Positions 1 to 64,000 of a stretch of DNA of 64,000 nucleotides are shown here, piece after piece. The DNA comes from Arthrobacter sp. ERGS1:01 (GTDB lineage: Bacteria; Actinomycetota; Actinomycetes; Actinomycetales; Micrococcaceae): the NCBI RefSeq assembly GCF_001281315.1, contig NZ_CP012479.1:3410001-3474000 (forward strand), read 5' to 3'. A program made the translations under genes and the position numbers. The notes under the pieces were generated by a model. The model was not told where the DNA came from. It made no database searches and worked only from the letters and a program-made list of their open reading frames with translations. The first letter of the stretch is position 1, and each line of letters begins with the position of its first letter.

Positions 1-1024
1 CGGTGGTCAAGCCGATCAGCGAGCCCAGGGAAATGACGACGACGGCCCAGTCTGCTCCGACCAGGTGGAAGGCTGTGGCCAGCGACGGATCGGCCTGGGC
101 GGCAAGATCCTTGTAGGAAACCATGCCCGTGACCACCAGGGTGACGAGGATGTACAGGACCGTGACCACGGCCAGGCCGGCAAAGATGCCGCGCGGCAGG
201 GTCTTGGCCGGGTTCTTTACTTCCTCGGCGCTGGTGGCCACCACGTCAAAGCCGATAAAGGCGAAGAACACCAGTGCGGCACCGGAAATAATGCCGGTGA
301 ACCCGTACATGGCCGGGGTGGCGCCGGTCAGGAAGGACAGGAAGGGCTGGGTGGTCCAGGAGATGTCGGTGTTCGCGGCCGGTTCGGAGGTGGGGATGAA
401 CGGCGCATAGTTGCCGGCCTTGACGAAGAAGAAACCCACCACGATGACAAAGATGACGATCGCGATCTTGATCATGGTGAAGACGTTGTTGATGCGGGCC
501 GACAGTTTGGTGCCAAGCACCAGGACCACGGTGAAGGCCGCCACCACGATCAACGGCCCCCAGTAGACCGTCACGCCAAGGACCGAGACATTGGAGGGCA
601 CATTCACGTGCACCGCCTCCAGGAAGTTACTGAGGTACACGCCCCAATATTTCGCGATGACCGAGGCGGCCATGAGCAGTTCCAGGATCAGGTTCCAGCC
701 GATGATCCAGGCCAGCAGCTCCCCCATGGTGGCGTAGGTAAACACATAGGCGCTGCCGGTCACGGGGATCGCGGTGGCAAATTCGGCGTAACACATGACC
801 GCCAGGGCACAGGTGATGGCTGCCAGCACGAACGAGATGGTCACGGCGGGCCCGGCGTAGTTGGCCGCGGCCTTGGCTCCGACCGAGAAGATGCCCGCGC
901 CAACGGCGACCGCAATTCCCATGATCATCAGGTCCCAAGTGCTCAGGGTCCTTTTCAGGGTGCGCCCGGGCTCGTCGGCATCGGCGAGGGAGTGTTCAAT
1001 GGATTTGGTGCGGAACAAGTTCAT
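1..1024 (-). CDS. APC-family amino acid permease (C-terminus outside window)
   Basis: Integral membrane amino acid transporter of the APC superfamily, nearest in look to the YfnA/cationic amino acid branch. The protein opens with MNLFRTKSIEH. The first membrane segment carries the family signature GAGIFSVG at about residues 42-49, and further hydrophobic segments follow up to the window edge. About 341 residues are visible against a usual 450-500, so the C-terminal part lies to the left. The substrate cannot be read from sequence. It is preceded by a 126-base gap after the sigma-factor gene on the same strand. The family call is firm; cationic amino acid specificity would be a guess. Confidence 0.88.
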   Translation of the reverse strand, partial: MNLFRTKSIEHSLADADEPGRTLKRTLSTWDLMIMGIAVAVGAGIFSVGAKAAANYAGPAVTISFVLAAITCALAVMCYAEFATAIPVTGSAYVFTYATMGELLAWIIGWNLILELLMAASVIAKYWGVYLSNFLEAVHVNVPSNVSVLGVTVYWGPLIVVAAFTVVLVLGTKLSARINNVFTMIKIAIVIFVIVVGFFFVKAGNYAPFIPTSEPAANTDISWTTQPFLSFLTGATPAMYGFTGIISGAALVFFAFIGFDVVATSAEEVKNPAKTLPRGIFAGLAVVTVLYILVTLVVTGMVSYKDLAAQADPSLATAFHLVGADWAVVVISLGSLIGLTT

Positions 1025-1150
1025 GGAAATCGCTTAATCTTCAGGTTTTTTACAACTCGACAACACTAGCGAAGCCCTATCAGAATATCGTCATTGCGCC
1101 GATTCTGTCTCACGATGTGAAACACGCTCGCCGTAAGGTTCCGTCACACT

Positions 1151-3016
1151 TTATGAGAGCCAGCCGAGCGTAATCCGCCCGCTGTAGGGGACGACGCCGT
1201 CGGCGGTCGCGTCGACATCGACGTATCCGGCGAGCAGGAAGGTGAGCAGGGGCATGGACAGCTCGAAGGTGCGGGACTGCGCAGTGTCCGCTGCCGCGGT
1301 GCAGTTGATGGCCGTGGAACCGCCCACCGTCGCATCCGTGCATTTCCAGGCTTCAGGCATCGTTACCGTGGCCGGGGCTGCGAGCCCACTATTTGGGTAC
1401 TTGAACGTGACGGCGGCGTTCTTGAGCCCGCCTGTGGCGTCCGTGGCCAGGGTGATCCGGACGGTGGTGGACTGAAGCCCGTTCCGGACAAGCTCCGAGG
1501 TCATCGTAATGCCGGCGGATTCGGGCACGGTGGGATCGGTGGGCGTGGTCGTCGGATCCGTCGTCGGGGACGGGGATGCGGTGGCGGACGGTTCCGCCGT
1601 TTCGCTGGGTTCCGGCGTCGGGGTGGGCGTCGGCGACTGTGTGGGTGACGGCGTCGCCGTCGGTGAGGGCGACGCTGTTGCGGTCGGTGCCGCCGTGGTG
1701 GTCGGCGACGGTGCCACGGTCGCGGTAGGGCTCGCTGAAGGTGCAGGCGTCGGCACCGGGGTCTGCTCCGGAGCCGGTTCCGGCGCTGTCGGGAGGGCCG
1801 GGCTGATCGGCTCCGGCCGGTTTCCCTCGGGCAGGATCACGATCGGCGCCTGGATCACGGGCGGGCTCGGCACATCCGCCGGCGTTGGCCGGGCGCCGGG
1901 CGTCACCCAGGGACTGGGTGTGGACGCAGGCCGCTTGCTCGTGCCGGGAGCCGGCGTCGTCGGTCCAACGGCGGGGGCTTGACTGACCGGCCCGGGCTGT
2001 CCGGGCGCAACGGCTTCGGCACCGGCAATGGTCGTCTTGCCATTGTCGCCGCCAAAGGGTGAAAACCCGACGGTCGCGGCCATGGCAATGCCGACGGCGG
2101 CGATCCCGGTGACGGCCGTGGCAACCACCGCACCCCAGCCAAGCTTGGAGCCGTGACTACCGCCGCCAAGGAGCTTGCCGATCCCCCATCCCGCGCCGAT
2201 CCCGGCGACTTTGGCGGCAGCGGCGCCTGCGCCGGAGAAACCCAAGCCCGCGACGGCGGGGAAGATGATGGCACGCATGCCGGCGCCAACGTCCTGGACA
2301 TGCACCAACATGGCGGTGCACTTCAGGCAGGTGTCCAGATGTTCGCGCATGGTGGCGGCCTTGCGCCGCGTGAGGCCGCCCCGGGCGTAGGCGCCCAGGT
2401 TCTTTGAGTGGGGCCCGCAGCCCTGGTCCACGGTCACCAGATGGTGTTGCAGATACGACTGGCGCAATCCTTCCCGCGCGCGCACGGCCAATGCCGATAC
2501 GGCGTTGGGGGCGATGCCCAGCAGGGGTGAGATGGCGGCGGGAGTCATGCGGTCCACTTCGGTGTACCAAAGCACCGCCTGCCATCGCTCCGGCAGGGTC
2601 TTGAAGGACCGGCTCACCACCTCGTTTTCAAACGCGGCCACCGCCGGATCCTTGCCGGCTTCGATGGGGGCTACGGTCTCCAGGTCATCGGTGGCAATGC
2701 TGCGTTTGTCTGCCTCGCGTTTCGCCGTGGCAAGCCGTCGCAGGGTGGTCAGCAGGTAGGCGCGGAAGAAGACTGTGGGGCCATGACCACCCTGGATGGC
2801 GGCGAGCACGTTGGCGAATGCGTCGGCGATGAGGTCGGCCGTATCGCTGGGATTTCCGGCATGCCGGGCGGCGGTCGTGGCGGCGGCACCGACATGGCGT
2901 TCATACAAGGCGGCGTAGGCATCGGAGTCGCCGGCGCGCACCCGGAGAATCAATGCCTCATCACTTGATTCAAGCTCAGGATTGGCACTTGTGCCGCTTG
3001 TATTGCCAGACACCAT
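1151..3016 (-). CDS. ECF-type sigma factor fused to a zinc-finger anti-sigma-like domain, membrane segment and exported C-terminal domain
   Basis: A 621-residue single-chain regulator. Residues ~20-90 look like sigma-70 region 2 and ~130-185 like region 4 (LPERWQAVLWYTEVD, then an ISPLLGIAPNAVSALAVRAREGL-type helix-turn-helix, split here only for description). Residues ~195-245 hold a zinc-binding anti-sigma-like motif, H-x3-C-x2-C (REHLDTCLKC). A hydrophobic segment at ~293-319 is followed by ~160 residues rich in Pro, Thr and Ser, and a ~115-residue C-terminal domain that resembles a DUF11/beta-sandwich module with two cysteines. Family knowledge: some ECF groups carry fused regulatory extensions. 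Inference: the sigma part is tethered to the membrane and an external signal, perhaps through proteolysis, frees it. It lies downstream of the VWA surface protein on the same strand, with a strong terminator between them, so the two are probably separate transcripts. Confidence 0.82.
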   Translation of the reverse strand: MVSGNTSGTSANPELESSDEALILRVRAGDSDAYAALYERHVGAAATTAARHAGNPSDTADLIADAFANVLAAIQGGHGPTVFFRAYLLTTLRRLATAKREADKRSIATDDLETVAPIEAGKDPAVAAFENEVVSRSFKTLPERWQAVLWYTEVDRMTPAAISPLLGIAPNAVSALAVRAREGLRQSYLQHHLVTVDQGCGPHSKNLGAYARGGLTRRKAATMREHLDTCLKCTAMLVHVQDVGAGMRAIIFPAVAGLGFSGAGAAAAKVAGIGAGWGIGKLLGGGSHGSKLGWGAVVATAVTGIAAVGIAMAATVGFSPFGGDNGKTTIAGAEAVAPGQPGPVSQAPAVGPTTPAPGTSKRPASTPSPWVTPGARPTPADVPSPPVIQAPIVILPEGNRPEPISPALPTAPEPAPEQTPVPTPAPSASPTATVAPSPTTTAAPTATASPSPTATPSPTQSPTPTPTPEPSETAEPSATASPSPTTDPTTTPTDPTVPESAGITMTSELVRNGLQSTTVRITLATDATGGLKNAAVTFKYPNSGLAAPATVTMPEAWKCTDATVGGSTAINCTAAADTAQSRTFELSMPLLTFLLAGYVDVDATADGVVPYSGRITLGWLS

Positions 3017-3177
3017 CTAACGATTCTCCATCGACTGCCTTGCACGAATGAGCAACTTCCAAGAATAGCTGACCGCCGGGCAGTTGCACTGTGAGTCTGA
3101 TTTGGGATTTCATGACGCGAAAAATGAAGAAACTTTAAAAAACTTTCGACGCCGGCCAAATCGGGTTAAAAGCCGGC

Positions 3178-3220
3178 AGCCGCGGGCGGTCCGTGGATTG
3201 TCCACGGACCGCCCGCGGCT
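3178..3220 (-). terminator. Perfect 20-bp hairpin terminator after the VWA surface gene
   Basis: Two perfectly complementary 20-base arms (3178-3197 and 3201-3220) enclose a 3-base loop. On the minus strand the hairpin begins 26 bases after the stop codon of the VWA protein and is followed by a short T-rich stretch (GGCTTTTAA). It should end that transcript before the sigma-factor gene. Confidence 0.8.
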
Positions 3221-3246
3221 AGCAGGATTCGCTCGTCGAAGAGGCG

Positions 3247-5355
3247 TTAGTGTGCGCGCCGGCTCCGTCGGACCATGACCAGGACGCAGCCGGACGCCAG
3301 CAGCAGTCCGCCCACTGCCAGCGGCAGGGCCGAAGACGCTCCGGTGTAGGCGAGATCGCCAGTGGCCGCTTCAGTTGGCTTCGCAGTCTGCGGCGCCCCA
3401 CTCGCCACCTTGGTGCCCTTGACCGTCGGGGACGGGTTCGACGCCGTCGGGGCCGTGGTTGACGTGCCCGACGCCGTCGGCGGGATCGACGTGGTCGGGG
3501 ACGAGGTCGACGTCGCGTCCGTCGTGGGAGTTGGCGTCGGGTCTGCCGTCGGGGTCGGGGACGTGGTCGACGTCGCGTCCGTAGTCGGCGTCGGAGTCGG
3601 ATCCGTCGTCGGCTCAACAGACGGGGTCGGCGTCGGGCCAGTGGTCGGCTCAACAGACGGGGTCGGCGTCGGCGTCGCATCCGTGGTCGGCTCAACCGTG
3701 GGCGTCGGGTCGACAGACGGCTCAACCGTCGGAGTCGGCGTCGGAGTCGGCTCGACCGGCTTCGGCGGTGTCACATCCGTGGTGGTGCACGGCGCTTCTG
3801 CGGTGCAGGACGCCGGCGGGATGGATCCCGTGCCCGTGACGGCATTGCTCAGGGTGGCTCCGAAGGCGTCGTCATTGACCACCACCTGGTAGCTCAGGCG
3901 CGCGCCCTGGCCCTTGCCGAGGGTCATGGGACCGGCCGTGAGGATGGCGGCGGCAGGGTCTGCCACCGCGACCGGAGTACCGCCGGCGACGGACAGCGTT
4001 GCGGAGCCGGGCACAAAGCGTGCATGGCTCAGGACCCCGGAGAGGTCGTCGCGGAAGGAGATGCCGTCCACTGCCTGCACGCCGGTGTTCACGGCGTCAA
4101 CAGTGTAGCTGATGGTGTCGCCCGGGTTCACCGTGCCGCGGGCGTCGGAGGTTTTGGACATGGTCCAGGCCTTCAGCGGCGCCTTGTTCGTTACGGTGCA
4201 CGATGTCACGGTGCTGGCCAGGGCCGTGACGGTGAAGCCCGTGTTTCCGGCGTCGTTGGTGTTGGTGACGGCCAGCGGGGCGCCGTCACGGGTGCAGACC
4301 GCGTTGAACCCGGCGTTCTGGACCACGGCGTAGCCGGGCAGCTGCCGTTCCTTGATGGTCACGGCGACGGGCTGCTTGGACGTGAAGTCCAGGTTCATGC
4401 CGGCCTGGCCGTTGGCACCGGTGGTCAGGGCGACGGCGGGGGCGTTGGCCGGCGTGGCGTCGAAAACCCATCCCGCACCAGGGGTCGTGTCGGTGGAGTC
4501 GAAGGCCTGCACGGCCTTGTTCACGTTCAAGGTGCTCTGGCAGCCGGCCGTGGCAATCGCCTTCAACGTGGCTGCCAGCTGGTCGTAGTTGGTGGTGTAG
4601 TAGTCGGAGCCGGCGACGGGCCCGGTGATCTGGGCGAGCCGCGCGGCGTCAGCGTCCTTGACGCCCACGCCGATGACCCGGGTTCCGGCGTCCTTGAGCT
4701 TGTTGGCTTCGGGGATTGCGGCGTCCAGCGCGGCTGCGACATTCGCTCCCGTGCCGCTGGTGTCGTCGGAACCGGTTCCGCCATTGCCGCTGGTCTTGCT
4801 TTGGTTTGCGTTAAGCGGGGCGGCACCAAAGAAGGTGGGGCGCCCGTCGGTAAAGAAAATCACGCCGTCGTAGGCCTTGGCGGGCACAATGGCCAACGCC
4901 TGCTGCCAGTTCGTGCCGCCGAGCATCTTGTTGCTGTCGCCGGGCCGGATCAGTCCGTTGATGGCCGAGGTCACGGCGGTTGCCCCCTGGGCGGAGGCCA
5001 GCGAGGTTGCGCCGAGGTTTGCCGTGGCAAAGGTGCCGAAGCTGTAGACGCCCATGGATGTCCCGGTGCCCTGCAACGCGGCCACGGCCTGGCTGCTGGA
5101 CTTCTTGACGCTGGCAATGTCGTCGTCGGACATGGAGTTGGACAGGTCAAAGACCATGGCAAGGTTCAACCCGCACCGTTGCGGCAGTGCAGGGTTGGGG
5201 GAAACGGTGGGGGCCGCGGCCGCCGCCTTGGTGGGTGCGGGGGCGGCGATGGCGGGAAGCGCGCCCATCGCCAAGGATCCGGCTGCCGCCAACACTGCTG
5301 CAGTAGCAACAATTTTGCGTCCCCGCCAAAGATTTATTCTCGTCATGTCCAGCAT
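3247..5355 (-). CDS. Sortase-anchored von Willebrand factor A domain surface protein
   Basis: Secreted, cell-wall-anchored protein of 702 residues. The start at 5355 (MLDMTRINLW) is chosen because GAGGTGA sits seven bases upstream; an upstream in-frame start would add 14 residues. A signal peptide ends near AIAAPA (residue ~39). A VWA domain follows, with the metal-binding MIDAS motif DLSNS at 70-74 and a downstream FTDGRP. Then come SpaA/Cna-like and DUF11-like segments (residues ~270-520), a long (T/S)PTP/VEPTTD low-complexity stalk, and a sorting signal: LAYTG at 668-672, a hydrophobic stretch and RRSRRAH. LAYTG fits the class E sortases of high-GC Gram-positives. The architecture is that of pilin tips or adhesins; the ligand is unknown. 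No sortase gene is nearby. Confidence 0.87.
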   Translation of the reverse strand: MLDMTRINLWRGRKIVATAAVLAAAGSLAMGALPAIAAPAPTKAAAAAPTVSPNPALPQRCGLNLAMVFDLSNSMSDDDIASVKKSSSQAVAALQGTGTSMGVYSFGTFATANLGATSLASAQGATAVTSAINGLIRPGDSNKMLGGTNWQQALAIVPAKAYDGVIFFTDGRPTFFGAAPLNANQSKTSGNGGTGSDDTSGTGANVAAALDAAIPEANKLKDAGTRVIGVGVKDADAARLAQITGPVAGSDYYTTNYDQLAATLKAIATAGCQSTLNVNKAVQAFDSTDTTPGAGWVFDATPANAPAVALTTGANGQAGMNLDFTSKQPVAVTIKERQLPGYAVVQNAGFNAVCTRDGAPLAVTNTNDAGNTGFTVTALASTVTSCTVTNKAPLKAWTMSKTSDARGTVNPGDTISYTVDAVNTGVQAVDGISFRDDLSGVLSHARFVPGSATLSVAGGTPVAVADPAAAILTAGPMTLGKGQGARLSYQVVVNDDAFGATLSNAVTGTGSIPPASCTAEAPCTTTDVTPPKPVEPTPTPTPTVEPSVDPTPTVEPTTDATPTPTPSVEPTTGPTPTPSVEPTTDPTPTPTTDATSTTSPTPTADPTPTPTTDATSTSSPTTSIPPTASGTSTTAPTASNPSPTVKGTKVASGAPQTAKPTEAATGDLAYTGASSALPLAVGGLLLASGCVLVMVRRSRRAH

Positions 5356-5451
5356 GCAACTTTCACCTCGTGTCAACCGGGGTTCCGGTTGGTTCAAAGG
5401 GTGAGAGCGCCGCCGCCACGATTCGTGACGCCGATTGGGACGGGAAAAATT

Positions 5452-5493
5452 CCGGGTGCCCGCCCTTGGCTGTTGCCGTGGGCGGGCACCCGG
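5452..5493 (-). terminator. Hairpin terminator after the first ferredoxin-NADP reductase
   Basis: Inverted repeat with 13-base perfect arms (5452-5464 and 5481-5493). It starts six bases past the reductase stop codon and is followed on the minus strand by AATTTTTCCC. Confidence 0.75.
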
Positions 5494-5498
5494 CGGTG

Positions 5499-6917
5499 CT
5501 ACTTGTTGGAAATGCCGATCATTTCCTCGCGGTCCACGACCTTGACCCGTTCCCGGACGACGTCGTTCCCCGGCTGCGGAACATAGCTGGCACCGAGCTG
5601 CTTCTCGTGTGCGTCGAGCTTGTTCCAGCCCTCCCAGGTGGTGTAGTCCACACCGCGGGATTCCAGCAATTCCACGATGTCCGCCTCGCCGGGGTGCTCG
5701 GCGACGGGTAGGCCCAGGCGGTCCTCCAACAGGCAGCCAATGGTTTCCAGGGCGTCGCCCTTGGTGTGGCCGATCAGGCCCACGGGCCCGCGCTTGATCC
5801 AGCCCGTCGCGTACAGGCCCGGCACGGGCGTGCCGTCCTGGTCCACCACGCGGCCTGCGTCGTTGGGAATCACGCCTCGCTTGGCGTCAAAGCCCACTTC
5901 CGGCAGCTCCGAGCCGAAGTAGCCCACGGAACGGTAGACGGCTTGGACGGGGTAGTCGATGAATTCGCCGGTGCCGCGGGCGTTGCCGGTGCCGTCGAGT
6001 TCGTTGCGCTCAAACTTGATGCCGGTGACCTTGCCGTCCTCGCCGGTGATCTCCACGGGCGAGTGCAGGAAGTGCAGGTGCAGGCGGCGCGAGGCGGCCG
6101 GACGGGAATCGTCGTCTTCCTGCTCCACGAGCCAGTTGGTCAGGGTGTTGACCATGGTCTTGATCTGGTTGTTGGTCTTGATGGCGGTGTCCGAGGCCTC
6201 GTCGAAGTCGAAGTCCTCCTCGTAGAGCACGATGTCCACATCCCGGGAGTGGGAGAGTTCGCGCAATTCCAGCGGGGTGAACTTCACCTGGGCCGGGCCG
6301 CGGCGGCCAAAGATGTGCACGTCCGTGACCGGAGATTCCTTCAATCCGGCGTAGACGTTGTCCGGAATCTCCGTGACGAGCAGGTCCTCGGCGTGCTTGG
6401 ACAGCACCCGGGCCACGTCGAGGGCCACGTTGCCGTTGCCGATCACGGCGATTTCCTTGGCCGTCAGCGGCCACTCGCGGGAGACGTCCGGGTGTCCGTC
6501 GTACCAGGACACGAAGTCCGCGCCGCCGTAGGAGCCGTCGAGCTCGATGCCCGGGATGTTCAGCTCCGCATCCTTGATGGCACCGGTCGCGAAAATCACG
6601 GCGTCGTAATGGGCCTGGAGATCGGCCAGGGAAAGGTCCCGGCCGTAGGTGACGTTGCCGAAGAAGCGGATGTCGCCGCGGTCCAGCACCTTGTGGAGGG
6701 CGTTCACGATGCCCTTGATGCGCGGGTGGTCGGGGGCCACGCCGTAGCGGATCAGGCCGTACGGGGCCGGGTAGGCCTCAAAAATGTCGATGCTGACGTC
6801 AACGTCGCCGCCGGCAACTTCCTGGGACTTCGTCAGGATATCCGCGGCGTAGACGCCGGCCGGGCCGGAACCGATGATGGCGACGCGGAACGGGCGGGAG
6901 GTTGTCGAGCTAGACAA
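5499..6917 (-). CDS. FprA-type ferredoxin/adrenodoxin-NADP+ reductase, copy 1
   Basis: FAD flavoprotein that exchanges electrons between NADPH and ferredoxin (adrenodoxin-reductase/FprA family), 472 residues. The FAD-binding motif IGSGPAGVYAADIL is at the N-terminus, followed by APYGLIRYGVAPDHP; the NADP-binding region VIGNGNVALDVARVL lies mid-protein and ATGWIKRGPVGLIGHTKGDA near the C-terminus. All are typical and intact. I place the start at a TTG at 6917 because GGAAGGA lies eight bases before it; an ATG-like start at 6968 would add an atypical leader. It stands alone, flanked by surface-protein genes, with its own terminator. A very similar second copy is at 27908-29386, next to siroheme synthesis genes. 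Confidence 0.92.
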   Translation of the reverse strand: MSSSTTSRPFRVAIIGSGPAGVYAADILTKSQEVAGGDVDVSIDIFEAYPAPYGLIRYGVAPDHPRIKGIVNALHKVLDRGDIRFFGNVTYGRDLSLADLQAHYDAVIFATGAIKDAELNIPGIELDGSYGGADFVSWYDGHPDVSREWPLTAKEIAVIGNGNVALDVARVLSKHAEDLLVTEIPDNVYAGLKESPVTDVHIFGRRGPAQVKFTPLELRELSHSRDVDIVLYEEDFDFDEASDTAIKTNNQIKTMVNTLTNWLVEQEDDDSRPAASRRLHLHFLHSPVEITGEDGKVTGIKFERNELDGTGNARGTGEFIDYPVQAVYRSVGYFGSELPEVGFDAKRGVIPNDAGRVVDQDGTPVPGLYATGWIKRGPVGLIGHTKGDALETIGCLLEDRLGLPVAEHPGEADIVELLESRGVDYTTWEGWNKLDAHEKQLGASYVPQPGNDVVRERVKVVDREEMIGISNK

Positions 6918-7091
6918 GGATGAAGTCCTTCCGAACTGTAAATCGTGGCACCAAGGAACTGGCGCCACGGGCGAAACCGCCCGGTGGGCGCTGCTTCCCC
7001 AAGTCTAAGTGCCCGGGCTGAAAGCCGGTAAGGGCCGGTTCGGGAAAGTGACCAATGGCTCAGGCGCCCCGCCCATCCGCCAGCGCGGGAG

Positions 7092-8378
7092 CTATCCGTG
7101 CCGCGCCCGCCGTTTCCGCGACGCGGCGAAGACAAGGATCCCTGTTCCCAGGATCGCTGCGCCGGCCGTGCCCACAAGGACGACGGCGGCACCCGTGTTG
7201 GGAAGGCCGCGCGCCTCCCCTGCCTGGCCGGGTACGGCACCGACGGTGGCCTTCGTTGCGCTTGGCGCCCTTGTCTCCGAGGGCGCTGTGGTGGCTGATG
7301 CAGCTGGTGCGGCGCCCTCAGTGGTGGCCGATACCGACGGCAGCTTGCCGGGAGCGGTGGTCGGCATCGTCGTTTCCGGCGCGGCCGAGGACGTTTCCGG
7401 CGCGGCAGCCGAGGTTTCAGGTGTTGCCGTAGTCGTTTCCGGAGCAGCCGTAGTCGTTTCCGGAGCAGCCGTAGTCGTTTCCGGAGCCGCCGTCGTCGTT
7501 TCCGGCGCGGCCGAGGAAGTCTCCGGGGTTGAAGTGGTGGTTTCGGGGGAACTGCTGGGCTCGGCCGTGGGCGTGGCCGTGGGAGTGGGGGTTTGGGCGG
7601 CAACCACATCCAGGGGCATGGTCCTGGAGGTACTTGCGGGGGTGGGCGCAGAGTCGGTGACGGTGATGACGGGGTCGAACGTCCCGGATTCGGTGGGAGT
7701 CCCGCTCACAGCGCCGGTGCCGGCGTCGATGGACAGACCGCCGGGAAGTCCCGAGGCCGAGTATTTGTAGGGCGGGGTTCCGTTGACGCTGGTGAAGCCC
7801 GCCTCAAAGCCCTCGCCCTGGTTCGCGGACCCCAAGCCGCCACCCTGGAGCGTGAGCGGCTGGCCCTCAATGCTGACGGTGCCGTTGGATGTCAGCGATA
7901 CCGTGGCCCCCACCGGGGCGGTGTCCGACGCGGACGCAAACAACACCAGGGACCACGTCTTGGCCGTTGCGGGGTCCGACGACGCCGGGGCGCCCCAGTT
8001 CAGGGTGGCGGTCTGGCCCGCGGCGGCACCGGCAGCGCGCTTGACGCAGTGCGCCACGGTGTTCGACGGCGTGAAGGCGCCTTCATAGAGGGCCGCCACG
8101 AGCGCTCCGTTGCCGGCCGCGACGGCCGCTCGGAAACTGCCGGAAGCCGATGTGGTGGTGCGGAACGTGACCACCTGGTAGCTCCCGGCGGTCCCGCTGG
8201 GATAGCACCCGGAATTGTCCAGCGGTTGGTTCACCTGCTGGCCGGCCGTGATCTGGACGGCCACGGTGGCGGACACCTCGGCCTGGGCCGGAGCGGCCGT
8301 CAGTGCGCTTCCGCCCACCACCAGCAACGCTGCGGCGCACACGGCAAGGATGGACTTCGGCAGGTGCCAACGCAGCAT
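7092..8378 (-). CDS. LPXTG cell-wall-anchored protein with putative Ig domain and PETT repeats
   Basis: A 428-residue secreted protein. A start at 8378 (MLRWHLPKSI) gives a clean signal peptide ending in APAQA, with a GGAG five bases upstream; the longer reading adds 26 residues with no signal character. The mature part has an N-terminal domain of ~150 residues with two cysteines, then an Ig-like module (GLPGGLSIDAGTGAVSGTPTESG resembles the putative-Ig consensus), then Glu/Thr/Pro repeats built from PETTTAA units. The sorting signal is LPNTG at 392-396, a hydrophobic stretch and RKRRARHG. LPNTG differs from the LAYTG of the other three anchored proteins here, so a different sortase class may handle it. 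Ligand unknown. Confidence 0.8.
   Translation of the reverse strand: MLRWHLPKSILAVCAAALLVVGGSALTAAPAQAEVSATVAVQITAGQQVNQPLDNSGCYPSGTAGSYQVVTFRTTTSASGSFRAAVAAGNGALVAALYEGAFTPSNTVAHCVKRAAGAAAGQTATLNWGAPASSDPATAKTWSLVLFASASDTAPVGATVSLTSNGTVSIEGQPLTLQGGGLGSANQGEGFEAGFTSVNGTPPYKYSASGLPGGLSIDAGTGAVSGTPTESGTFDPVITVTDSAPTPASTSRTMPLDVVAAQTPTPTATPTAEPSSSPETTTSTPETSSAAPETTTAAPETTTAAPETTTAAPETTTATPETSAAAPETSSAAPETTMPTTAPGKLPSVSATTEGAAPAASATTAPSETRAPSATKATVGAVPGQAGEARGLPNTGAAVVLVGTAGAAILGTGILVFAASRKRRARHG
7429..7512. repeat. Four tandem 21-bp units encoding PETTTAA
   Basis: Units at 7429-7449, 7450-7470, 7471-7491 and 7492-7512. The first two are identical and the others differ at a few bases. They sit in the wall-spanning stalk of the LPNTG protein and could change copy number by slippage without breaking the frame. 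Confidence 0.8.
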
Positions 8379-8442
8379 TCGGACTCCACGGGGTCGGGTC
8401 GTGCACAGGGATGGCCACGGCGCCGGCCGGGCATCGTCACAA

Positions 8443-8483
8443 ACAGAATTCTGCACAACATTGATTGAAAATGTGTATTCTGT
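8443..8483. promoter_or_regulatory. Inverted repeat between two divergent exported-protein genes
   Basis: ACAGAAT at 8443-8449 is repeated in inverted form, ATTCTGT, at 8477-8483. The left half overlaps a 10-bp palindrome CAGAATTCTG (8444-8453). It lies in the 159-base divergent region between the LPNTG protein and the beta-helix protein and may bind a regulator. This is a pattern only; no factor is identified. Confidence 0.3.
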
Positions 8484-8537
8484 GTCACATTAGAGCAGAT
8501 TTTCATCCGGCAGCAGTTTTATTACAGGAGAACCCAC

Positions 8538-9641
8538 ATGGCACATCCCACCTCAAAGCGTTCCGTGTCGCCGCTTGGCCGTCGCGGCTTGTTGGCGGGC
8601 GCCGGCGTCGCGGGGCTGGGAGCCCTGGCCGGCGTCGCCCTCTCCCCTGCGGCCCACGCCGCAGACACCAACCTGACATTGCCGGTTCTTGGCCCGGACG
8701 ACGACTGGGCGGCAACGCTTGCCCGCACGCCCCAGGTCCAGCTCGTTGCCGGCGCCGCCTATACCTTGGCGGCTCCTGTGGATCTGCCCAACAACACGCT
8801 GATCGAGGGCAACGGCGCCATCATCACCGTGGCCCAGGAGTCCATGGGCGCGTTCACCGCCACGTCAAAGGTGGGCATCACCATCCGGGGCCTCACCCTG
8901 CAGGGCCGCACCGACGACACCTTGAATGCGGCGGCAAATTTTGCCCACACGGCCATCAAGCTGGTTCGCTGCACGAGCTTCCGGATCACCGACTGCGATT
9001 TCAACTACTGGCTGGGTGCCGGGATCGCGGTCACCGGGTCGACCTCCGACGACTACTTTTCCTACCGCGGGCACGTGCAGGGGAACAACTTTGTCCGCTG
9101 CTACTTTGGCGTGTCCTTCGCCGACCGGGCCGAGTACTCACTGCTGGCCAACAACGTGTTCAACACCAACCGCCTGGCCATCTGGAACAGCTCCGGCAAC
9201 CTGACCACTACGGGAAACGTGGTGGTGAACTGCTACGGCGCCTACTATTCGTACGCGAAGACCAGCCCCTTTGGCGCGCAGACCTCGGACAATTGGAACC
9301 ACGGCGCCGTCACCGGCAACACGTTCAACCACAGCAACGGCAGCGGCGGGGCCCGCTGGACCTCCAACGCGGCCTTCCCGATCGGCGGCGTGTCCACCGA
9401 TCCCGGATCCGGCGTGGTGGTCGACGGCCTGCTGCCCCCCACCTTTACGGGCAACACGCTCTGGTACACGAACATCAAGGCCAACAACCACGTTGCAAAC
9501 CAGTGGCTGCTCACCGGCTGCGCGTTGTCCAACCTGTCCATCAGCGCCACGGGGACCAATCCGATCAAGATCCTCGGCTCCCAATCCAACGGCGCAGCCA
9601 ACGCCCCGACGCTCAGCGGAAACGTCCAGAACGTGTTCTAG
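8538..9641 (+). CDS. Tat-exported right-handed beta-helix protein
   Basis: A 367-residue exported protein. An AGGAG seven bases before the ATG supports the start. The N-terminus has a twin-arginine motif (LGRRGLLAG), a hydrophobic run and a cleavage-like AAHAAD, so export by Tat in folded form is likely. The rest has the rhythm of a parallel beta-helix: repeated GNxxV/NNxF turns such as IEGNGAII, VQGNNF, LLANNVF, TTGNVVV and VTGNTF. That fold is common to pectate lyases, carbohydrate epimerases and other polysaccharide-active proteins; no catalytic set can be named. It is divergent from the LPNTG surface gene and followed 69 bases on by rarD. Confidence 0.72.
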   Translation: MAHPTSKRSVSPLGRRGLLAGAGVAGLGALAGVALSPAAHAADTNLTLPVLGPDDDWAATLARTPQVQLVAGAAYTLAAPVDLPNNTLIEGNGAIITVAQESMGAFTATSKVGITIRGLTLQGRTDDTLNAAANFAHTAIKLVRCTSFRITDCDFNYWLGAGIAVTGSTSDDYFSYRGHVQGNNFVRCYFGVSFADRAEYSLLANNVFNTNRLAIWNSSGNLTTTGNVVVNCYGAYYSYAKTSPFGAQTSDNWNHGAVTGNTFNHSNGSGGARWTSNAAFPIGGVSTDPGSGVVVDGLLPPTFTGNTLWYTNIKANNHVANQWLLTGCALSNLSISATGTNPIKILGSQSNGAANAPTLSGNVQNVF

Positions 9642-9710
9642 GCGCCAAACCCGGCCAATCCTTGCGCTGTGGATATGGAATATTACCCACGGGCATGCTG
9701 TTATGAGGCT

Positions 9711-10688
9711 GTGTCAACTAGTAAAACCACCCCAGTGTCCACTCCCCCAACAACAGCGAAGGCGGGCCGGCCGGCCCGCACGGAAACCGCCACCGGAATG
9801 ATCTTCGGCTTTGGCGCCTATGGGTTGTGGGGGCTCCTGCCGCTGTACTTCATCTGGCTCATGCCGGCCAACAGCATCGAGATCGTGGCCAACCGGGTGG
9901 TCTGGTCGGTAATCTTCTGCGCCGTCCTCATCACGGCCACGCGCTCCTGGGGAAAATTCAGCGCCGCAGTGAAGAATCCGCGCGTGCTCTGGCCGCTGGC
10001 CATTGCCGGCGTCCTCATCGTCATCAACTGGCTCACCTATGTCTTCGCAGTGACCACGGGAAACGCCATTGAAGGGTCCCTGGGCTACTTCATCAACCCG
10101 CTTGTGTCCGTGCTGCTCGGCGTCATCGTGCTCAAGGAAAAGCTGCGGCCCCTGCAGTGGCTGGCCGTCGGCGTCGGCGTGGCCGCCGTCGTCGTCCTGA
10201 CCGTCAGTTATGGAAAGCTGCCCTGGATTGCGCTGGTCCTGGCGTTCAGCTTCGGCTTCTACGGCTTCGTCAAGAACCGGGTGGGCGGAAAGGTGGACGC
10301 CCTCACCAGCCTGAGCGTGGAAACCGCCGTGCTGGCACCGTTCGCCGTGGTGACCATGGTGGTGTTGACCCTGGTGGGGCAGGCGACGTTGACTGGCCTG
10401 GGCGCCGGCCACTTCTGGTTGATGGCCGCCTCCGGCGTCATTACGGCCGTGCCGCTGCTGCTGTTTGGCGCATCCGCCCGGCGCCTGCCCATGACGACGA
10501 TCGGCCTGCTCCAGTACGTGGCGCCGCTGCTGCAGTTCGTGGTGGCCGTGACCCTGCTGAACGAGCACATGGGCCTCGACCGGTGGATTGGTTTTGGCAT
10601 AGTGTGGCTTGCGTTGGTGATCTTGACGGTCGATACGCTGCGGAATTACCGGCACACGGCGAGGCTGCGGAAGGCCGCAACCGCCTAG
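9711..10688 (+). CDS. rarD: RarD-type EamA/DMT membrane transporter
   Basis: Ten-helix membrane transporter of the drug/metabolite superfamily, RarD branch. Recognisable from GAYGLWGLLPLYF in helix 1, ANRVVWS, NWLTYVFAV and GYFINPLVSVLLG, and the repeat half with LLLFGASARRLPM and GLLQYVAPLLQF. The start is uncertain: a GTG at 9711 has a GAGG only two bases upstream, an ATG at 9669 in frame would add 14 residues, and an ATG at the first helix is also possible. Substrate unknown; the name comes from E. coli and its proposed role there in chloramphenicol sensitivity. The next gene begins 25 bases after the stop on the same strand, so co-transcription is possible. Confidence 0.85.
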   Translation: MSTSKTTPVSTPPTTAKAGRPARTETATGMIFGFGAYGLWGLLPLYFIWLMPANSIEIVANRVVWSVIFCAVLITATRSWGKFSAAVKNPRVLWPLAIAGVLIVINWLTYVFAVTTGNAIEGSLGYFINPLVSVLLGVIVLKEKLRPLQWLAVGVGVAAVVVLTVSYGKLPWIALVLAFSFGFYGFVKNRVGGKVDALTSLSVETAVLAPFAVVTMVVLTLVGQATLTGLGAGHFWLMAASGVITAVPLLLFGASARRLPMTTIGLLQYVAPLLQFVVAVTLLNEHMGLDRWIGFGIVWLALVILTVDTLRNYRHTARLRKAATA

Positions 10689-10713
10689 CTTCACCCCCAC
10701 CTCGAGGAAGGGC

Positions 10714-12102
10714 ATGCACATGGCTGTTGAGGAATTTGATCTTTTGGTGGTTGGCGGAGGCAAGGCCGGCAAATCCCTGGCCATGGATCTGGCGGCGGCC
10801 GGGCAGCGCGTGGCCATGGTGGAGCGGGGCATGATCGGGGGCACCTGCATCAACGTCGCCTGCATCCCCACCAAGACCCTCGTCAACAGTGCCCGGCTGC
10901 TGTCGGTGACGCGCCGCGCCGCCGAATTTGGGATCACCATGTCAGGTTCGCCTGCCATTGACATTGACCTGCTGCGCGCCCGCAAGGAGGAGGTAGTGGG
11001 CACCATGGTCGCCGGGCAGCGGAAGTCGTTCCTGGCCTCCGGCATGGACCTGGTGATCGGCGAGGCCCGCTTCACCGCCCCGCGCACCGTTGAAGTGACC
11101 GACGACGCCGGTGCCCGCCGCACGCTGCGCGGCACCAATGTGGTGGTCAACACCGGCATGGTTCCGTTCGTGCCGGACCTGCCGGGGTTGCGCGATTCCG
11201 CGCCGCTGACGAGCACCTCCATTTTGGCGCTTGAATCACTGCCGGAGAGCATCCTCATCCTGGGTGGCGGCTACATTGGCTGCGAATTTGCCTCCATGCT
11301 TTCCATCATGGGCGTGCGGGTCACGGTGGTGCAGCGCAGGGGCGTCCTGCTGCCAAATGAAGACGTTGACGTATCCGAATCGGTGGCCAACGCCCTCACG
11401 GCCGACGGCGTGAATGTCCGCACGGGCGTCTCGGCGACTGCGGTATCCCGCACCGATTCCGGGGTCACCATGGAACTGTCCGACGGCACGTCAGTAACCG
11501 CCGCTGAGATCCTCGTTGCGGTGGGGCGCACCCCGGTAACGGACGGGCTGGGCCTGGATGCTGCGGGCGTCGAGCTCACCGATTCCGGGCTGGTGCGCGT
11601 GGACGAATACTTGCGCGCCACGGCGGACAACGTCTGGGCCGCGGGCGACGTAGCGGGCACTCCGCAGTTCACTCACGCCTCCTGGAACGACTACAGGATC
11701 CTCAAGACCAACCTGGCCGGCGGCTCGTGGAGCACCAAGGACCGGCTCATCCCCTACTGCGTGTTCACCACGCCGGAGCTGGGACGGGTGGGGCTGAGCG
11801 AAACCGAGGCCCTGCACGCGGGCTACAACATCCGGGTCGCCGCCATGCCCGTCTCCGCCATCCCCCGAGCACGCACGGTGGGCCAGCTGGACGGCCGCTG
11901 GAAGGCCGTGGTGGACCGCGATACCGACATGATCCTCGGTGTCGCGCTCCACGGCCATGAGTCCAGCGAGGTCATCGCCGTTGTCCAGATGGCCATCCTG
12001 GGCAAGCTTCCCTACCAGCAGCTGCGCGACGCCGTGATCGCCCACCCCACCATGGCCGAGGGCCTGCAACTCCTGTTCAGCGACGCCTTCCTGGCGGCCT
12101 AG
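10714..12102 (+). CDS. Class I pyridine nucleotide-disulfide oxidoreductase (dihydrolipoamide dehydrogenase / mercuric reductase-like)
   Basis: A 462-residue FAD enzyme. The FAD motif VVGGGKAGKSLA is followed by the redox-active disulfide GGTCINVACIPTKT (Cys45 and Cys50), a central NAD(P) motif ILGGGYIGCEFASML, the second FAD contact VWAAGDVAGTPQFTH, and a C-terminal IAHPTMAE that keeps the His-Glu pair of active dimers. It reduces a disulfide or similar acceptor with NAD(P)H. It is not beside 2-oxoacid dehydrogenase genes and lacks the N- and C-terminal cysteines of MerA, so lipoamide dehydrogenase of the main complexes and mercuric reductase are both unproven. GAGG six bases before the ATG at 10714 supports the start; an ATG two codons later is also usable. 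Confidence 0.85.
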   Translation: MHMAVEEFDLLVVGGGKAGKSLAMDLAAAGQRVAMVERGMIGGTCINVACIPTKTLVNSARLLSVTRRAAEFGITMSGSPAIDIDLLRARKEEVVGTMVAGQRKSFLASGMDLVIGEARFTAPRTVEVTDDAGARRTLRGTNVVVNTGMVPFVPDLPGLRDSAPLTSTSILALESLPESILILGGGYIGCEFASMLSIMGVRVTVVQRRGVLLPNEDVDVSESVANALTADGVNVRTGVSATAVSRTDSGVTMELSDGTSVTAAEILVAVGRTPVTDGLGLDAAGVELTDSGLVRVDEYLRATADNVWAAGDVAGTPQFTHASWNDYRILKTNLAGGSWSTKDRLIPYCVFTTPELGRVGLSETEALHAGYNIRVAAMPVSAIPRARTVGQLDGRWKAVVDRDTDMILGVALHGHESSEVIAVVQMAILGKLPYQQLRDAVIAHPTMAEGLQLLFSDAFLAA

Positions 12103-12151
12103 CCGGCGAGGGAATTCCGGCTCGGCCGCCGGTGTAGGCAGGGTCCCTCGA

Positions 12152-12973
12152 CTAGATCCCCTGCGCCTGGAAGTCGCGCGGAACCACCACCATGGGCACC
12201 GGAAGTGCGCGGAGGATCTTGTTGGCCGTGGAGCCGAGGAAGATCTTGCGGTTCTCGGCCAGGCGGCTGGAACCAACCACCACGAGCTCGCCGGATTTCC
12301 AGCCGATCCCGTCGACGGCTTCCTCAATGTTGCGTCCGTGGGCCAGGGTCACCGTGACAGTGTCCTCGGGAAGCCTTGCTGCGGCGTCGGCAAGCACCGT
12401 GTTGACGTGCTGCCGGGCGGGGCTGAGGGCGTTGTCCAGGTCAAAGTCCTCCTGCTCCAGCTGGTCGATCTCCACCACGGAAACCAGGCGCAGCGGCACG
12501 TTGCGCCGCCCGGCCGCCGTGACGCCGACGTCGAGCACTGCCTGCCAGCCCTCGCGCATGCCGACCATGACCGTGAGCCGGGTCAGTTTGTCCCGCCGGT
12601 TGTAGCCGCGGGGCGCCAGCGCCACCGGCACCTGGGACGCGTGCAGCAGCCCGTTGGCCACCGAACCGACGGTGAACCGTTTGAACAGGCCGTTGCTGGC
12701 GGCGCCGACCACGATCAGCGCGGCGTCGTCCTCCGCTGCCGCCTCGATCAGGCCGTGAGCAAAGGACTCGGCCCTGCGCGTGGAGAACGTGGCCGTAACA
12801 TCGTCGGGCACCATGGACAGGGCCTGCTTTTGGGTTTCGGGCACCTCCACCATGCTGCCGCGGATCACGTTGACCAGGTGGAGTTCGGCGCCCTGCGTCC
12901 TTGCAATGACCCCGGCAAGGGCAACGGCATCTTCGCCACGGTCGTCAGGCCGGTAACCAACTACATATTTCAT
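12152..12973 (-). CDS. Tandem-domain universal stress protein
   Basis: Cytoplasmic protein of 273 residues made of two Usp domains (about 1-145 and 150-273). The first starts KYVVGYRPDDRGEDAV and includes IVVGAASNGLFKRFTVGSVA; the second ends with VVGSSRLAENRKIFLGST and PVPMVVVP. Both halves keep the G-x2-G-x9-G(S/T) pattern of ATP-binding Usp proteins. Actinobacterial tandem Usps often answer to hypoxia or stationary phase; the target here is unknown. The gene converges with the oxidoreductase gene to its left and stands as a single unit. Confidence 0.88.
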   Translation of the reverse strand: MKYVVGYRPDDRGEDAVALAGVIARTQGAELHLVNVIRGSMVEVPETQKQALSMVPDDVTATFSTRRAESFAHGLIEAAAEDDAALIVVGAASNGLFKRFTVGSVANGLLHASQVPVALAPRGYNRRDKLTRLTVMVGMREGWQAVLDVGVTAAGRRNVPLRLVSVVEIDQLEQEDFDLDNALSPARQHVNTVLADAAARLPEDTVTVTLAHGRNIEEAVDGIGWKSGELVVVGSSRLAENRKIFLGSTANKILRALPVPMVVVPRDFQAQGI

Positions 12974-13096
12974 GCAATCAACCCTTCGGTGGGCCCGGCG
13001 GGCGGACGGTACCGGCGCGCCGAGGCGTTCGTAGCACTGACTGTACAGCCGCCGGGCCGCGCCGAACAGGGCACGGGCGGCGCCGGTTTGCGGGGG

Positions 13097-14128
13097 TCAG
13101 GGTTCGACGACGTCTGCCGCCTGCCAGCCGTCGTCCTCAGCATCGGCTGCCGGCGCCACCGCGGGCAGGATCACCGCCCAGGCCACGGCGATCACGCCCA
13201 CCAGCAGCAGCGACGGCATGAGGATGCCCGCCTGGTTCGACCATGAACTCATCAAGGTCGTGCCGCCGTTGGCCAATTCAACCGTCTGTGAAGCAGTCGA
13301 CAACGGGAAGATGTAGGGCAGCATCATTGAAAACACGCCACCCGCCAAGCAGGCTGCGCCGAACCAGGCCGCCCGGGCCCGCCCCGACCGCAGCGTCGCC
13401 CGCCGTTCAGGGCCGCCCGATTGCCAGCGGCGAGGTACCACCAGCAGGACCGCCAGGATCAGGAGCCCCAGCGTCAGGAGCGAAACGCCACTCGGCCCAA
13501 TCGCGTACGGCCATGGAATGTCCGGTGTGACCGTCTCATCGCCCGGCGAACCGAACTGGAGTGCTTCAGGGAAAAGGAAGTTCGCGAACAAGGCCACATA
13601 TCCGGCGGCGGAAACCAGGACACCCAGCACCCCTAACGCCAGCCTGCAGGCCAGTTCGGCCTTCGCCGAACGCCGCGAGGCCAGAAAGAGCAGCGCCCCG
13701 ACAATGCCGAGGCCGCCCGCCAGGAACGCCGGTGCCGCCATGAAGATCACGCGCCCCCAGGGATCCATGGTGAGGCCGTGGTAGTCCGCGGGATTGGACG
13801 TCTTGGCGGCAGGCAGCCAGTACTGGGCCGTGATGCAAAAAACTGCAACCGCCAGCATGAGGACAGCGGCGGCGACGGCCGGAACCCACCGCCGCGGCGA
13901 CCACGCGGGCTCCGGCAAAGCCGCAGGCAGGTCCGTCGGCGCAGACAAGGACGCGGGCACCGGCGCGTCATCGCGCGGGGCGGGGTCGATGCGATCCGTG
14001 ATTACGGAGCCGGCGTCATCCGACACGTCGACGCCGGCATGTGGCGAGGGCTCAGGGCTCCGCAACCCGCTGTCTCCGCCGGCCTGGAATATTTCCGGAT
14101 ATCTGTCATCAAAGCGTGCGTTTCCCAT
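13097..14128 (-). CDS. Multi-pass membrane protein with FDxRYPxIFQxGGD N-terminus, paralog A
   Basis: A 343-residue protein of unknown function. The cytoplasmic N-terminus begins MGNARFDDRYPEIFQAGGD and continues with ~75 Pro/Ala/Asp-rich residues, then about six hydrophobic segments (starting near WVPAVAAAVLMLAVAVF) and a short acidic tail. The neighbour upstream on the same strand (14204-15424) has the same N-terminal motif, the same layout and similar segments, so the two arose by tandem duplication. The start ATG has a GGGGGAG run just before it. No enzymatic motif is visible. Confidence 0.68.
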   Translation of the reverse strand: MGNARFDDRYPEIFQAGGDSGLRSPEPSPHAGVDVSDDAGSVITDRIDPAPRDDAPVPASLSAPTDLPAALPEPAWSPRRWVPAVAAAVLMLAVAVFCITAQYWLPAAKTSNPADYHGLTMDPWGRVIFMAAPAFLAGGLGIVGALLFLASRRSAKAELACRLALGVLGVLVSAAGYVALFANFLFPEALQFGSPGDETVTPDIPWPYAIGPSGVSLLTLGLLILAVLLVVPRRWQSGGPERRATLRSGRARAAWFGAACLAGGVFSMMLPYIFPLSTASQTVELANGGTTLMSSWSNQAGILMPSLLLVGVIAVAWAVILPAVAPAADAEDDGWQAADVVEP

Positions 14129-14203
14129 GACTCCCCCACTGCGGCTGGGCGGAACCGGTTCAACGGCACCGCGCTCCTGTCGATAGTGGGATCAGCCTAC
14201 CCA

Positions 14204-15424
14204 CTAGGCGGCCGGTTCTGCTTCCAATTCGTCATTGGGATCCTCGGCATAGACCCGCCGGGATGTTGCCTGGATCAGCACGCCCCAGAGGAAGATCCCG
14301 GCGCCAACGAGCGCAACGGAGCTGCCGGAGCCGGAAACGATGGTTGGCCATGGGATGGTTGAAAAGGTCATGTCCCCCATGGTTTGGGTGGTGCTCGACA
14401 TGGACCGCGGGAACAGTTGGGGTGCAAACAACGCAACCACCGCACCGACAAGGAGCATGCCACCTGCCAGCAACGCTGCCGGGCCGGACGCAACAGCACC
14501 CGCGCGGCTGGCTCCCGGGCGCACAATGGCCACTACGGCCAGCACGGATAAGCCAAACACCGTCAACGGTTGCATTGCTGAGTACATCAGCATCATCAAC
14601 GATGAACTGGAGTACCCGCCGGATTCCGCCTCAAAGTACATGTACTTTGCAAAAAGGTTGGGGGAAAACATAGCCAGGACTGCCCCGACAGTCGCGATCA
14701 CGCCCACCACCGCCGCCCCGGCCCACAGCCAGCGGGCTCTCGCCGTGTAATGGCGGGAACCCACGATGAACATCGCCGCGACCATGCCGAGGCCGGCAAT
14801 GACCAGCGAAGGAGCCACCGAGGTCAAAAATGTTACCCAAGTGACCATCCTCATCCCGTCGGATCCATCGCCGGCAACACTTCGGGATGAAGGAATCAGC
14901 ACCGCCGCGAACAGGCAAAATACGCCGGCCGCGATGGCCAGCAGACCCGCGCCCATGCCGACGACCCACGACCGCGTACTCCAGTGAATCCGCCGCGCCC
15001 CGGGCAGGATCTCATCGGGCTGCGCCTGCGTGCCTGTTTCCCCCGGGAGCCCGGCTGCGGGGTGCGACGCGGTTCCCTCCCCCGCATCAACGGCATCGGA
15101 TGTGGCCGGAGAGACGTGGGCGGCTTGAACCGCGGGGGCGGGCTGCCCGGCCGGCGGAAGCGGAGCCTGCTCCGGGACAAACCGCTCATGTGCCGGCGCC
15201 ACGCGGACCGCGCGGGACACCGGGACCGGAGGTGCGCTCACTGTCGGCGCCACCAAGGGCCGCGCCGGCGCTTGTATCAGCGGGGCCGGCTCATTGGTTG
15301 TCTGCGGCGTGGTGGCCGGCGGCGCGAAGATGGGCGCCGCGGCAGTGTGCGCCGTGCGGGGCAGCTCGTCGCCGCCGGGCTGAAAGATGGCCGGGTACCG
15401 CTCGTCAAACTCCACGTGTTCCAT
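14204..15424 (-). CDS. Multi-pass membrane protein with FDxRYPxIFQxGGD N-terminus, paralog B
   Basis: A 406-residue protein of unknown function. The ATG at 15424 (MEHVEFDERYPAIFQPGGDE) is preferred because it aligns exactly with the start of paralog A; an earlier in-frame start would add 27 residues. A long proline- and alanine-rich linker follows (residues ~20-165), then about six membrane segments including WVVGMGAGLLAIAAGVF and a polar tail ending EDPNDELEAEPAA. It is separated from paralog A by 75 bases, so the pair may be one transcript. The shared motif suggests a common cytoplasmic partner. Confidence 0.66.
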   Translation of the reverse strand: MEHVEFDERYPAIFQPGGDELPRTAHTAAAPIFAPPATTPQTTNEPAPLIQAPARPLVAPTVSAPPVPVSRAVRVAPAHERFVPEQAPLPPAGQPAPAVQAAHVSPATSDAVDAGEGTASHPAAGLPGETGTQAQPDEILPGARRIHWSTRSWVVGMGAGLLAIAAGVFCLFAAVLIPSSRSVAGDGSDGMRMVTWVTFLTSVAPSLVIAGLGMVAAMFIVGSRHYTARARWLWAGAAVVGVIATVGAVLAMFSPNLFAKYMYFEAESGGYSSSSLMMLMYSAMQPLTVFGLSVLAVVAIVRPGASRAGAVASGPAALLAGGMLLVGAVVALFAPQLFPRSMSSTTQTMGDMTFSTIPWPTIVSGSGSSVALVGAGIFLWGVLIQATSRRVYAEDPNDELEAEPAA

Positions 15425-15520
15425 GCAACCCCCAAGATGCGTGTGCCGTGCCCGGACAATGTCCGGCACGGAAGATGTTCGCCCCAGCCTATCCACGCCG
15501 GGCACCTACCCACGAAACAA

Positions 15521-15568
15521 ACGACGGCGGCACCCCGGGGAAAAGTTCCCTCGGGGTGCCGCCGTCGT
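15521..15568 (-). terminator. Hairpin terminator after gabT
   Basis: Perfect 17-base arms (15521-15537 and 15552-15568) around a 14-base loop, 38 bases downstream of the gabT stop on the minus strand and followed by TTTGTTTCG. Confidence 0.75.
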
Positions 15569-15606
15569 TCAGTGCCTTACGTTCCGTCTACGCGGGGCTT
15601 TCCAAA

Positions 15607-16971
15607 CTAGTTGGAGGCTGCGCGTACGGCGTCGGACAATACGTCCAGGCCGTCGTTGAGCAGTTCGTCGCCGATGACCAACGGCGGGAGCAGGCGGATG
15701 ACGTTGCCGTAGGTGCCGCAGGTGAGGATCACGACGCCGGCCTGCAGGCAGGCGCCGGCGATGGCCTTGGCGGCCTCCGCGTTCGCTTCCTTGGTTGTGT
15801 GGGCGGTGCCCGGCTTGACCAGTTCGATTGCCATCATGGCGCCGCGGCCGCGGATCTCGCCGATGATGCCGTTCTCGCCAAGTTCCTCAACGAGCGCCGT
15901 GAAGCGGTCGGTGACGATCTTTTCAATGTTCTGGGCGCGGCCGTTGAGGTCGTGCTCCTTCATGGTCTTGATGGCGGCCAGGGCGGCGGCGCAGGCCACC
16001 GGGTTTCCGCCGTAGGTGCCGCCAAGGCCGCCGGGGTGCACGGCGTCCATGAGCTCGGCGCGGCCCGTGATGGCGGAGAGCGGCAAACCGCCGCCGATGC
16101 CCTTGGCCATCGTGATGATGTCCGGGACAACGCCCTCGTGCTGGGAGGCAAACCATTCGCCCGTGCGGCAGAAGCCGGACTGGACTTCGTCGGCAATGAA
16201 GACGACGCCGTTTTCCTTGGCCCAGGCGGCCAGGGCGGGCAGGAAGCCGTCGGCGGGGACGATGAAGCCGCCCTCGCCCTGGATCGGTTCGATCACGATG
16301 GCGGCCACGGAGTCGGCGCCAATCTGCTTTTCGATCATGGTGATGGCGCGGCGGGCCGCTTCCTCACCCTTGATGTCGGCTTCCTCGCGGTACGGGTAGC
16401 TCATGGGCACGCGGTAGATCTCCGGTGCGAACGGGCCAAAGTTGGTCTTGTACGGCATGGCCTTGGCGGTCAGTGCCATGGTCAGGTTGGTGCGGCCGTG
16501 GTAGGCGTGGTCGAAGGCGACGATCGCGTCGCGACCGGTGGCCAGGCGGGCCACCTTGACGGCGTTTTCCACGGCTTCGGCGCCGGAGTTGAACAGCACG
16601 GTGCGCTTCTCATGCGTGCCGGGGGTGAGGGTGTTCAGTTCCTCGGCAACGGCAACGTAGCTCTCGTACGGGGTGACCATGAAACAGGTGTGCGTGAAGT
16701 GGCCAACCTGTTCCTGCACGGCCTCGACGACGTTCGCATCGGAGGCGCCCACACTGGTCACGGCAATGCCCGAACCGAGGTCGATGAAGGAGTTGCCGTC
16801 CACATCGGTAATGATGCCGCCGTCGGCGTCGGCAACGTATACGGGCACGCTGGAGGCGACACCGCCGGCAACAACTGCCTTGCGGCGGGCGTCGAGCGCT
16901 GCGGACTTCGGGCCGGGGAACGCGCCGGTGAGGTGCCGTTTTTGTTCGAGCCGGTAGGTGATTTCAGACAT
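15607..16971 (-). CDS. gabT: 4-aminobutyrate aminotransferase
   Basis: PLP enzyme moving the amino group of GABA to 2-oxoglutarate, giving succinate semialdehyde. It has 454 residues from an ATG at 16971, which has AAGG seven bases upstream. Class III aminotransferase signatures are intact: the PLP-contacting FIADEVQSGFCRTGEW, the Schiff-base lysine in ITMAKGIGGGLPLSA, FNSGAEAVENAVKVAR and HGRTNLTMALT. The gene lies 46 bases downstream of the aldehyde dehydrogenase gene on the same strand and has a terminator behind it, so the two form an operon. The PucR regulator across the divergent promoter is the likely controller. Confidence 0.94.
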   Translation of the reverse strand: MSEITYRLEQKRHLTGAFPGPKSAALDARRKAVVAGGVASSVPVYVADADGGIITDVDGNSFIDLGSGIAVTSVGASDANVVEAVQEQVGHFTHTCFMVTPYESYVAVAEELNTLTPGTHEKRTVLFNSGAEAVENAVKVARLATGRDAIVAFDHAYHGRTNLTMALTAKAMPYKTNFGPFAPEIYRVPMSYPYREEADIKGEEAARRAITMIEKQIGADSVAAIVIEPIQGEGGFIVPADGFLPALAAWAKENGVVFIADEVQSGFCRTGEWFASQHEGVVPDIITMAKGIGGGLPLSAITGRAELMDAVHPGGLGGTYGGNPVACAAALAAIKTMKEHDLNGRAQNIEKIVTDRFTALVEELGENGIIGEIRGRGAMMAIELVKPGTAHTTKEANAEAAKAIAGACLQAGVVILTCGTYGNVIRLLPPLVIGDELLNDGLDVLSDAVRAASN

Positions 16972-17017
16972 GGGGTGACCTTTCAAAATGGGGTGTCAAA
17001 GTGTGGGCGGGGGCGCT

Positions 17018-18448
17018 CTAGGCGTCCAGGTTGCTCATGACGTGCTTGATGCGGGTGTAGTCCTCCACGCCGTACATGGACAGGTCCTTGCCGTAGCCGG
17101 ACTGCTTGAACCCGCCGTGCGGCATCTCTGCAGTGAGCATGATGTGGGTGTTGATCCAGACTGCGCCGAAGTCCAGGTCGCGGGAGACGCGCATGGCCAC
17201 ACCGTGGTTGGATGTCCAGACGCTGGAGGCCAGGGCGTATTCGACGTCGTTGGCCATTTCCACGGCCTCTTCCTCGGTCTTGAACGTCTGGACCGTGATG
17301 ACCGGGCCGAAGGTTTCCTTCTGCACGATGTCGTCGCTTTGCTTCACGCCGTCAACCACCGTGGCCTCGAAGAAGAAGCCCTTCTCGCCGGCGCGCTTGC
17401 CGCCGGTGACCACCGTTGCATACGCGGGGATGTTGGCCACCACTTCGCTGACGGCGTTGAAGTGGTTGACGTTGTTGAGCGGGCCGAAGTAGTTCAGCGA
17501 GTCGTCCTCGTGGCCGGTTTCCAGGCCCTTCGTGGCGGTGGCCAGGGCGGCCACGAACTCGTCGTGGGCGGATTCCTCCACCAGCACGCGGGTGATGGCG
17601 GTGCAGTCCTGGCCGGCGTTGAAGAAGGAGAACTCGGCAATGGACTGTGCCGTCTGGCCAAGGTTCGCGTCGGCGAAGACGATGGCGGGAGCCTTTCCGC
17701 CCAATTCCAGGTGCGCCCGCTTGAGGCCCTTGGCGGCGCCCGTGGCGACGGCGATGCCGGCGCGGACGGATCCGGTGATCGAGACCATGGCCGGCACCTT
17801 GTGGTCCACGAGTGCGGCACCCGTGGCGCCGTTGCCGAGCACGAAGTTCAGCACGCCGGCGGGGACGATGTCCTTGGCGATGTCGGCAAACACCAGGGTG
17901 CTTTCGGGCGTGGTGTCGCTGGGCTTGAGGACCACGGTGTTGCCGGCGGCCAGGGCCGGACCGATCTTCCAGATCATCATCAGGAACGGGTAGTTCCACG
18001 GGGTCACCTGGGCAATGACGCCCACGGGTTCGCGGCGCACATAGGAGGTGAAGTTCTCCATGTACTCGCCGGCGGAGCGGCCTTCCAGCAGGCGGGCGGC
18101 ACCGGCAAAGAAGCGCAGCTGGTCGGCGCCGGCGCCCACTTCCTCATCGGCGATCATTTGCTTGACCTGGCCGGTGTTGCGGTGCTGGGCTTCAACGAGC
18201 TCGTCGCTGCGTGCCTCGATGGCATCGGCAAGCTTCAACAGCACGCTTTGGCGCTGCGCCGGGGTGGCACGCTTCCACGTCTTGAAGGCGGTGGCTGCGG
18301 CGGTCATGGCAGCGTCCACATCGGCCTGGCTCGAAATCGGGGCCTTGGCCACAACTTCCCCGTTGACGGGATTGATGATGTCCAAGGAATCCGGCCCGGT
18401 GACGGGCACAAACTCGCCGTTGATGAAATTCTGCAAGGTTTGGACCAC
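17018..18448 (-). CDS. Gamma-aminobutyraldehyde dehydrogenase (PatD/PuuC-like)
   Basis: NAD(P)-dependent aldehyde dehydrogenase of 476 residues. It is probably oxidising 4-aminobutanal from putrescine to GABA and so feeding GabT. The catalytic cysteine is in NAGQDCTAITR, the general base in LELGGKAP, and the nucleotide site around PWNYPFLMMIWKIGPALAAGN. LRFFAGAARLLEGRSAGEY is typical of the aminobutyraldehyde branch rather than of succinate semialdehyde dehydrogenases, though the latter cannot be excluded. The start is a GTG at 18448 with GAGG nine bases upstream; the longer frame to 18529 lacks support. First gene of the operon with gabT. Confidence 0.88.
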   Translation of the reverse strand: MVQTLQNFINGEFVPVTGPDSLDIINPVNGEVVAKAPISSQADVDAAMTAAATAFKTWKRATPAQRQSVLLKLADAIEARSDELVEAQHRNTGQVKQMIADEEVGAGADQLRFFAGAARLLEGRSAGEYMENFTSYVRREPVGVIAQVTPWNYPFLMMIWKIGPALAAGNTVVLKPSDTTPESTLVFADIAKDIVPAGVLNFVLGNGATGAALVDHKVPAMVSITGSVRAGIAVATGAAKGLKRAHLELGGKAPAIVFADANLGQTAQSIAEFSFFNAGQDCTAITRVLVEESAHDEFVAALATATKGLETGHEDDSLNYFGPLNNVNHFNAVSEVVANIPAYATVVTGGKRAGEKGFFFEATVVDGVKQSDDIVQKETFGPVITVQTFKTEEEAVEMANDVEYALASSVWTSNHGVAMRVSRDLDFGAVWINTHIMLTAEMPHGGFKQSGYGKDLSMYGVEDYTRIKHVMSNLDA

Positions 18449-18587
18449 AGTGTTCAACCTCTTTAACTCGATGGGTAGGACGCGGCAGTGTCCTGGGTCT
18501 TTGCCGCCTAAGCAGAGCCTAAGCCCCACACCCCTCGAACGAGAATGGCATTTTGCACCATGGCACCCATCACACGTAGTGCGTTTG

Positions 18588-18599
18588 TATAGTTATTGC
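18588..18599 (+). promoter_or_regulatory. Leaderless promoter of the PucR regulator
   Basis: A -10 box TATAGT (18588-18593) lies exactly six bases before the ATG at 18600, and no ribosome-binding site precedes that ATG. Transcription would begin at or next to the start codon. No good -35 is evident. It sits in the 151-base divergent region shared with the aldehyde dehydrogenase promoter. Confidence 0.55.
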
Positions 18600-20054
18600 A
18601 TGGCACTTTCCCTGGCTGACTTGATGGCCGCACCGGCCCTGCACCTGAAGAACATGGGCTCCACCAGGACCCCGCTGACCGCGCCCATCGATTGGGTGGC
18701 CGTGACGGAGTTGGAGAACCCGCAAGCCTTCCTCAGCGGCGGCGAACTGGTCCTGACCACGGGCGCGCGGCAGGGCACCGTCGACGCCCAGCGCTCCTTT
18801 GTCCGCCAGATCAGGCGGGCGGGCGCCGTCGGCATTGGCTTTGGCATTGGCTTTGAGCACGACGCCGTTCCACCTGCCCTGATTGCCGAGGCCAACCGCT
18901 GGGCCGTGCCCGTGGTTGAGGTGCCCTACAGCACCCCCTTCATCGCCATTGGCAAACTCGTGGCCGACGCACGTTCCTCCGACCACTACACCAAGCTGGA
19001 GCGGCTGCTGCGGGAGCACCAGGTCCTGGCCCGGGCACTGCTGACGGGCGGCGGCCTGCCTGCGCTGCTGCGCAAACTGGCGTCCATGGTGGGCTCCGAG
19101 CTGGCCATCACCCAATACGGTGGCGAGGTGTTCTCCACCGCTCCGGGCAGCGGACCGAACGACGCCGACTGGCATGCGGTGGCGCTGTCGACGGGCAAAC
19201 GCGACGCCAGCACACTGTGGTTGCGCAAGCCGTTCCACGACGACGGCATCGTTGACTACGCCCGCGGACTGATCAGCATCGAGCTGAACAACCTGCTCCA
19301 GCGCCGCAACACGGCACGGCAAATCGCCGGACAGGTCATTGCCGACATTGTCCGGGGCACGCTTGAAGCGGCCGACGCCACCGCCAGGTTGGAGAACCTG
19401 GGCATCATCCCCGCAGCGAAGAACTTCGTGCTGCTGGTGCGCTCGGAGGACGAAAAGTCCGCCAGCCTCTCCACCATGACACTGCCACCGGAGCTGGAGA
19501 CCGCAGTCGCCGCCGTCATGAAGGCGGACGAGCGCGAGGAACTGCTGATCGTCGTACCCGCTCAGCTTGGCGATCCGGCCATCCTGGGACGGGCCTTGAG
19601 CCGCCAGATGCACGGCATTGGACTCGCCGCCGCCGTGGGGATTGGTGGCGCCTATTCCCAGGCCAACGGCCTGCGGTGGAGCTACTTTGAGGCGCGTGAG
19701 GCCGCGTCACGCGGACTTGACGTCAACGTGCCAGAGCGGCTGAGCCTGACCTCCCTTCTGTTGGCCAGCGAGGATGTTCCCATGGCCGACATGGCTGCGG
19801 AGGCCCTGGGGCCCCTGCTTGCCTTTGACACCGCACACGGCGCCGAACTGGTCGACACCCTTGAAACGTACCTGCGGCTCAATGGTTCGGTGGCGGCAGT
19901 GGCCGAGACCCTGACGCTGCACCGAAACACCGTCCGCTACCGTTTGACGCAAATTGCCGAGCTCACCGGCTACGACCCCGCCCTGACTCCGGACCGGGTC
20001 CAGCTGTGGCTGGCACTTGCCGTGCGCCGGTTGTCCCCGCCGGTCCAGCCCTGA
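18600..20054 (+). CDS. PucR-family transcriptional regulator, probable GABA/polyamine catabolism regulator
   Basis: A 484-residue DNA-binding regulator. The N-terminal ~125 residues match the purine-catabolism PucR domain (DLMAAPALHLKN, ELENPQAFLSGGELVLTTG). A middle region has a GGDEF-like relict fold, and the C-terminus (~425-480) carries the PucR helix-turn-helix: LETYLRLNGSVAAVAETL, LHRNTVRYRLTQI. The start at 18600 is taken from the domain boundary and a -10 box six bases upstream; the open frame runs on 552 bases further upstream across the opposite gene only by chance. It is divergent from the aldehyde dehydrogenase/gabT operon, where family members commonly act as local regulators. 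The inducer is unknown, perhaps GABA. Confidence 0.88.
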   Translation: MALSLADLMAAPALHLKNMGSTRTPLTAPIDWVAVTELENPQAFLSGGELVLTTGARQGTVDAQRSFVRQIRRAGAVGIGFGIGFEHDAVPPALIAEANRWAVPVVEVPYSTPFIAIGKLVADARSSDHYTKLERLLREHQVLARALLTGGGLPALLRKLASMVGSELAITQYGGEVFSTAPGSGPNDADWHAVALSTGKRDASTLWLRKPFHDDGIVDYARGLISIELNNLLQRRNTARQIAGQVIADIVRGTLEAADATARLENLGIIPAAKNFVLLVRSEDEKSASLSTMTLPPELETAVAAVMKADEREELLIVVPAQLGDPAILGRALSRQMHGIGLAAAVGIGGAYSQANGLRWSYFEAREAASRGLDVNVPERLSLTSLLLASEDVPMADMAAEALGPLLAFDTAHGAELVDTLETYLRLNGSVAAVAETLTLHRNTVRYRLTQIAELTGYDPALTPDRVQLWLALAVRRLSPPVQP

Positions 20055-20094
20055 TCGGGGCAGGGCCGGCGGGGCATCACGGGCGCTGCGAGCC

Positions 20095-21867
20095 CTAGAG
20101 GAAGCGGCGCAGCAGGATCAGCGCGAAGCCGGCCAGGAACACCAGAAGCGCTCCCGTGTAGACCGGCCAGATGCCGCCACCGGTGTAGGCCAGCTGGGCG
20201 GGTGCGGCGGCGTCCATGGCCACCGTGCCCGAGCTCATGGCCTGCAGGTTCCCGGCGGGTGACATCTGGGTGACACCCTGGGGAGCCCACTGCGTGATCT
20301 GGATGATCGGCGTCACAGGGGTTGCGGGAACCGACGGGGTCGTCGGGGTCCACGGCGTACCGGGGGTGCCAGGCGTGCCCGGCGTACCCGGCGTACCCGG
20401 CGTACCCGGCGTGCCCGGCGTGCCCGGCGTACCCGGCGTACCCGGCGTACCCGGCGTACCCGGCGTGCCCGGCGTACCCGGCGTACCCGGCGTGCCCGGC
20501 GTGCCCGGCGTGCCCGGTGTACCCGGCGTACCCGGCGTACCCGGTGTACCCGGCGTACCCGGCGTGCCGGGGGTCACCACATTGGTGACATCAGAGCCAA
20601 CGGAAACCGCATTTCCCAGGATTCCCACGGCGTTGCCGGAGATGTTGATCGGGACAGTGATGGGTGCGGCGATCTGTACGTTGCCGAGCACGTTGCCCAG
20701 CAGTCCGCCAAGGAGGCCGCCGCCGTTGGAGTGGCCGGCATTCTGGCTTCCTGCGGTCTGGCTGACGCCCGGAACAACCGTGGTGTTCGTGGCGTGGGAA
20801 CCACTGCTCACCGCGTTGCCCAAAACCCCAACAGCGTTGCCGGACACATTCACCGGAACCGTGACGGGGGCCGCCACCTGGACATTGCCCAGGACATTGC
20901 CAACCACGCCGCCGAGGATTCCGCCGCCGTGGGACTCACCTGAGTTCTGCCCACCTGTGTTCTGCCCACCGGCGGTCTGGCTTCCGGCGTCCTGCTTCAC
21001 GGGCGGGGCAACCGTGGTGTTCGTGGCGTGGGAACCACTGCTGACCGCGTTGCCCAAAACCCCAACGGCATTACCGGAAACATTTACCGGAACCGTGATG
21101 GGGGCCGCCACCTGGACATTGCCCAGGACGTTGCCGACCACACCACCCAGGAGGCCGTCACCGTGCGATGAGCCGGCATTCTGGCTTCCGGCGGTCTGCC
21201 CACCGGTGCTGGGGTTTCCCGCGGGCTGGCTTGCCGTATTCTGCCCACCGGCGGTCTGCCCACCGGCGGTCTGCCCACCGGCGGTCTGGCTTCCGGCGTC
21301 CTGCTTCACGGGCGGGGCAACAGTGGTGTTGCTTGCCTGGGAACCGCTGCTGACAGCGTTGCCCAAGACGCCCACGGCATTGCCGGACAAGTTCACCGGA
21401 ACCGTGACGGGCACGGCCACCTGGACATTGCCCAAGACGTTCCCGACCACGCCGCCCAGCAGGCCGTCACCGTGCGAAGAACCGGCGGTCTGCCCACCGG
21501 CGTCCTGCTTGACGGCCGGCGCAACCGTGGTGTTTGAGGCCTTCGAACCGCTGCTCACGGCATTGCCCAGGACGCCCACGGCATTGCCGGAGACATTCAC
21601 CGGAACCGTGACGGGCACGGCCACCTGGACATTGCCCAGGACGTTCCCGACCACGCCGCCCAACAGGCCGCCGCCGTCCGAGGAGTTCGAATTTGTTTGG
21701 TGGCCCAGTCCCTGGACCACGGAGGAAACAGTGCTCTGCACCGCGTGGGCGCCACCGGATGAACCGGTGACTGGCTGTTCTGCAGCGTTGGCTGCACCTG
21801 CGCCGAGGGCCAGAAGCCCTCCGGCAAAGACCGCTGCACAGAGCGATCGACGAATGACGACATGCAT
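20095..21867 (-). CDS. LAYTG-anchored surface protein with five chaplin-like repeats and a (TPG)n collagen-like stalk
   Basis: A 590-residue secreted protein. The ATG at 21867 has AGGAG nine bases upstream; a TTG three codons earlier is the only alternative. A signal peptide ends near GAANAA. Five ~50-residue repeats follow, each built on [20 protein letters not shown], then [15 protein letters not shown]. This is the beta-strand pattern of the chaplin domain of Streptomyces, but without its two cysteines. The repeats are joined by Gln/Asn/Gly linkers (TAGGQTAGG). Next is a run of about 24 TPG triplets, like a collagen stalk. The C-terminus has LAYTG at 559-563, a hydrophobic stretch and RRFL. 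Chaplins form amyloid surface layers; whether these cysteine-free copies do is an inference. No nearby partner gene is evident. Confidence 0.8.
20354..20578. repeat. About 25 tandem 9-bp units encoding Thr-Pro-Gly
   Basis: Uninterrupted 9-base periodicity with consensus GGCGTRCCC (plus strand). The edge units are degenerate, and internal units differ mainly at R (A or G). It encodes the collagen-like stalk of the chaplin-like protein. Such an array is prone to slipped-strand length change in steps of three residues, and to assembly error. Confidence 0.93.
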
Positions 21868-21968
21868 AATGTTCAACTCCTGAAAAGTCTTTTTGACCTG
21901 GTTTGCGGTTGCAAATGCCAGGAAATACCGGGGGCCGTTTTCCCTTGGACGGGGCGGCCGGCGGTCAA

Positions 21969-23323
21969 CTAGTCAGGGCTCGAGCCCGGGTCCGAGGGCA
22001 TGGAGGCAGGCAGGGCCCAGTCGACGTCCCACAACGGCGCACCGTGCGCTGCCATGCGCAAAGACAAGGGGAAGAATTCATCGGCGGCCGCGAATCCGGC
22101 TGACCCGCCCGCTCCGCCGGAAGACATGCTTGCTGAGGCCGCCGTCGCCGCGCTCGTGATGACGGCGGGAGGACAGGGACCCACGGCGGAATCGCCCGTG
22201 GCTGCGGCACAGGCGGCGCTCGCACCGCCGGAGCCCGGGAGCGTCATGGCCGCGAATACCGGGTGTCCTGTTGCGGGTGCCGAGGACTCCTGCAGGAGCC
22301 TGGCGGCAAAGAGCGCCGACGCCGAATTCGCTTCGGCCTGGGAGTCTGACTGGGAGAAGTTGTACAGGGTCCGGGCGGCGGCCGCCGAGGCGCCGCTTGC
22401 CTTGTGCCCCGAAGCGACTGCCTGCTGCGGGTCCGCTACTGAACTGCCGTCATGGGCTCCCGGGACGGGCGCACCGGGCACGACTACGCCGGGAGCTGTG
22501 GTTCCCGTCGCCGGGGGTTCCGAATGGTTTCCGCCCGGTGTTCCAGGGGTCACCGGCGTGCCCGGGGTTCCGGGGCCGGTCGGGGTGCCCGGATTTCCCG
22601 GGTTTGACGGCGTGCCGGGTGTTGACGGGGTTCCTGGGTCGGTAGGGGTGCCCGGCGTTCCGGGGTTTGACGGATTTCCCGGATTTCCGGGGTTGCCGGG
22701 ATTTCCGGGGTTGCCCGGCAGGACGCCGTCGACCACTCCGCCAACGACTCCACCGACCACGCCGTCAACGACTCCGGTGACGCCGTCGGTCACGCCGCCG
22801 ACGACGGGATTGAGGGTGTCGGTGACCGGGGCGAGGACCGCGGTGACGGGTTTGGTGACCTGATCCACGGCACCCAGGACGGGCGTCGTCACGGAAGTTA
22901 CCGTGGTGAGTACGGGGCCACCACCTGGTTGGTGATGTTCTGCACGGGTGTTGAGACAGCCCCAACAACCGGGCCAACGACGGGAAGGGAGGCTACCGAG
23001 CCTTCGACCTTGTCCGTCACGTTTGTCACGGGTGTGGTGATCTTGGAAACCGTGTCGCTTCCCACCAGGTCCTTGACCACGGGAACCTGGGACACCGTGG
23101 TGTCGACCAGCTTGACGACCGGGTTGAGCAGGCCCGAAATGAGGCCCTTTCCGCCGGAAGCGGCCGGGGAGGATGAGGAAGAGTTGGGGTTCGACGAGGC
23201 GGCAAAGGCACCCGTCGATCCCAGAACCAGGAAGGCTGCGGCGATCAAGGCGGCTCCGAGGGAGAGCCGGACGGCACGGAGAATGGGCGTGGTGCCCAAC
23301 GACGAATTTTCGTCATTGTCCAC
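21969..23323 (-). pseudogene. Frameshifted gene for a secreted collagen-like (GNP/GTP repeat) protein
   Basis: Two reading frames make one protein if a single base is restored near 22905. The upstream piece (start near 23323, ends at a stop at 22898) has a signal peptide (AALIAAAFLVLGSTGAFAAS) and valine/threonine-rich repeats such as VSKITTPVTNVTDKV, ending QVVAPYSPR. The downstream piece (22892-21969) resumes the same style: [19 protein letters not shown]. It then has GNPGNPG/GTPGTP collagen-like repeats and an Ala/Ser-rich domain with two cysteines, and ends without a sorting signal. A GCCCCGTAC context reads through if it had one more base in the C-run. Either a true broken gene or a sequence error. 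The downstream frame has no ribosome-binding site of its own. Confidence 0.7.
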
Positions 23324-23493
23324 TGCCTTCACCCCACCCAAGGACTGCGTGTGACGGGCGCGCTTGAGGAACGCCAGTCTGAGACCGCCATGCGCCCAAA
23401 ACAGGCGCAATGACCTTTTTCCAGCGTACGTCCGCTCCGCGAGAACCGCCAGAGTCTGATTAAATTTTCTGCAATATTTCGGACGGGGCACGG

Positions 23494-24105
23494 CTAGGCC
23501 GCTGCGCGCTCCAGGCCGGCCATGATCAGGTCCAGCCCAAACAGGAAAGCTTCGTCGGCGCGGTGCTCCCGGCCCAAACCGGCGTCAAGGGCCGCCCGCA
23601 GCGATGCGGAGGCCTTGGCTCCCGGGTCCCACACCTCCTCCGGCGCCGCAACATCCAGGGCCGAGCCCAGCACGTAGTTGTCCAGCACGGTGATTGCCTC
23701 CAGGATGCGCCGGGGCCCGAACCCGGCCTCGGCAAACCGCTCCGCCAGCACGTTGTACATGCCGATCGTGGTCTCGTCCCGTACCGAGTAGGCGGTCAGA
23801 AGCGGGATCAACCGGGGGTGCCGCGAATAGGAATTGCGGTACTGCACCGCGATGTCGCGAATGGCCGCGGCCCAGTGCGGCTCGCCCTCCGAGGCGCCCG
23901 CCACGTCGACCGCCGCCACCGCCTGCCCGCGCATGAGCTCGATGATGTCAGCCTTGCCGCTGATGTGGTTGTACAGCGAGGACGGGCTGACCCGAAGCCG
24001 CTTGGCCAGGGCGGGCAACGTGAACTCGCCCTGGGCATCCACCATGGCCAGGGCGGCCTCGGCGATGATCACGGGGGAAAGCTTCGGAGACAACGGTCGG
24101 GCCAT
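23494..24105 (-). CDS. TetR-family repressor of the agmatine operon
   Basis: A 203-residue regulator. The ATG at 24105 has AAGGA seven bases upstream and begins MARPLSPKLSPVIIAEAALA, the usual TetR opening. The helix-turn-helix is FTLPALAKRLRVSPSSLYNHI at about residues 27-47, written here in two overlapping halves: LAKRLRVSPSSLYNHISGK and EFTLPALAKRL. The C-terminal ligand domain is of the TetR_C type found after LYNHIxGK. It is divergently placed to the amidase/deiminase/permease operon, and two perfect palindromes lie between them, so it most likely represses that operon and itself. The ligand is probably a polyamine, by inference. Confidence 0.9.
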   Translation of the reverse strand: MARPLSPKLSPVIIAEAALAMVDAQGEFTLPALAKRLRVSPSSLYNHISGKADIIELMRGQAVAAVDVAGASEGEPHWAAAIRDIAVQYRNSYSRHPRLIPLLTAYSVRDETTIGMYNVLAERFAEAGFGPRRILEAITVLDNYVLGSALDVAAPEEVWDPGAKASASLRAALDAGLGREHRADEAFLFGLDLIMAGLERAAA

Positions 24106-24141
24106 GACGGGTTCCTTCCAAACAACGATTCCCCCAAGGAT

Positions 24142-24158
24142 AACGAACAATATTCGTT
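24142..24158. promoter_or_regulatory. TetR operator 1 (proximal to the regulator)
   Basis: Perfect inverted repeat AACGAA-N5-TTCGTT in the 139-base divergent region, 37 bases before the regulator's start. It shares its arms and 5-base spacer with operator 2. Confidence 0.72.
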
Positions 24159-24194
24159 TAACCCTTGCGCTCACGTCGACGTTGCTCCCATAAT

Positions 24195-24213
24195 AAACGA
24201 ATGACATTCGTTT
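24195..24213. promoter_or_regulatory. TetR operator 2 (proximal to the amidase operon)
   Basis: Perfect inverted repeat AAACGAA-N5-TTCGTTT, 31 bases before the amidase start. Centre-to-centre distance to operator 1 is 54 bp, about five helical turns, so both sites face the same side of the DNA. Confidence 0.75.
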
Positions 24214-24244
24214 TATGTGATTCCGATCTCTCCAAGGAGCAGTC

Positions 24245-25387
24245 ATGCTGGAACTGACAGCCTTCAATCCGCCCGCCTCCTGGGCCCGCACGCAAGAAAC
24301 CGGACGCGCCCCGCTGCGCGCAGCCCTGGTGCAGCACCGCTGGCAGGCCGTTCCGGACGCCGTGCGCACCGAACTCCGCGAGGGCATCTCCCGCGCCGCC
24401 ACCCTTGGCGCTACCGCTGTGTTCCTGCCGGAGCTCACGCTGTCCCGCTACCCCGCGGACACCCTGCCCGAGGGCGCCCCCAACGCGACGGCCGAGGACC
24501 TGCTCACGGGCCCCACCTTCGCCTTTGCCGCGCAGGCCGCCCGCGACTTCGGCATCACGGTCCATGCGTCCCTGTTCCAGCGCGCCGACGCCGGGGACGG
24601 ACTGGGCCTGAACACGGCCATCCTGGTCTCCCCCGACGGCGAGCTGCTGGCCCGGACGCACAAACTGCACATTCCGCGCACCGACGGCTACTTCGAGGAC
24701 AAGTACTTCCGCCCCGGCCCCAATGCCGCGGACGCCTACCAGGTCCACGCACCCGGGGAACTGCACGGCGCCCGGCTGGGCATGCCGACCTGCTGGGATG
24801 AATGGTTCCCCGAGGTGGCCCGCATGTATTCGCTGGGCGGGGCGGAACTGCTGGTCTACCCCACGGCCATCGGCTCCGAGCCCTCCTTCCCCGACTTCGA
24901 CACGCAGTCGTTATGGCAGCAGGTGATCGTGGGCAACGGCATCGCCAACGGCCTGTTCATGGTGGTCCCGAACCGCTGGGGCAACGAAGGCAACGTGGAC
25001 TTCTACGGCTCCTCGTTCATCTCCGATCCCTACGGGCGCATCCTCGTCCAGGCCCCGCGCGACGAATCCGCCGTTTTGGTGGCCGACCTCGACCTTGCCC
25101 AGCGCGCCGACTGGCTGGAGCTGTTCCCGTTCCTGGCCACCCGCCGCCCCGAAACGTACGGCCGGCTCACCGCTCCCGTCGACGCCGCGCACCCCTACGG
25201 CGACCCGCAGTGGCAACCACCGGACAGGCACGCTGATGGGCTGGGTCATGCCGGCCGAAACCGCTCCGCAGTCCCGGATCTGGATGGCCTTCCCGCCCGG
25301 CGGCTATGCCCTCGGCGACACCGAGGAGGAGGCCCACGCCGCCCGCAGCTGCTGGGCCGCCGTGGCCAACGCCGCCGTCGAATTTGA
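24245..25387 (+). CDS. aguB: N-carbamoylputrescine amidase (nitrilase family), C-terminus probably frameshifted
   Basis: Hydrolyses N-carbamoylputrescine to putrescine, CO2 and ammonia. The nitrilase triad is present: Glu63 (LPELTLSRYP), Lys140 (THKLHIP) and Cys183 (GMPTCWDEWFPE), the last context being typical of carbamoylputrescine amidases. Start: AAGGAG five bases before the ATG. The family ends at about 300 residues, but this frame runs on to 380, reading 152 bases into agmatine deiminase with Arg/Pro-rich nonsense (RRHRGGGPRRPQ). One extra base near 25215 would instead end the protein at a TGA at 25234, overlapping the deiminase ATG as TGATG, for ~330 residues. A sequence error or a late frameshift is therefore likely; the catalytic core is unaffected. 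First gene of the operon. Confidence 0.88.
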   Translation: MLELTAFNPPASWARTQETGRAPLRAALVQHRWQAVPDAVRTELREGISRAATLGATAVFLPELTLSRYPADTLPEGAPNATAEDLLTGPTFAFAAQAARDFGITVHASLFQRADAGDGLGLNTAILVSPDGELLARTHKLHIPRTDGYFEDKYFRPGPNAADAYQVHAPGELHGARLGMPTCWDEWFPEVARMYSLGGAELLVYPTAIGSEPSFPDFDTQSLWQQVIVGNGIANGLFMVVPNRWGNEGNVDFYGSSFISDPYGRILVQAPRDESAVLVADLDLAQRADWLELFPFLATRRPETYGRLTAPVDAAHPYGDPQWQPPDRHADGLGHAGRNRSAVPDLDGLPARRLCPRRHRGGGPRRPQLLGRRGQRRRRI

Positions 25388-26267
25388 ACCGGTCACCATG
25401 ATCGTGGCGCCCGACGACGTCGAGATCGCCGCCCGCTACCTCTCACCCGAGGTGCAGGTGAAGGTGGCACCGCTGGACGACGCCTGGATGCGCGACATTG
25501 GCCCCACCTTCGTCATGAAGGACGACGGCGGCGAGCCGCGCCTGGGTGCCGTGAACTGGGTATTCAACGGTTGGGGCGCCCAGGATTGGGCCACCTGGGG
25601 CAAGGACTCGCTCATTGGTGCAGCCGTTGGCGGATTCGCCGGCGTCGACGTCATCGATTCCCCCTTGGTCAATGAGGGTGGCGGCATCCAGGTGGACGGC
25701 GAGGGAACGGTCCTGGTCACCGAGACCGTGCAGCTGGATCCCTTCCGCAACCCGGGGATGTCCAAGGCGGAGGTGGAGGCCGAGCTGGCCCGCACCATCG
25801 GCGCCACCAAGGTGATTTGGCTGCCGCGCGGCCTGGCCCGGGACGCGGAACGCTTTGGCACCCGCGGCCACGTCGATATTGTGGCGGCGATCCCGAGCCC
25901 GGGCACGCTCCTGGTCCACCGGCAAAACAATCCGGCCCACCCCGACTTCGAGATCACCAAAACCATCATCGACTTCCTGGCAGGCGCCACCGACGCCGCC
26001 GGCCGGAACTGGACCATCATCGAGGTCCCCGCCCCTGAAGCCATTTCCGACGACGAGGGATTTGTCGATTACAGCTACATCAACCACCTGGTGGTCAACG
26101 GCGGCGTGATCGCCTGCAGCTTCGATGACCCCATGGATGACAAGGCCCTGCAAATCCTCGCCGACGCCTACCCGGGCCGCCGGGTGGTCAGCGTTGACGC
26201 CCGCGAACTCTTCGCCCGCGGCGGCGGCATCCACTGCATCACGCAGCAACAACCCCGGCTCCTCTAG
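25236..26267 (+). CDS. aguA: Agmatine deiminase
   Basis: Converts agmatine to N-carbamoylputrescine and ammonia, the step before the upstream amidase. It has 343 residues from an ATG at 25236. Family hallmarks: the opening MPAETAPQSRIWMAFP, substrate-contacting DDAWMRDIGPTFV, GHVDIVAAIPSPGTLLVH, and the catalytic cysteine Cys334 in GGGIHCITQQQP. The ATG overlaps a TGA in a neighbouring frame, which would be the amidase stop if the suspected frameshift were corrected, suggesting translational coupling. The permease follows 12 bases later. Confidence 0.93.
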   Translation: MGWVMPAETAPQSRIWMAFPPGGYALGDTEEEAHAARSCWAAVANAAVEFEPVTMIVAPDDVEIAARYLSPEVQVKVAPLDDAWMRDIGPTFVMKDDGGEPRLGAVNWVFNGWGAQDWATWGKDSLIGAAVGGFAGVDVIDSPLVNEGGGIQVDGEGTVLVTETVQLDPFRNPGMSKAEVEAELARTIGATKVIWLPRGLARDAERFGTRGHVDIVAAIPSPGTLLVHRQNNPAHPDFEITKTIIDFLAGATDAAGRNWTIIEVPAPEAISDDEGFVDYSYINHLVVNGGVIACSFDDPMDDKALQILADAYPGRRVVSVDARELFARGGGIHCITQQQPRLL

Positions 26268-26279
26268 AAAGGCTCTCCC

Positions 26280-27830
26280 ATGAGTCAGAACCGCACACTC
26301 ACCGCGCCCCCGGCCGGCCAGGGGACGACGACGTCCCCCGGCGGCAAGGGCCTGGCCGCCGGCCAGCTCGGCCTGCTGGCCGTCGTCGTCATCGGCATCT
26401 CCACCATCGCGCCGGCCTATGTGCTCACGAGTACGCTGGGCCCCACGGTCCAGGCCATCGGCACCCACCTGCCCGCCATCTTCATCGTCGGTTTCATCCC
26501 CATGTTCATGGTGGCGCTCGGCTACAAGGAACTCAACGCCGACTCCCCCGACAGCGGCACCACGTTCACCTGGGTGACGAAAGCGTTCGGCCCGTTCGTG
26601 GGCTGGATGGGCGGCTGGGGGCTGCTGGCCGCGAACATCATCGTGCTCTCCAACCTGGCCGGCGTGGCCGTGGACTTCTTCTATCTGTTCCTTTCGCAGC
26701 TGACCGGCCAGGGGTGGATTGCCGGGATCGCCGACAACAAGCCCGTCAACGTCCTGACCTGCCTGGTATTTGTGGCACTCGCCGTCTGGGTGTCCAGCCG
26801 CGGCGTGAAAACCACCAAGAGCGTGCAATACCTGCTGGTCGGCTTCCAGCTGGTGGTGCTCGCCTGGTTCGTGATCAGCGCGTTCTCCAAGATCTCCCAG
26901 GGCCACGCCCCCAGCGGGATCCCCTTCAACTGGGACTGGTTCAACCCGTTCAGCATTGGCAGTTTCTCCGCATTCGCGGCCGGGTTGTCGCTGTCCATCT
27001 TCTCCTTCTGGGGTTGGGACCTGTGCCTGACCATGAGCGAGGAAACCTCCAACTCGAAGAAGACCTCGGGGCTCGCCGCAACCATCGTGGCCGTCGCCAT
27101 CCTGGTCATCTACCTGCTGGGTTCGGTGGCAACCGTCATGTTCGCCGGCGTCGGGAACACCGGAATCGGCCTGACCAACCCGGCCATCGCCGAGAACGTC
27201 TTCACGGCCATCGCAAGCCCGGTCATGGGCCCGTTCGCGATCCTGTTGTCCCTGGCCGTGCTCTCCAGCTGCGGCGCCTCACTCCAATCCACGTTCGTCT
27301 CGCCGGCACGCGGCCTGCTGGCCATGGGCTACTACAAGGCCCTGCCGCAGCGATTTGCCAAGGTCAACCCGCGATTCCAGTCCCCCGTGTTCGCCACGGT
27401 GGTGGCGGGCGTTGTCTCCGCCGGCTTCTACGCCATGATGCGGTTCCTCAGCGATAACGTCCTCAACGACACCATCCAGGCGCTCGGCCTGATGATCTGC
27501 TTCTACTACGGGATCACGGCGCTGGCCTGCGTCTGGTACTTCCGGCACTCCTTGTTCAAGAGCGTGCGGAACTTCTTCTTCCGGCTCGTGTTCCCGCTGC
27601 TGGGCGGCATCGGCCTGAGCGTCGTGTTCCTGCAGACCGCGGTGGACAGCTGGAACCCTTCCTTTGGCAGCGGCTCGCAACTGTTCGGCGTCGGGCTGGT
27701 GTTCGTGATCGGCGTGGGCATCATCCTGCTCGGCCTGGTGGTCATGGCCGTGGTCTACAAGAAGATGCCCGGCTTCTTCCGGGGTGAAACGCTCAAGAAG
27801 GACACCCCCGCACTCGTGGTCCCGGAGTAG
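26280..27830 (+). CDS. APC-family permease, probable agmatine/polyamine importer
   Basis: A 516-residue membrane transporter of the amino acid-polyamine-organocation superfamily. It has about 12-14 hydrophobic segments starting at GQLGLLAVVVIGISTIAPAY, the conserved GYKELN and DSGTTFTWVTKAFGP loops, and GWDLCLTMSEETSNSKK in the middle. GAAAGG seven bases upstream supports the ATG. It is the third gene of the agu operon, which makes agmatine or putrescine the likely substrate; that assignment rests on context, not on sequence. A bidirectional terminator follows. Confidence 0.87.
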   Translation: MSQNRTLTAPPAGQGTTTSPGGKGLAAGQLGLLAVVVIGISTIAPAYVLTSTLGPTVQAIGTHLPAIFIVGFIPMFMVALGYKELNADSPDSGTTFTWVTKAFGPFVGWMGGWGLLAANIIVLSNLAGVAVDFFYLFLSQLTGQGWIAGIADNKPVNVLTCLVFVALAVWVSSRGVKTTKSVQYLLVGFQLVVLAWFVISAFSKISQGHAPSGIPFNWDWFNPFSIGSFSAFAAGLSLSIFSFWGWDLCLTMSEETSNSKKTSGLAATIVAVAILVIYLLGSVATVMFAGVGNTGIGLTNPAIAENVFTAIASPVMGPFAILLSLAVLSSCGASLQSTFVSPARGLLAMGYYKALPQRFAKVNPRFQSPVFATVVAGVVSAGFYAMMRFLSDNVLNDTIQALGLMICFYYGITALACVWYFRHSLFKSVRNFFFRLVFPLLGGIGLSVVFLQTAVDSWNPSFGSGSQLFGVGLVFVIGVGIILLGLVVMAVVYKKMPGFFRGETLKKDTPALVVPE

Positions 27831-27852
27831 CCTGACCTTCCGCCCGGGAAGC

Positions 27853-27889
27853 AAAAAGTACGGCCCGCCTGAGCGGGCCGTACTTTTTT
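27853..27889. terminator. Bidirectional terminator between permease and fprA copy 2
   Basis: Arms 27853-27868 and 27873-27888 pair perfectly (A-run, GTACGGCCCGC, then its complement and a T-run) around a four-base loop. A-tract and T-tract flanks make it work for both converging genes. Confidence 0.9.
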
Positions 27890-27907
27890 GCGCCTTGTGC
27901 TGCGCTG

Positions 27908-29386
27908 TTAGCGCAGGACTCCGGCGCTGCGGGAAACGCTGACCATTTCCTCGCGGGAAACCACCTTGACGCGCTCACGGGCCACGGGGCCCGCCTCGGT
28001 GGCCGCCGCGCCCAGCGCCTTTTCATGGGCGTCCAGCTCGTTCCAGCCCTCCCAGGACGTGAATTCCACGCCGCGGGATTCCAGCAGTGCGCCAATGGCG
28101 TCGGCTGCGGGCACGACGGCGGCGGGCAGTTCCGTGCGGTCGGCCAGCAGGTGCGTGATGGTTTCCAGGGCGTCGCCCTTGGTGTGGCCGATCAGGCCCA
28201 CGGGTCCGCGCTTGATCCAGCCCGTCGCGTACACGCCGGGCACCTGGGTGCCGTCGGCGCCCAGCACGCGGCCGCCGTCGTTCGTGACGACGCCGCGGCG
28301 GTGGTCAAAGTCGACATCCGGCAGGGCCGAGCCGAAGTAGCCCACGGAACGGTAGACGGCCTGGACGGGGTAGTCGATGAATTCGCCGGTGCCGCGGGCG
28401 TTGCCGGTGCCGTCGAGTTCGTTGCGCTCAAACTTGATGCCCGTGACCTTGCCATCCTCGCCGGTGATTTCCACGGGGTTGTGCAGGAAGTGCAGGTGCA
28501 GGCGGCGCGAGGCTCCCGTGGTGGGATCGGCGGCGTCGTCGTCCTGCTCCACGAGCCAGTTGGTCAGCGTGCCCACCATGGTCTTGATCTGGTTGTTGGT
28601 CTTGACGGCCTCGTCGGAGGCGTCGTCGAAGTCGAAGTCCTCCTCGTACAGGACGATGTCCACGTCGCGGGAGTGGCTGAGTTCGCGCAATTCCAGCGGG
28701 GTGAACTTCACCTGGGCCGGGCCGCGGCGGCCAAAGATGTGCACGTCCGTTACCGGAGATTCCTTGAGCCCGGCGTAGACGTTGTCCGGGATCTCGGTGA
28801 CGAGCAAATCGTCGGCGTGCTTGGACAGCACGCGGGCCACGTCCAGGGCCACGTTGCCGTTGCCGATCACCGCGATTTCCTTGGCCGTCAGCGGCCACTC
28901 GCGGGGGACATCCGGGTGTCCGTCGTACCAGGACACGAAGTCAGCGCCGCCGTAGGAACCGTCGAGCTCGATGCCCGGGATGTTCAGGTCCGCGTCCTTG
29001 ATGGCACCCGTCGCGAAAATGACGGCGTCGTAGTGGGTCTGCAGGTCCTCAAGGGAAAGGTCGGTGCCGTAGTCCACGTTGCCGAAGAAGCGGATGTCGC
29101 CACGGTCCAACACCTTGTGGAGGGCGTTCACGATGCCCTTGATGCGCGGGTGGTCGGGGGCCACGCCGTAACGGATCAAGCCGTACGGGGCGGGGTAGCG
29201 GTCAAAGAGGTCGATGCCCAGGACCAGCCCGTCGCGCACTTCCTCGCTCTTGGTCAGCATGTCCGCGGCGTAGACGCCGGCCGGGCCGGAACCGATGATG
29301 GCAATGCGCAGGGGGCGTTCCGCGGTGCCTCGGGCGGCGGTGCTCTCGACGGACTCAGGGGTGTTTGCTGACACGGCTGTGCTCAT
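27908..29386 (-). CDS. fprA: FprA-type ferredoxin-NADP+ reductase, copy 2
   Basis: A 492-residue FAD enzyme moving electrons between NADPH and ferredoxin. Same motifs as copy 1: IGSGPAGVYAADML, YGLIRYGVAPDHP, VIGNGNVALDVARVL, GYFGSALPDVDFD and GWIKRGPVGLIGHTKGDA. The start is the ATG at 29386 (MSTAVSANTPESV); the frame continues upstream only as a chance opening across the siroheme synthase gene. It lies 38 bases downstream of that gene on the same strand. Because siroheme-dependent sulfite reductase in this region takes electrons from ferredoxin, this copy probably serves sulfate assimilation. Long stretches are identical at DNA level to copy 1. Confidence 0.92.
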   Translation of the reverse strand: MSTAVSANTPESVESTAARGTAERPLRIAIIGSGPAGVYAADMLTKSEEVRDGLVLGIDLFDRYPAPYGLIRYGVAPDHPRIKGIVNALHKVLDRGDIRFFGNVDYGTDLSLEDLQTHYDAVIFATGAIKDADLNIPGIELDGSYGGADFVSWYDGHPDVPREWPLTAKEIAVIGNGNVALDVARVLSKHADDLLVTEIPDNVYAGLKESPVTDVHIFGRRGPAQVKFTPLELRELSHSRDVDIVLYEEDFDFDDASDEAVKTNNQIKTMVGTLTNWLVEQDDDAADPTTGASRRLHLHFLHNPVEITGEDGKVTGIKFERNELDGTGNARGTGEFIDYPVQAVYRSVGYFGSALPDVDFDHRRGVVTNDGGRVLGADGTQVPGVYATGWIKRGPVGLIGHTKGDALETITHLLADRTELPAAVVPAADAIGALLESRGVEFTSWEGWNELDAHEKALGAAATEAGPVARERVKVVSREEMVSVSRSAGVLR

Positions 29387-29424
29387 TTCTTTGCGTAATA
29401 AGGAAAAAGGTCTATGTGCTAATT

Positions 29425-30696
29425 CTAGGAGATGCTGCGCAGGGTTTCCCGCGTGCCGTAATTGGCGGTGGCCAGTTCCGGCGGTGCCAGCGGGCTCACC
29501 CGCACCACGTCGCCGACGACGACGACCGCCGGGTTGCGCACCCGGGCCGCCTGGGCCTGGGCGACGATGGTGCCCAGCGTGCCGATCGTGACGCGCTGGT
29601 CCGCACCGTAGCCGTTCTCGATGATGGCCACGGGGCAGTCCGCGCCGCGGCCGGCGGCCTCGAGGATGGGCATGGAACGGTTGAGCGTCCCCACGCCCAT
29701 GAGGAGCACCACGGTGTGGTCGCTGCCGGCGGGCACGGCGTCGAGCTCCTCGTGTCCGCTGATCATGGTGAAGGCCTTGGCCAGTCCGCGGTGCGTGACG
29801 GGGATGCCGGCGGCTGCCGGAACGCTGACGGCACTGGTCACGCCGGGAACCACCTCGACGTCCACGCCGTTTTCGCGGCAGGCGATGGCTTCCTCGCCCC
29901 CGCGGCCCAAAACATAGGGGTCCCCGCCCTTCAGGCGCACCACGCGGTTGCCCGCTTGGGCCTCGCGGACCAGGATCTCGTTGATCTCGGATTGCGGCAC
30001 GGGATGGTGGCCCGGCGTCTTGCCCACTTCGATGATCTTGACGTCCTCGCCCAGGCCAGCCAGGAGCCCGCGCGGGCCAAGTCGGTCGGCAACCACGACG
30101 TCGGCCTCGGCCAGCAGCCGCCGGCCGCGCACCGTGATGAGGTCCTCGGCACCCGGTCCGCCACCGACCAGGGCAACCCGGCCGCGCCGGCCTTCCGCCT
30201 GTGGGCCCCGGTCCTGGCCCTTCCGGAAGCGGCGCAGCGGCAGTTCGCCGGTTTCCAGCGAGGCGGCAACGGCGTTGCGGATGGCCACGGCGCGCCGCGG
30301 GTCCCCTCCGGCATTGACGGCGATCGTGACGTCTTCGAATGTGGCGACGGCGGGGGTCCAGGCTGCGGACTCGGCGGCGTCGGAATGGTTGACGCACCAG
30401 ACGCGCTGTGCCTCGGCGTCGGCCGCCACCCGGGCATCGACATCGGAGTCGCCGCTGGCCGCTACGGCGAACCAGGCGTGGTCCATGTCGGTGCTGCGGT
30501 ACTCGCGCTCCTGCCAGCTGAGCAGGGCAACAAGATCGCGGGCGGAGTCCTCAAGCACGGGGGCCACCAGCGTGACCTGCGCGCCGGCGTCGAGCAATGC
30601 CCTGGCGCGACGGGCCGCCACCTTGCCGCCGCCCACCACCAGGGCGGGGCGGCCAAGGAGCCGCAGTGTTGTGGGGAAAAGATCAGCTATTGCCAT
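29425..30696 (-). CDS. cobA: Siroheme synthase: precorrin-2 dehydrogenase/uroporphyrinogen-III C-methyltransferase fusion
   Basis: Bifunctional 423-residue CysG-like enzyme. Residues 1-~160 are the NAD-dependent precorrin-2 dehydrogenase-like part (VVGGGKVAARRARALLDAGA). Residues ~175-423 are the SAM-dependent methyltransferase (VALVGGGPGAEDLITVRG, VRLKGGDPYVLGRGGEE, PVTHRGLAKAFTMISGH). Together they take uroporphyrinogen III to precorrin-2 and sirohydrochlorin; the iron insertion may be done by the chelatase at 41724-42437. Siroheme is the cofactor of the sulfite reductase at 38544-40307. AAGG seven bases before the ATG supports the start. Confidence 0.92.
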   Translation of the reverse strand: MAIADLFPTTLRLLGRPALVVGGGKVAARRARALLDAGAQVTLVAPVLEDSARDLVALLSWQEREYRSTDMDHAWFAVAASGDSDVDARVAADAEAQRVWCVNHSDAAESAAWTPAVATFEDVTIAVNAGGDPRRAVAIRNAVAASLETGELPLRRFRKGQDRGPQAEGRRGRVALVGGGPGAEDLITVRGRRLLAEADVVVADRLGPRGLLAGLGEDVKIIEVGKTPGHHPVPQSEINEILVREAQAGNRVVRLKGGDPYVLGRGGEEAIACRENGVDVEVVPGVTSAVSVPAAAGIPVTHRGLAKAFTMISGHEELDAVPAGSDHTVVLLMGVGTLNRSMPILEAAGRGADCPVAIIENGYGADQRVTIGTLGTIVAQAQAARVRNPAVVVVGDVVRVSPLAPPELATANYGTRETLRSIS

Positions 30697-30793
30697 GGAT
30701 TGACCTTAGGGAAGATGACGGGGGCCGCTCAATAAAGACGAAACACCAGTTCACGCGGCGTCACGCAAGGAAACATTCGGTGGCGCGCGAAAG

Positions 30794-30933
30794 GTCTCGA
30801 CAGGCTCGACCACCGTTGCGCCAGCTCGACCACCGTTGATCGAGCTTGCCGTCCGTTGATCGAGCTTGCCGTCCGTTGATCGAGCTTGCCGTCCGTTGAT
30901 CGAGCTTGCTGTCCTTTGATCGATCTTGTCGAG
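30794..30933. repeat. Dispersed 'VEPVET' repeat cluster with 20-bp tandem array
   Basis: Intergenic. It begins with a copy of the dispersed repeat (GGTCTCGACAGGCTCGACCA), then a partial copy. Then come four 20-bp units (30841-30860, 30861-30880, 30881-30900 and 30901-30920; consensus CGAGCTTGCCGTCCGTTGAT) and a partial fifth. The first three tandem units are identical. It lies between the siroheme synthase and the ABC permease; related sequence occurs at seven or so other places in the window. Confidence 0.85.
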
Positions 30934-30941
30934 ATCCGGCG

Positions 30942-31838
30942 TCAGCGGGTGCTGCCGGCGAGCAGACCCCGGCCGCGCAGCAGGCGCTTTTCCACGGGCG
31001 CGAACACGAGCAGTTCCACGGCGATCCCCACGAACAGGATGGTCAGGATCGCGGACATGACGATGCCCATGTCGGCGAGTTGGCGCCCTTGTTCGAGCAG
31101 GGAACCCAGGCCGAAACCGAGGGTGCCGCCCATGGCGATGATCTCGGCCGCCATGAGGGAGCGCCAGGAAAACGCCCAGCCTTGTTTCAGCCCGGCCACG
31201 TAGCCCGGCAGGGCGGCGGGCAGCACCACGTGGACGGCCATTTCCCAGCGGGAGGCGCCCAGCACGTGGCCAACGCGGCGGTACTGCGGCGGGATCTGGT
31301 CCACGCCGGCGATGAGGCCGTTGATGATGGAGGGGATGGCGCCCATGAGCACCACGAAGTAGACGGTGGCGTCGGTGAGGCCGAACCAGATGATGGCGGC
31401 CGGCACCCAGGCGACGGACGGGAGCACCTGGAGCCCGGAGATGAGGGGGCCGAACGCGCGGCGCAGCACCTTGACCTGGGACAGCAGCAGCCCGATCGGG
31501 GTGGCCACGATGACGCTGATGGCGAAGCCGATGACGCCGCGCTGCAGCGAGGTGCCCACGGCCTGCTGGACTGTGCCGTCGCTCCACAGCGAACCCAGCG
31601 AGCCCAGGACGTCGAGCGGTCCGGGCACCAGGTCGCGGCGGCGCAGGCCCAGGGAGACATAGAACTGCCAGGCCAGCAGCAGCACCACGAACGCGGCCAC
31701 GGGCAGCAGCACGCGGGAGTAGTCAAAGCGCCGGCGTTCCTGGAGGTCCGATTGCAGGGAATCGAGCCCGGCTTCCAGGGAGCGGATCTCTTCGGGGCTG
31801 CCGCTTTTCAGCGCCGGGGCGGTCACGGTCTCAGGCAT
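30942..31838 (-). CDS. ABC transporter permease, sulfonate/taurine/nitrate type
   Basis: A 298-residue membrane subunit of a SsuC/TauC-like importer. A ~50-residue cytoplasmic N-terminus is followed by six hydrophobic segments and the EAA loop (LGASRWEMAVHVVLPAALPG), which docks the ATPase. It overlaps the ATPase gene by eight bases, so translation is coupled. Position among sulfur assimilation genes favours sulfonate or another sulfur compound as cargo, but related systems move nitrate, cyanate or pyrimidine precursors. Confidence 0.87.
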   Translation of the reverse strand: MPETVTAPALKSGSPEEIRSLEAGLDSLQSDLQERRRFDYSRVLLPVAAFVVLLLAWQFYVSLGLRRRDLVPGPLDVLGSLGSLWSDGTVQQAVGTSLQRGVIGFAISVIVATPIGLLLSQVKVLRRAFGPLISGLQVLPSVAWVPAAIIWFGLTDATVYFVVLMGAIPSIINGLIAGVDQIPPQYRRVGHVLGASRWEMAVHVVLPAALPGYVAGLKQGWAFSWRSLMAAEIIAMGGTLGFGLGSLLEQGRQLADMGIVMSAILTILFVGIAVELLVFAPVEKRLLRGRGLLAGSTR

Positions 31839-32634
31839 GTTTGCGGATCTCCTCGCGCAATCGGGTGGTGATGACGGCCGTCAGCTCGCCGGCCGCGGAG
31901 GCGTCGGTGCGGTGCGCGTCCGAGACGTCCCACTCCGCCACGACCCGCCCGGGCCGGGACGAAAGCAGCAGCACGCGCTGGCCCAGCCGCACGGCCTCGC
32001 GCACATTGTGGGTCACGAAGATGATGGTGCGGCCGGTTTCCTTCCACACCCGTTCCAGCTCGTCGTGCAGCAGGTCGCGGGTGATGGCGTCCAGGGCCGC
32101 GAAGGGCTCGTCCATGAGCAGCAGCTGCCGATCCTGAGCGAGCGACCTCGCCAGGGCAACGCGCTGGCGCATGCCGCCGGAAAGCTCGTGCGGACGCTTG
32201 TCGGCGGAATGGCCCAGCCGCACCAGCTCCAGCAGTTCATTGGCCCGGGCGCGCCGGTCGGCCTTGCCCACGCCGCGCAGCTTGAGCGCCAGTTCGATGT
32301 TGCCGCGGGCGCTGAGCCAGGGGAACAGCGCCGAGTCCTGGAACATGAACGCGGCGCCGTCCGCCGGCACCTCGAGGGCGCCGGCGGACGGGGTGTCGAG
32401 CCCGGCAATGATGTTCAGCAGCGAGGACTTCCCACAGCCCGAGGCCCCCAGCAGGGCCACGAACTCGCCCTGCCCCACCGTGGCGCTGACGTCCTCCAGC
32501 ACGGGGGCGCCGGCGCCAAAGCGCTTGCCCACGTTCTCAAGGACGACGGCGGGTGACCCGCCGGCGCTGCCGGCCGGGCCGGCGTCGTGGTTCAGTTCAA
32601 CGGCGGGCTGGGCGCCCGTGGCAAGCTGCGTCAT
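31831..32634 (-). CDS. ABC transporter ATP-binding protein, sulfonate/taurine/nitrate type
   Basis: A 267-residue ATPase of the SsuB/TauB class. Walker A is LLGASGCGKSS, the Q-loop MFQDSALFPWL, the signature LSGGMRQRVALARSL, Walker B LLLMDEPFAALD, and the switch histidine is in FVTHNVREAVRLG, which is characteristic of this subfamily. The start overlaps the binding-protein stop by four bases (ATGA), and the 3' end overlaps the permease start. Confidence 0.92.
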   Translation of the reverse strand: MTQLATGAQPAVELNHDAGPAGSAGGSPAVVLENVGKRFGAGAPVLEDVSATVGQGEFVALLGASGCGKSSLLNIIAGLDTPSAGALEVPADGAAFMFQDSALFPWLSARGNIELALKLRGVGKADRRARANELLELVRLGHSADKRPHELSGGMRQRVALARSLAQDRQLLLMDEPFAALDAITRDLLHDELERVWKETGRTIIFVTHNVREAVRLGQRVLLLSSRPGRVVAEWDVSDAHRTDASAAGELTAVITTRLREEIRKHA

Positions 32635-33788
32635 TCCGTGCCCAATCCCGCGGCCGAGACCGGTGCCTGCCCGGCGGTCTTGAGCGTCGCGTTCAGGGGG
32701 GCGAGGTCGAAGAGCCCGGAGATGTCGGCCTGCTTGGTGACTCCCGCCGTGACGCCGTGCTTGAGCAGTTCCGGGAACGTGGAGGCCAGCGGGTCCGCCG
32801 TGAAGGAAAGCTCGCTCAGCGAGCGGTCAATGACGTTTTCCGGCAGCGGCTTGCCGGCGTCCTTGGTCAGCCCGGCGTTGATGACCGTGGCGGCCTGGTC
32901 CTTGTTCTTGTTGAGCCAGTCGATGGAGTCCACATTGCCCTTGAGCAGGTCCTTGACGGTTTGCGGGTGGGCGTCCAGGTAGGACTTGTTCACAATGAGC
33001 ACCGTGGTGCTGAACTGCCCCTTGGCCCACAGGTCCGCCTCGTTGACCAGCACCTTGGCGCCGGCCTGGAGCACCAGGCGCGAGGCCCAGGGCTCGGGCA
33101 GCCAGGCGCCGTCGAGCTTGCCGTCCTGGAAGAGTTTGAGGGTTTGGGCGTTGTCGGTGGGGTTGATGGTGACGTCGCCGCCGCCGTCGGGCGTCGTCTT
33201 GAAGCCCTGCCCGGCCAGCCAGGAACGCAGGGCAACGTCCTGGGTGCCGCCAAGTTGCGGGGTGGCCAGGACCTTTCCGCGCAGCTGGGCGGCCGAGGTG
33301 ATGGACGGCTTGACCACCAGCTGGGCCCCGCCGCTGGTGGCCCCGGCGATGATCCGGATGGAGGCGCCGTGGCTCTTGACGTAGGAGTTGATGGCCGGAT
33401 TGGGACCCACGTAGGCGGCGTCGATGGCACCGGCGTTGAGCGCCTCGATGGCCGACGGGCCGGCGTTGAAGGTCTGCGTGGACAACTTCGTGGCGCCCAG
33501 GTCCTTGGCGAAGATGCCCTCCTGCAGGCCGGCGATCGCGGGGGCGTGGGTGACGTTCGGGAAGTAGCCGAGCTTGAGCGTGGCGGCCTGGGTGGGTGCC
33601 GGGGCGGCAGCGTCGTTGTTGTTGCTCGCGGTTACGGAGGCGACGGCGGCGCCGGCTCCGATCAGGACGACGAGACCGGCGACGGCGACGATTTCGATGG
33701 TGCGCAGCTTGCGCTTGGGCTTTTCACCGGCCACGATCCGGGTGGTTTTCAAATTCTGCGACTCGGGGTTTTGCGGGTTTTTCGACAT
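32631..33788 (-). CDS. ABC transporter substrate-binding protein, sulfonate/taurine-like
   Basis: A 385-residue binding protein of the SsuA/TauA/NMT1 fold: LKLGYFPNVTHAPAI, FNAGPSAIEALNAGAIDAAYVG, LRGKVLATPQLGGTQDVALRS, DGAWLPEPWASRLV. The N-terminus has a ~40-residue charged leader and then one hydrophobic segment (IEIVAVAGLVVLIGAGAAVAS) with no lipobox cysteine, so it is probably anchored by an uncleaved signal. First gene of the three-gene transporter operon; the 241 bases upstream hold no recognised motif. Confidence 0.9.
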   Translation of the reverse strand: MSKNPQNPESQNLKTTRIVAGEKPKRKLRTIEIVAVAGLVVLIGAGAAVASVTASNNNDAAAPAPTQAATLKLGYFPNVTHAPAIAGLQEGIFAKDLGATKLSTQTFNAGPSAIEALNAGAIDAAYVGPNPAINSYVKSHGASIRIIAGATSGGAQLVVKPSITSAAQLRGKVLATPQLGGTQDVALRSWLAGQGFKTTPDGGGDVTINPTDNAQTLKLFQDGKLDGAWLPEPWASRLVLQAGAKVLVNEADLWAKGQFSTTVLIVNKSYLDAHPQTVKDLLKGNVDSIDWLNKNKDQAATVINAGLTKDAGKPLPENVIDRSLSELSFTADPLASTFPELLKHGVTAGVTKQADISGLFDLAPLNATLKTAGQAPVSAAGLGTE

Positions 33789-34029
33789 GGCGGAAGGGTC
33801 CTTCGGGGGTGATGAGCGGGAGGGCGGTTGCGACTACTGCGGGCAACATCGCGGCATGGACATCCCCGTTCGGGGTGTGCGCTGGCGCCTCATCATGGGC
33901 CGGGCCGGGATTCCGGCGGGCTCTGCCAAAGTGGTCATGGGTCAACGGTAAGGAAACCCCGTGGACGCATTCAACGATCCTGACACCCGGGGTCACGCGG
34001 GTTCATGCGGCGTCACATAGGGCGCGGTT

Positions 34030-35049
34030 TCAGGAACCGTTGCGCTCGGTGCGCAGCTTGCGCAGCCGGGAGCGGAGCTTCCCTTCACGGTTGGTGTCGT
34101 TGCCGACCGCCTTGGTCGCATCCACATAGGACTCGCCCAAGGATTGGAGCAGGAGGTCGTCTGCCACCCGAACCTGTCCCGGCGAGAACCTGTACCCCAT
34201 GACGCGGGAGACCTGGTCCGGGTCCACGGAGTTGAACCAGTCCTCGGCCTCGCTGACGGTGTTCACGCCGTTGGCCGCCAAAACGTCCACCATCCAGCCG
34301 TACTGGTTGGCCTTGCTGCTGCGGAAGGTGGGGAAGGCCCGTGCCAGCACGCCCCGGAGGGATCCGGCGTCGAGCCGCTGCGCCTCGGCGGCAGGTTCTA
34401 CGGCGCCCTCGGCCTGCAGGCGCTTGAGGATGTCGTTGATGTTCACGAATTGCTGGTCAGCCAGCTCAATCAGGGTGGAGGCCATGGTGAAGGCGCGGCT
34501 GATTTCCGCGTTGCCGCCGCTGGTGCCCTTGAAGCGGATGTCGTGTTCAAATTCGGCCCACGCATGTTGGAGCACCGTGCGGATCTGCACCTCGAAGCGC
34601 TGCCCCACCCATTCGCCGCAGCCGTTGGGCGGATTGCCGGCGGGCACTTCCAGTGTCAGGTGCCGGCCCGCGTAGCCAATGCCGCCGTTCTTGCGCATCA
34701 TGGCGGTCTTGTCTTCGTCATCGTGGCAGGTGAACTGGCTGGTCAGGGCGATGGCGACGGCGTCAATGTCGGTTTCCACGAACAAGATCACGCGGATGCC
34801 GATCAGGTCGTCCAGGTGGGTCAGGCCGCCGGGATACTTCAACTGGCCGTTGTCGCAACGCCGCCCGATCTTCTCGAGCGCAGACTTTTCGCTTTTGACC
34901 CGGTAGCGGACGTCGTGGTGGTTCAGGCCGTCGTCCTGGAGCCGGCCCACAATAGTGTTCCGGATCGACTCGGCGGCAGCCTTCAGTGCCACGGCCCGGT
35001 ACGGGACCGCCTCGGCTGCCGGTTGTGAGTTCCCGGCCAACTGGGTCAC
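34030..35049 (-). CDS. RelA/SpoT-domain protein (putative small alarmone synthetase)
   Basis: A 339-residue cytoplasmic protein with a stand-alone (p)ppGpp synthetase-like domain and no hydrolase or TGS domain. Synthetase landmarks are readable: YRVKSEKSALEKI (G-loop-like), LDDLIGIRVILFVETD, GGIGYAGRHLTLEV, and EVQIRTVLQHAWAEFEHD. The C-terminal ~130 residues (from about 205) are extra, helical and of unknown function. It starts at a GTG at 35049 with AGGGGG ten bases before it. It stands as a single gene between the ABC transporter and the cys operon. Whether it makes ppGpp, pGpp or another product cannot be told. Confidence 0.82.
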   Translation of the reverse strand: MTQLAGNSQPAAEAVPYRAVALKAAAESIRNTIVGRLQDDGLNHHDVRYRVKSEKSALEKIGRRCDNGQLKYPGGLTHLDDLIGIRVILFVETDIDAVAIALTSQFTCHDDEDKTAMMRKNGGIGYAGRHLTLEVPAGNPPNGCGEWVGQRFEVQIRTVLQHAWAEFEHDIRFKGTSGGNAEISRAFTMASTLIELADQQFVNINDILKRLQAEGAVEPAAEAQRLDAGSLRGVLARAFPTFRSSKANQYGWMVDVLAANGVNTVSEAEDWFNSVDPDQVSRVMGYRFSPGQVRVADDLLLQSLGESYVDATKAVGNDTNREGKLRSRLRKLRTERNGS

Positions 35050-35221
35050 GATTGCATTGCCCCCTTGTCACGGCGGGCCGCCCTTGCTGCAGCGCCGCAC
35101 CATGATGCGATTCTCCCACCTTCGGCGCACTTGTCCACCTCGGCGGCCCGGCTGCGCCGCTGCCGGACTGTTCCACGCCGGACTCGTGGCGGGTTTGGCG
35201 CACGACAGTGTTCGGCGCGAA

Positions 35222-35287
35222 AAAAGCCGGCGTTCGCGGTTAAGGACGGCGGTAGACCGCCGGCTTTAACCGCGAACGCCGGCTTTT
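35222..35287. terminator. Perfect 22-bp-arm bidirectional hairpin terminator
   Basis: Arms 35222-35243 and 35266-35287 are fully complementary. The loop itself folds (GGCGGT-AG-ACCGCC). A-tract and T-tract at the ends give a terminator for the minus-strand cys operon, whose last stop is at 35322. Confidence 0.85.
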
Positions 35288-35289
35288 CC

Positions 35290-35313
35290 GGTCTCGACAG
35301 GCTTGACCACCGA
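35290..35313. repeat. Dispersed 'VEPVET' repeat, single intergenic copy
   Basis: GGTCTCGACAGGCTTGACCA and the adjoining CCG match the dispersed repeat found at 30794, 38431 and 60061. It lies just downstream of cysN. Confidence 0.7.
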
Positions 35314-35321
35314 GCGGGGCG

Positions 35322-36713
35322 CTAGATCACGTAGCGCTCGTCCTCATGGTCGCCAGGGTGGTCCTTGACCAGGCCGGCGGCCAGCGTGTTGCCGTCCTGC
35401 GGATCGATCACCAGGAACGCGCCCGTACGGCGGTGCCGTGCGTAGTTCTCCACGGGCAGCGGGGACGCGAGGCGGATCTGGGCGGAGCCGATGTCGTTCA
35501 ATTCCAAGCCCGACGCCGGTTCCTCGGCGAACGTCGCCAGGTCCAGTTTGCCCGTCACGGCCCGGATCAGGCCCTGGACGGTCTTGCTGCCGTGCTTGAT
35601 CAGCACCTTGGAACCTTCGCGCAGCGGCTTGACGGACAGCCAGCACAGCTCCGCGTACACGTCCTGGCTGACCTCGCCGAACGTTCCGGTGGCGGCGATG
35701 ACGTCGCCGCGGGCAATGTCGATCTCCTCGCTCAAGCGCAGCGACACCGACTGCGGCGCCACGGCCTTCTCCAGTGAGCTCCCGGCAAAATCGATCCCGA
35801 CAACCGTCGCGGTCCGGCCTGACGGCAACACCGTGATCTCCTCCCCCACGGACACCGAGCCCGAGGCGACCTGCCCCGCATAGGCGCGGTAGTCACGGAA
35901 GGCGGCACCGGCGTCGTCGGCCAGGGCAAGCTCGGGAGCCAGCGCACCTTGCGGGCGGATCACCAGCTGCACCGGGAAGCGGAACGGCTCCAGGCCGCGC
36001 TCCAGCTCATCGGTGGTGGGCAGGGTTTCGAGGATGTCCAGCAGGCTGGGACCCGTGTACCAGGGGGTGTGGGCGGAGCGGTCCACCACGTTGTCACCCT
36101 CCAGCGCGGAAACGGGAACCACCAGGACGTCGGTGACGCCGATCTCCGCGGCGACCTTCTGCACGTCTGCCTCAATGGCGCGGAAGACGTCCTCGCTGAA
36201 GCCGACCAGGTCGATCTTGTTCACGGCGACCAGCACATTGGGCACCCGCAGCAGGCGCAGCACGGACAGGTGCCGGCGGGTCTGCTCGAGGACGCCCTTG
36301 CGGGCATCGATAAGGACGACGACGGCGTCCGCGGTGGACGCACCCGTCACGGTGTTCTTGGTGTACTGCACGTGCCCGGGGCAGTCCGCCAGGATGAAGC
36401 TGCGGCGGTCCGTGGCGAAGTAGCGGTACGCGACGTCGATCGTGATGCCCTGCTCGCGTTCGGCGCGCAGGCCGTCCGTCAGGAGCGCAAGGTCGATCTT
36501 TTGCGTGCTGCCGTTTTCCCCGCCGAAGCCGCGGTCCGCGGAGGTGCGGGTCACGGCGTCAAGCGTGTCCGCGAGGATGGCCTTGGAGTCGTGCAGCAGC
36601 CGGCCCACCAGGGTGGACTTGCCGTCGTCGACGGAACCGGCCGTGGCGAAGCGGAACAGGGTTCCGCCGGTGATTGAGCTTGTCGAAATCGGGTTCTCGG
36701 TGATGGTGCTCAT
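35322..36713 (-). CDS. cysN: Sulfate adenylyltransferase subunit 1 (GTPase)
   Basis: A 463-residue GTPase that drives ATP sulfurylase (APS formation) with CysD. GTPase motifs: P-loop GSVDDGKSTLVGRLLHD, DCPGHVQYTKN and VAVNKIDLVGF; EF-Tu-like domains follow. There is no APS kinase fusion. The first ~14 residues (NPISTSSITGG) are partly encoded by a dispersed-repeat copy at 36671-36692. The ATG overlaps the cysD stop by one base (TAATG). Last gene of the sir-cysH-cysD-cysN operon, followed by a strong terminator. Confidence 0.95.
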   Translation of the reverse strand: MSTITENPISTSSITGGTLFRFATAGSVDDGKSTLVGRLLHDSKAILADTLDAVTRTSADRGFGGENGSTQKIDLALLTDGLRAEREQGITIDVAYRYFATDRRSFILADCPGHVQYTKNTVTGASTADAVVVLIDARKGVLEQTRRHLSVLRLLRVPNVLVAVNKIDLVGFSEDVFRAIEADVQKVAAEIGVTDVLVVPVSALEGDNVVDRSAHTPWYTGPSLLDILETLPTTDELERGLEPFRFPVQLVIRPQGALAPELALADDAGAAFRDYRAYAGQVASGSVSVGEEITVLPSGRTATVVGIDFAGSSLEKAVAPQSVSLRLSEEIDIARGDVIAATGTFGEVSQDVYAELCWLSVKPLREGSKVLIKHGSKTVQGLIRAVTGKLDLATFAEEPASGLELNDIGSAQIRLASPLPVENYARHRRTGAFLVIDPQDGNTLAAGLVKDHPGDHEDERYVI

Positions 36714-37732
36714 TAGAAGTAGCCGTCTTTCTTGCGGTCTTCCATGGCTGCCTCGGAGATGCGGTCATCGGCCCGGGTGGCGCCACGTTCGGTCAGGGTG
36801 GAGGCGGCGACTTCGCGGACGACGTCGTGGACGGTGACGGCGTCGGAGGCCACGGCGCCGGTGCAGGACATGTCCCCCACCGTGCGGTAACGGACCTGCT
36901 TGACGACGACTTCCTCATCGGGGCGCGGTTCGGACACCGGACCCACTGCGCGCCACATGCCGTCGCGCTCGTAGACCTCGCGGTCGTGGGCGTAGTACAG
37001 GCCCGGCAGTTCGACGTTTTCGCGGGCAATGTAGCGCCAGATGTCCAGCTCGGTCCAGTTGCTGATGGGGAACGCCCGCACATGCTGGCCCACCGTGTGG
37101 CGGCCGTTGTACAGGTTCCACAATTCGGGGCGCTGGTTGCGCGGATCCCACTGGCCAAACTCGTCACGCAGGGACAGGATGCGCTCCTTGGCGCGGGCCT
37201 TGTCCTCGTCGCGGCGGCCGCCACCAAAGACGGCGTCGAACTTGTTCTTGGCAATGGCATCCAGCAACGGCACGGTCTGCAGCGGGTTGCGGGTGCCGTC
37301 GGCACGCTCGGCCAGCTCGCCACGGTCGATGAATTCCTGCACGGAGCCCACCTCCAGGCGCAGGCCCAGGCGCTCCACCGTGCGGTCGCGGAACTCGATG
37401 ACCTCCGGGAAGTTGTGACCGGTGTCCACGTGCAGCACCGGGAACGGCACCTTGCCCGGCCAGAACGCCTTGGTGGCCAGGTGCAGCATGACCACCGAAT
37501 CCTTGCCGCCGGAGAACAGCAGCGCCGGGCGTTCGAACTCGGCGACGACCTCGCGGATGATGTGGATGGCCTCGGATTCGAGCAGGTCGAGCGAGTTCAG
37601 CTCGGCGGTCTCGACGAGGGTCTCGACAGGGGTCTCGACATGGGGCCCCTGTCGCGAGGGGTCCCCGGCCGAGCTTGCGAGGTTGGGGAGCGACTGGGGA
37701 TCGACCACCGTTTCGGTAATTTGGGTGCTCAT
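36713..37732 (-). CDS. cysD: Sulfate adenylyltransferase subunit 2
   Basis: Catalytic subunit of ATP sulfurylase: sulfate plus ATP gives APS. PP-loop motif LFSGGKDSVVMLHLA and RRDEDKARAKERI are typical. The start at 37732 is chosen because its ATG overlaps the cysH stop as ATGA; five more residues would be possible upstream. From that start the protein has 339 residues, of which about 13-43 are unusual (NLASSAGDPSRQGPHVETPV and onward to VETLVETAEL). They derive from two dispersed repeats at 37608-37695 and interrupt the normally short N-terminus before the conserved LESEAIHIIREV. Confidence 0.94.
   Translation of the reverse strand: MSTQITETVVDPQSLPNLASSAGDPSRQGPHVETPVETLVETAELNSLDLLESEAIHIIREVVAEFERPALLFSGGKDSVVMLHLATKAFWPGKVPFPVLHVDTGHNFPEVIEFRDRTVERLGLRLEVGSVQEFIDRGELAERADGTRNPLQTVPLLDAIAKNKFDAVFGGGRRDEDKARAKERILSLRDEFGQWDPRNQRPELWNLYNGRHTVGQHVRAFPISNWTELDIWRYIARENVELPGLYYAHDREVYERDGMWRAVGPVSEPRPDEEVVVKQVRYRTVGDMSCTGAVASDAVTVHDVVREVAASTLTERGATRADDRISEAAMEDRKKDGYF
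37608..37695. repeat. Two dispersed repeat types inside the 5' part of cysD
   Basis: Bases 37608-37642 hold three GGTCTCGAC-type pieces of the 'VEPVET' repeat. Bases 37643-37695 hold a GC-rich repeat (GCGAGGGGTCCCCGGCCGAG, then TTGGGGAGCG) related to the sequence at 51214-51337. Both are translated in frame. Confidence 0.7.
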
Positions 37733-38547
37733 ACGTGTAGTCCGCATTCTGTCTTGGAGGATCCGGCCCAGCGTCCGGACCTGGGGTCGGCGCCGGGGGC
37801 CACTTTCTTGGTGCAGGGTGCGCAGCCGATGGACGGGTAGCCCTGGCTGAGGAGGGGATTGACGGGCAGCAGGTTGTCATCCGAGTAGGTGATCAGCTCG
37901 TCGTATGTCCAGGTCGCGACGGGGTTGACCTTGACCAGGCCGTTCTTCTCGTCCCAGGTGACCAGCGGCGTGTTGGTCCGGGTGGGGGCCTCGTCGCGGC
38001 GGACGCCGGTGAACCAGAGTTCGTAGCCCTTCAGCGAGCGGGTCAGCGGCTCCACCTTGCGCAGCGCGCAGCACTGGCCGGGGTCGCGGGCAAACAAATC
38101 CTTGCCCAGCAGCGAGTCCTGCTCGGCCACGGTGTTCAGCGGCAGCACGTCGACGACGTTCACCCGCAGGTTCTCGGCCACCGCATCCCGCGTCTCATAG
38201 GTTTCGGGGAAGTGGTAGCCGGTGTCCAGGAAGAGCACGTCGACGCCGGGAAGCTGGTCGGCGACGAGGGCCGGCAGCACGGCATCGGCCATGGAACAGG
38301 CGACGGCGGTTGCCCCGGTCGCGAAGTTCCGTGCCACCCAGGCGATCACGTCCTGCGCGGACGCGTCCCAAGCGAGTTCTGCGGCACCGGATTCGGCGAT
38401 GGCCTTGAGCTCTTCATGAGTGCGAAGCGGCGGTGATTGAGCTTGTCGAAATCCGGTCTCGACAGGCTCGACCACCGGGGTCTCGACAAGCTCAACCACC
38501 GGCTCGGTGGTCGAGCCTGTCGAGACCTCCTGGGGTGTCTTCGTCAT
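37729..38547 (-). CDS. cysH: Adenylyl-sulfate (APS) reductase
   Basis: Reduces APS to sulfite using thioredoxin; 272 residues. The iron-sulfur cysteine pairs QCCALRK and GCAPCTK mark an APS rather than PAPS reductase, and the catalytic C-terminal ECGLH is intact. FLDTGYHFPETYETRD and GVRRDEAPTRTNTP are family-typical. Residues ~9-38 (TGSTTEPVVELVETPVVEPV and on) are a translated dispersed-repeat insertion (38431-38527) before the normal domain. The ATG overlaps the sulfite reductase stop by four bases. Confidence 0.94.
   Translation of the reverse strand: MTKTPQEVSTGSTTEPVVELVETPVVEPVETGFRQAQSPPLRTHEELKAIAESGAAELAWDASAQDVIAWVARNFATGATAVACSMADAVLPALVADQLPGVDVLFLDTGYHFPETYETRDAVAENLRVNVVDVLPLNTVAEQDSLLGKDLFARDPGQCCALRKVEPLTRSLKGYELWFTGVRRDEAPTRTNTPLVTWDEKNGLVKVNPVATWTYDELITYSDDNLLPVNPLLSQGYPSIGCAPCTKKVAPGADPRSGRWAGSSKTECGLHV
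38431..38527. repeat. Four adjoining copies of the 'VEPVET' repeat inside cysH
   Basis: The stretch alternates orientation: TTGAGCTTGTCGAAATCC, GGTCTCGACAGGCTCGACCA, GGTCTCGACAAGCTCAACCA, then the inverted GGTGGTCGAGCCTGTCGAGA. All is read through by the CysH frame as TEPVVELVETPVVEPVET-like sequence. Confidence 0.85.
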
Positions 38548-40307
38548 TTCAACAGCTCCTCATCGACGCGGTGGGCGAATTCGGCAAACGTCTCGTCGGC
38601 GCTGCGGTGGGAGACGTAGCTTCGCACCACACGCTCCACGTAGTCGGGCAGTTCGGACGCGGTGACTTTCAGGCCGCGGATGGTCCGGCCCAGGCCGGCC
38701 TCCACCCGGTTGTCGGTGGCCAGCCCGCCGCCCAGGTGGACCTGGAAGCCCGGGGCCGTGCCGCCATCGTCCGTGGGAAGCATCATGCCCTTCAGGCCGA
38801 TGTCCGCGGTCTGGATGCGGGCGCAGGAGTTGGGGCAGCCGTTGATGTTCAGCGCGATCGGCTGGTTCAGCACGCCGGTGTCCACAAGGTCGGCCAGCCG
38901 GGTCTCCAACTCGGAGATGGCCGTCGCCGCGGTGTCCTTCGTGTTCACGATGGCCAGCTTGCAGTACTCGATGCCGGTGCAGGCGATCGTGGAGCGGCGG
39001 AACAGCGACGGGCGGGCGGACAGGCCCAGGCCGTCCAGCACGGTGATGAGCGGCTCCACCTGCTCCTTGGGCACGTCGAGGATGACGAGCTTCTGGTGCG
39101 GGGTGGTGCGCAGCCGGAACGAGCCGTGGGCTTCCAGGGCGTCGGCCAGGGCGGTCAGGGTGCTGCCGGAAACGCGGCCCACGGTGGGTGTGACGCCGAT
39201 GAAGAACTTGCCGTCCTTTTGCTCGTGCACGCCGATGTGGTCACCGGGGGACGTGGGCTTGGGGGCCGGTTCGCCGTCGGGCAGCTTGTGGCCCAGGTAC
39301 TCGTCCTCCAGGATTTGGCGGAACTTGGCGGGGCCCCAGTCGGCCAGCAGGAACTTCAGGCGGGCCTTGGTGCGCATGCGCCGGTAGCCGTAGTCGCGGA
39401 AGATGCTCGTGACGCCCAGCCACACCTCGGCGGCCACCTCGGGGCTGACGAATACGCCCAGGCGCTCGGCCAGGCGGGGATTCGTGGAAAGCCCGCCGCC
39501 AACCCAGAGGTCGTAACCGGCGCCCAGCTCGGGGTGGATCACGCCCACCAGGGCGAAGTCGTTGATCTCGTGGACCACGTCCTGGGACGGGTGGCCGGTG
39601 ATGGCGGTCTTGAACTTGCGCGGCAGGTTGGCCAGTTCGGGGTCGCCGATGAACCGGGCACTGACCTCCTTGATCAAGGGGGTGGGATCGATGATCTCGT
39701 CCTTGGCGATGCCGGCCACCGGGGAACCGAGGATTACGCGGGGCACGTCACCACAGGCCTCGGTGGTGGACAGGCCCGCAGCCTCGAGCCGGTTCCAGAT
39801 CTCCGGGACGTCCTCGACCCGCACCCAGTGCAGCTGGACGTTTTGGCGGTCCGTGAGGTCGGCGGTGTCGCGGCCAAAATCGGTGGAGATCTGGCCGATG
39901 ACGCGCAGCTGCTCGGTGGTCAGGGCGCCGCCGTCGATGCGGACGCGCAGCATGAAGTATTTGTCTTCAAGCTCGTGCGGTTCCAGCGTGGCCGTCTTGC
40001 CGCCGTCGATCCCCTGCTTGCGCTGGGTGTACAGCCCCCACCAGCGGAAGCGGCCGTGCAGATCGGTCTTGTCGATGCTGTCGAAACCGCCGTCGGCATA
40101 AATCGTCTCAATCCGCTCGCGGACACTCAGGCCGCCGTCTTCCTGCTTCCAGGTTTCGTTGGCGTTCAGCGGGGCGGTGCCGTCGATCTTCCACTGGCCG
40201 TGCGGCTTGGCCGCGGGCCGGGTGCGGGCCGGGCGGGCAGGTACGACGGCGGCGGGTACGGTGGCGTCCGCCTCTGCGGTTGCTCCGGCTAGAGCTGTCT
40301 GTGTCAT
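38544..40307 (-). CDS. sir: Ferredoxin-dependent sulfite (nitrite/sulfite) reductase
   Basis: Six-electron reduction of sulfite to sulfide with siroheme and a 4Fe-4S cluster, 587 residues. The cofactor cysteines are in ACTGIEYCKLAIVNTK and NGCPNSCAR; substrate-site RTKARLKFLL and RQNVQLHWVR are present. By sequence alone assimilatory nitrite reductase is possible, but it heads an operon with APS reductase and ATP sulfurylase, so sulfite is the likely substrate. A leaderless promoter lies directly upstream. Electrons probably come from ferredoxin reduced by the FprA at 27908-29386. Confidence 0.93.
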   Translation of the reverse strand: MTQTALAGATAEADATVPAAVVPARPARTRPAAKPHGQWKIDGTAPLNANETWKQEDGGLSVRERIETIYADGGFDSIDKTDLHGRFRWWGLYTQRKQGIDGGKTATLEPHELEDKYFMLRVRIDGGALTTEQLRVIGQISTDFGRDTADLTDRQNVQLHWVRVEDVPEIWNRLEAAGLSTTEACGDVPRVILGSPVAGIAKDEIIDPTPLIKEVSARFIGDPELANLPRKFKTAITGHPSQDVVHEINDFALVGVIHPELGAGYDLWVGGGLSTNPRLAERLGVFVSPEVAAEVWLGVTSIFRDYGYRRMRTKARLKFLLADWGPAKFRQILEDEYLGHKLPDGEPAPKPTSPGDHIGVHEQKDGKFFIGVTPTVGRVSGSTLTALADALEAHGSFRLRTTPHQKLVILDVPKEQVEPLITVLDGLGLSARPSLFRRSTIACTGIEYCKLAIVNTKDTAATAISELETRLADLVDTGVLNQPIALNINGCPNSCARIQTADIGLKGMMLPTDDGGTAPGFQVHLGGGLATDNRVEAGLGRTIRGLKVTASELPDYVERVVRSYVSHRSADETFAEFAHRVDEELLK

Positions 40308-40342
40308 GAATCGAGCGTAGGGTGCCGCCCACCCCCGGCCAA
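40308..40342 (-). promoter_or_regulatory. Leaderless promoter of the sir-cysHDN operon
   Basis: On the minus strand: -35 TTGGCC (40337-40342), a 17-base spacer, -10 TACGCT (40314-40319), then six bases to the ATG at 40307. There is no ribosome-binding site. The correct spacing and fit make this the best-supported leaderless promoter of the window. Confidence 0.7.
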
Positions 40343-40419
40343 TCGAAAATGCAACGCGCGTTCACCTAGGGCAACATTTCGTCACACATGCTTTTTGGCC
40401 GGATTTTGTGCTTTCGGGG

Positions 40420-41664
40420 CTACTTCTTGGCGGCCAGGATGGGGCCGGAGAACTCCCCGAAGGTGCCGCCGAGCCATTGCCTGCCGTCCATGAATACGGT
40501 GGGCGTGCCCGTCACCCCGTGCGCGAACGCCAGGCCCGAGGTGTAGTCCGAATACGGGTAATACGTTTCCGTGCCGAGGCAGTCGCTGATGTCCGCGGCG
40601 CCGGCAGCGGCGGCAAGGGCGGCCAGGGTGTCGTCGTCGAGCCCGTCACTGTTCTCGGCGGGCTGGTGGGCGAAGAGGGATTCGGCAAATGCCGTGTACT
40701 TGCCCGGGGAGGCATTCGCCACGCAGGCGGCCGCCATGGCGGCGCGGGAGGAGTAATAGGTGCCGTTGGAGGCCCTGTTCAGGTAGTCGAGCGGACGGTA
40801 CTCGACGGTGACCTTCCCTTCGTCCTGCCACTTCTTCAGGTCCGGGCCCACTTGTTTTTCAAACGCGGCGCAGTAGGGGCACATGAAGTCGAGGTAGACC
40901 ACCACCTGGACGGGTTGGCCCGTGGCCGAGGCCTGGATGCCAATGCTGTTCAGCCCGAAGGCCTTTTCCGGCTCGCCCTCGGGATCGGGCGGCAACTGGG
41001 AGTAGTCCACGGTCCGGGGACCGGGCGCCGGCGGCACCACGGCACCGTTCTTGCCGAAGGTGATGCCGCCGAAGCTGTTGGCGTTCTCCGGCACCGGACC
41101 CACATTCTGCACGGTGGTCGACCCGCCCTGCTGGACAAATCCGCTGGTCGTGGCAAAGCCGCCGATCAACCCGAGGACTATTGCGAGCACGACGAACAAC
41201 GCCGTCCCCACCGCGCCCACATAGCCAATGATGAGGCCCGCAATGGCCATGCCCCTGCCCTGTTCCCCTGTCCGCTTGATCTGGCCCAGCGCAATGTGGC
41301 CGGTGATGATGGCGGCGAGGCTGACGAAGAACGCCGACACCAGCGAAACGATGGCCAGGGTGTTGGTGCGATCGCTGTACGGGGCGGCGTTCGGGTACGG
41401 CGGTTGGTAGGCCTGGCCGTAGGGTGGCGGCTGCTGCCAGTACGACGGCGGCACCGGGGGTTGGTTCGGCGGCTGCCAGCCCTGCGGCCCGGCAGGTCCC
41501 GGAGGCAGTGGCGGCACGGGCTGCTGGCCCGGCGGCAACGGGGGAACCGCCGGCCCCGGCGGAACAGGGGGTTGCCAGCCTTGGGGTGCCGGCGGATTAA
41601 AGGGGTCGTGCTCCGGAACCTCGCCCACGGGTGGCCTTCCGCTAGTGCCTAATGTCCCTTCCAT
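40420..41664 (-). CDS. Membrane-anchored DsbA-like thioredoxin-fold protein with DUF4190 region
   Basis: A 414-residue protein. The N-terminal ~95 residues are rich in Pro, Gln and Gly. A DUF4190-like block with two hydrophobic segments follows (TLAIVSLVSAFFVSLAAIITGHIALGQIKR, given here as the span ~100-130, then MAIAGLIIGYVGAVGTALFVV). An extracellular thioredoxin-4/DsbA-like domain starts near residue 250, with the redox motif CPYC in YLDFMCPYCAAFEKQ and the cis-proline loop GVTGTPTVFMDGR. It probably forms or isomerises disulfides in exported proteins. Two further cysteines (ACVAN, DCLG) are typical of the family. It stands alone between sir and the chelatase gene. Confidence 0.85.
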   Translation of the reverse strand: MEGTLGTSGRPPVGEVPEHDPFNPPAPQGWQPPVPPGPAVPPLPPGQQPVPPLPPGPAGPQGWQPPNQPPVPPSYWQQPPPYGQAYQPPYPNAAPYSDRTNTLAIVSLVSAFFVSLAAIITGHIALGQIKRTGEQGRGMAIAGLIIGYVGAVGTALFVVLAIVLGLIGGFATTSGFVQQGGSTTVQNVGPVPENANSFGGITFGKNGAVVPPAPGPRTVDYSQLPPDPEGEPEKAFGLNSIGIQASATGQPVQVVVYLDFMCPYCAAFEKQVGPDLKKWQDEGKVTVEYRPLDYLNRASNGTYYSSRAAMAAACVANASPGKYTAFAESLFAHQPAENSDGLDDDTLAALAAAAGAADISDCLGTETYYPYSDYTSGLAFAHGVTGTPTVFMDGRQWLGGTFGEFSGPILAAKK

Positions 41665-41723
41665 CGTGCCAGAAAGGTGAGCCGCCCGTTGGCCACGGCC
41701 GGCGTGTCAGGCAGATCCGGACC

Positions 41724-42437
41724 TCAGGCGTGCCTGACCGCCGCATCAAAGTGTTCCAGTGCCAACTGCGCCACCAAGCGGGAGGACAGCAGGGGTGCGC
41801 TCACCAGATCGGCGCCCGCCGTGGCCAGCTGGTCGTGGAAGTACCCGGGCGCCAGCAGATAGGAGGCAATGGCCACCCCGGCGGCGCCACCGGCGCGCAA
41901 TCGCGCCACGGCGTCCGGCACGGATGGTTCGGCGCTGGCCCCATAGGCGGCCAGCACGCGTTGCGGCCGGCGGACGGCAAGATCGGCGGCGAGCACCTCG
42001 ATCTGTTCGGCGGCCTCGGGCCGCGAGGACCCCGCCGCCGCCAACACGATGCCCCAGTCCCTTGGCAGCTCCCCCAGCCGTTCATGCAGGAGTCCGGCCA
42101 GCCGCGGGTCCGGCCCCAACGGCGCCGCGGCCACCGAACCGGGCCTGGCCGCCACGGCCTCGGCAATGTCCACCTGCACGTGGTAGCCAACCGTGAGCAG
42201 CAATGGCACGACGACGACCGGCACCCCGGCGGGCACCGACGCCATGACGTCGGGCAGTGCCGGCTCCTGGACGTCCACATAGGCCTCAAGGACGGAAAGG
42301 CCGGGGCGAAGCGCCGCGATGTGGTCCCTGAGCTGGTTGATCAGCTCCCGCCCCCGGGCATTGTTGGTGCCGTGGGCGCAGGCCACCATGACGGTTTCCG
42401 GCGCACCCGGGTTGAACGATTCTTCTGCCAAGGCCAA
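41724..42437 (-). CDS. Sirohydrochlorin chelatase (CbiX/SirB family)
   Basis: About 237 residues. Two repeat halves of the CbiX fold are visible: VACAHGTNNARGRELINQL with the metal-site histidine, VVPLLLTVGYHVQVDI, then LAAAGSSRPEAAEQIEVLA and IASYLLAPGYFHDQL. It likely inserts iron into sirohydrochlorin to make siroheme for the sulfite reductase, completing the pathway begun by the CysG-like enzyme; cobalt insertion is a formal alternative. The start is set at a TTG at 42437 because GAAGAGGG precedes it and upstream sequence has no family similarity; a second TTG is two codons on. Confidence 0.86.
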   Translation of the reverse strand: MALAEESFNPGAPETVMVACAHGTNNARGRELINQLRDHIAALRPGLSVLEAYVDVQEPALPDVMASVPAGVPVVVVPLLLTVGYHVQVDIAEAVAARPGSVAAAPLGPDPRLAGLLHERLGELPRDWGIVLAAAGSSRPEAAEQIEVLAADLAVRRPQRVLAAYGASAEPSVPDAVARLRAGGAAGVAIASYLLAPGYFHDQLATAGADLVSAPLLSSRLVAQLALEHFDAAVRHA

Positions 42438-42507
42438 TGCCCTCTTCCTTCGGGATGTACGTCTGCGTCTAATGTACGGCGGTGTTTTGCTGCCAATGTA
42501 CGGCACG

Positions 42508-44022
42508 TCAGGGAACGGTCGGCTGCGACCCGGTGTGGGCGGACGCACCCGGCACGGGTTTGTCCTGGCAGCTTGCCGCCGCGGCCGCGGTCACGTCGGA
42601 GTGGGCGGCCGGTTTGTTGATGATGCCAAGCGCGGAGATGACGCCGCCGGCCACGAACAAGACGGCCGCCACCACCATGACGCGCCGGAAGGAATCATAG
42701 TCGAGCACGCCGCCCAGGATCACCCCGGCCAGGGCCACGGCGATCAAGCCCGCCACCCGGGACACGGCGTTGTTGATGGCCGAGCCGATGCCGCTTTGTT
42801 CCTGCGGCACGGCGCCCAGGATGGCCGCCGTCAGCGGCGCCACCGTGATGGAAAGCCCCACGGCGAACACGATCTGGCCCGGCAGGATCTGGAGCCAGAA
42901 GTTGAACGGGGTGCCGGCCCGGGTCATGAGCAGGTAGCCGATCCCCGCCACCACGGGCCCCGCTGCCATGAACAGCCGCGGCCCGTACTTGCCCGCCAGC
43001 GTGCCGAAGGCCCCCGCCAGAAACAGGGAAATGACGGCGACCGGCAGGGATGCCAGCCCCGCCTGGGCGGGAGTGAACCCGGCGATCTCCTGCAGGAACA
43101 ACACCACCATCAGCTGGCCCAGCGACACGCCCGCATAGATGAACGTGGTGGCAAGGTTGCCCACGCCAAAGTTGCGGATCCGGAACAGCGGCAGCGGCAT
43201 CATGGGCTGGGGCGTGCGTTTTTCCCACCACAGGAAGGTGGCCAGCGCTGCCAGCCCGACGGCGAACGGCCCGTACACGGCCGGGTTGCCCCAACCCAAC
43301 CGGTCCTGCTCAATCAGGGCGAACACCGTTCCGGCCAGCCCGGCTGCGGCCAACGCGGCCCCGGTGAGGTCGATGCGGCGGGCCCGCCCCTCCCCCGGCG
43401 GCACGCTGGACGGTACCTTGCCCGCGGTGGCGGCTCCGGCGTCGTCGTTCGCTGCCTGCGGCAAGGACTGCGGCAGGGCCAGCCCGCGGAGCAGGATCAA
43501 GGTGGCGGCGATGGGCAGCACGTTGATGGCGAAGATGAACCGCCAGCTCGCGAATTCCACGAGCAGTCCGCCCACCAGCGGTCCGGCCAGAAATGCAGTG
43601 CCGGTCCAGGCCGTCCAGGAACCGATCGCCTTGCCCTGCGCAGGTCCGCTGAACGTGGAGGTGATCAGCGCCAGCGAACTGGGCACCAACAGGGCCGCCC
43701 CCGCCCCCTGCACGGCGCGCGCCACGATCAGCAGCAGCGCACTCGGCGCAAAGGCGCAGGCCAGGGACGCCAGGCCAAAGATCAACAGCCCGGCCCGCAG
43801 GATCCGCACCCGCCCAAAGCTGTCCGAGAGCGATCCGGCAATCAGGATCAACGAGCCGAGCGCCAGCAGATAGGCGTCGACAACCCACTGCTGGGTGGTG
43901 ATGCCGCCGCCCATCTCGCGGGTCATGGCGGGCAGCGCCACGTTCACGATGGCGCCGTCCAGGAACGCCACGAAGGATGCCAGGATGGCCACCCACAGGA
44001 CCCGTCGCTGCATGGGAATCAT
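42508..44022 (-). CDS. MFS drug-efflux transporter (DHA2/EmrB-QacA type)
   Basis: A 504-residue, 14-segment major facilitator. Motif A-like SLSDSFGRVRILRAGL, motif C-like AVQGAGAALLVPSSLALI, and the opening FLDGAIVNVALPAM are typical of proton-driven multidrug exporters. The first ATG (44022) overlaps the ABC permease stop as ATGA; a second ATG at 44013 has better spacing to AGGAAGGG. It is therefore the distal gene of an efflux operon with the NatAB-like transporter. The substrate is unknown. Confidence 0.88.
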   Translation of the reverse strand: MIPMQRRVLWVAILASFVAFLDGAIVNVALPAMTREMGGGITTQQWVVDAYLLALGSLILIAGSLSDSFGRVRILRAGLLIFGLASLACAFAPSALLLIVARAVQGAGAALLVPSSLALITSTFSGPAQGKAIGSWTAWTGTAFLAGPLVGGLLVEFASWRFIFAINVLPIAATLILLRGLALPQSLPQAANDDAGAATAGKVPSSVPPGEGRARRIDLTGAALAAAGLAGTVFALIEQDRLGWGNPAVYGPFAVGLAALATFLWWEKRTPQPMMPLPLFRIRNFGVGNLATTFIYAGVSLGQLMVVLFLQEIAGFTPAQAGLASLPVAVISLFLAGAFGTLAGKYGPRLFMAAGPVVAGIGYLLMTRAGTPFNFWLQILPGQIVFAVGLSITVAPLTAAILGAVPQEQSGIGSAINNAVSRVAGLIAVALAGVILGGVLDYDSFRRVMVVAAVLFVAGGVISALGIINKPAAHSDVTAAAAASCQDKPVPGASAHTGSQPTVP

Positions 44023-45239
44023 CCCTTCCTGGCAAATGCGGTGCGGAGTGAAAGCTTGCGCGAGTATTCGATGGAGCCGTAGCGGAACAGGTGCACGGCC
44101 ATGCGCAGGGCCAGCAGCCCGAAGACGAACAGCTCCACGATCACCAGGGCGGCGGACAGGCCGTTGAGCGAGCCAAAGCCGTTGCGGAGCATGGCCGTCA
44201 CGGGCGCCGTGAACGGGAAGAACGTGAAGATCTGCACGATCAGGGAGGTGGGGTCGCTGACCACCAGGGTCACGATGTAGAACGGAATGAACATCATGAT
44301 CATGACGGGGGCGAACACGGCGCTGGCATCCTTCGCGGTCGGCATGACGGCGCCAATGCTCACCAGCACGCCGGTGAACAGGATGAACCCGCCAATGAAC
44401 AGCAAGGCCCCCACGAGCAACGGCCAGAACTGGAAGGTGAGGTGGGAGAGGTCGAAATTGGGCATGCTCAGCTGGTCATGGAAGAACACATAGCCGAGCA
44501 CCATGGGGGCGGCAAACACCACCGCCTGCACGGCTCCCACGAGGAACAGCGAGATCACCTTGCCCACCACCAGGGTGGTCGGGTTCAGCGTGGTCAGGAT
44601 CATTTCCGTGACCCGGTTTTCCTTCTCCTCCAGGGTGGAGGCGAGCATTTGGTTGGCCAGCAAGATGATCACCACGTAAAACAGCACCAGGAACAGCAGC
44701 GGCGGCACCACGGTTTCCAGGCCGCCGGAGAGCTTGCCGTCCTTGAACGTTTGCGTGTTCGTGTTGAAGTTGCCCTGAACGGCGGCCGTCAGTTCGGCCG
44801 ATCCCACCTTTTGCTGGGCGGAAAGGACCAGCAGTTGCTTGGCCACGGCGTCGTAGGTGCCGTTGTTGAAGATGCCGTGGTCGGCGCCGTAGATCTGCAC
44901 GGGCTGGTTTTCAATGGTGGCCGGGTAGCTGAAGTAGGCGGCGAGCTGCCCGTCCTTGACCCGTTCGACGGCGGTGCCGGGGTTGGCCTCCAGGACTCCT
45001 CCCATGGCCTTGGCGATGTCCGGGTTGATCAACGTCGAGGCGTCCGTATAGGAGAAGGCGAGCTTGTTGTTCTTCTGCGCCTCCGTCAGGGAGTTCGTGG
45101 AGGAATTGCTGGCGAACACCAGCCCGAACACGATGGCGAGCAGGATGGGGACGGCCAGCGTGGCGATCCAGAAGCGGCGTTTCTTGATGGTCCGGGTAAA
45201 TTCAAAGTACACCACGGTGCCGAGGTTGTGCCGTGCCAT
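44019..45239 (-). CDS. ABC-2 type exporter permease (NatB-like)
   Basis: A 406-residue permease. A first hydrophobic segment at ~23-45 (FWIATLAVPILLAIVFGLVF) is followed by a ~150-residue extracytoplasmic domain and then five more segments. LEEKENRVTEMILTTL in the cytoplasmic loop is the hallmark of the NatB/YhaP group. It starts at an ATG two bases after the ATPase stop and ends overlapping the MFS gene. Family members export sodium, peptides or drugs; here it is undetermined. Confidence 0.87.
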   Translation of the reverse strand: MARHNLGTVVYFEFTRTIKKRRFWIATLAVPILLAIVFGLVFASNSSTNSLTEAQKNNKLAFSYTDASTLINPDIAKAMGGVLEANPGTAVERVKDGQLAAYFSYPATIENQPVQIYGADHGIFNNGTYDAVAKQLLVLSAQQKVGSAELTAAVQGNFNTNTQTFKDGKLSGGLETVVPPLLFLVLFYVVIILLANQMLASTLEEKENRVTEMILTTLNPTTLVVGKVISLFLVGAVQAVVFAAPMVLGYVFFHDQLSMPNFDLSHLTFQFWPLLVGALLFIGGFILFTGVLVSIGAVMPTAKDASAVFAPVMIMMFIPFYIVTLVVSDPTSLIVQIFTFFPFTAPVTAMLRNGFGSLNGLSAALVIVELFVFGLLALRMAVHLFRYGSIEYSRKLSLRTAFARKG

Positions 45240-45241
45240 GG

Positions 45242-46186
45242 TTACGCCACCGCCCCGTTGAGCGCCGGAACCGGGCGTTCGCCGTACACCTGGATGAAGA
45301 TGTCATCAAGGCTGCGCTTGGCCGCCACGAAGCCGCGCACCACCAGCCCGGAGTTGACCAGTTCGCGCAGGACGTCGGCCTCGTCGGCGGCGTCGTCCAG
45401 CGACAGCTCGGCATAGTTGTTCTCTTGCAGGGTCACTTGGTAGAGCGGTGACGCCGGGATGGTGCCGCTGTATTTGAGCCGCACGGTGCGCCCGCCAAAT
45501 TGGTTCTGCACCTCGTCCAGGGTGCCGTAGGCCTCGGACTTTCCGTCCTTGAGCAGGATGATCCGGTCGCACAGGCGCTCCACCTCCTCCATCTGGTGGG
45601 TCACCATCATGACCGTGGCGCCGGCTTTCTTGCTGTCCTCGATGATGTCCATCAGCAGCCGCCGGTTCACCGGGTCAAAGCCCTTGGTGGGTTCGTCCAG
45701 GATCAGCAGTTCCGGCTCGTTCATGATGGTCACGCCCAGCTGGATCTTTTGCTGCTGGCCGCCGGAGAGCTTGTCGATACGCATGTCCGCCTTGTCGGCC
45801 AGGTCCACCCGGTCAAGGTAGTCGCGGGAGAATTTCTGTGCGGCCGACTTGCTCAGGCCCTTCAACCGGCCAAAGTAGGTCATCACGTCCAGCACGGATT
45901 CCTTCTTGTACAGCCCGCGCTCCTCCGGCAGGTACCCGAGCCGTGCCCCGTAATCGTCGCTGAAGACCCGCCCGTTGATTTCCAGGATGCCCGCCGTGGG
46001 ACGGTAGATGCCCAGCAGCGCCCGGATCGTCGTCGTCTTCCCGGAGCCGTTGCTGCCCAGGAAGCCGAAGGTCTCCCCGCGGGCCACATCGAAGCTCAGC
46101 CCGTCAATGACCTTTTTGTCGCCGAACTGCATGTGAAAGTCTTGGATGTGGATCAGCGGCTGGTGGGTGGCGGGGTCATTGCTCAT
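45242..46186 (-). CDS. ABC exporter ATP-binding protein (NatA-like)
   Basis: A 314-residue ATPase partner of the permease. Walker A GSNGSGKTTTIRALL, Q-loop LPEERGLYKKESV (typical of NatA/YhaQ), signature LSGGQQQKIQLG, Walker B LLILDEPTKGFDP, and the switch His in MVTHQMEEVERL. The C-terminal ~85 residues form an accessory domain. The start is the ATG at 46186; there is no ribosome-binding site, but a -10 box lies six bases upstream, which points to leaderless transcription. Longer readings to 46498 are not supported. Confidence 0.9.
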   Translation of the reverse strand: MSNDPATHQPLIHIQDFHMQFGDKKVIDGLSFDVARGETFGFLGSNGSGKTTTIRALLGIYRPTAGILEINGRVFSDDYGARLGYLPEERGLYKKESVLDVMTYFGRLKGLSKSAAQKFSRDYLDRVDLADKADMRIDKLSGGQQQKIQLGVTIMNEPELLILDEPTKGFDPVNRRLLMDIIEDSKKAGATVMMVTHQMEEVERLCDRIILLKDGKSEAYGTLDEVQNQFGGRTVRLKYSGTIPASPLYQVTLQENNYAELSLDDAADEADVLRELVNSGLVVRGFVAAKRSLDDIFIQVYGERPVPALNGAVA

Positions 46187-46198
46187 GCGCCCAGCGTA
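46187..46198 (-). promoter_or_regulatory. Leaderless promoter of the NatAB-like operon
   Basis: -10 box TACGCT (46193-46198 on the minus strand), exactly six bases before the ATG at 46186. The same hexamer and spacing are found upstream of sir. The -35 is weak. Confidence 0.5.
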
Positions 46199-46307
46199 GC
46201 CAGTTATTGGTGCAAAGACACGCAAAGTTCGCCGCGGAACTCCCACGCCCCGTACGCTTGGATCGGCCAATCTTCGCGGCCGCCCCCACCACCCTTGGAC
46301 TGACTTC

Positions 46308-46952
46308 ATGACTTTCGACCTCGCCCTGATGCTTGACCTGCTGGGCGTCTTTTTCTTTGCCGTCTCCGGCTCGCTGCTGGCGGCCCGGAAGGGTTTTGAC
46401 CTGGTGGGTTCGCTGTTGCTCGGCTCCATGGTGGGCCTGGGCGGCGGCGTGGTCCGTGACGTCATCCTCAACGCCGGACCGCCGTCCGCGTTCTCCAACC
46501 CGATCTATCTGGCCCCGCCATTGCTGGCCGCGGCGCTCGTGTACTTCACGCCCCGCAACGTGGAACGCAGCCGCCGCTGGGTGCTGACGTTCGACGCCGG
46601 CGGGCTGGCCCTGTTTTGCATCACCGGCACGCTCAAGGCCCTCGACGCCGGCATGAACCCCGTGGCCGCGATCCTGCTGGGCGTCACGACGGCGGTGGGC
46701 GGCGGCATCCTGCGCGACGTCACGGCCAACGAGGTGCCCAGCGTCTTTGACCCCAAGGACCTCTACGCGATCCCCGCCTTTGTGGGCGCCGGGCTGGCCG
46801 CCGCATTGTGGCACCTGGGCTGGCTTAACCTGGTCACCGGGAGCATTGCCGCCGTCGTCGTCTTTGGGTTGCGGATGCTCAGCCGGCGCTTTGGCTGGCA
46901 CGCACCGCTGGCGGCCCGCAGCTGGGCGCGGCCGCGTTTCCGGCGCGGCTAG
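46308..46952 (+). CDS. TRIC-family (UPF0126) membrane channel protein
   Basis: A 214-residue membrane protein made of two similar three-helix repeats, each with the glycine-rich GGGxxRD motif (GLGGGVVRDVIL and AVGGGILRDVTA). Prokaryotic members of this trimeric intracellular cation channel family form potassium-permeable trimers; YadS homologs have also been linked to glycine uptake. The C-terminus is basic. Divergent from the NatA gene with a 121-base gap. Confidence 0.9.
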   Translation: MTFDLALMLDLLGVFFFAVSGSLLAARKGFDLVGSLLLGSMVGLGGGVVRDVILNAGPPSAFSNPIYLAPPLLAAALVYFTPRNVERSRRWVLTFDAGGLALFCITGTLKALDAGMNPVAAILLGVTTAVGGGILRDVTANEVPSVFDPKDLYAIPAFVGAGLAAALWHLGWLNLVTGSIAAVVVFGLRMLSRRFGWHAPLAARSWARPRFRRG

Positions 46953-46992
46953 GATTGAGGCTAAGTAGGTTCCGTTGGATTTGGAGAAGTTG

Positions 46993-47415
46993 ATGTCCGA
47001 GATTTTCGTGGAAAAGTTCCGTGGCCTGGTGCCGCTCTACCTGGAAGAGCCGTGGCAGGAAGCCGACGGGATCGCCATGGCGGACCTCGACGCCGTCTTC
47101 ACCGAGCTGAACCTCACGGTTCCGCAGGCCCTGCGCGAGTTCCTGCACGCCCTGGGCAATTGCGAGGACCTCATGGAGGCGTACTACTACTTCTGGGATC
47201 CCGAGGAGCTCGAAGTCCAGGACGGCTACCTGCTCTTCCTTGAGGACGAGGACGAGGCCTACACCTGGGGCGTTCGCGCGGACCAGGCCGACGTTCCGGA
47301 CCCGATCGTGTGGCGCCGCAACAATGCCACCGGCGCCTGGGTCAACGAGGAAGGCACCTTCAGCGAGTTCGTATTCGACATGCTGGACTGGGTTTTCAGC
47401 GACGACGAGGACTAA
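46993..47415 (+). CDS. Small acidic SUKH/SMI1-like protein
   Basis: About 140 residues, strongly acidic, no membrane segment. A start at 46993 has GGAG six bases before it; an earlier start at 46975 adds six residues. The pattern ALREFLHALGN, then YYFWDPEELEVQDGYLLFLED and TWGV, resembles the SMI1/KNR4 (SUKH) superfamily, whose bacterial members include immunity proteins and scaffolds. No toxin gene is adjacent, so an immunity role is unproven. It lies 40 bases after the TRIC-family gene and may share its transcript. Confidence 0.6.
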   Translation: MSEIFVEKFRGLVPLYLEEPWQEADGIAMADLDAVFTELNLTVPQALREFLHALGNCEDLMEAYYYFWDPEELEVQDGYLLFLEDEDEAYTWGVRADQADVPDPIVWRRNNATGAWVNEEGTFSEFVFDMLDWVFSDDED

Positions 47416-47426
47416 CCTCTTCTCCA

Positions 47427-47477
47427 CCACGGTGATCGAGCTTGTCGAGATCCAAGCCTGTCGAGATCCGAGCTTGG
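47427..47477. repeat. Dispersed 'VEPVET' repeat, degenerate intergenic copy
   Basis: GATCGAGCTTGTCGAGATCC followed by CTGTCGAGATCCGAGCTTG, two partial copies just before the terminator hairpin. Confidence 0.65.
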
Positions 47478-47480
47478 GCC

Positions 47481-47545
47481 AAAAACGCCGGGTTCCTTGG
47501 TGTGAACGTCTTAGTGACGTCCACACCAAGGAACCCGGCGTTTTT
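47481..47545. terminator. Perfect 24-bp-arm bidirectional hairpin terminator
   Basis: Arms 47481-47504 and 47522-47545 are complementary, start with AAAAA and end with TTTTT, and the loop contains a further ACGTC/GACGT stem. It separates the converging SUKH-like and discoidin-protein genes. Confidence 0.9.
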
Positions 47546-47559
47546 AGTTCTCCCTCAGC

Positions 47560-50500
47560 CTAGGAGTGGCTTGCCGCGGCCTTTCGACGCCGCAGCATCA
47601 CACCACCGAGGGCGATCAGCGCCAGGGCGGCTCCGCCGATCGGCAGCATCACCGGCGCACCCGTGTAGGCAAGATCGTTGCCGGGGGTGTTGTCGGCCGC
47701 TGTCGGTACGACGGCGGCCGCGCTGGAACTCGACTGCGTGGACGACGACACGGCGGGCTTCGACGTTGCCGGCGAGGTGGCCGTGCCGGTCGGCATAGCC
47801 GAGGCGGATGCGGTCGGGGAAGCCGTCCCGGTGCCGGTGGCCGTGGGGCTGTCCGTTGCCGTGGGAGTCTCGGTCGCCGTCGGGCTGTCGGTTGCCGTCG
47901 CGGTGGCCGTGGGGCTGTCCGTTGCCGTGGGAGTCTCGGTCGCCGTCGGGCTGTCGGTTGCCGTCGCGCTGGCCGTGGGGCTTGCCGTGTCCGTCGGGGT
48001 CGCCGTCGCGGTTTCGGTGGGCTCCACCGCCACGGCCTCCTTCAAGGCCAAGGTCTGCGCCTTCGCGCTGCCGCCGTCGCCGGAAGCAACGGTGGCGGCC
48101 GCAGCCAGGACCTTCGCGGCAGGGGTGGCCGTGGTGGCGTCCCAGCTGCGGACGGGTGCCGTCTGGCCGTGGTCGGCGCCTGCGGTCAGCGCAATGACCT
48201 GTCCGCTGTAGCGGTTGACCAACTTGAAGTCCCCGGTTGCGACACCCGCTTCGGTGGCTCCCGGAATCACGAACCACTGCTGCGCCGCCTGGCTGGGCGT
48301 TGCTGCCGGGGTGACCTGCAGCGGGGCGGCCCAGGCACGGCCTGCCGTGGTGTTTCCAACCCCCAGCAAGTCACCGGTGCCAACGTTGGCGATCGTGTAG
48401 GAGCCGTCACCGTTGGAAGCGAACGTCCAGGCGGCCGCATCCGAGTACGTGGCGCCATCGGTGAGCGTCGTGGCGGTGGATCCGTTGGCCTGCGCCAAAG
48501 TACGGTTCGCGCCGCTCGCGATGGAGTAGTTCTTGGACGTATCGATAACGGAGGCCGGAACGGTATTGTTCGGCTCGATGGAGACGTTCACGTACTCACT
48601 GGAGCTGCCGTTGGAGCAACCGAAGGAGCAGTAGGACCGGAAGTCCTTGCCGACGATGTTTGAGTTCGTGGCGTTGGCCGGATCGAGGAACCAGCGGTAC
48701 CAGGACGCCGTCGTGTACGAGCCGGTGTCACCGAGCAGGGTCCACTTCTGCGTTGCTAGGTCCTTCGTGGCGTAGTACTGCTGCGGGGCGTTTCCGCTCT
48801 GGTCCGGCACCTGCGGCTCACCAATGTAGAGGCCAAGGTAGGCGTTGTAGGTGATGTCCATGACGAACAACGGCGACGTGGCAGGCATGGTGCCGGCCGC
48901 AACCTGCGAGGCAACGGAGCCCGGGTTGTTCGGGTTGTATTCCTTCTCCACCGGGGTGTATCCGTTGGCGTTGGAGGCGTCAACGGGAACCACGTTGCTT
49001 TCCTTGCCGCCGAGTCCGGGCTGCGACCAGGTGCCGTTGTACCACTTGCTCCAGGTGCCGGGGGCCATCTTCCCGGAGATCGGGGCGCGGGCAACATGCT
49101 CGTAGAAGGCCGCCCAGCTACCGCCCTTGTTGACGATCCTCGAGCCGTAGTACATGTAGAAGTAGCCGCTGGCGGTGTCGGCGAAGAGGCGGGGATCGCC
49201 GTCGCCATAGTCAAAGGTGCTCTGCGGGAACGTGGCGGTGTCCCCGCGGACGGTGCTGTACGGCGTCGTCACGACCTGCGACTTGATGGTCCAGGTCTTG
49301 CCCTGGTCGGTGGAGACGGCGTAGTCGATCGCGTCGTAGTGTAGGCCGTCACCGAACGGTTGGGGCGTGAACTCGTTGTGGACCAGGCCGTACCAATTCC
49401 CGGTGTCCGGGTCGACCCACATCTGGGTCAGGTCGCAGTAGTTGGGCTGCGCGTAGCCGGATCCCGCCGGGGCCTTCGTGGCGGTCTTGCCGGTGGGGCT
49501 GTTGTTGCAACGGGCCGTGGTGTCGTTGTTCTTGTCCGTGGGGTCGTTCGGGTTCACGGCGTTGTTGATGGTGTCGGATGCCGTGGCGTCGTCCATGGTG
49601 TTGCCCGTGAAGAACGTCCACGTCCTTGAGTCGCTTGCTCCATAGAGCGAGTGGGCGGACTCGTAGTAGAACTTGCCGTCCTTGTCGATGAACGGGCTGG
49701 CGGAGGTGTCGTCGGGGTTGTCCCACGGGCCCTTCGACTTCACGTTCACGCTGTACGGCGGCGGCGTGATCGCGGGGCCGTTGGCGTAGGCGCGGAACTC
49801 CGATACGGAGGCCGTGTTGGCGCCGCTGATGGTGGTGTCGGCTTCGAGCTTGATGTAGCGGGCCGTTACCGGCTTGGCGAATGACACCGACTGTACCGCG
49901 GCATCGCTGGCAGGCTGCATGAAGGTTCCGGTGGTGACGGCGGTTCCCCAATCGCCGGTGGCCGATTGCGCAATGGCCGCGTTGTTGGTGGCGAAGACCT
50001 TGTAGTCCTTGATGGGACCGTCCGTCTGCTTCTTCGCGGAGTACTGCACGCCCGTCACGGGGTAGCTGGCACCCAGGTCCACAGCGAGCCAGTGCGGCAG
50101 TGCGGAGTTGTTGGAGGTCCACGCGGTGCCGGTGTCGCCGTCGAAGGCGTTCTTTGCGGCTCCGCCGGTTGCCTGTGAATCGGCGCCGGCAACCGTGTAT
50201 CCGGCGGCCGGGATTGCGGCACCTGCGGGCGGAACGTCGTCGGAGGTAAAGGCCTGGATCTCCGAGATCGCGACAAAGTTGGCGCCGTTGATCGTGGAGT
50301 CGCCCTCGAGCTTGATGTAGCGGGCCTTGACGGGTGCCGAGAACGTGACCGGCTGCTGTGCGGCGTTGCTCGCGGGCTGGGTGAAGGTGCCCGTTGCCAC
50401 TGCGGCACCCCAGTCGCCGGTGGGCGAGCCGGCCACCGCGGGATCGTTGGTTGCGAAGACCTTGTAATCCTTGATGGGGCCGTTGCCCTGCTTCTTGACC

Positions 50501-50826
50501 GAGTACTGGATGCCAGTCACGGTGTAGCTGGCGCCAAGGTCAACCGAAAGCCAATGTGGGGCCGGCGTGTTGAGTGAGGTCCACTCCGTGCTGACGTCGG
50601 AGTCGATGGCGCCCTTCGCGGTGCCGTCGAGCGACGGCGGCGCGGGGTATGCGGGCGATTCATTGTCGAACCCGGCAATGGAGTAAAGGTTCTCGGGAAT
50701 CGCGCTGCCCGGAGGCGGGCCGGCATCGGCGCTGGCCGGTGAGATTCCGAGGATTGGCGTGGCCAACAATGCGGCCACCGTCGCGACTGCGGCGATGGTG
50801 GCTTTGGTGGAATGAATACGAGTCAT
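47560..50826 (-). CDS. Large LAYTG-anchored protein with two discoidin domains and a probable glycan-active or lectin core
   Basis: A 1088-residue secreted protein. The signal peptide ends near GISPASA. Two F5/8 type C (discoidin) domains follow, at about 45-195 and 205-350 (each with TEWTSLN/TAWTSNN, HWLSVDLG/HWLAVDLG, ARYIKLE). A ~370-residue central region has blade-like repeats, including one Asp-box-like STDQGKTW and DGDPRLFADTASGYFYMYYG, reminiscent of sialidase or GH43-type propellers. Then comes a ricin-like beta-trefoil part (~740-880), a Thr/Pro/Ala/Ser stalk, and LAYTG at 1052-1056 with hydrophobic stretch and basic tail. It probably binds and perhaps cleaves complex glycans at the cell surface. 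The catalytic family is not assignable by eye. Confidence 0.8.
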   Translation of the reverse strand: MTRIHSTKATIAAVATVAALLATPILGISPASADAGPPPGSAIPENLYSIAGFDNESPAYPAPPSLDGTAKGAIDSDVSTEWTSLNTPAPHWLSVDLGASYTVTGIQYSVKKQGNGPIKDYKVFATNDPAVAGSPTGDWGAAVATGTFTQPASNAAQQPVTFSAPVKARYIKLEGDSTINGANFVAISEIQAFTSDDVPPAGAAIPAAGYTVAGADSQATGGAAKNAFDGDTGTAWTSNNSALPHWLAVDLGASYPVTGVQYSAKKQTDGPIKDYKVFATNNAAIAQSATGDWGTAVTTGTFMQPASDAAVQSVSFAKPVTARYIKLEADTTISGANTASVSEFRAYANGPAITPPPYSVNVKSKGPWDNPDDTSASPFIDKDGKFYYESAHSLYGASDSRTWTFFTGNTMDDATASDTINNAVNPNDPTDKNNDTTARCNNSPTGKTATKAPAGSGYAQPNYCDLTQMWVDPDTGNWYGLVHNEFTPQPFGDGLHYDAIDYAVSTDQGKTWTIKSQVVTTPYSTVRGDTATFPQSTFDYGDGDPRLFADTASGYFYMYYGSRIVNKGGSWAAFYEHVARAPISGKMAPGTWSKWYNGTWSQPGLGGKESNVVPVDASNANGYTPVEKEYNPNNPGSVASQVAAGTMPATSPLFVMDITYNAYLGLYIGEPQVPDQSGNAPQQYYATKDLATQKWTLLGDTGSYTTASWYRWFLDPANATNSNIVGKDFRSYCSFGCSNGSSSEYVNVSIEPNNTVPASVIDTSKNYSIASGANRTLAQANGSTATTLTDGATYSDAAAWTFASNGDGSYTIANVGTGDLLGVGNTTAGRAWAAPLQVTPAATPSQAAQQWFVIPGATEAGVATGDFKLVNRYSGQVIALTAGADHGQTAPVRSWDATTATPAAKVLAAAATVASGDGGSAKAQTLALKEAVAVEPTETATATPTDTASPTASATATDSPTATETPTATDSPTATATATDSPTATETPTATDSPTATGTGTASPTASASAMPTGTATSPATSKPAVSSSTQSSSSAAAVVPTAADNTPGNDLAYTGAPVMLPIGGAALALIALGGVMLRRRKAAASHS
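47841..47972. repeat. 66-bp direct duplication in the stalk of the discoidin protein
   Basis: Units 47841-47906 and 47907-47972 differ at one base near the end. Each encodes a 22-residue Thr/Ala/Pro/Asp/Ser segment based on TATDSPTATETP. A third, truncated unit follows. Confidence 0.85.
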
Positions 50827-51331
50827 GACCCTACCTAGTTACAACGTCATTAATGTGGGGAAGCGTGACTCACACTACATTCGTGTTATCCATAACACAA
50901 GTGTAATTACCCGATATTTCAAGCTGGGAATTAGCCGAATGGTTACCGAATGTTGACCATCCCATAGTTGGGGGCCACTCTTCGCAGGGCCTCATGGGGC
51001 GGCGGCGGGCCGGGGTGGGGTGTGGTCCCCGGGACAAGGGCAGGGGCGGGCGGCAAGTGAATCTGCCGGGCACGCCAAAAGCCGGGCGGGGGCCGGAACG
51101 GTCATTGGATGCCGCTGCGGACATAAAACGACGGTCCGGGGGTTGTTGTGGTGATTTGCCAGTGGCCGGCCACTGGCTAATCACCACAACAACCCCCGGA
51201 CCGACTGGGAAGCGGGTGGGGCCACAAGCGCGAGGGGCCCGTCGCGAGCTTGCGAGCGATGGGAGCGGGCGGGTGGGGCCACGCCCGCGAGGGGCCCCAG
51301 CCGAGGAACGAGGCTGGGGAGCGGGTGGGGA
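50827..51331. other. 505-base region without a gene: palindrome and GC-rich repeats
   Basis: The right-hand end flanks the polyprenyl synthase stop. Bases 50827-50990 are AT-richer than the surroundings and should hold the promoter of the discoidin-protein gene. Bases 51132-51203 are a 72-bp palindrome. Bases 51214-51331 hold two imperfect copies of a GC-rich dispersed repeat. Short frames here show no coding character. Confidence 0.6.
51132..51203. repeat. 72-bp near-perfect palindrome
   Basis: The outer arms of 25 bases (51132-51156 and 51179-51203, starting CGGTCCGGGGGTTGTTGTGG) are complementary. After one mismatched base, the inner GCCAGTGGCC/GGCCACTGGC continues the symmetry to the centre with no loop. 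On the minus strand it is followed by TCGTTTTATG and may terminate the menaquinone operon, but it is far longer than needed. Confidence 0.88.
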
Positions 51332-51337
51332 CTACAC
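51214..51337. repeat. GC-rich dispersed repeat, two imperfect copies
   Basis: GGGTGGGGCCAC begins each copy, followed by GCGAGGGGCCC, then a CGAGC/CGAGG segment and GGGGAGCGGG. It is related to the stretch inside cysD at 37643-37695. The second copy runs into the end of the polyprenyl synthase gene. Confidence 0.65.
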
Positions 51338-52435
51338 GTCGCGGGAGACGACCGCCTCGGCAAAGCTGGCAAGGGCCGTCTTGACCATGCCGTCGGGCAG
51401 CGGGGCCAGGGCGGCGATTGCCTCGGCGGACCATTCGCGGGCCACGATCCAGGATTCGGCGGTGACGGGGTGTTCGCGCAGTGCGGCGACGGCCTCGGCC
51501 AGCGCCTCGTCGCTGCTCAGGTCGCCGTCCACGAGCGCCAGCACCGAAACGGCTGAGGCGTCGCCGGCTGCGGCGGCCTTGCGCAGCAACAGCACGGGCA
51601 GGGTGGGGACGCCTTCGCGCAGGTCGGTGCCCGGCGACTTCCCGGAAACCTGCTTCATGCCGGTGACGTCGATGACGTCGTCGGCCAGCTGGAAGGCGAT
51701 GCCCACCTTTTCGCCGTATTCGAGCATGACGTCCTGGAGTTCCTCGGGCACGCCGGCAAAGATGGCGCCGAGCTGTCCGGAGGCGGCCACGAGGGAGCCG
51801 GTCTTGTCCGCAATGACGGACAGGTAGTGGTCCACGGGGTCCTGGCCTTCGCGCGGGCCCACGGTTTCGTGCAGCTGGCCCAGGCACAGCCGCTCAAAGG
51901 TGCGGGCCTGGATGCCGAGGGCGCGGGCGCCGAGCTCGGACACCAGGATGGAGGCGCGGGCAAAGATCAGGTCGCCGGTGAGGATGGCCACGGTGTTGCC
52001 CCACACCTCGTGCGCGGTGGGTGCGCCGCGGCGGTACGGGGCCGAGTCCATCACGTCGTCGTGATAGAGGGTGGCCAGGTGGGTCAGTTCAACCACGACG
52101 GCGGCCTGCACCACTTCCTTGCGGCTTGCGTCGCCGAGGTGGGCGGCCAGCAGCACCAGCAGGGGCCGGATGCGCTTGCCGCCGGCCTCGACCAGGTGGC
52201 GGCTGGTGGCATCGGCCAGGGGATCGGAGTTGGCGATGGCTTCCCGCAGGACCTTCTCCACCTTGGCCATGCTCATGGCAATGGACGGGCCCAGTTCCGG
52301 GTCTTCGGCGACGGCGGTGAAGCCGGAAGGCAATTGCAGTCCGGTGGCAATGGCCATGGTGCTGGGGGAAGGTTCGGCGGATTCGGGCAACCCGTGTCCG
52401 GCGTGGGTCCAGCTGTGGTTCGCGGAATTAGTCAC
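51332..52435 (-). CDS. Polyprenyl diphosphate synthase (menaquinone side chain)
   Basis: A 367-residue trans-prenyltransferase that lengthens the isoprenoid chain with isopentenyl diphosphate. Both aspartate-rich motifs are intact: HDDVMDSAPYRRG and LADDVIDVTG, with GGKRIRPLLVLL near the N-terminus. The chain length is not readable. The start is a GTG at 52435 that overlaps the stop of the upstream reductase (GTGA). With that reductase and menG it forms one operon, which makes the menaquinone tail the likely product (heptaprenyl/octaprenyl synthase-like). Confidence 0.91.
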   Translation of the reverse strand: MTNSANHSWTHAGHGLPESAEPSPSTMAIATGLQLPSGFTAVAEDPELGPSIAMSMAKVEKVLREAIANSDPLADATSRHLVEAGGKRIRPLLVLLAAHLGDASRKEVVQAAVVVELTHLATLYHDDVMDSAPYRRGAPTAHEVWGNTVAILTGDLIFARASILVSELGARALGIQARTFERLCLGQLHETVGPREGQDPVDHYLSVIADKTGSLVAASGQLGAIFAGVPEELQDVMLEYGEKVGIAFQLADDVIDVTGMKQVSGKSPGTDLREGVPTLPVLLLRKAAAAGDASAVSVLALVDGDLSSDEALAEAVAALREHPVTAESWIVAREWSAEAIAALAPLPDGMVKTALASFAEAVVSRDV

Positions 52436-53754
52436 TGCTTAACACTAACTATTGGTAGGGATTGTTGCTTGGACGTGCGGATTTTGCCCTGGTTGCTGGT
52501 GGCAGGCACCAGCTTCTCCAGTAGATGAATCACTCTATCCTCAAAACCGCGTTCATCGGCGTCGGTGAGGTTGGCCATCATGCGCACCACAAAACGCATC
52601 AGCACGGGCACGGGCATGCCCGTGCGCAGGGCCAGCTTCATGATCCGCGGCTTGCCGATCAGCGACGCAAACACGCGGCCCAGGGTGAAGTGGCTGCCCC
52701 ACTGTTCACGGACAAAACCGGCGTACCCCTGCAGGGCGTGGTTGGCGGCCAGCCGGGAGTTGGCGTGGGAGGCGCGCTCAATGAAGTCGGCGGCGAATCG
52801 GGCCGATTCCATGGCGTAGGAGATGCCCTCGCCGTTGAAGGGGCTCACGAGTCCCCCGGCGTCGCCCAGCAGCAGCAGGCCCGGCGAGTAGTGCGGCGTC
52901 CGGTTGAAGCCCATGGGCAGCGCGGCGCCGCGGATGGGGCCCACCTGGTTTTCCTCCGTGAAGCCCCACTCGGCGGGCATGCCGGCGGTCCAGTCACGCA
53001 GCACGGCACGGTAATCGAGCTTGCCGAATTCGCGGGACGAGTTCAGGATGCCCAGGCCCACGTTGGAGGTGCCGTCGCCCACGCCAAACACCCAGCCGTA
53101 ACCGGGCAGCGGATTGCCGGATTTGTCGGGCAGCTCCAGCCAGCCTTCCATCCAGTCGTCCTCGTGGCGCGGGGAGGTGAAGTAGGTCCGGTAGGCCACG
53201 CCCATGGGGCGGTCGTCGCGTTTCTCGTGACCCAGCGAGACGGCCGTGCGGGTGGAGTTGCCGTCCGCAGCCAGCACGACGTCGGCATAGAAGTCCCGCG
53301 TTTGGCCCGTCTTGCGCCCGGCCTCGTCCAAAACCGCCGCTGTGGCACCCACCACGGTGCCGGCGTCGTCCGTCAGGGCGGAGGTGACCGAATGGCCTTC
53401 AAGGATGAGGGCGCCGGCCGCCTGCGCATGCCGGGCCAGGGCCTCGTCGAAACCGAGGCGGGTGCGGATCAGCCCGTAGTCGGGGAAGTTGCTCAGCTCC
53501 GGCCACGGAACTTCCACGGTGCGACCGCCCGCGATCAGGCGCAGCCCCTTGTTGCGGCGCCAGCCCTCGGAGGGGTCGTGCGGCAGGCCCATGAGCTGCA
53601 TTTCGCGAACAGCGCGGGGGGTCAGGCCGTCGCCGCAGACCTTTTCGCGCGGGAATCGGGTCTTCTCCAGCACGGTGACCTCGATCCCGGCGGATGCCAG
53701 GTGCCAGGCCGCCGTGGATCCTGCGGGTCCGGCGCCTACAACAAGTACCTTCAC
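52432..53754 (-). CDS. Geranylgeranyl-reductase-family flavoprotein (MenJ-like menaquinone tail reductase)
   Basis: A 440-residue FAD enzyme. The dinucleotide motif VVGAGPAGSTAAWHLASAG is at the N-terminus, with VLAADGNSTRTAVSLG and GDAGGLVSPFNGEGISYAME downstream, all typical of the GGR family. In mycobacteria the homolog MenJ saturates one isoprene unit of menaquinone. Context between menG and a polyprenyl synthase supports the same role here. It starts with GTG, 16 bases after the menG stop, and overlaps the next gene by four bases. Confidence 0.87.
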   Translation of the reverse strand: MKVLVVGAGPAGSTAAWHLASAGIEVTVLEKTRFPREKVCGDGLTPRAVREMQLMGLPHDPSEGWRRNKGLRLIAGGRTVEVPWPELSNFPDYGLIRTRLGFDEALARHAQAAGALILEGHSVTSALTDDAGTVVGATAAVLDEAGRKTGQTRDFYADVVLAADGNSTRTAVSLGHEKRDDRPMGVAYRTYFTSPRHEDDWMEGWLELPDKSGNPLPGYGWVFGVGDGTSNVGLGILNSSREFGKLDYRAVLRDWTAGMPAEWGFTEENQVGPIRGAALPMGFNRTPHYSPGLLLLGDAGGLVSPFNGEGISYAMESARFAADFIERASHANSRLAANHALQGYAGFVREQWGSHFTLGRVFASLIGKPRIMKLALRTGMPVPVLMRFVVRMMANLTDADERGFEDRVIHLLEKLVPATSNQGKIRTSKQQSLPIVSVKQ

Positions 53755-53770
53755 GGTGTGCGGGGTTCCT

Positions 53771-54478
53771 TTAGTTGGTGGCGGGCTTTACCGCGCGGTG
53801 CACAGCCACGATGCCGCCGCTGAGGTTCCTGTACGCAACACCGTTCCAGCCGGCCTCGGTCAGCCAGGCGGAGAGGTTGTCCTGGTCGGGCCAGGCGCGG
53901 ATGGACTCGGCCAGGTACACATAGGCGTCCGGGTTCGAGGCGGTTTTCCGGGCCACGGCCGGCAGGGCGCGCATGAGGTATTCGGTATAGACGGTGCGCC
54001 ACGGGGCAAAGGTGGGGTGTGAGAACTCGGCCACCACCAGCTTCCCGCCGGGCTTGGTGACGCGCAGCATTTCGCGCAGCGCCTTCTTCGGGTCGATCAC
54101 GTTGCGCAGTCCGAAGGAAATGGTGGTGGCGTCAAAGGAGTTGTCGGCAAACGGCAGGTTGGTCGCGTCCCCGGCGATGAAGTCGATGTCCGGGCGGCGG
54201 CGCTTGCCCACCTTGAGCATGCCAACGGAGAAGTCGCAGGCGACGACGGCGATCCCGGCGTCCGCGTACGGCTCACTGGAGGTGCCGGTACCGGCGGCCA
54301 GGTCCAGGACCCGCTGACCCGGGACGGCACCGACCGCATCAACCACAATGCGCCGCCACCGCCGCGTCTGCCCCATGGACAGGATGTCGTTGACGATGTC
54401 GTATTTGGGGGCCACGTCGTCAAACATGGCGGCCACTTCTTCCGGACGCTTCTCCAAGGATGCACGGTTCACCCCCAT
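53771..54478 (-). CDS. menG: Demethylmenaquinone methyltransferase
   Basis: A 235-residue SAM-dependent methyltransferase (MenG/UbiE family) that performs the last step of menaquinone synthesis. [55 protein letters not shown] and [13 protein letters not shown] are family signatures. The opening [19 protein letters not shown] is normal for actinobacteria. First gene of the minus-strand operon and divergent from menF, so the 108-base gap is a shared control region. Confidence 0.94.
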
Positions 54479-54586
54479 AGTCTCTCAAACTTTGGTCCCA
54501 TTGGCGCATCGGGGGACACGCTTGTGGGCCATCCCACCGCCGCGCCGCGATTCCGCCCGCCCGCGGGCGAGTAATCTTGACTCATC

Positions 54587-55957
54587 ATGACTGCTTTCCT
54601 GGGCACCCCCACGCTGCGCACCCTCACCACGGCCCTGGATGCCGCGTCGCTGGGCGGTGCGTCCGCAGCCACCCCGGCGGACCTACTGGCCTCCTGTGGC
54701 CCGGAAACCGATCCCTTGTGCTGGCTGCGGCGCGGCGAGGGGCTGCTGGGCTTTGGCGAGGTCGCCACGTTCTCCGGCACCGGCCCCGACCGCTTTGCCG
54801 ACGCCGAACAGTGGTGGAAGGCCGTGGTGGACGCCGCCCGCGTCAACGACCCCATCAGGGTCCCCGGCACCGGCGCCCTGGCCTTTGGCTCGTTCGCGTT
54901 CTCCAAGACCAGCCAGCACCCGTCCGTATTGATCGTCCCCGCCCTGGCGGTGGGTTTCCGCGACGGCACCGCCTGGCTGACCCAGATCACGGCCGACGGC
55001 AGCGCCCCCACGGCCGCTTCCGCCCATGCCCTGCTGCGCTCCTTCCTCACGGGGGCCGCGCCTGCCGACGCGTTGGGCACGTTTGGCGCTTCGGATGGTT
55101 CGACGGCGGCGCCCGACTCCGCCGGCACCCTTCGGTCCGGGGCGCTCACCGAGGAGCAGTGGAAGGATTCGGTGGCCGAGGGCGTCCGCGCCATTGCCCG
55201 CGGCGGCCTCGAGAAGGTGGTTTTGGCCCGCGACGTGGTGGCCACGTTCGCCGAACCCGTGCAGCGGGTTTCAATCTTGCAACAATTGGTCCGGCTCTAT
55301 GGCGAATGCTGGACCTACGGAGTGCGCGGTCTGGTGGGCGCGACACCCGAGATGTTGATCAAGGTGGACGGGACCACCGCACAGGCCCGTGTGCTCGCCG
55401 GAACCCTCGACCGCGAGGATGAGCCGGAGGGCTCGGTCGGCTTCGCCGCCGACGTCCTGGGCGGTTCCACCAAGCAGCGCCAGGAACACGATTTTGCCGT
55501 CCGTTCCCTGACCCGCCAGCTGGCCCCGTTCGCCACCGATCTATCCTTCCCTGCCGAGCCGTTCATCCTTGAACTGCCCAATGTGTGGCACCTGGCCTCC
55601 GACGTCAGCGCCGAACTGGCCGACACCGACGGCCACCTGCCCACCTCCCTGGCCCTCGTGGAGGCCCTGCATCCCACGGCCGCCGTGTGCGGAACTCCGC
55701 GGGAAGACGCGGGAAAACTGATCCTCGAGTTGGAGAAAATGGACCGCGGCCCCTACGCCGGGCCCGTTGGCTGGCTCGACGGTGCGGGCAACGGCGAGTG
55801 GGGCATTGCCCTGCGCGGCGCCGTCCTGGAAACCCCCACCACGGTCCGCCTGTATGCCGGCGCCGGCATTGTGGAGGCCTCCGACCCCACCGCGGAACTG
55901 GCCGAAACCTGGGCCAAGTTCCGCCCCATGCTCCAGGCCCTGGGACTGCACGCCTGA
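54587..55957 (+). CDS. menF: Isochorismate synthase
   Basis: Converts chorismate to isochorismate, the entry to menaquinone synthesis; 456 residues. Chorismate-binding motifs: GLEKVVLARDVVA, LVGATPEMLIKV, LHPTAAVCGTPREDAGKLI, and MDRGPYAGPVGWLDGAGNGEW with the magnesium-site acidic residues. The N-terminal ~140 residues are the usual less conserved part. Salicylate or DHBA siderophore synthesis is an alternative use of such enzymes, but the surrounding men genes decide for menaquinone. Confidence 0.93.
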   Translation: MTAFLGTPTLRTLTTALDAASLGGASAATPADLLASCGPETDPLCWLRRGEGLLGFGEVATFSGTGPDRFADAEQWWKAVVDAARVNDPIRVPGTGALAFGSFAFSKTSQHPSVLIVPALAVGFRDGTAWLTQITADGSAPTAASAHALLRSFLTGAAPADALGTFGASDGSTAAPDSAGTLRSGALTEEQWKDSVAEGVRAIARGGLEKVVLARDVVATFAEPVQRVSILQQLVRLYGECWTYGVRGLVGATPEMLIKVDGTTAQARVLAGTLDREDEPEGSVGFAADVLGGSTKQRQEHDFAVRSLTRQLAPFATDLSFPAEPFILELPNVWHLASDVSAELADTDGHLPTSLALVEALHPTAAVCGTPREDAGKLILELEKMDRGPYAGPVGWLDGAGNGEWGIALRGAVLETPTTVRLYAGAGIVEASDPTAELAETWAKFRPMLQALGLHA

Positions 55958-56098
55958 TCCACTCCCCCGTCATCTGCGGATGGCCGCGCATTTGCGCGCC
56001 GGAAATTTATCCTGCAGTCCGGTATTAGAGACAGAAGGGTTAATTTCGGGGTTGCCAAGTCTCGGATAAAGTTGTTCAATAGTAAAATCTCGTTTACC

Positions 56099-56112
56099 GT
56101 GATGCAAATCAC
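56099..56112. promoter_or_regulatory. CRP/GlxR-like operator upstream of the amino acid ABC operon
   Basis: GTGA-N6-TCAC (flanked as cGTGA...TCACa) matches the CRP-family consensus TGTGA-N6-TCACA in all but one outer base. It lies 59 bases before the binding-protein ATG; a -10-like TAGATT is at 56125-56130, which would place the site over the -35 region. Confidence 0.5.
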
Positions 56113-56170
56113 AGGCCGCTACACTAGATTTCACTTACTGTGCTCCAGTTCAGAAATAAAGGGTAACTAC

Positions 56171-57106
56171 ATGCAAATCTCATCCAGGTTGACCGTTCGC
56201 CTTGTCACCGTCGCCGCTGTCGCCGCCTTGGCCCTGACCGGATGCACCACTGCGTCGCAGGACACCCCCAGCGGTGCGCCAGTCAATACGGGAGCCGATG
56301 CCTCCTTCGATCCCACCACCGTCGCCAAGGATGACGCCCTCATCGCGATGCTGCCTGCGGCGTTGAAGAGCAAGGCAACCATCGATGTCGGTTCCGATAC
56401 CTCGTACGAGCCCGCCGAGTTCCTGGACAAGGACGGCCAAACCCCCATCGGCTACGACGTCGATATCGCCAAGGCGATCGCGGCCACCCTGGGCAAGAAG
56501 GCCGACGTCCACACGGCGGACTTCTCCTCGATCCTGCCCAAGCTGGGCACCATCTACGACCTGGGCATCTCCTCCTTCACGATCAACCCCGAGCGTTCCA
56601 AGGCCGTGAACTTTGTCAGCTACTTCAACGCCGGCGTCTGGTGGGCCGTCCAGAAGGGCAACCCCAAGGGCATCAGCCTGGCTGATTTGTGCGGCAAGAA
56701 GGTGGGCGTCCAGACCGGCACGGTCGAGGAGGATCCCGATGTCAAGGACCGCTCCGCCAAGTGCGTGGCCGCCGGCAAGCCCGCCATCACGATCGTCTCG
56801 CTCAAGGACCAGACCGACGTCACCACCCGTCTGGTGGGCGGCACGATTGACGCCATGAGCGCCGACTCCCCCATCATCAAGAACGCCCTCGCCAAGACCA
56901 ACGGCCAGCTGGAAACCCTCGGCGAGGTCTATGACTCCGCACAACAGGGCATTGCGATCGCCAAGTCGGACACCGTGTTTGCCGGTGTCATTGAAAAGGT
57001 CATGAACAAGCTCATCGACGATGGCACCTACAAGAAGATCCTGACCAAGTGGAACAACGACGAGGGCGCCCTTCCCAAGGCAGTCCTGAACCCGACGGCG
57101 GGCTAA
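56171..57106 (+). CDS. Amino acid ABC transporter substrate-binding lipoprotein
   Basis: A 311-residue lipoprotein of the SBP family 3. The ATG at 56171 has AAAGGG seven bases upstream and gives a proper lipoprotein signal with lipobox LTGC (Cys near residue 26). Family pattern: IDVGSDTSYEPAEFLDKDGQ, YDVDIAKAIAATLG, FSSILPKLGTIYDLGISSF, KKVGVQTGTVEEDPD. The longer reading from 56072 lacks a signal. Polar or charged amino acids are the usual ligands. First gene of a three-gene operon. Confidence 0.91.
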   Translation: MQISSRLTVRLVTVAAVAALALTGCTTASQDTPSGAPVNTGADASFDPTTVAKDDALIAMLPAALKSKATIDVGSDTSYEPAEFLDKDGQTPIGYDVDIAKAIAATLGKKADVHTADFSSILPKLGTIYDLGISSFTINPERSKAVNFVSYFNAGVWWAVQKGNPKGISLADLCGKKVGVQTGTVEEDPDVKDRSAKCVAAGKPAITIVSLKDQTDVTTRLVGGTIDAMSADSPIIKNALAKTNGQLETLGEVYDSAQQGIAIAKSDTVFAGVIEKVMNKLIDDGTYKKILTKWNNDEGALPKAVLNPTAG

Positions 57107-57109
57107 ACC

Positions 57110-58084
57110 TTGAGCCGCCTCATCACACACCGCTCCCCCCACGCCGCGGGCGCCGACGTCGACCTGATCCGTTCAGTTCCCGTCCGGCACCCGTGGCGGT
57201 GGGTGGGCGCCGCGATCATTCTCCTGGTCCTGATCCTGGTCATCCAGTCGATGACCACCAACCCCAAGTTCTACTGGGGCACCTTCCGGACCTACCTCTT
57301 TGATGTCCTGGTCATCCAGGGCGTGGGCTGGACGCTGATCCTGACGGTCAGTTCCATGGTTATCGCCATTGTGCTGGCCATCCTGCTGGCGTTCATGCGG
57401 CAGTCGGACAACCCGTTGTTCCGCTACGTTTCCTGGGTTTGGGTCTGGTTCTTCCGTGGCACCCCCGTCTACACCCAGCTGTTGTTCTGGGGCTCCGTGG
57501 GCGCCCTGTATCCGAAGATCATCGTCGGCGTGCCGTTCGGGCCCGAACTGTTTTCCTGGGATACGGCCACGGTCATCAACGCGACCGTTGCCGCCATTGT
57601 GGGGCTGGGCCTGAACGAATCCGCGTACCTTGCGGAGATCTTCCGGGCCGGGCTCAAGTCGGTGGACAACGGGCAGATGGAAGCCGCCGAGGCCCTGGGC
57701 ATGCGCCGTTCCAAGGTCATGTGGCGGATCATCCTGCCGCAGGCCATGCGCGTCATCATCCCGCCCACGGGCAACGAGACGATCGGCATGCTCAAGACCA
57801 CCTCGCTGGTGCTGGCAGTGCCGTTCACGCTGGACCTGACGTTCGTCACGAACGCCCTGGCAAGCCGCACGTTCCTGCCCATCCCGCTGCTCATGGTGGC
57901 CGCGTTCTGGTACCTGGTTATCACCTCGGTGCTGATGGTGGGCCAGTACTACATTGAACGGCACTTTGGAAAGGGCGTGGACAACGTCATGAAGGCGCCA
58001 GTGAAGGCCACGGCCGCCGTCGCCGCAGCCCACGCGAATCCGGTGGACCCCGCCGACGGAACCACGGAAGGCGGCCAGTCATGA
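57110..58084 (+). CDS. Polar amino acid ABC transporter permease
   Basis: A 324-residue HisM/GlnP-type permease with a TTG start three bases after the binding-protein stop. About five to six membrane segments; the EAA loop is [20 protein letters not shown] and is complete. [15 protein letters not shown] is typical. An N-terminal ~30-residue and a C-terminal ~35-residue hydrophilic extension are present, as in other actinobacterial copies. Only one permease is encoded, so it probably works as a homodimer. Confidence 0.92.
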
Positions 58085-58884
58085 CGGACACCGCTGCACT
58101 TAGCAAAACCGAAACGACCCGCACCAAGCCGCTCGTGGAAATCCAGGGCGTGCACAAGCTGTTCGGCGACCACCACGTACTCAAGGGCATTGACATGACC
58201 GTCCAGCAGGGCGAGGTCTCGGTGATCATTGGTCCGTCCGGTTCCGGCAAGTCCACGCTGCTGCGTTGCATCAACCTGTTGGAGACCATCAGCGCTGGGC
58301 GGATCTACGTCCATGACGACCTCATCGGGTACCGCGAGGTCAACGGCAAGCTGCACGACCTGAACACCAAGCAGATCGCCGCCCAGCGCCGGGAAATCGG
58401 CATGGTGTTCCAGCGCTTCAACCTGTTCCCGCACAAGACCGCGCTGCAAAACGTGATCGAGGCGCCCACGCAGGTCAAGCGCCAGTCCAAGACGGCGGCC
58501 CGGGTCAAGGCCCTGGAATTGCTGGAGATGGTGGGCCTGTCCGACCGGGCCAACTTCTACCCGGCCCAGCTCTCCGGCGGACAGCAGCAACGTGTCGCGA
58601 TCGCCCGGGCCCTGGCCATGGAGCCGGAGTTGATGCTCTTCGACGAGCCCACCTCCGCCCTGGACCCTGAGCTCGTCGGTGACGTGCTGGAGGTCATGAA
58701 GAACCTTGCCAAGTCCGGCATGACCATGATCGTGGTGACCCACGAGATCGGCTTTGCCCGCGAGGTGGGCGACACCCTCACGTTCATGGACGGCGGCGTG
58801 GTGGTGGAAAGCGGCAACCCGCGCGAGATCATCGCCAACCCGCAGCACCACCGGACCAAGGAGTTCCTCAGCCGCGTGCTGTAG
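58081..58884 (+). CDS. Polar amino acid ABC transporter ATP-binding protein
   Basis: A 267-residue GlnQ/HisP-type ATPase. Walker [17 protein letters not shown]-loop [13 protein letters not shown], signature [15 protein letters not shown], Walker [15 protein letters not shown], and the switch His in [12 protein letters not shown]. Overlaps the permease by four bases (ATGA). There is a strong terminator behind it. Confidence 0.95.
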
Positions 58885-58895
58885 CTAGTGCAATT

Positions 58896-58932
58896 AGGTG
58901 GCGGGGCTGGTGATTCACCGGCCCCGCCACCT
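58896..58932. terminator. Bidirectional hairpin terminator between ABC operon and menD
   Basis: Outer arms of 12 bases (58896-58907 and 58921-58932) and inner arms GGTGA/TCACC (58909-58913 and 58915-58919), with only single unpaired bases between. Followed by CTGTTTCT on the plus strand. Confidence 0.82.
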
Positions 58933-58938
58933 CTGTTT

Positions 58939-60738
58939 CTACAGGGTGAGCGCCTTGTGGATCCGGGCGTGGAGATCGCGCAGGCCGTCCCGGGTTGCCG
59001 CGACTTCGACGATGCTCCGGCCCGCGACAGGTGCCTCGAGCGCCTCCGTGAGCTCCGCCGTCGTGCGGGCCACCGTGTGGCGCCACCCGTAGGCGGCGGC
59101 AAGGGCGGCAACGTCAACGGCGTGCGGGGTGCCGAAGAAGCGTTCGACGGCGGCCGCATAGTTGGGTGCCTGCGCCAGGGCCCCGTGTTCCAGGACGGAG
59201 AAGATCCCGCCGCCGGCATCGTTTAGGACAATGACCTGGACATCGGCCGCGGGCTCGCCCGTGCCGAGCAGGAGGGCGCCGGCGTCGTGCAGGAACGTGA
59301 CGTCGCCCAGCAGCACGCGGGCCGGGGCGCCCGTGCCCAGTGCGATTCCGGTGGCCGTGGCAAGCGTGCCGTCAATGCCGGCCAACCCGCGGTTGGCGAA
59401 CGTCCGCACCAGCGAGCCGGACTCCCCGGCGGCGGGCAACCCGGCGGCGGGGCGGCCGGCCAGGTCCACGTCGCGGACCGGGTTGGAGGAGCCGAGCATG
59501 AAGTTGCCGGGTGTGCCGTCCTGTTCATCCCGCTGGATTCGTTCCCACACCAGGCGGGCCACGGCCGGTCCGCTCAGGGTCCCGGGCACGGCGGCCTCCG
59601 CCAACACGGCGTCCAGGGCTGCTTCGGCCAGGCCGGCGGCCTCCTGCCAGGCGGCGAGCCAGCCGTCGGGACCGTGGCCGGCAAAACCCACCACCTGGTC
59701 CCATTGCGTGAGCACCAGTTCGGGGCGGCGACCCGCCTCAAACCAGGCCACGGGATGCGGCAGGTACAGGGCTCGCTCCACATCGGTGCGGGCCAGCAGC
59801 CTGGCCACGGGGCGGGAAAGCGTGGGCCGGCCAAACACGACAACCCGTTCGATCGGCTGCGCACTGTCCGGGCCAAACTTCTCCAGCAACAGGCGGTACG
59901 GGCCCACGGCATTGGGGCCAAAGCGGGCGTTCGACGACGGCTCGGCCAGCAGCGGCAACCCCAGGGTGCGGGCAAACCACTCGGCCGCGGGGCCGGCGTC
60001 GTGCCCGGCGAGGACCACAGTGCGGTGGCTCGACGACGGCAGCGGCGGGCGGCCATTGGTGGTTTCGACAGGCTCAATCACCGGATCATGCCCAACCACC
60101 GGGCCGGACGGGGTTTCGACAGGCTCAATCACCGAAACCGGCTCGTCCACCGGGACATCGACCACCGGCATCAGGCGTTCCCATTCGGAACCGTCGAGCG
60201 CCGGGGTCAGGGGGTCGCGGAAGGACAGGTTGACTTGTGCCGGGCCTGCCGGGATCCCTTCCAGGCGTCCCCGCGCAGCGCTGAGGGCCGTGGCAATGGC
60301 GCTCGTGGGGTCCGTCCCGGCGGCCACATCGGTGGCGAACCGCACGTGCTCGCCAAACAGGTCCAGCTGGGCGGTGGTTTGGTTGGCCCCGGTGCCGCGC
60401 AATTCCGCCGGGCGGTCCGCGGAGAGCACCAGCAGCGCCGTGCCGGCATGGTTGGCCTCCATGACGGCGGGCATCAGGTTGCCCACGGCCGTTCCCGAGG
60501 TGGTCAGCACGGCGGCGGGGCTGCCCGAGCCCTGGGCGAGTCCCAGCGCGGTGAAGCCGGCAACCCGTTCGTCGATCCGCACGTGCGTGGTGATCCGGCC
60601 GTCGGCCTCGGCCTCCGCAAGGGCGTAGACGAGCGGGGCGCTGCGCGAACCGGGCGCCACCACAATGTGGCGGACTCCGGCGCGTTCCAGCGCATCCACC
60701 ACGTAGCGGGCGGTGTCCATGGAATTCAGTAGTGTCAC
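58939..60738 (-). CDS. menD: SEPHCHC synthase (menaquinone)
   Basis: Thiamine-diphosphate enzyme joining isochorismate and 2-oxoglutarate, 599 residues. The N-terminal domain has VVAPGSRSAPLVYALAEAE and SADRPAELRGTGANQTTAQ; the C-terminal ThDP domain has NRGLAGIDGTLATATGIAL and LLGDVTFLHDAGALL. Residues ~202-226 (DEPVSVIEPVETPSGPV and the following VIEPVETTNG) come from two copies of the dispersed repeat at 60061-60134, in the linker between domains, so length is ~25 above what the fold needs. Start at a GTG at 60738; an ATG six codons on (MDTARYVVDALE) is equally plausible. It faces away from the SGNH lipoprotein gene. Confidence 0.92.
   Translation of the reverse strand: MTLLNSMDTARYVVDALERAGVRHIVVAPGSRSAPLVYALAEAEADGRITTHVRIDERVAGFTALGLAQGSGSPAAVLTTSGTAVGNLMPAVMEANHAGTALLVLSADRPAELRGTGANQTTAQLDLFGEHVRFATDVAAGTDPTSAIATALSAARGRLEGIPAGPAQVNLSFRDPLTPALDGSEWERLMPVVDVPVDEPVSVIEPVETPSGPVVGHDPVIEPVETTNGRPPLPSSSHRTVVLAGHDAGPAAEWFARTLGLPLLAEPSSNARFGPNAVGPYRLLLEKFGPDSAQPIERVVVFGRPTLSRPVARLLARTDVERALYLPHPVAWFEAGRRPELVLTQWDQVVGFAGHGPDGWLAAWQEAAGLAEAALDAVLAEAAVPGTLSGPAVARLVWERIQRDEQDGTPGNFMLGSSNPVRDVDLAGRPAAGLPAAGESGSLVRTFANRGLAGIDGTLATATGIALGTGAPARVLLGDVTFLHDAGALLLGTGEPAADVQVIVLNDAGGGIFSVLEHGALAQAPNYAAAVERFFGTPHAVDVAALAAAYGWRHTVARTTAELTEALEAPVAGRSIVEVAATRDGLRDLHARIHKALTL
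60061..60134. repeat. Two 'VEPVET' repeat copies inside menD
   Basis: GGTTTCGACAGGCTCAATCA plus CCG occurs at 60061-60083 and again, identically, at 60112-60134. Both are read in the MenD frame as VIEPVET. Confidence 0.9.
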
Positions 60739-60883
60739 GCAACCATCTAATCACCCGCCCCGGCCAAGCAGCACGGACGCCGGTTTTCCCGGGGCGCCCG
60801 CGCTTCCGACTCCGGGGGCAAGGAAGTCACTTTGCGTGGTTATAGTGTCGGTGGGAGCACCACACCAAGATAAGGACCAACGA

Positions 60884-61729
60884 ATGCATCGCGGCACCAC
60901 CATCCGCAGCTGGGCGTCCGTCCTCGCCTGCACCCTGGCCCTGGCGGGTTGCGGATTCGGCGCAGCCGGCGGGCCGGCCCCCGTGATGTCACCGGCGGCC
61001 ACCGGCACGCCAACCACGACGCCGGCCACGCCCTTCACTGCGGGCGCCGCGTTGCCACCGTCCCCACTTCCGGCCGGCACCAAGTACCTGAACCCGGCTT
61101 CCGGCCGCACGGAAGTGATTGACCCGGCCATCACCCGTTCCGCCGTCCTCATTGGCGACTCCCAATCCGGCGGGGCAGCCGGGGTGAAGTCGGCGGACAC
61201 CTGGGTGGTGCGGGGGCTGGCGGCCCAGGGTTACACGGTGCGCTTTGAGGGGAACGGCGGCACCGGTTTTGTCGCCAGGACGTCCAAGGCGGCGAACTAT
61301 CCGACCGGGCTGGAAAGCGGCAAGACCCTGCTCCCGTACGGCAATCCCGCGCTGGTCGTGGTCCAGGGCGGTGGCAACGACGCCTCGCAGGGCGTTGCCG
61401 ATGATGCGATCCTGGCCAATGCCGCCCGCCTCCTCAAGGACTTGAAGGCGAGCTATCCGACGTCGAGGTTCCTGTTCATCGGCACCCTCGCCAAGGGCGC
61501 CACGCACGGCGGCGGCCGGCGCACCCACGTGGATTCCCTGCTGGCCGGTTTTGCGAAGCGCAACGGACTGCCCTTCGTCAGCGTCGGCGACTGGCTGACC
61601 CGCTACGGGGTGGCCGGGTCCCTCGCCGACGCCGTGCACCTGAATGAAAGCGGCCACCAGGTGCTGGCCAGGGTGCTGGCCAAGCAGCTCGCGGCCATGG
61701 GCCTCAGGGGCCCCGCGGCGGCCAAATAG
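60884..61729 (+). CDS. SGNH/GDSL-type hydrolase lipoprotein
   Basis: A 281-residue exported lipoprotein. The ATG at 60884 has AAGGA seven bases upstream and opens a signal with lipobox LAGC. After a Pro/Ala/Thr linker come the SGNH blocks: LIGDSQSGG (nucleophile Ser), VVVQGGGNDAS (block III Asn) and DAVHLNESGHQVLA (Asp and His). All catalytic residues are present, so an esterase, acetylxylan-type or cell-envelope O-acetyl hydrolase is likely; the substrate is open. A TATAGT-like -10 is at 60841. Confidence 0.85.
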   Translation: MHRGTTIRSWASVLACTLALAGCGFGAAGGPAPVMSPAATGTPTTTPATPFTAGAALPPSPLPAGTKYLNPASGRTEVIDPAITRSAVLIGDSQSGGAAGVKSADTWVVRGLAAQGYTVRFEGNGGTGFVARTSKAANYPTGLESGKTLLPYGNPALVVVQGGGNDASQGVADDAILANAARLLKDLKASYPTSRFLFIGTLAKGATHGGGRRTHVDSLLAGFAKRNGLPFVSVGDWLTRYGVAGSLADAVHLNESGHQVLARVLAKQLAAMGLRGPAAAK

Positions 61730-61823
61730 GGGCGGCCGCACCCGCGGGCGCCTTGACAGCCGGCTCCGGCGACTGGCAGGGTCGGGGCATCGGCAGGTCA
61801 CGGCAATTGGGGGAAAGTGATTC

Positions 61824-62246
61824 ATGATGTCCGGCAACATGTCTTACAAGCAACGGCTCAGGTGGCGCTCAGCCACGAAGGGCGCACCCCTGGCCTGCGC
61901 GTTCCTGCTCATGGCCGCTTACGCCACTCTTGGATCGCTCAGCACACGGTGGACGGAGATCCCCACAACCCTCATGATCCTTGGAGTCTTTGCGGGATCT
62001 TACGTGGTGGCTCCGCGCCTGCCCCAATGGCAGGACCGTCTGGAATTCTCCCGGTGGCATTCGAGACCGGACACCGGAACGGGTTTTGAAATTTTTGCCA
62101 CTGTCGTGATGGTTGCACTACTGGTGTTTTGCGTCTCTTCGATGGTCATCGGCGCCCCGGCACCATGGATGTCCCTTGCCGCCATCTGGGCCGGCGCCGT
62201 CGGCTTCGGTTGGCTGGTTATTCGCCGCAACCCGGGGTTTCGGTAA
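61824..62246 (+). CDS. Small four-helix membrane protein of unknown function
   Basis: A 140-residue protein, basic N-terminus (MSYKQRLRWRS), four hydrophobic segments: about 22-40, 50-65, 88-110 and 115-133. A GGGGGAAAG run six bases before the ATG supports the start. No family recognised; the helix pattern and short loops suggest a small integral membrane protein. It lies 95 bases after the lipoprotein gene on the same strand. Confidence 0.6.
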   Translation: MMSGNMSYKQRLRWRSATKGAPLACAFLLMAAYATLGSLSTRWTEIPTTLMILGVFAGSYVVAPRLPQWQDRLEFSRWHSRPDTGTGFEIFATVVMVALLVFCVSSMVIGAPAPWMSLAAIWAGAVGFGWLVIRRNPGFR

Positions 62247-62265
62247 CCTCACAACCGCAGGCTCG

Positions 62266-63240
62266 CTACAGCAGCGCGTGGCAGCGGCGCAGGCGTGCCA
62301 GCCACCAATCGCGCCGCTCCGCGGGCGCGGCAAAGCGGGCCAACAGCTGCGGATCCGCGGCCACGTCCCGCACTGCAATCCCGCCGGACACCGCCACGAG
62401 CGGCCGGGCGGCCACGTCCCCGGCCATGAGCGAAACCGTCCCGAGCCCGCACGCATAGGGCAGCTCGGGCAGGGCCGCGGCCAGCGCCAGCCCGGCGCGG
62501 ATGCCCACCGAGGAGTCAAGGGCTGAACTGACGACGGCGGGCAGGCCGGCTTCGGCGACAATCTCCAGAGCCCGCCGCACGCCTCCCAACGGCGCGGCCT
62601 TGACCACCAGCAGGTCCGCGGCGCCGGCCCGGGCGACGGCCAGCGGGTCGGTGGCCTTGCGCACGCTTTCGTCGGCGGCGATCAATACGGAGCCGGCAAG
62701 CTCGCGCCGCACGGCGGCAAGCTCGGGAACGGAGGCAACGGGCTGTTCGGCGTATTCCAGGCCAAAGGCGCTCAGCATCCGCAGGGCCCGCACGGCCGTC
62801 TCCACATCCCAGCCGCCGTTGGCGTCCACCCGGATCAGAGCGTCGGGCAGCAGATGGCGCACGGCACCCACCCTGGCGGCGTCCTCGGCCAGGGACTGCC
62901 CGGCCTCGGCCACCTTGATCTTGACCGTCTGGACGGCGTCAAAGGCGCCCAGCACTGCCGGGACCTCGGCGGCGGAGACGGCCGGGACCGTGGCGTTGAC
63001 GGGAATCCAGTCCCGCACCGCCTCGGGGTAGCCCAGCCAGCCCGCTTCCAGGGCCGCGGCGAGCCACCTGGCCGCTTCGACGTCGTCGTACTCCACGAAC
63101 GGGGAAAACTCGGCCCACCCGGCGGGGCCGTCCAGCAGGAGGATCTCCCGGGCCAGCACGCCGCGGAATTTCACCCGCATGGGCAGGGTCACCACGTGGG
63201 TGCGGGCAAGAATTTCCTCAAGGTCCACGGTGTCAGGCAT
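62266..63240 (-). CDS. menC: o-Succinylbenzoate synthase
   Basis: Enolase-superfamily dehydratase making o-succinylbenzoate for menaquinone, 324 residues. Active-site set: TVKIKVAE (Lys pair), RVDANGGWD, EYAEQP, IAADESV and LLVVKAAPLGG. The start is set at the ATG at 63240, where the -10 box TACAGT lies six bases upstream with no ribosome-binding site (leaderless). The longer reading adds 12 residues that do not look conserved. It converges with the small membrane protein gene and is divergent from the PAP2 gene. Confidence 0.91.
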   Translation of the reverse strand: MPDTVDLEEILARTHVVTLPMRVKFRGVLAREILLLDGPAGWAEFSPFVEYDDVEAARWLAAALEAGWLGYPEAVRDWIPVNATVPAVSAAEVPAVLGAFDAVQTVKIKVAEAGQSLAEDAARVGAVRHLLPDALIRVDANGGWDVETAVRALRMLSAFGLEYAEQPVASVPELAAVRRELAGSVLIAADESVRKATDPLAVARAGAADLLVVKAAPLGGVRRALEIVAEAGLPAVVSSALDSSVGIRAGLALAAALPELPYACGLGTVSLMAGDVAARPLVAVSGGIAVRDVAADPQLLARFAAPAERRDWWLARLRRCHALL

Positions 63241-63252
63241 GAATTCACTGTA
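63241..63252 (-). promoter_or_regulatory. Leaderless promoter of menC
   Basis: -10 box TACAGT (63247-63252 on the minus strand), six bases before the ATG at 63240. The same geometry is found at sir, the NatA gene and the PucR gene. No clear -35. Confidence 0.5.
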
Positions 63253-63299
63253 GCGCCGCCGCCAGCTTCTTCCCATGAATCTGTGGGAACCTAGTTTGG

Positions 63300-64000
63300 A
63301 TGAGTACGCACGCCCACAGTTCCCGCCGCGGAACCCGCCCGCACGGACGCGCCCCCATTTCCGCTGCCCCCTTCATTGTTGCGGCCCTGGCCTGTGTGGC
63401 CGGGCTGGTGGCGACCTATACGTTTTTTATCAAGAGCACCCGCGGGCAGTTCATCGATGAATCGGCCCTGGTCCAGGCAGCCGTGGCCCGGCGCATCATT
63501 GGCGCCCAGACCTCGCAACTGCTCGACTTCCTGCCGGTCACCTCGGTGGTGATCGCCGTGGTCGTGGTGCTCTTTGTCACGCTTGCCCGGCGCCGCTGGA
63601 AGGCCGCGGGCATTGCCCTGGCGGCCATGGCTGCCGCCAACCTGACCACCCAGCTGATCAAGGCCAGCCTGCCCGACAGGCCCGACGTCGGCATCGCCAC
63701 CCTTGCGCTGAATTCGCTGCCGTCGGGCCACAGCACGCTCGCGGCGAGTGCCGCGGCCGCCGTATTCCTGGTGGTCTCCCCCCGCTGGCGGCCGGCCGCC
63801 GCTTTTGTGGGCGGCAGCTACGCCATCCTGGCCGGCGTCTCCACCCTGATCAACCAGTGGCATAGGCCGGCCGACGTCCTGGCCGCGTTCTTCGTGGTTT
63901 CTTTTTGGGCACTCGCGGCGGGCCTGCTGATCCTGCGGACCGGTCCGGGGTGGAACGTGTGGCTGGGGTCCGGCGACCACTGGGCATCACGGCGCAGATG
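63300..64000 (+). CDS. PAP2-family phosphatase (C-terminus outside window)
   Basis: Membrane phosphatase of the PAP2 superfamily; 233 residues visible, beginning MSTHAHSSRRGTRPHGRA. Several hydrophobic segments surround the three phosphatase motifs: KASLPDRP (K-x6-RP), SLPSGHST (PSGH) and STLINQWHRPADV (third motif with His and Asp). In motif 3 the usual Arg after Ser is Thr, a departure from SR-x5-H-x3-D. Possible substrates are phosphatidate or undecaprenyl diphosphate. The start codon is inferred from position; no good ribosome-binding site is seen. The frame is open at the right edge. Confidence 0.85.
   Translation, partial: MSTHAHSSRRGTRPHGRAPISAAPFIVAALACVAGLVATYTFFIKSTRGQFIDESALVQAAVARRIIGAQTSQLLDFLPVTSVVIAVVVVLFVTLARRRWKAAGIALAAMAAANLTTQLIKASLPDRPDVGIATLALNSLPSGHSTLAASAAAAVFLVVSPRWRPAAAFVGGSYAILAGVSTLINQWHRPADVLAAFFVVSFWALAAGLLILRTGPGWNVWLGSGDHWASRRR

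Follow-up and report, generated by a model that had tools for sequence, protein, structure and literature searches.

A chaplin-family gene lies on the minus strand of the window, the 64,000-nucleotide stretch of DNA from a soil Arthrobacter analyzed here, with a second gene for a secreted protein directly upstream and a conserved RNA element between the two (Table 1). Counted from its ATG, the open reading frame encodes a protein in which a signal peptide is followed by five chaplin-type repeats, a stalk of TPG triplets, an LAYTG motif, a hydrophobic stretch and the C-terminal residues RRFL. This layout largely agrees with an earlier sequence-only reading of the same DNA, which had announced about 24 TPG triplets (exactly 24 were counted) and an LAYTG anchor motif. 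Its five repeats were likewise found, while its repeat size of about 50 residues is approximate only: the conserved core spans ~37 residues and recurs at a spacing of 68-103 residues. The DNA encoding the signal peptide (21755-21864, minus strand) is unusually well conserved, with 82% mean column identity over 12 genomes, and a stable consensus hairpin is predicted for it.

Table 1. Features of the chaplin locus, with positions in the window.
Feature	Positions	Strand	Remarks
Chaplin-family surface protein gene	20095..21867	(-)	590 aa; PF03777 33.6 bits
Signal peptide	21778..21867	(-)	Residues ~1-30, by eye; strongly conserved within genus
Repeat 1 core	21529..21639	(-)	Residues 77-113
Repeat 2 core	21325..21435	(-)	Residues 145-181
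Repeat 3 core	21016..21126	(-)	Residues 248-284
Repeat 4 core	20782..20892	(-)	Residues 326-362
Repeat 5 core	20578..20688	(-)	Residues 394-430
(TPG)24 stalk	20359..20574	(-)	Residues 432-503; TPA, TPV and VDP triplets in orthologues
Class-E-type sorting signal	20098..20193	(-)	LAYTG (residues 559-563), hydrophobic stretch, RRFL
Conserved three-way-junction RNA	21862..21974	(-)	Partner's last codon and stop codon to chaplin start
Partner gene, 3' piece	21969..22892	(-)	Pro-rich tract, 2 Cys, C-terminal LPASMP..PGSSPD
Partner gene, 5' piece (ORF tool)	22898..23491	(-)	Signal peptide, amphipathic repeats

The relationship to chaplins claimed by the sequence-only reading is borne out by profile searches. 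The Pfam ChpA-C model (PF03777) matches the whole protein in five stretches, well enough to pass its cut-off of 21 bits, whereas the single repeats score 12.9-15.1 bits in a genome scan and stay below it. Among 119 homologues, drawn from the 8000 candidates sharing most words with the chaplin protein, 117 carry PF03777, and many are annotated as chaplin or as chaplin family protein. When the five repeats alone were made into a profile, every one of the 119 homologues matched at E<=1e-3, and none of 119 locally shuffled sequences did; as the homologues had been collected with this very protein, the shuffles are a control for composition only. Among single repeats with cysteine, the best match has an E-value of 4e-8 for a nominal database of one million. 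The protein has five chaplin domains, where a long chaplin has at least two, together with a C-terminal LAXTG signal and a class E sortase encoded in the genome. The gene product is a long chaplin of a known family, in that family's common cysteine-free form.

A protein search finds one chaplin locus at the protein level in this genome. No secreted short chaplin was found by protein search and PF03777 scan, although a divergent one could escape them because the true repeats here also score under the PF03777 cut-off. Three further matches below that cut-off occur in the genome (L001, L003 and L007), the first of them inside an ORF that we take to be trpE. Two such matches in relatives (G013:C131 and G015:C34) were rejected as further chaplins, as they fall in genes that presumably are fliM-like; a third lies at G013:C72:328500-330000. 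A search of a plasmid collection gave no match. The search of genome contigs with the bare protein gave no relative, and a search with an alignment (A1) was used instead. In the genome scan, the nearest relatives bear the name Arthrobacter (A. psychrochitiniphilus GP3, A. cryoconiti Cr6-08, and Arthrobacter sp. HY1533 and H35-D1), and members of this genus are non-filamentous rod-cocci, in keeping with the non-filamentous host that had been assumed. For A. chlorophenolicus, this growth form is stated in the accessible part of a 2013 review (PMC4255298). One record labelled Sporosarcina beigongshangi (NZ_JADHDY010000002.1, L063) holds Arthrobacter-genus sequence and is likely mislabelled or contaminated.

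The single cysteine of the protein is residue 10, inside the signal peptide, and the mature protein contains none. All five repeats carry serine before the central GN, the site of the first chaplin cysteine. The two conserved cysteines of each chaplin domain, typical of PF03777 without defining it, are thus missing here, and the repeats are cysteine-free, as claimed. They are not distinctive for it: 372 of the 665 repeats in the 119 homologues lack cysteine, with 38 proteins cysteine-free in all repeats, 74 mixed and 7 bearing cysteine in every repeat. Outside the genus, among the matches listed, 37 of 44 loci (mostly from Micrococcales, a few of them from one genome) are wholly cysteine-free, as are 275 of their 292 repeats, a count biased towards the cysteine-free form because one of the three search patterns demanded Ser or Gly before GN. 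A chaplin of the same genus (G017, L051:7740-9941) combines two cysteine-free repeats with eight that have cysteine. Experimental precedent comes from Streptomyces coelicolor, where, in the available text of PMC3079736, ChpE, which has no cysteine, is nevertheless reported to assemble into amyloid fibrils and to show surface activity; ChpE shares the cysteine-free chaplin domain and differs in being one secreted domain with no anchor or stalk. The same text reports that reduced chaplins still make fibrils, and that cysteine-less ChpH impairs normal aerial growth and alters the fibrils. The C-terminal domain of ChpB also lacks cysteines according to the accessible part of PMC13251363, and the 2013 review, in its accessible part, notes a chaplin-like gene in the non-sporulating Arthrobacter chlorophenolicus (PMC4255298). 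As far as these texts go, the literature already covers chaplin domains without cysteine as well as a chaplin-like gene of Arthrobacter.

Among repeats 1-4, dN is 0.014-0.067 and dS 0.27-0.91; comparisons with repeat 5 give higher values (dN 0.17-0.25; dS 1.0-3.0, with saturation in one pair). Compared with eight other genomes, median dN is 0.10-0.18 and median dS 0.64-1.56, saturated pairs being excluded from dS. Judged by these rates, the protein sequence of the repeats is under purifying selection. Within the strand of each repeat, hydrophobic and other residues alternate, and in each of the five the hydrophobic moment is greatest at 180 degrees (shuffle P 0-0.0025). For a two-repeat stretch, AlphaFold2 places strands in each repeat at a low confidence (mean pLDDT 47.4) that is too weak for a fold search, and for this reason no structural claim is made. 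A survey of repeat number, suggested in the sequence-only reading, shows that it varies: two to six in eight relatives read in one piece and ten in G017.

On the sorting signal, the NCBIfam LAVTG model scores 15.7 bits, under its cut-off of 27. The form AQLAYTG occurs in nine of nine genus proteins compared, that of the window included; three genus members outside this comparison have NQLAYTG (G019), LAATG (G017) and LASTG (G004). At the 44 listed loci outside the genus, the C-terminal motif is LAxTG in 29, LPxTG in 8 and neither in 7, some of which are cut by a contig end. The genome encodes four sortases: a class E enzyme (L008; NF033747, 245.6 bits against a cut-off of 160), a class C enzyme (262.2 bits against 160), a third that narrowly misses the class F threshold (164.7 against 166), and a fourth that matches class F weakly (73.7). 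According to the accessible part of PMC5148588, LAXTG is the motif used by class E sortases, and it is by such enzymes that ChpA-C are anchored in S. coelicolor. The sortase signal claimed earlier is supported by the motif, the hydrophobic stretch and RRFL, and by the presence of the class E sortase L008, which probably anchors the chaplin to the cell wall.

The partner gene adjoins the chaplin gene on its upstream side and encodes a secreted protein whose true start probably lies near 23332; no Pfam or NCBIfam model matches this protein above a cut-off. By protein search, the chaplin is present in 11 of 23 genomes of the genus and the partner in 12, namely those 11 and G004. Counting a divergent protein in G004, chaplin and partner co-occur or are both absent in these 23 genomes. 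The G004 protein, found at the same place (L060:5726-9418), is 1196 residues long, with a similar signal peptide, a C-terminal LASTG and many VPTLPVDPAG-type repeats; three degenerate chaplin-like stretches can be made out in it by eye and are missed by the five-repeat profile. In 11 of the 12 genomes, 98-101 bases separate partner and chaplin. G017 has 88, and there the pair sits on a different contig from the PucR and TetR genes, yet together. In 8 of the 11 genomes without the pair, matches to the flanking genes (a PucR regulator on one side and, on the other, a pyridine nucleotide-disulphide oxidoreductase or, in G010, the TetR gene) lie no more than 100 bases apart; in the remaining three, they are 1.2-3.4 kb apart with no partner or chaplin match inside. 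A promoter and terminator scan gave nothing above chance.

Eighteen partner homologues were found, and all six that have an organism name belong to Arthrobacter. Hydropathy autocorrelation over the middle part of 18 related proteins (three of them without the anchor motif and read from residue 41) is positive at lags 3, 4, 7, 11, 14, 15 and 18 (0.14-0.34) and negative at lags 2, 5, 6, 9 and 13, with a shuffle deviation near 0.02; prolines are frequently 11 residues apart. The periodicity of this middle part is that of an amphipathic helix and resembles the 11-residue repeats of apolipoproteins. For a partner homologue, the AlphaFold2 prediction (pLDDT 41.2) lends no support to a stable fold and was too weak to be used in a fold search. 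In the window, a change of frame near 22,890-22,930 divides the partner in two, whereas it is a single open frame in all 11 other genomes. The pair may not work in this strain because of this frameshift, although the break could be a sequencing error rather than real.

The RNA element between the genes aligns over 12 genomes and folds as a three-way junction. Its outer helix begins at the partner's last codon, includes the stop codon and ends directly before the AGGAG of the chaplin gene. When the 12 genomes are aligned by sequence only, 93.2% of cells pair and two-sided changes occur in 10 of 20 pairs, as against 3 of 21 and 0 of 2 pairs in neighbouring coding controls; sliding the opposite strand of the helices lowers pairing to 29-42%. 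For these 12 related sequences of one genus, and with statistics that ignore phylogeny, the covariation score is 0.277 compared with 0.176 +/- 0.018 in shuffles, none of 500 being as high. Counting further pair types gives a weaker contrast (17 versus 14.1 in shuffles, 13 of 500 as high).

The signal-peptide control stretch has a more stable consensus fold than the RNA element (-27.2 versus -10.6 kcal/mol), though little covariation, with a covariation term of +0.27 versus -0.87. Seven of the 12 genomes have the constrained junction as their minimum-energy fold. Imposing it costs 1.4-13.5 kcal/mol in the five others, most of all in G017, where the unconstrained minimum is likewise a three-way junction, but in shifted columns. 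Mean z is -2.8 for the minimum energy and -2.0 for the constrained junction, with -1.7 in this window, and the constrained junction is no better than shuffles in G013 (+0.2), G004 (-0.4) and G017 (-0.2). An RNA model finds one copy in each of the 12 genomes, the same copies that trained it, and none in the other 11. Run with stricter filters on 197 genomes of the family, it matched four, all in the genus, and among 33 loci from beyond the genus (L052 plus 32 of the 44) it gave two weak matches only (E 0.45 and 0.65). Between 19900 and 24300, Rfam gives five matches, none of which attains its gathering score or lies in 21862-21974. The junction probably tunes or couples translation of the chaplin, and coupling to partner translation is the simplest guess because the junction takes in the stop codon of the partner and lies directly against the chaplin ribosome-binding site.

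Taken together, the family match, the architecture, the sortase gene, the gene pairing and the RNA covariation are best explained by a wall-anchored chaplin with a hydrophobic or adhesive role, accompanied by an amphipathic partner and subject to translational control through the RNA; this explanation is considered probable. The chaplin would be exported, cut at LAYTG and joined to the wall by the class E sortase, and the stalk would carry the five amphipathic strands outward from the wall. There, the valine faces of the repeats may make the cell surface hydrophobic, and strands of neighbouring molecules or cells may associate by beta association, leading to attachment or cell-cell adhesion. 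The different surface coat or adhesin suggested by the sequence-only reading would be the likeliest function. In the genus Arthrobacter, the chaplin would work together with the secreted amphipathic protein encoded directly upstream, which may stand in for short chaplins, and the three-way-junction RNA would tune chaplin translation or couple it to that of the partner. A Streptomyces-like assembly or a secreted film is doubtful because no short chaplin was found in this genome.

A more specific version of this explanation, tentative and itself rather doubtful, would make the locus a compact two-gene surface module carried by part of the genus. A wall-anchored beta-type chaplin and a secreted alpha-type partner with 11-residue repeats would act together at an interface, and the RNA would set their ratio, in that a ribosome ending the partner would open the junction and allow the chaplin to be translated.

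It is unlikely that the protein is instead an adhesin with a narrow target, its repeats being ordinary domains, folded or flexible, that recognize a single ligand, such as a polysaccharide or a partner cell, without forming a general hydrophobic layer. A stalk with a wall anchor is a common adhesin layout, and the variable repeat number would suit such a role, as would the attachment in which some chaplins act, according to the accessible part of PMC4255298; however, the repeats vary little in sequence, their strands are amphipathic, no variable binding surface is apparent in them, and AlphaFold2 gives no confident fold. Somewhat less probable again is a module in decay in this strain, its partner broken and its chaplin a leftover. 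The broken partner frame and the loss of one of the seven outer-helix pairs of the RNA would fit decay, but the chaplin frame is intact, its repeats show low dN relative to dS, and 19 of 20 RNA pairs are kept; the possible sequencing error in the partner also weakens this explanation.

The stalk bears on one further alternative. The Pfam Collagen model (PF01391) scores 56.6 bits on the TPG tract, and collagen chains in the structure databank also match it. Nevertheless, among nine comparable orthologous stalks (G019, split by a masked run, and the divergent G004 were left out), none has kept a glycine in each third position, and runs of G-X-Y do not exceed one triplet in any of the nine, with the Pro-rich triplets TPA, TPV and VDP in place of TPG. 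The conserved feature is frequent proline, mostly triplet-spaced, which makes an extended stalk likelier than a triple helix. The collagen-like spacer proposed by the sequence-only reading is rejected despite the 24 triplets of this protein, and a collagen-like fibrous protein in which (TPG)24 would trimerise as a triple helix with the repeats as head groups is highly improbable.

Chaplins have been studied for the part they play in raising aerial hyphae. That an anchored form without cysteine occurs in a rod-coccus genus, and that no short chaplin was found beside it, suggests an older or separate use, for example in attachment to surfaces. In its accessible part, the 2013 review likewise considers that attachment may predate aerial growth as a chaplin role (PMC4255298). 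The partner and the RNA element, together with this chaplin, form a small module in which the attachment idea and the control of the ratio of anchored to secreted amphiphile could be tested. What looks new is this setting of secreted partner and RNA element rather than the chaplin, although neither has a name by which the literature could be searched. A literature search, most subscription journals lying outside it, found no paper on the function of an Arthrobacter chaplin.

Among known systems, ChpA-C of Streptomyces coelicolor share with the present protein the signal peptide, the chaplin domains and a C-terminal LAXTG-type signal for a class E sortase. The present protein differs in having five domains rather than two, no cysteine and a Pro-rich triplet stalk, and its genome differs in that no short chaplin was found and the genus is non-filamentous. 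Chaplin-family proteins of other Micrococcales (Microbacterium, Agrococcus, Leifsonia and Pseudarthrobacter) also have several mostly cysteine-free repeats and LAxTG or LPxTG near the C-terminus. Unlike the Arthrobacter locus, however, the 33 loci searched outside the genus did not convincingly show the RNA element, and the named partner homologues (6 of the 18 found) are from Arthrobacter only. CwpA and CwpB of Actinoplanes missouriensis are comparable in being hydrophobic proteins of the cell surface, anchored by SrtE, in which disordered regions and beta clusters occur, but have no chaplin domains according to their authors, in the accessible part of that report (PMC13251363).
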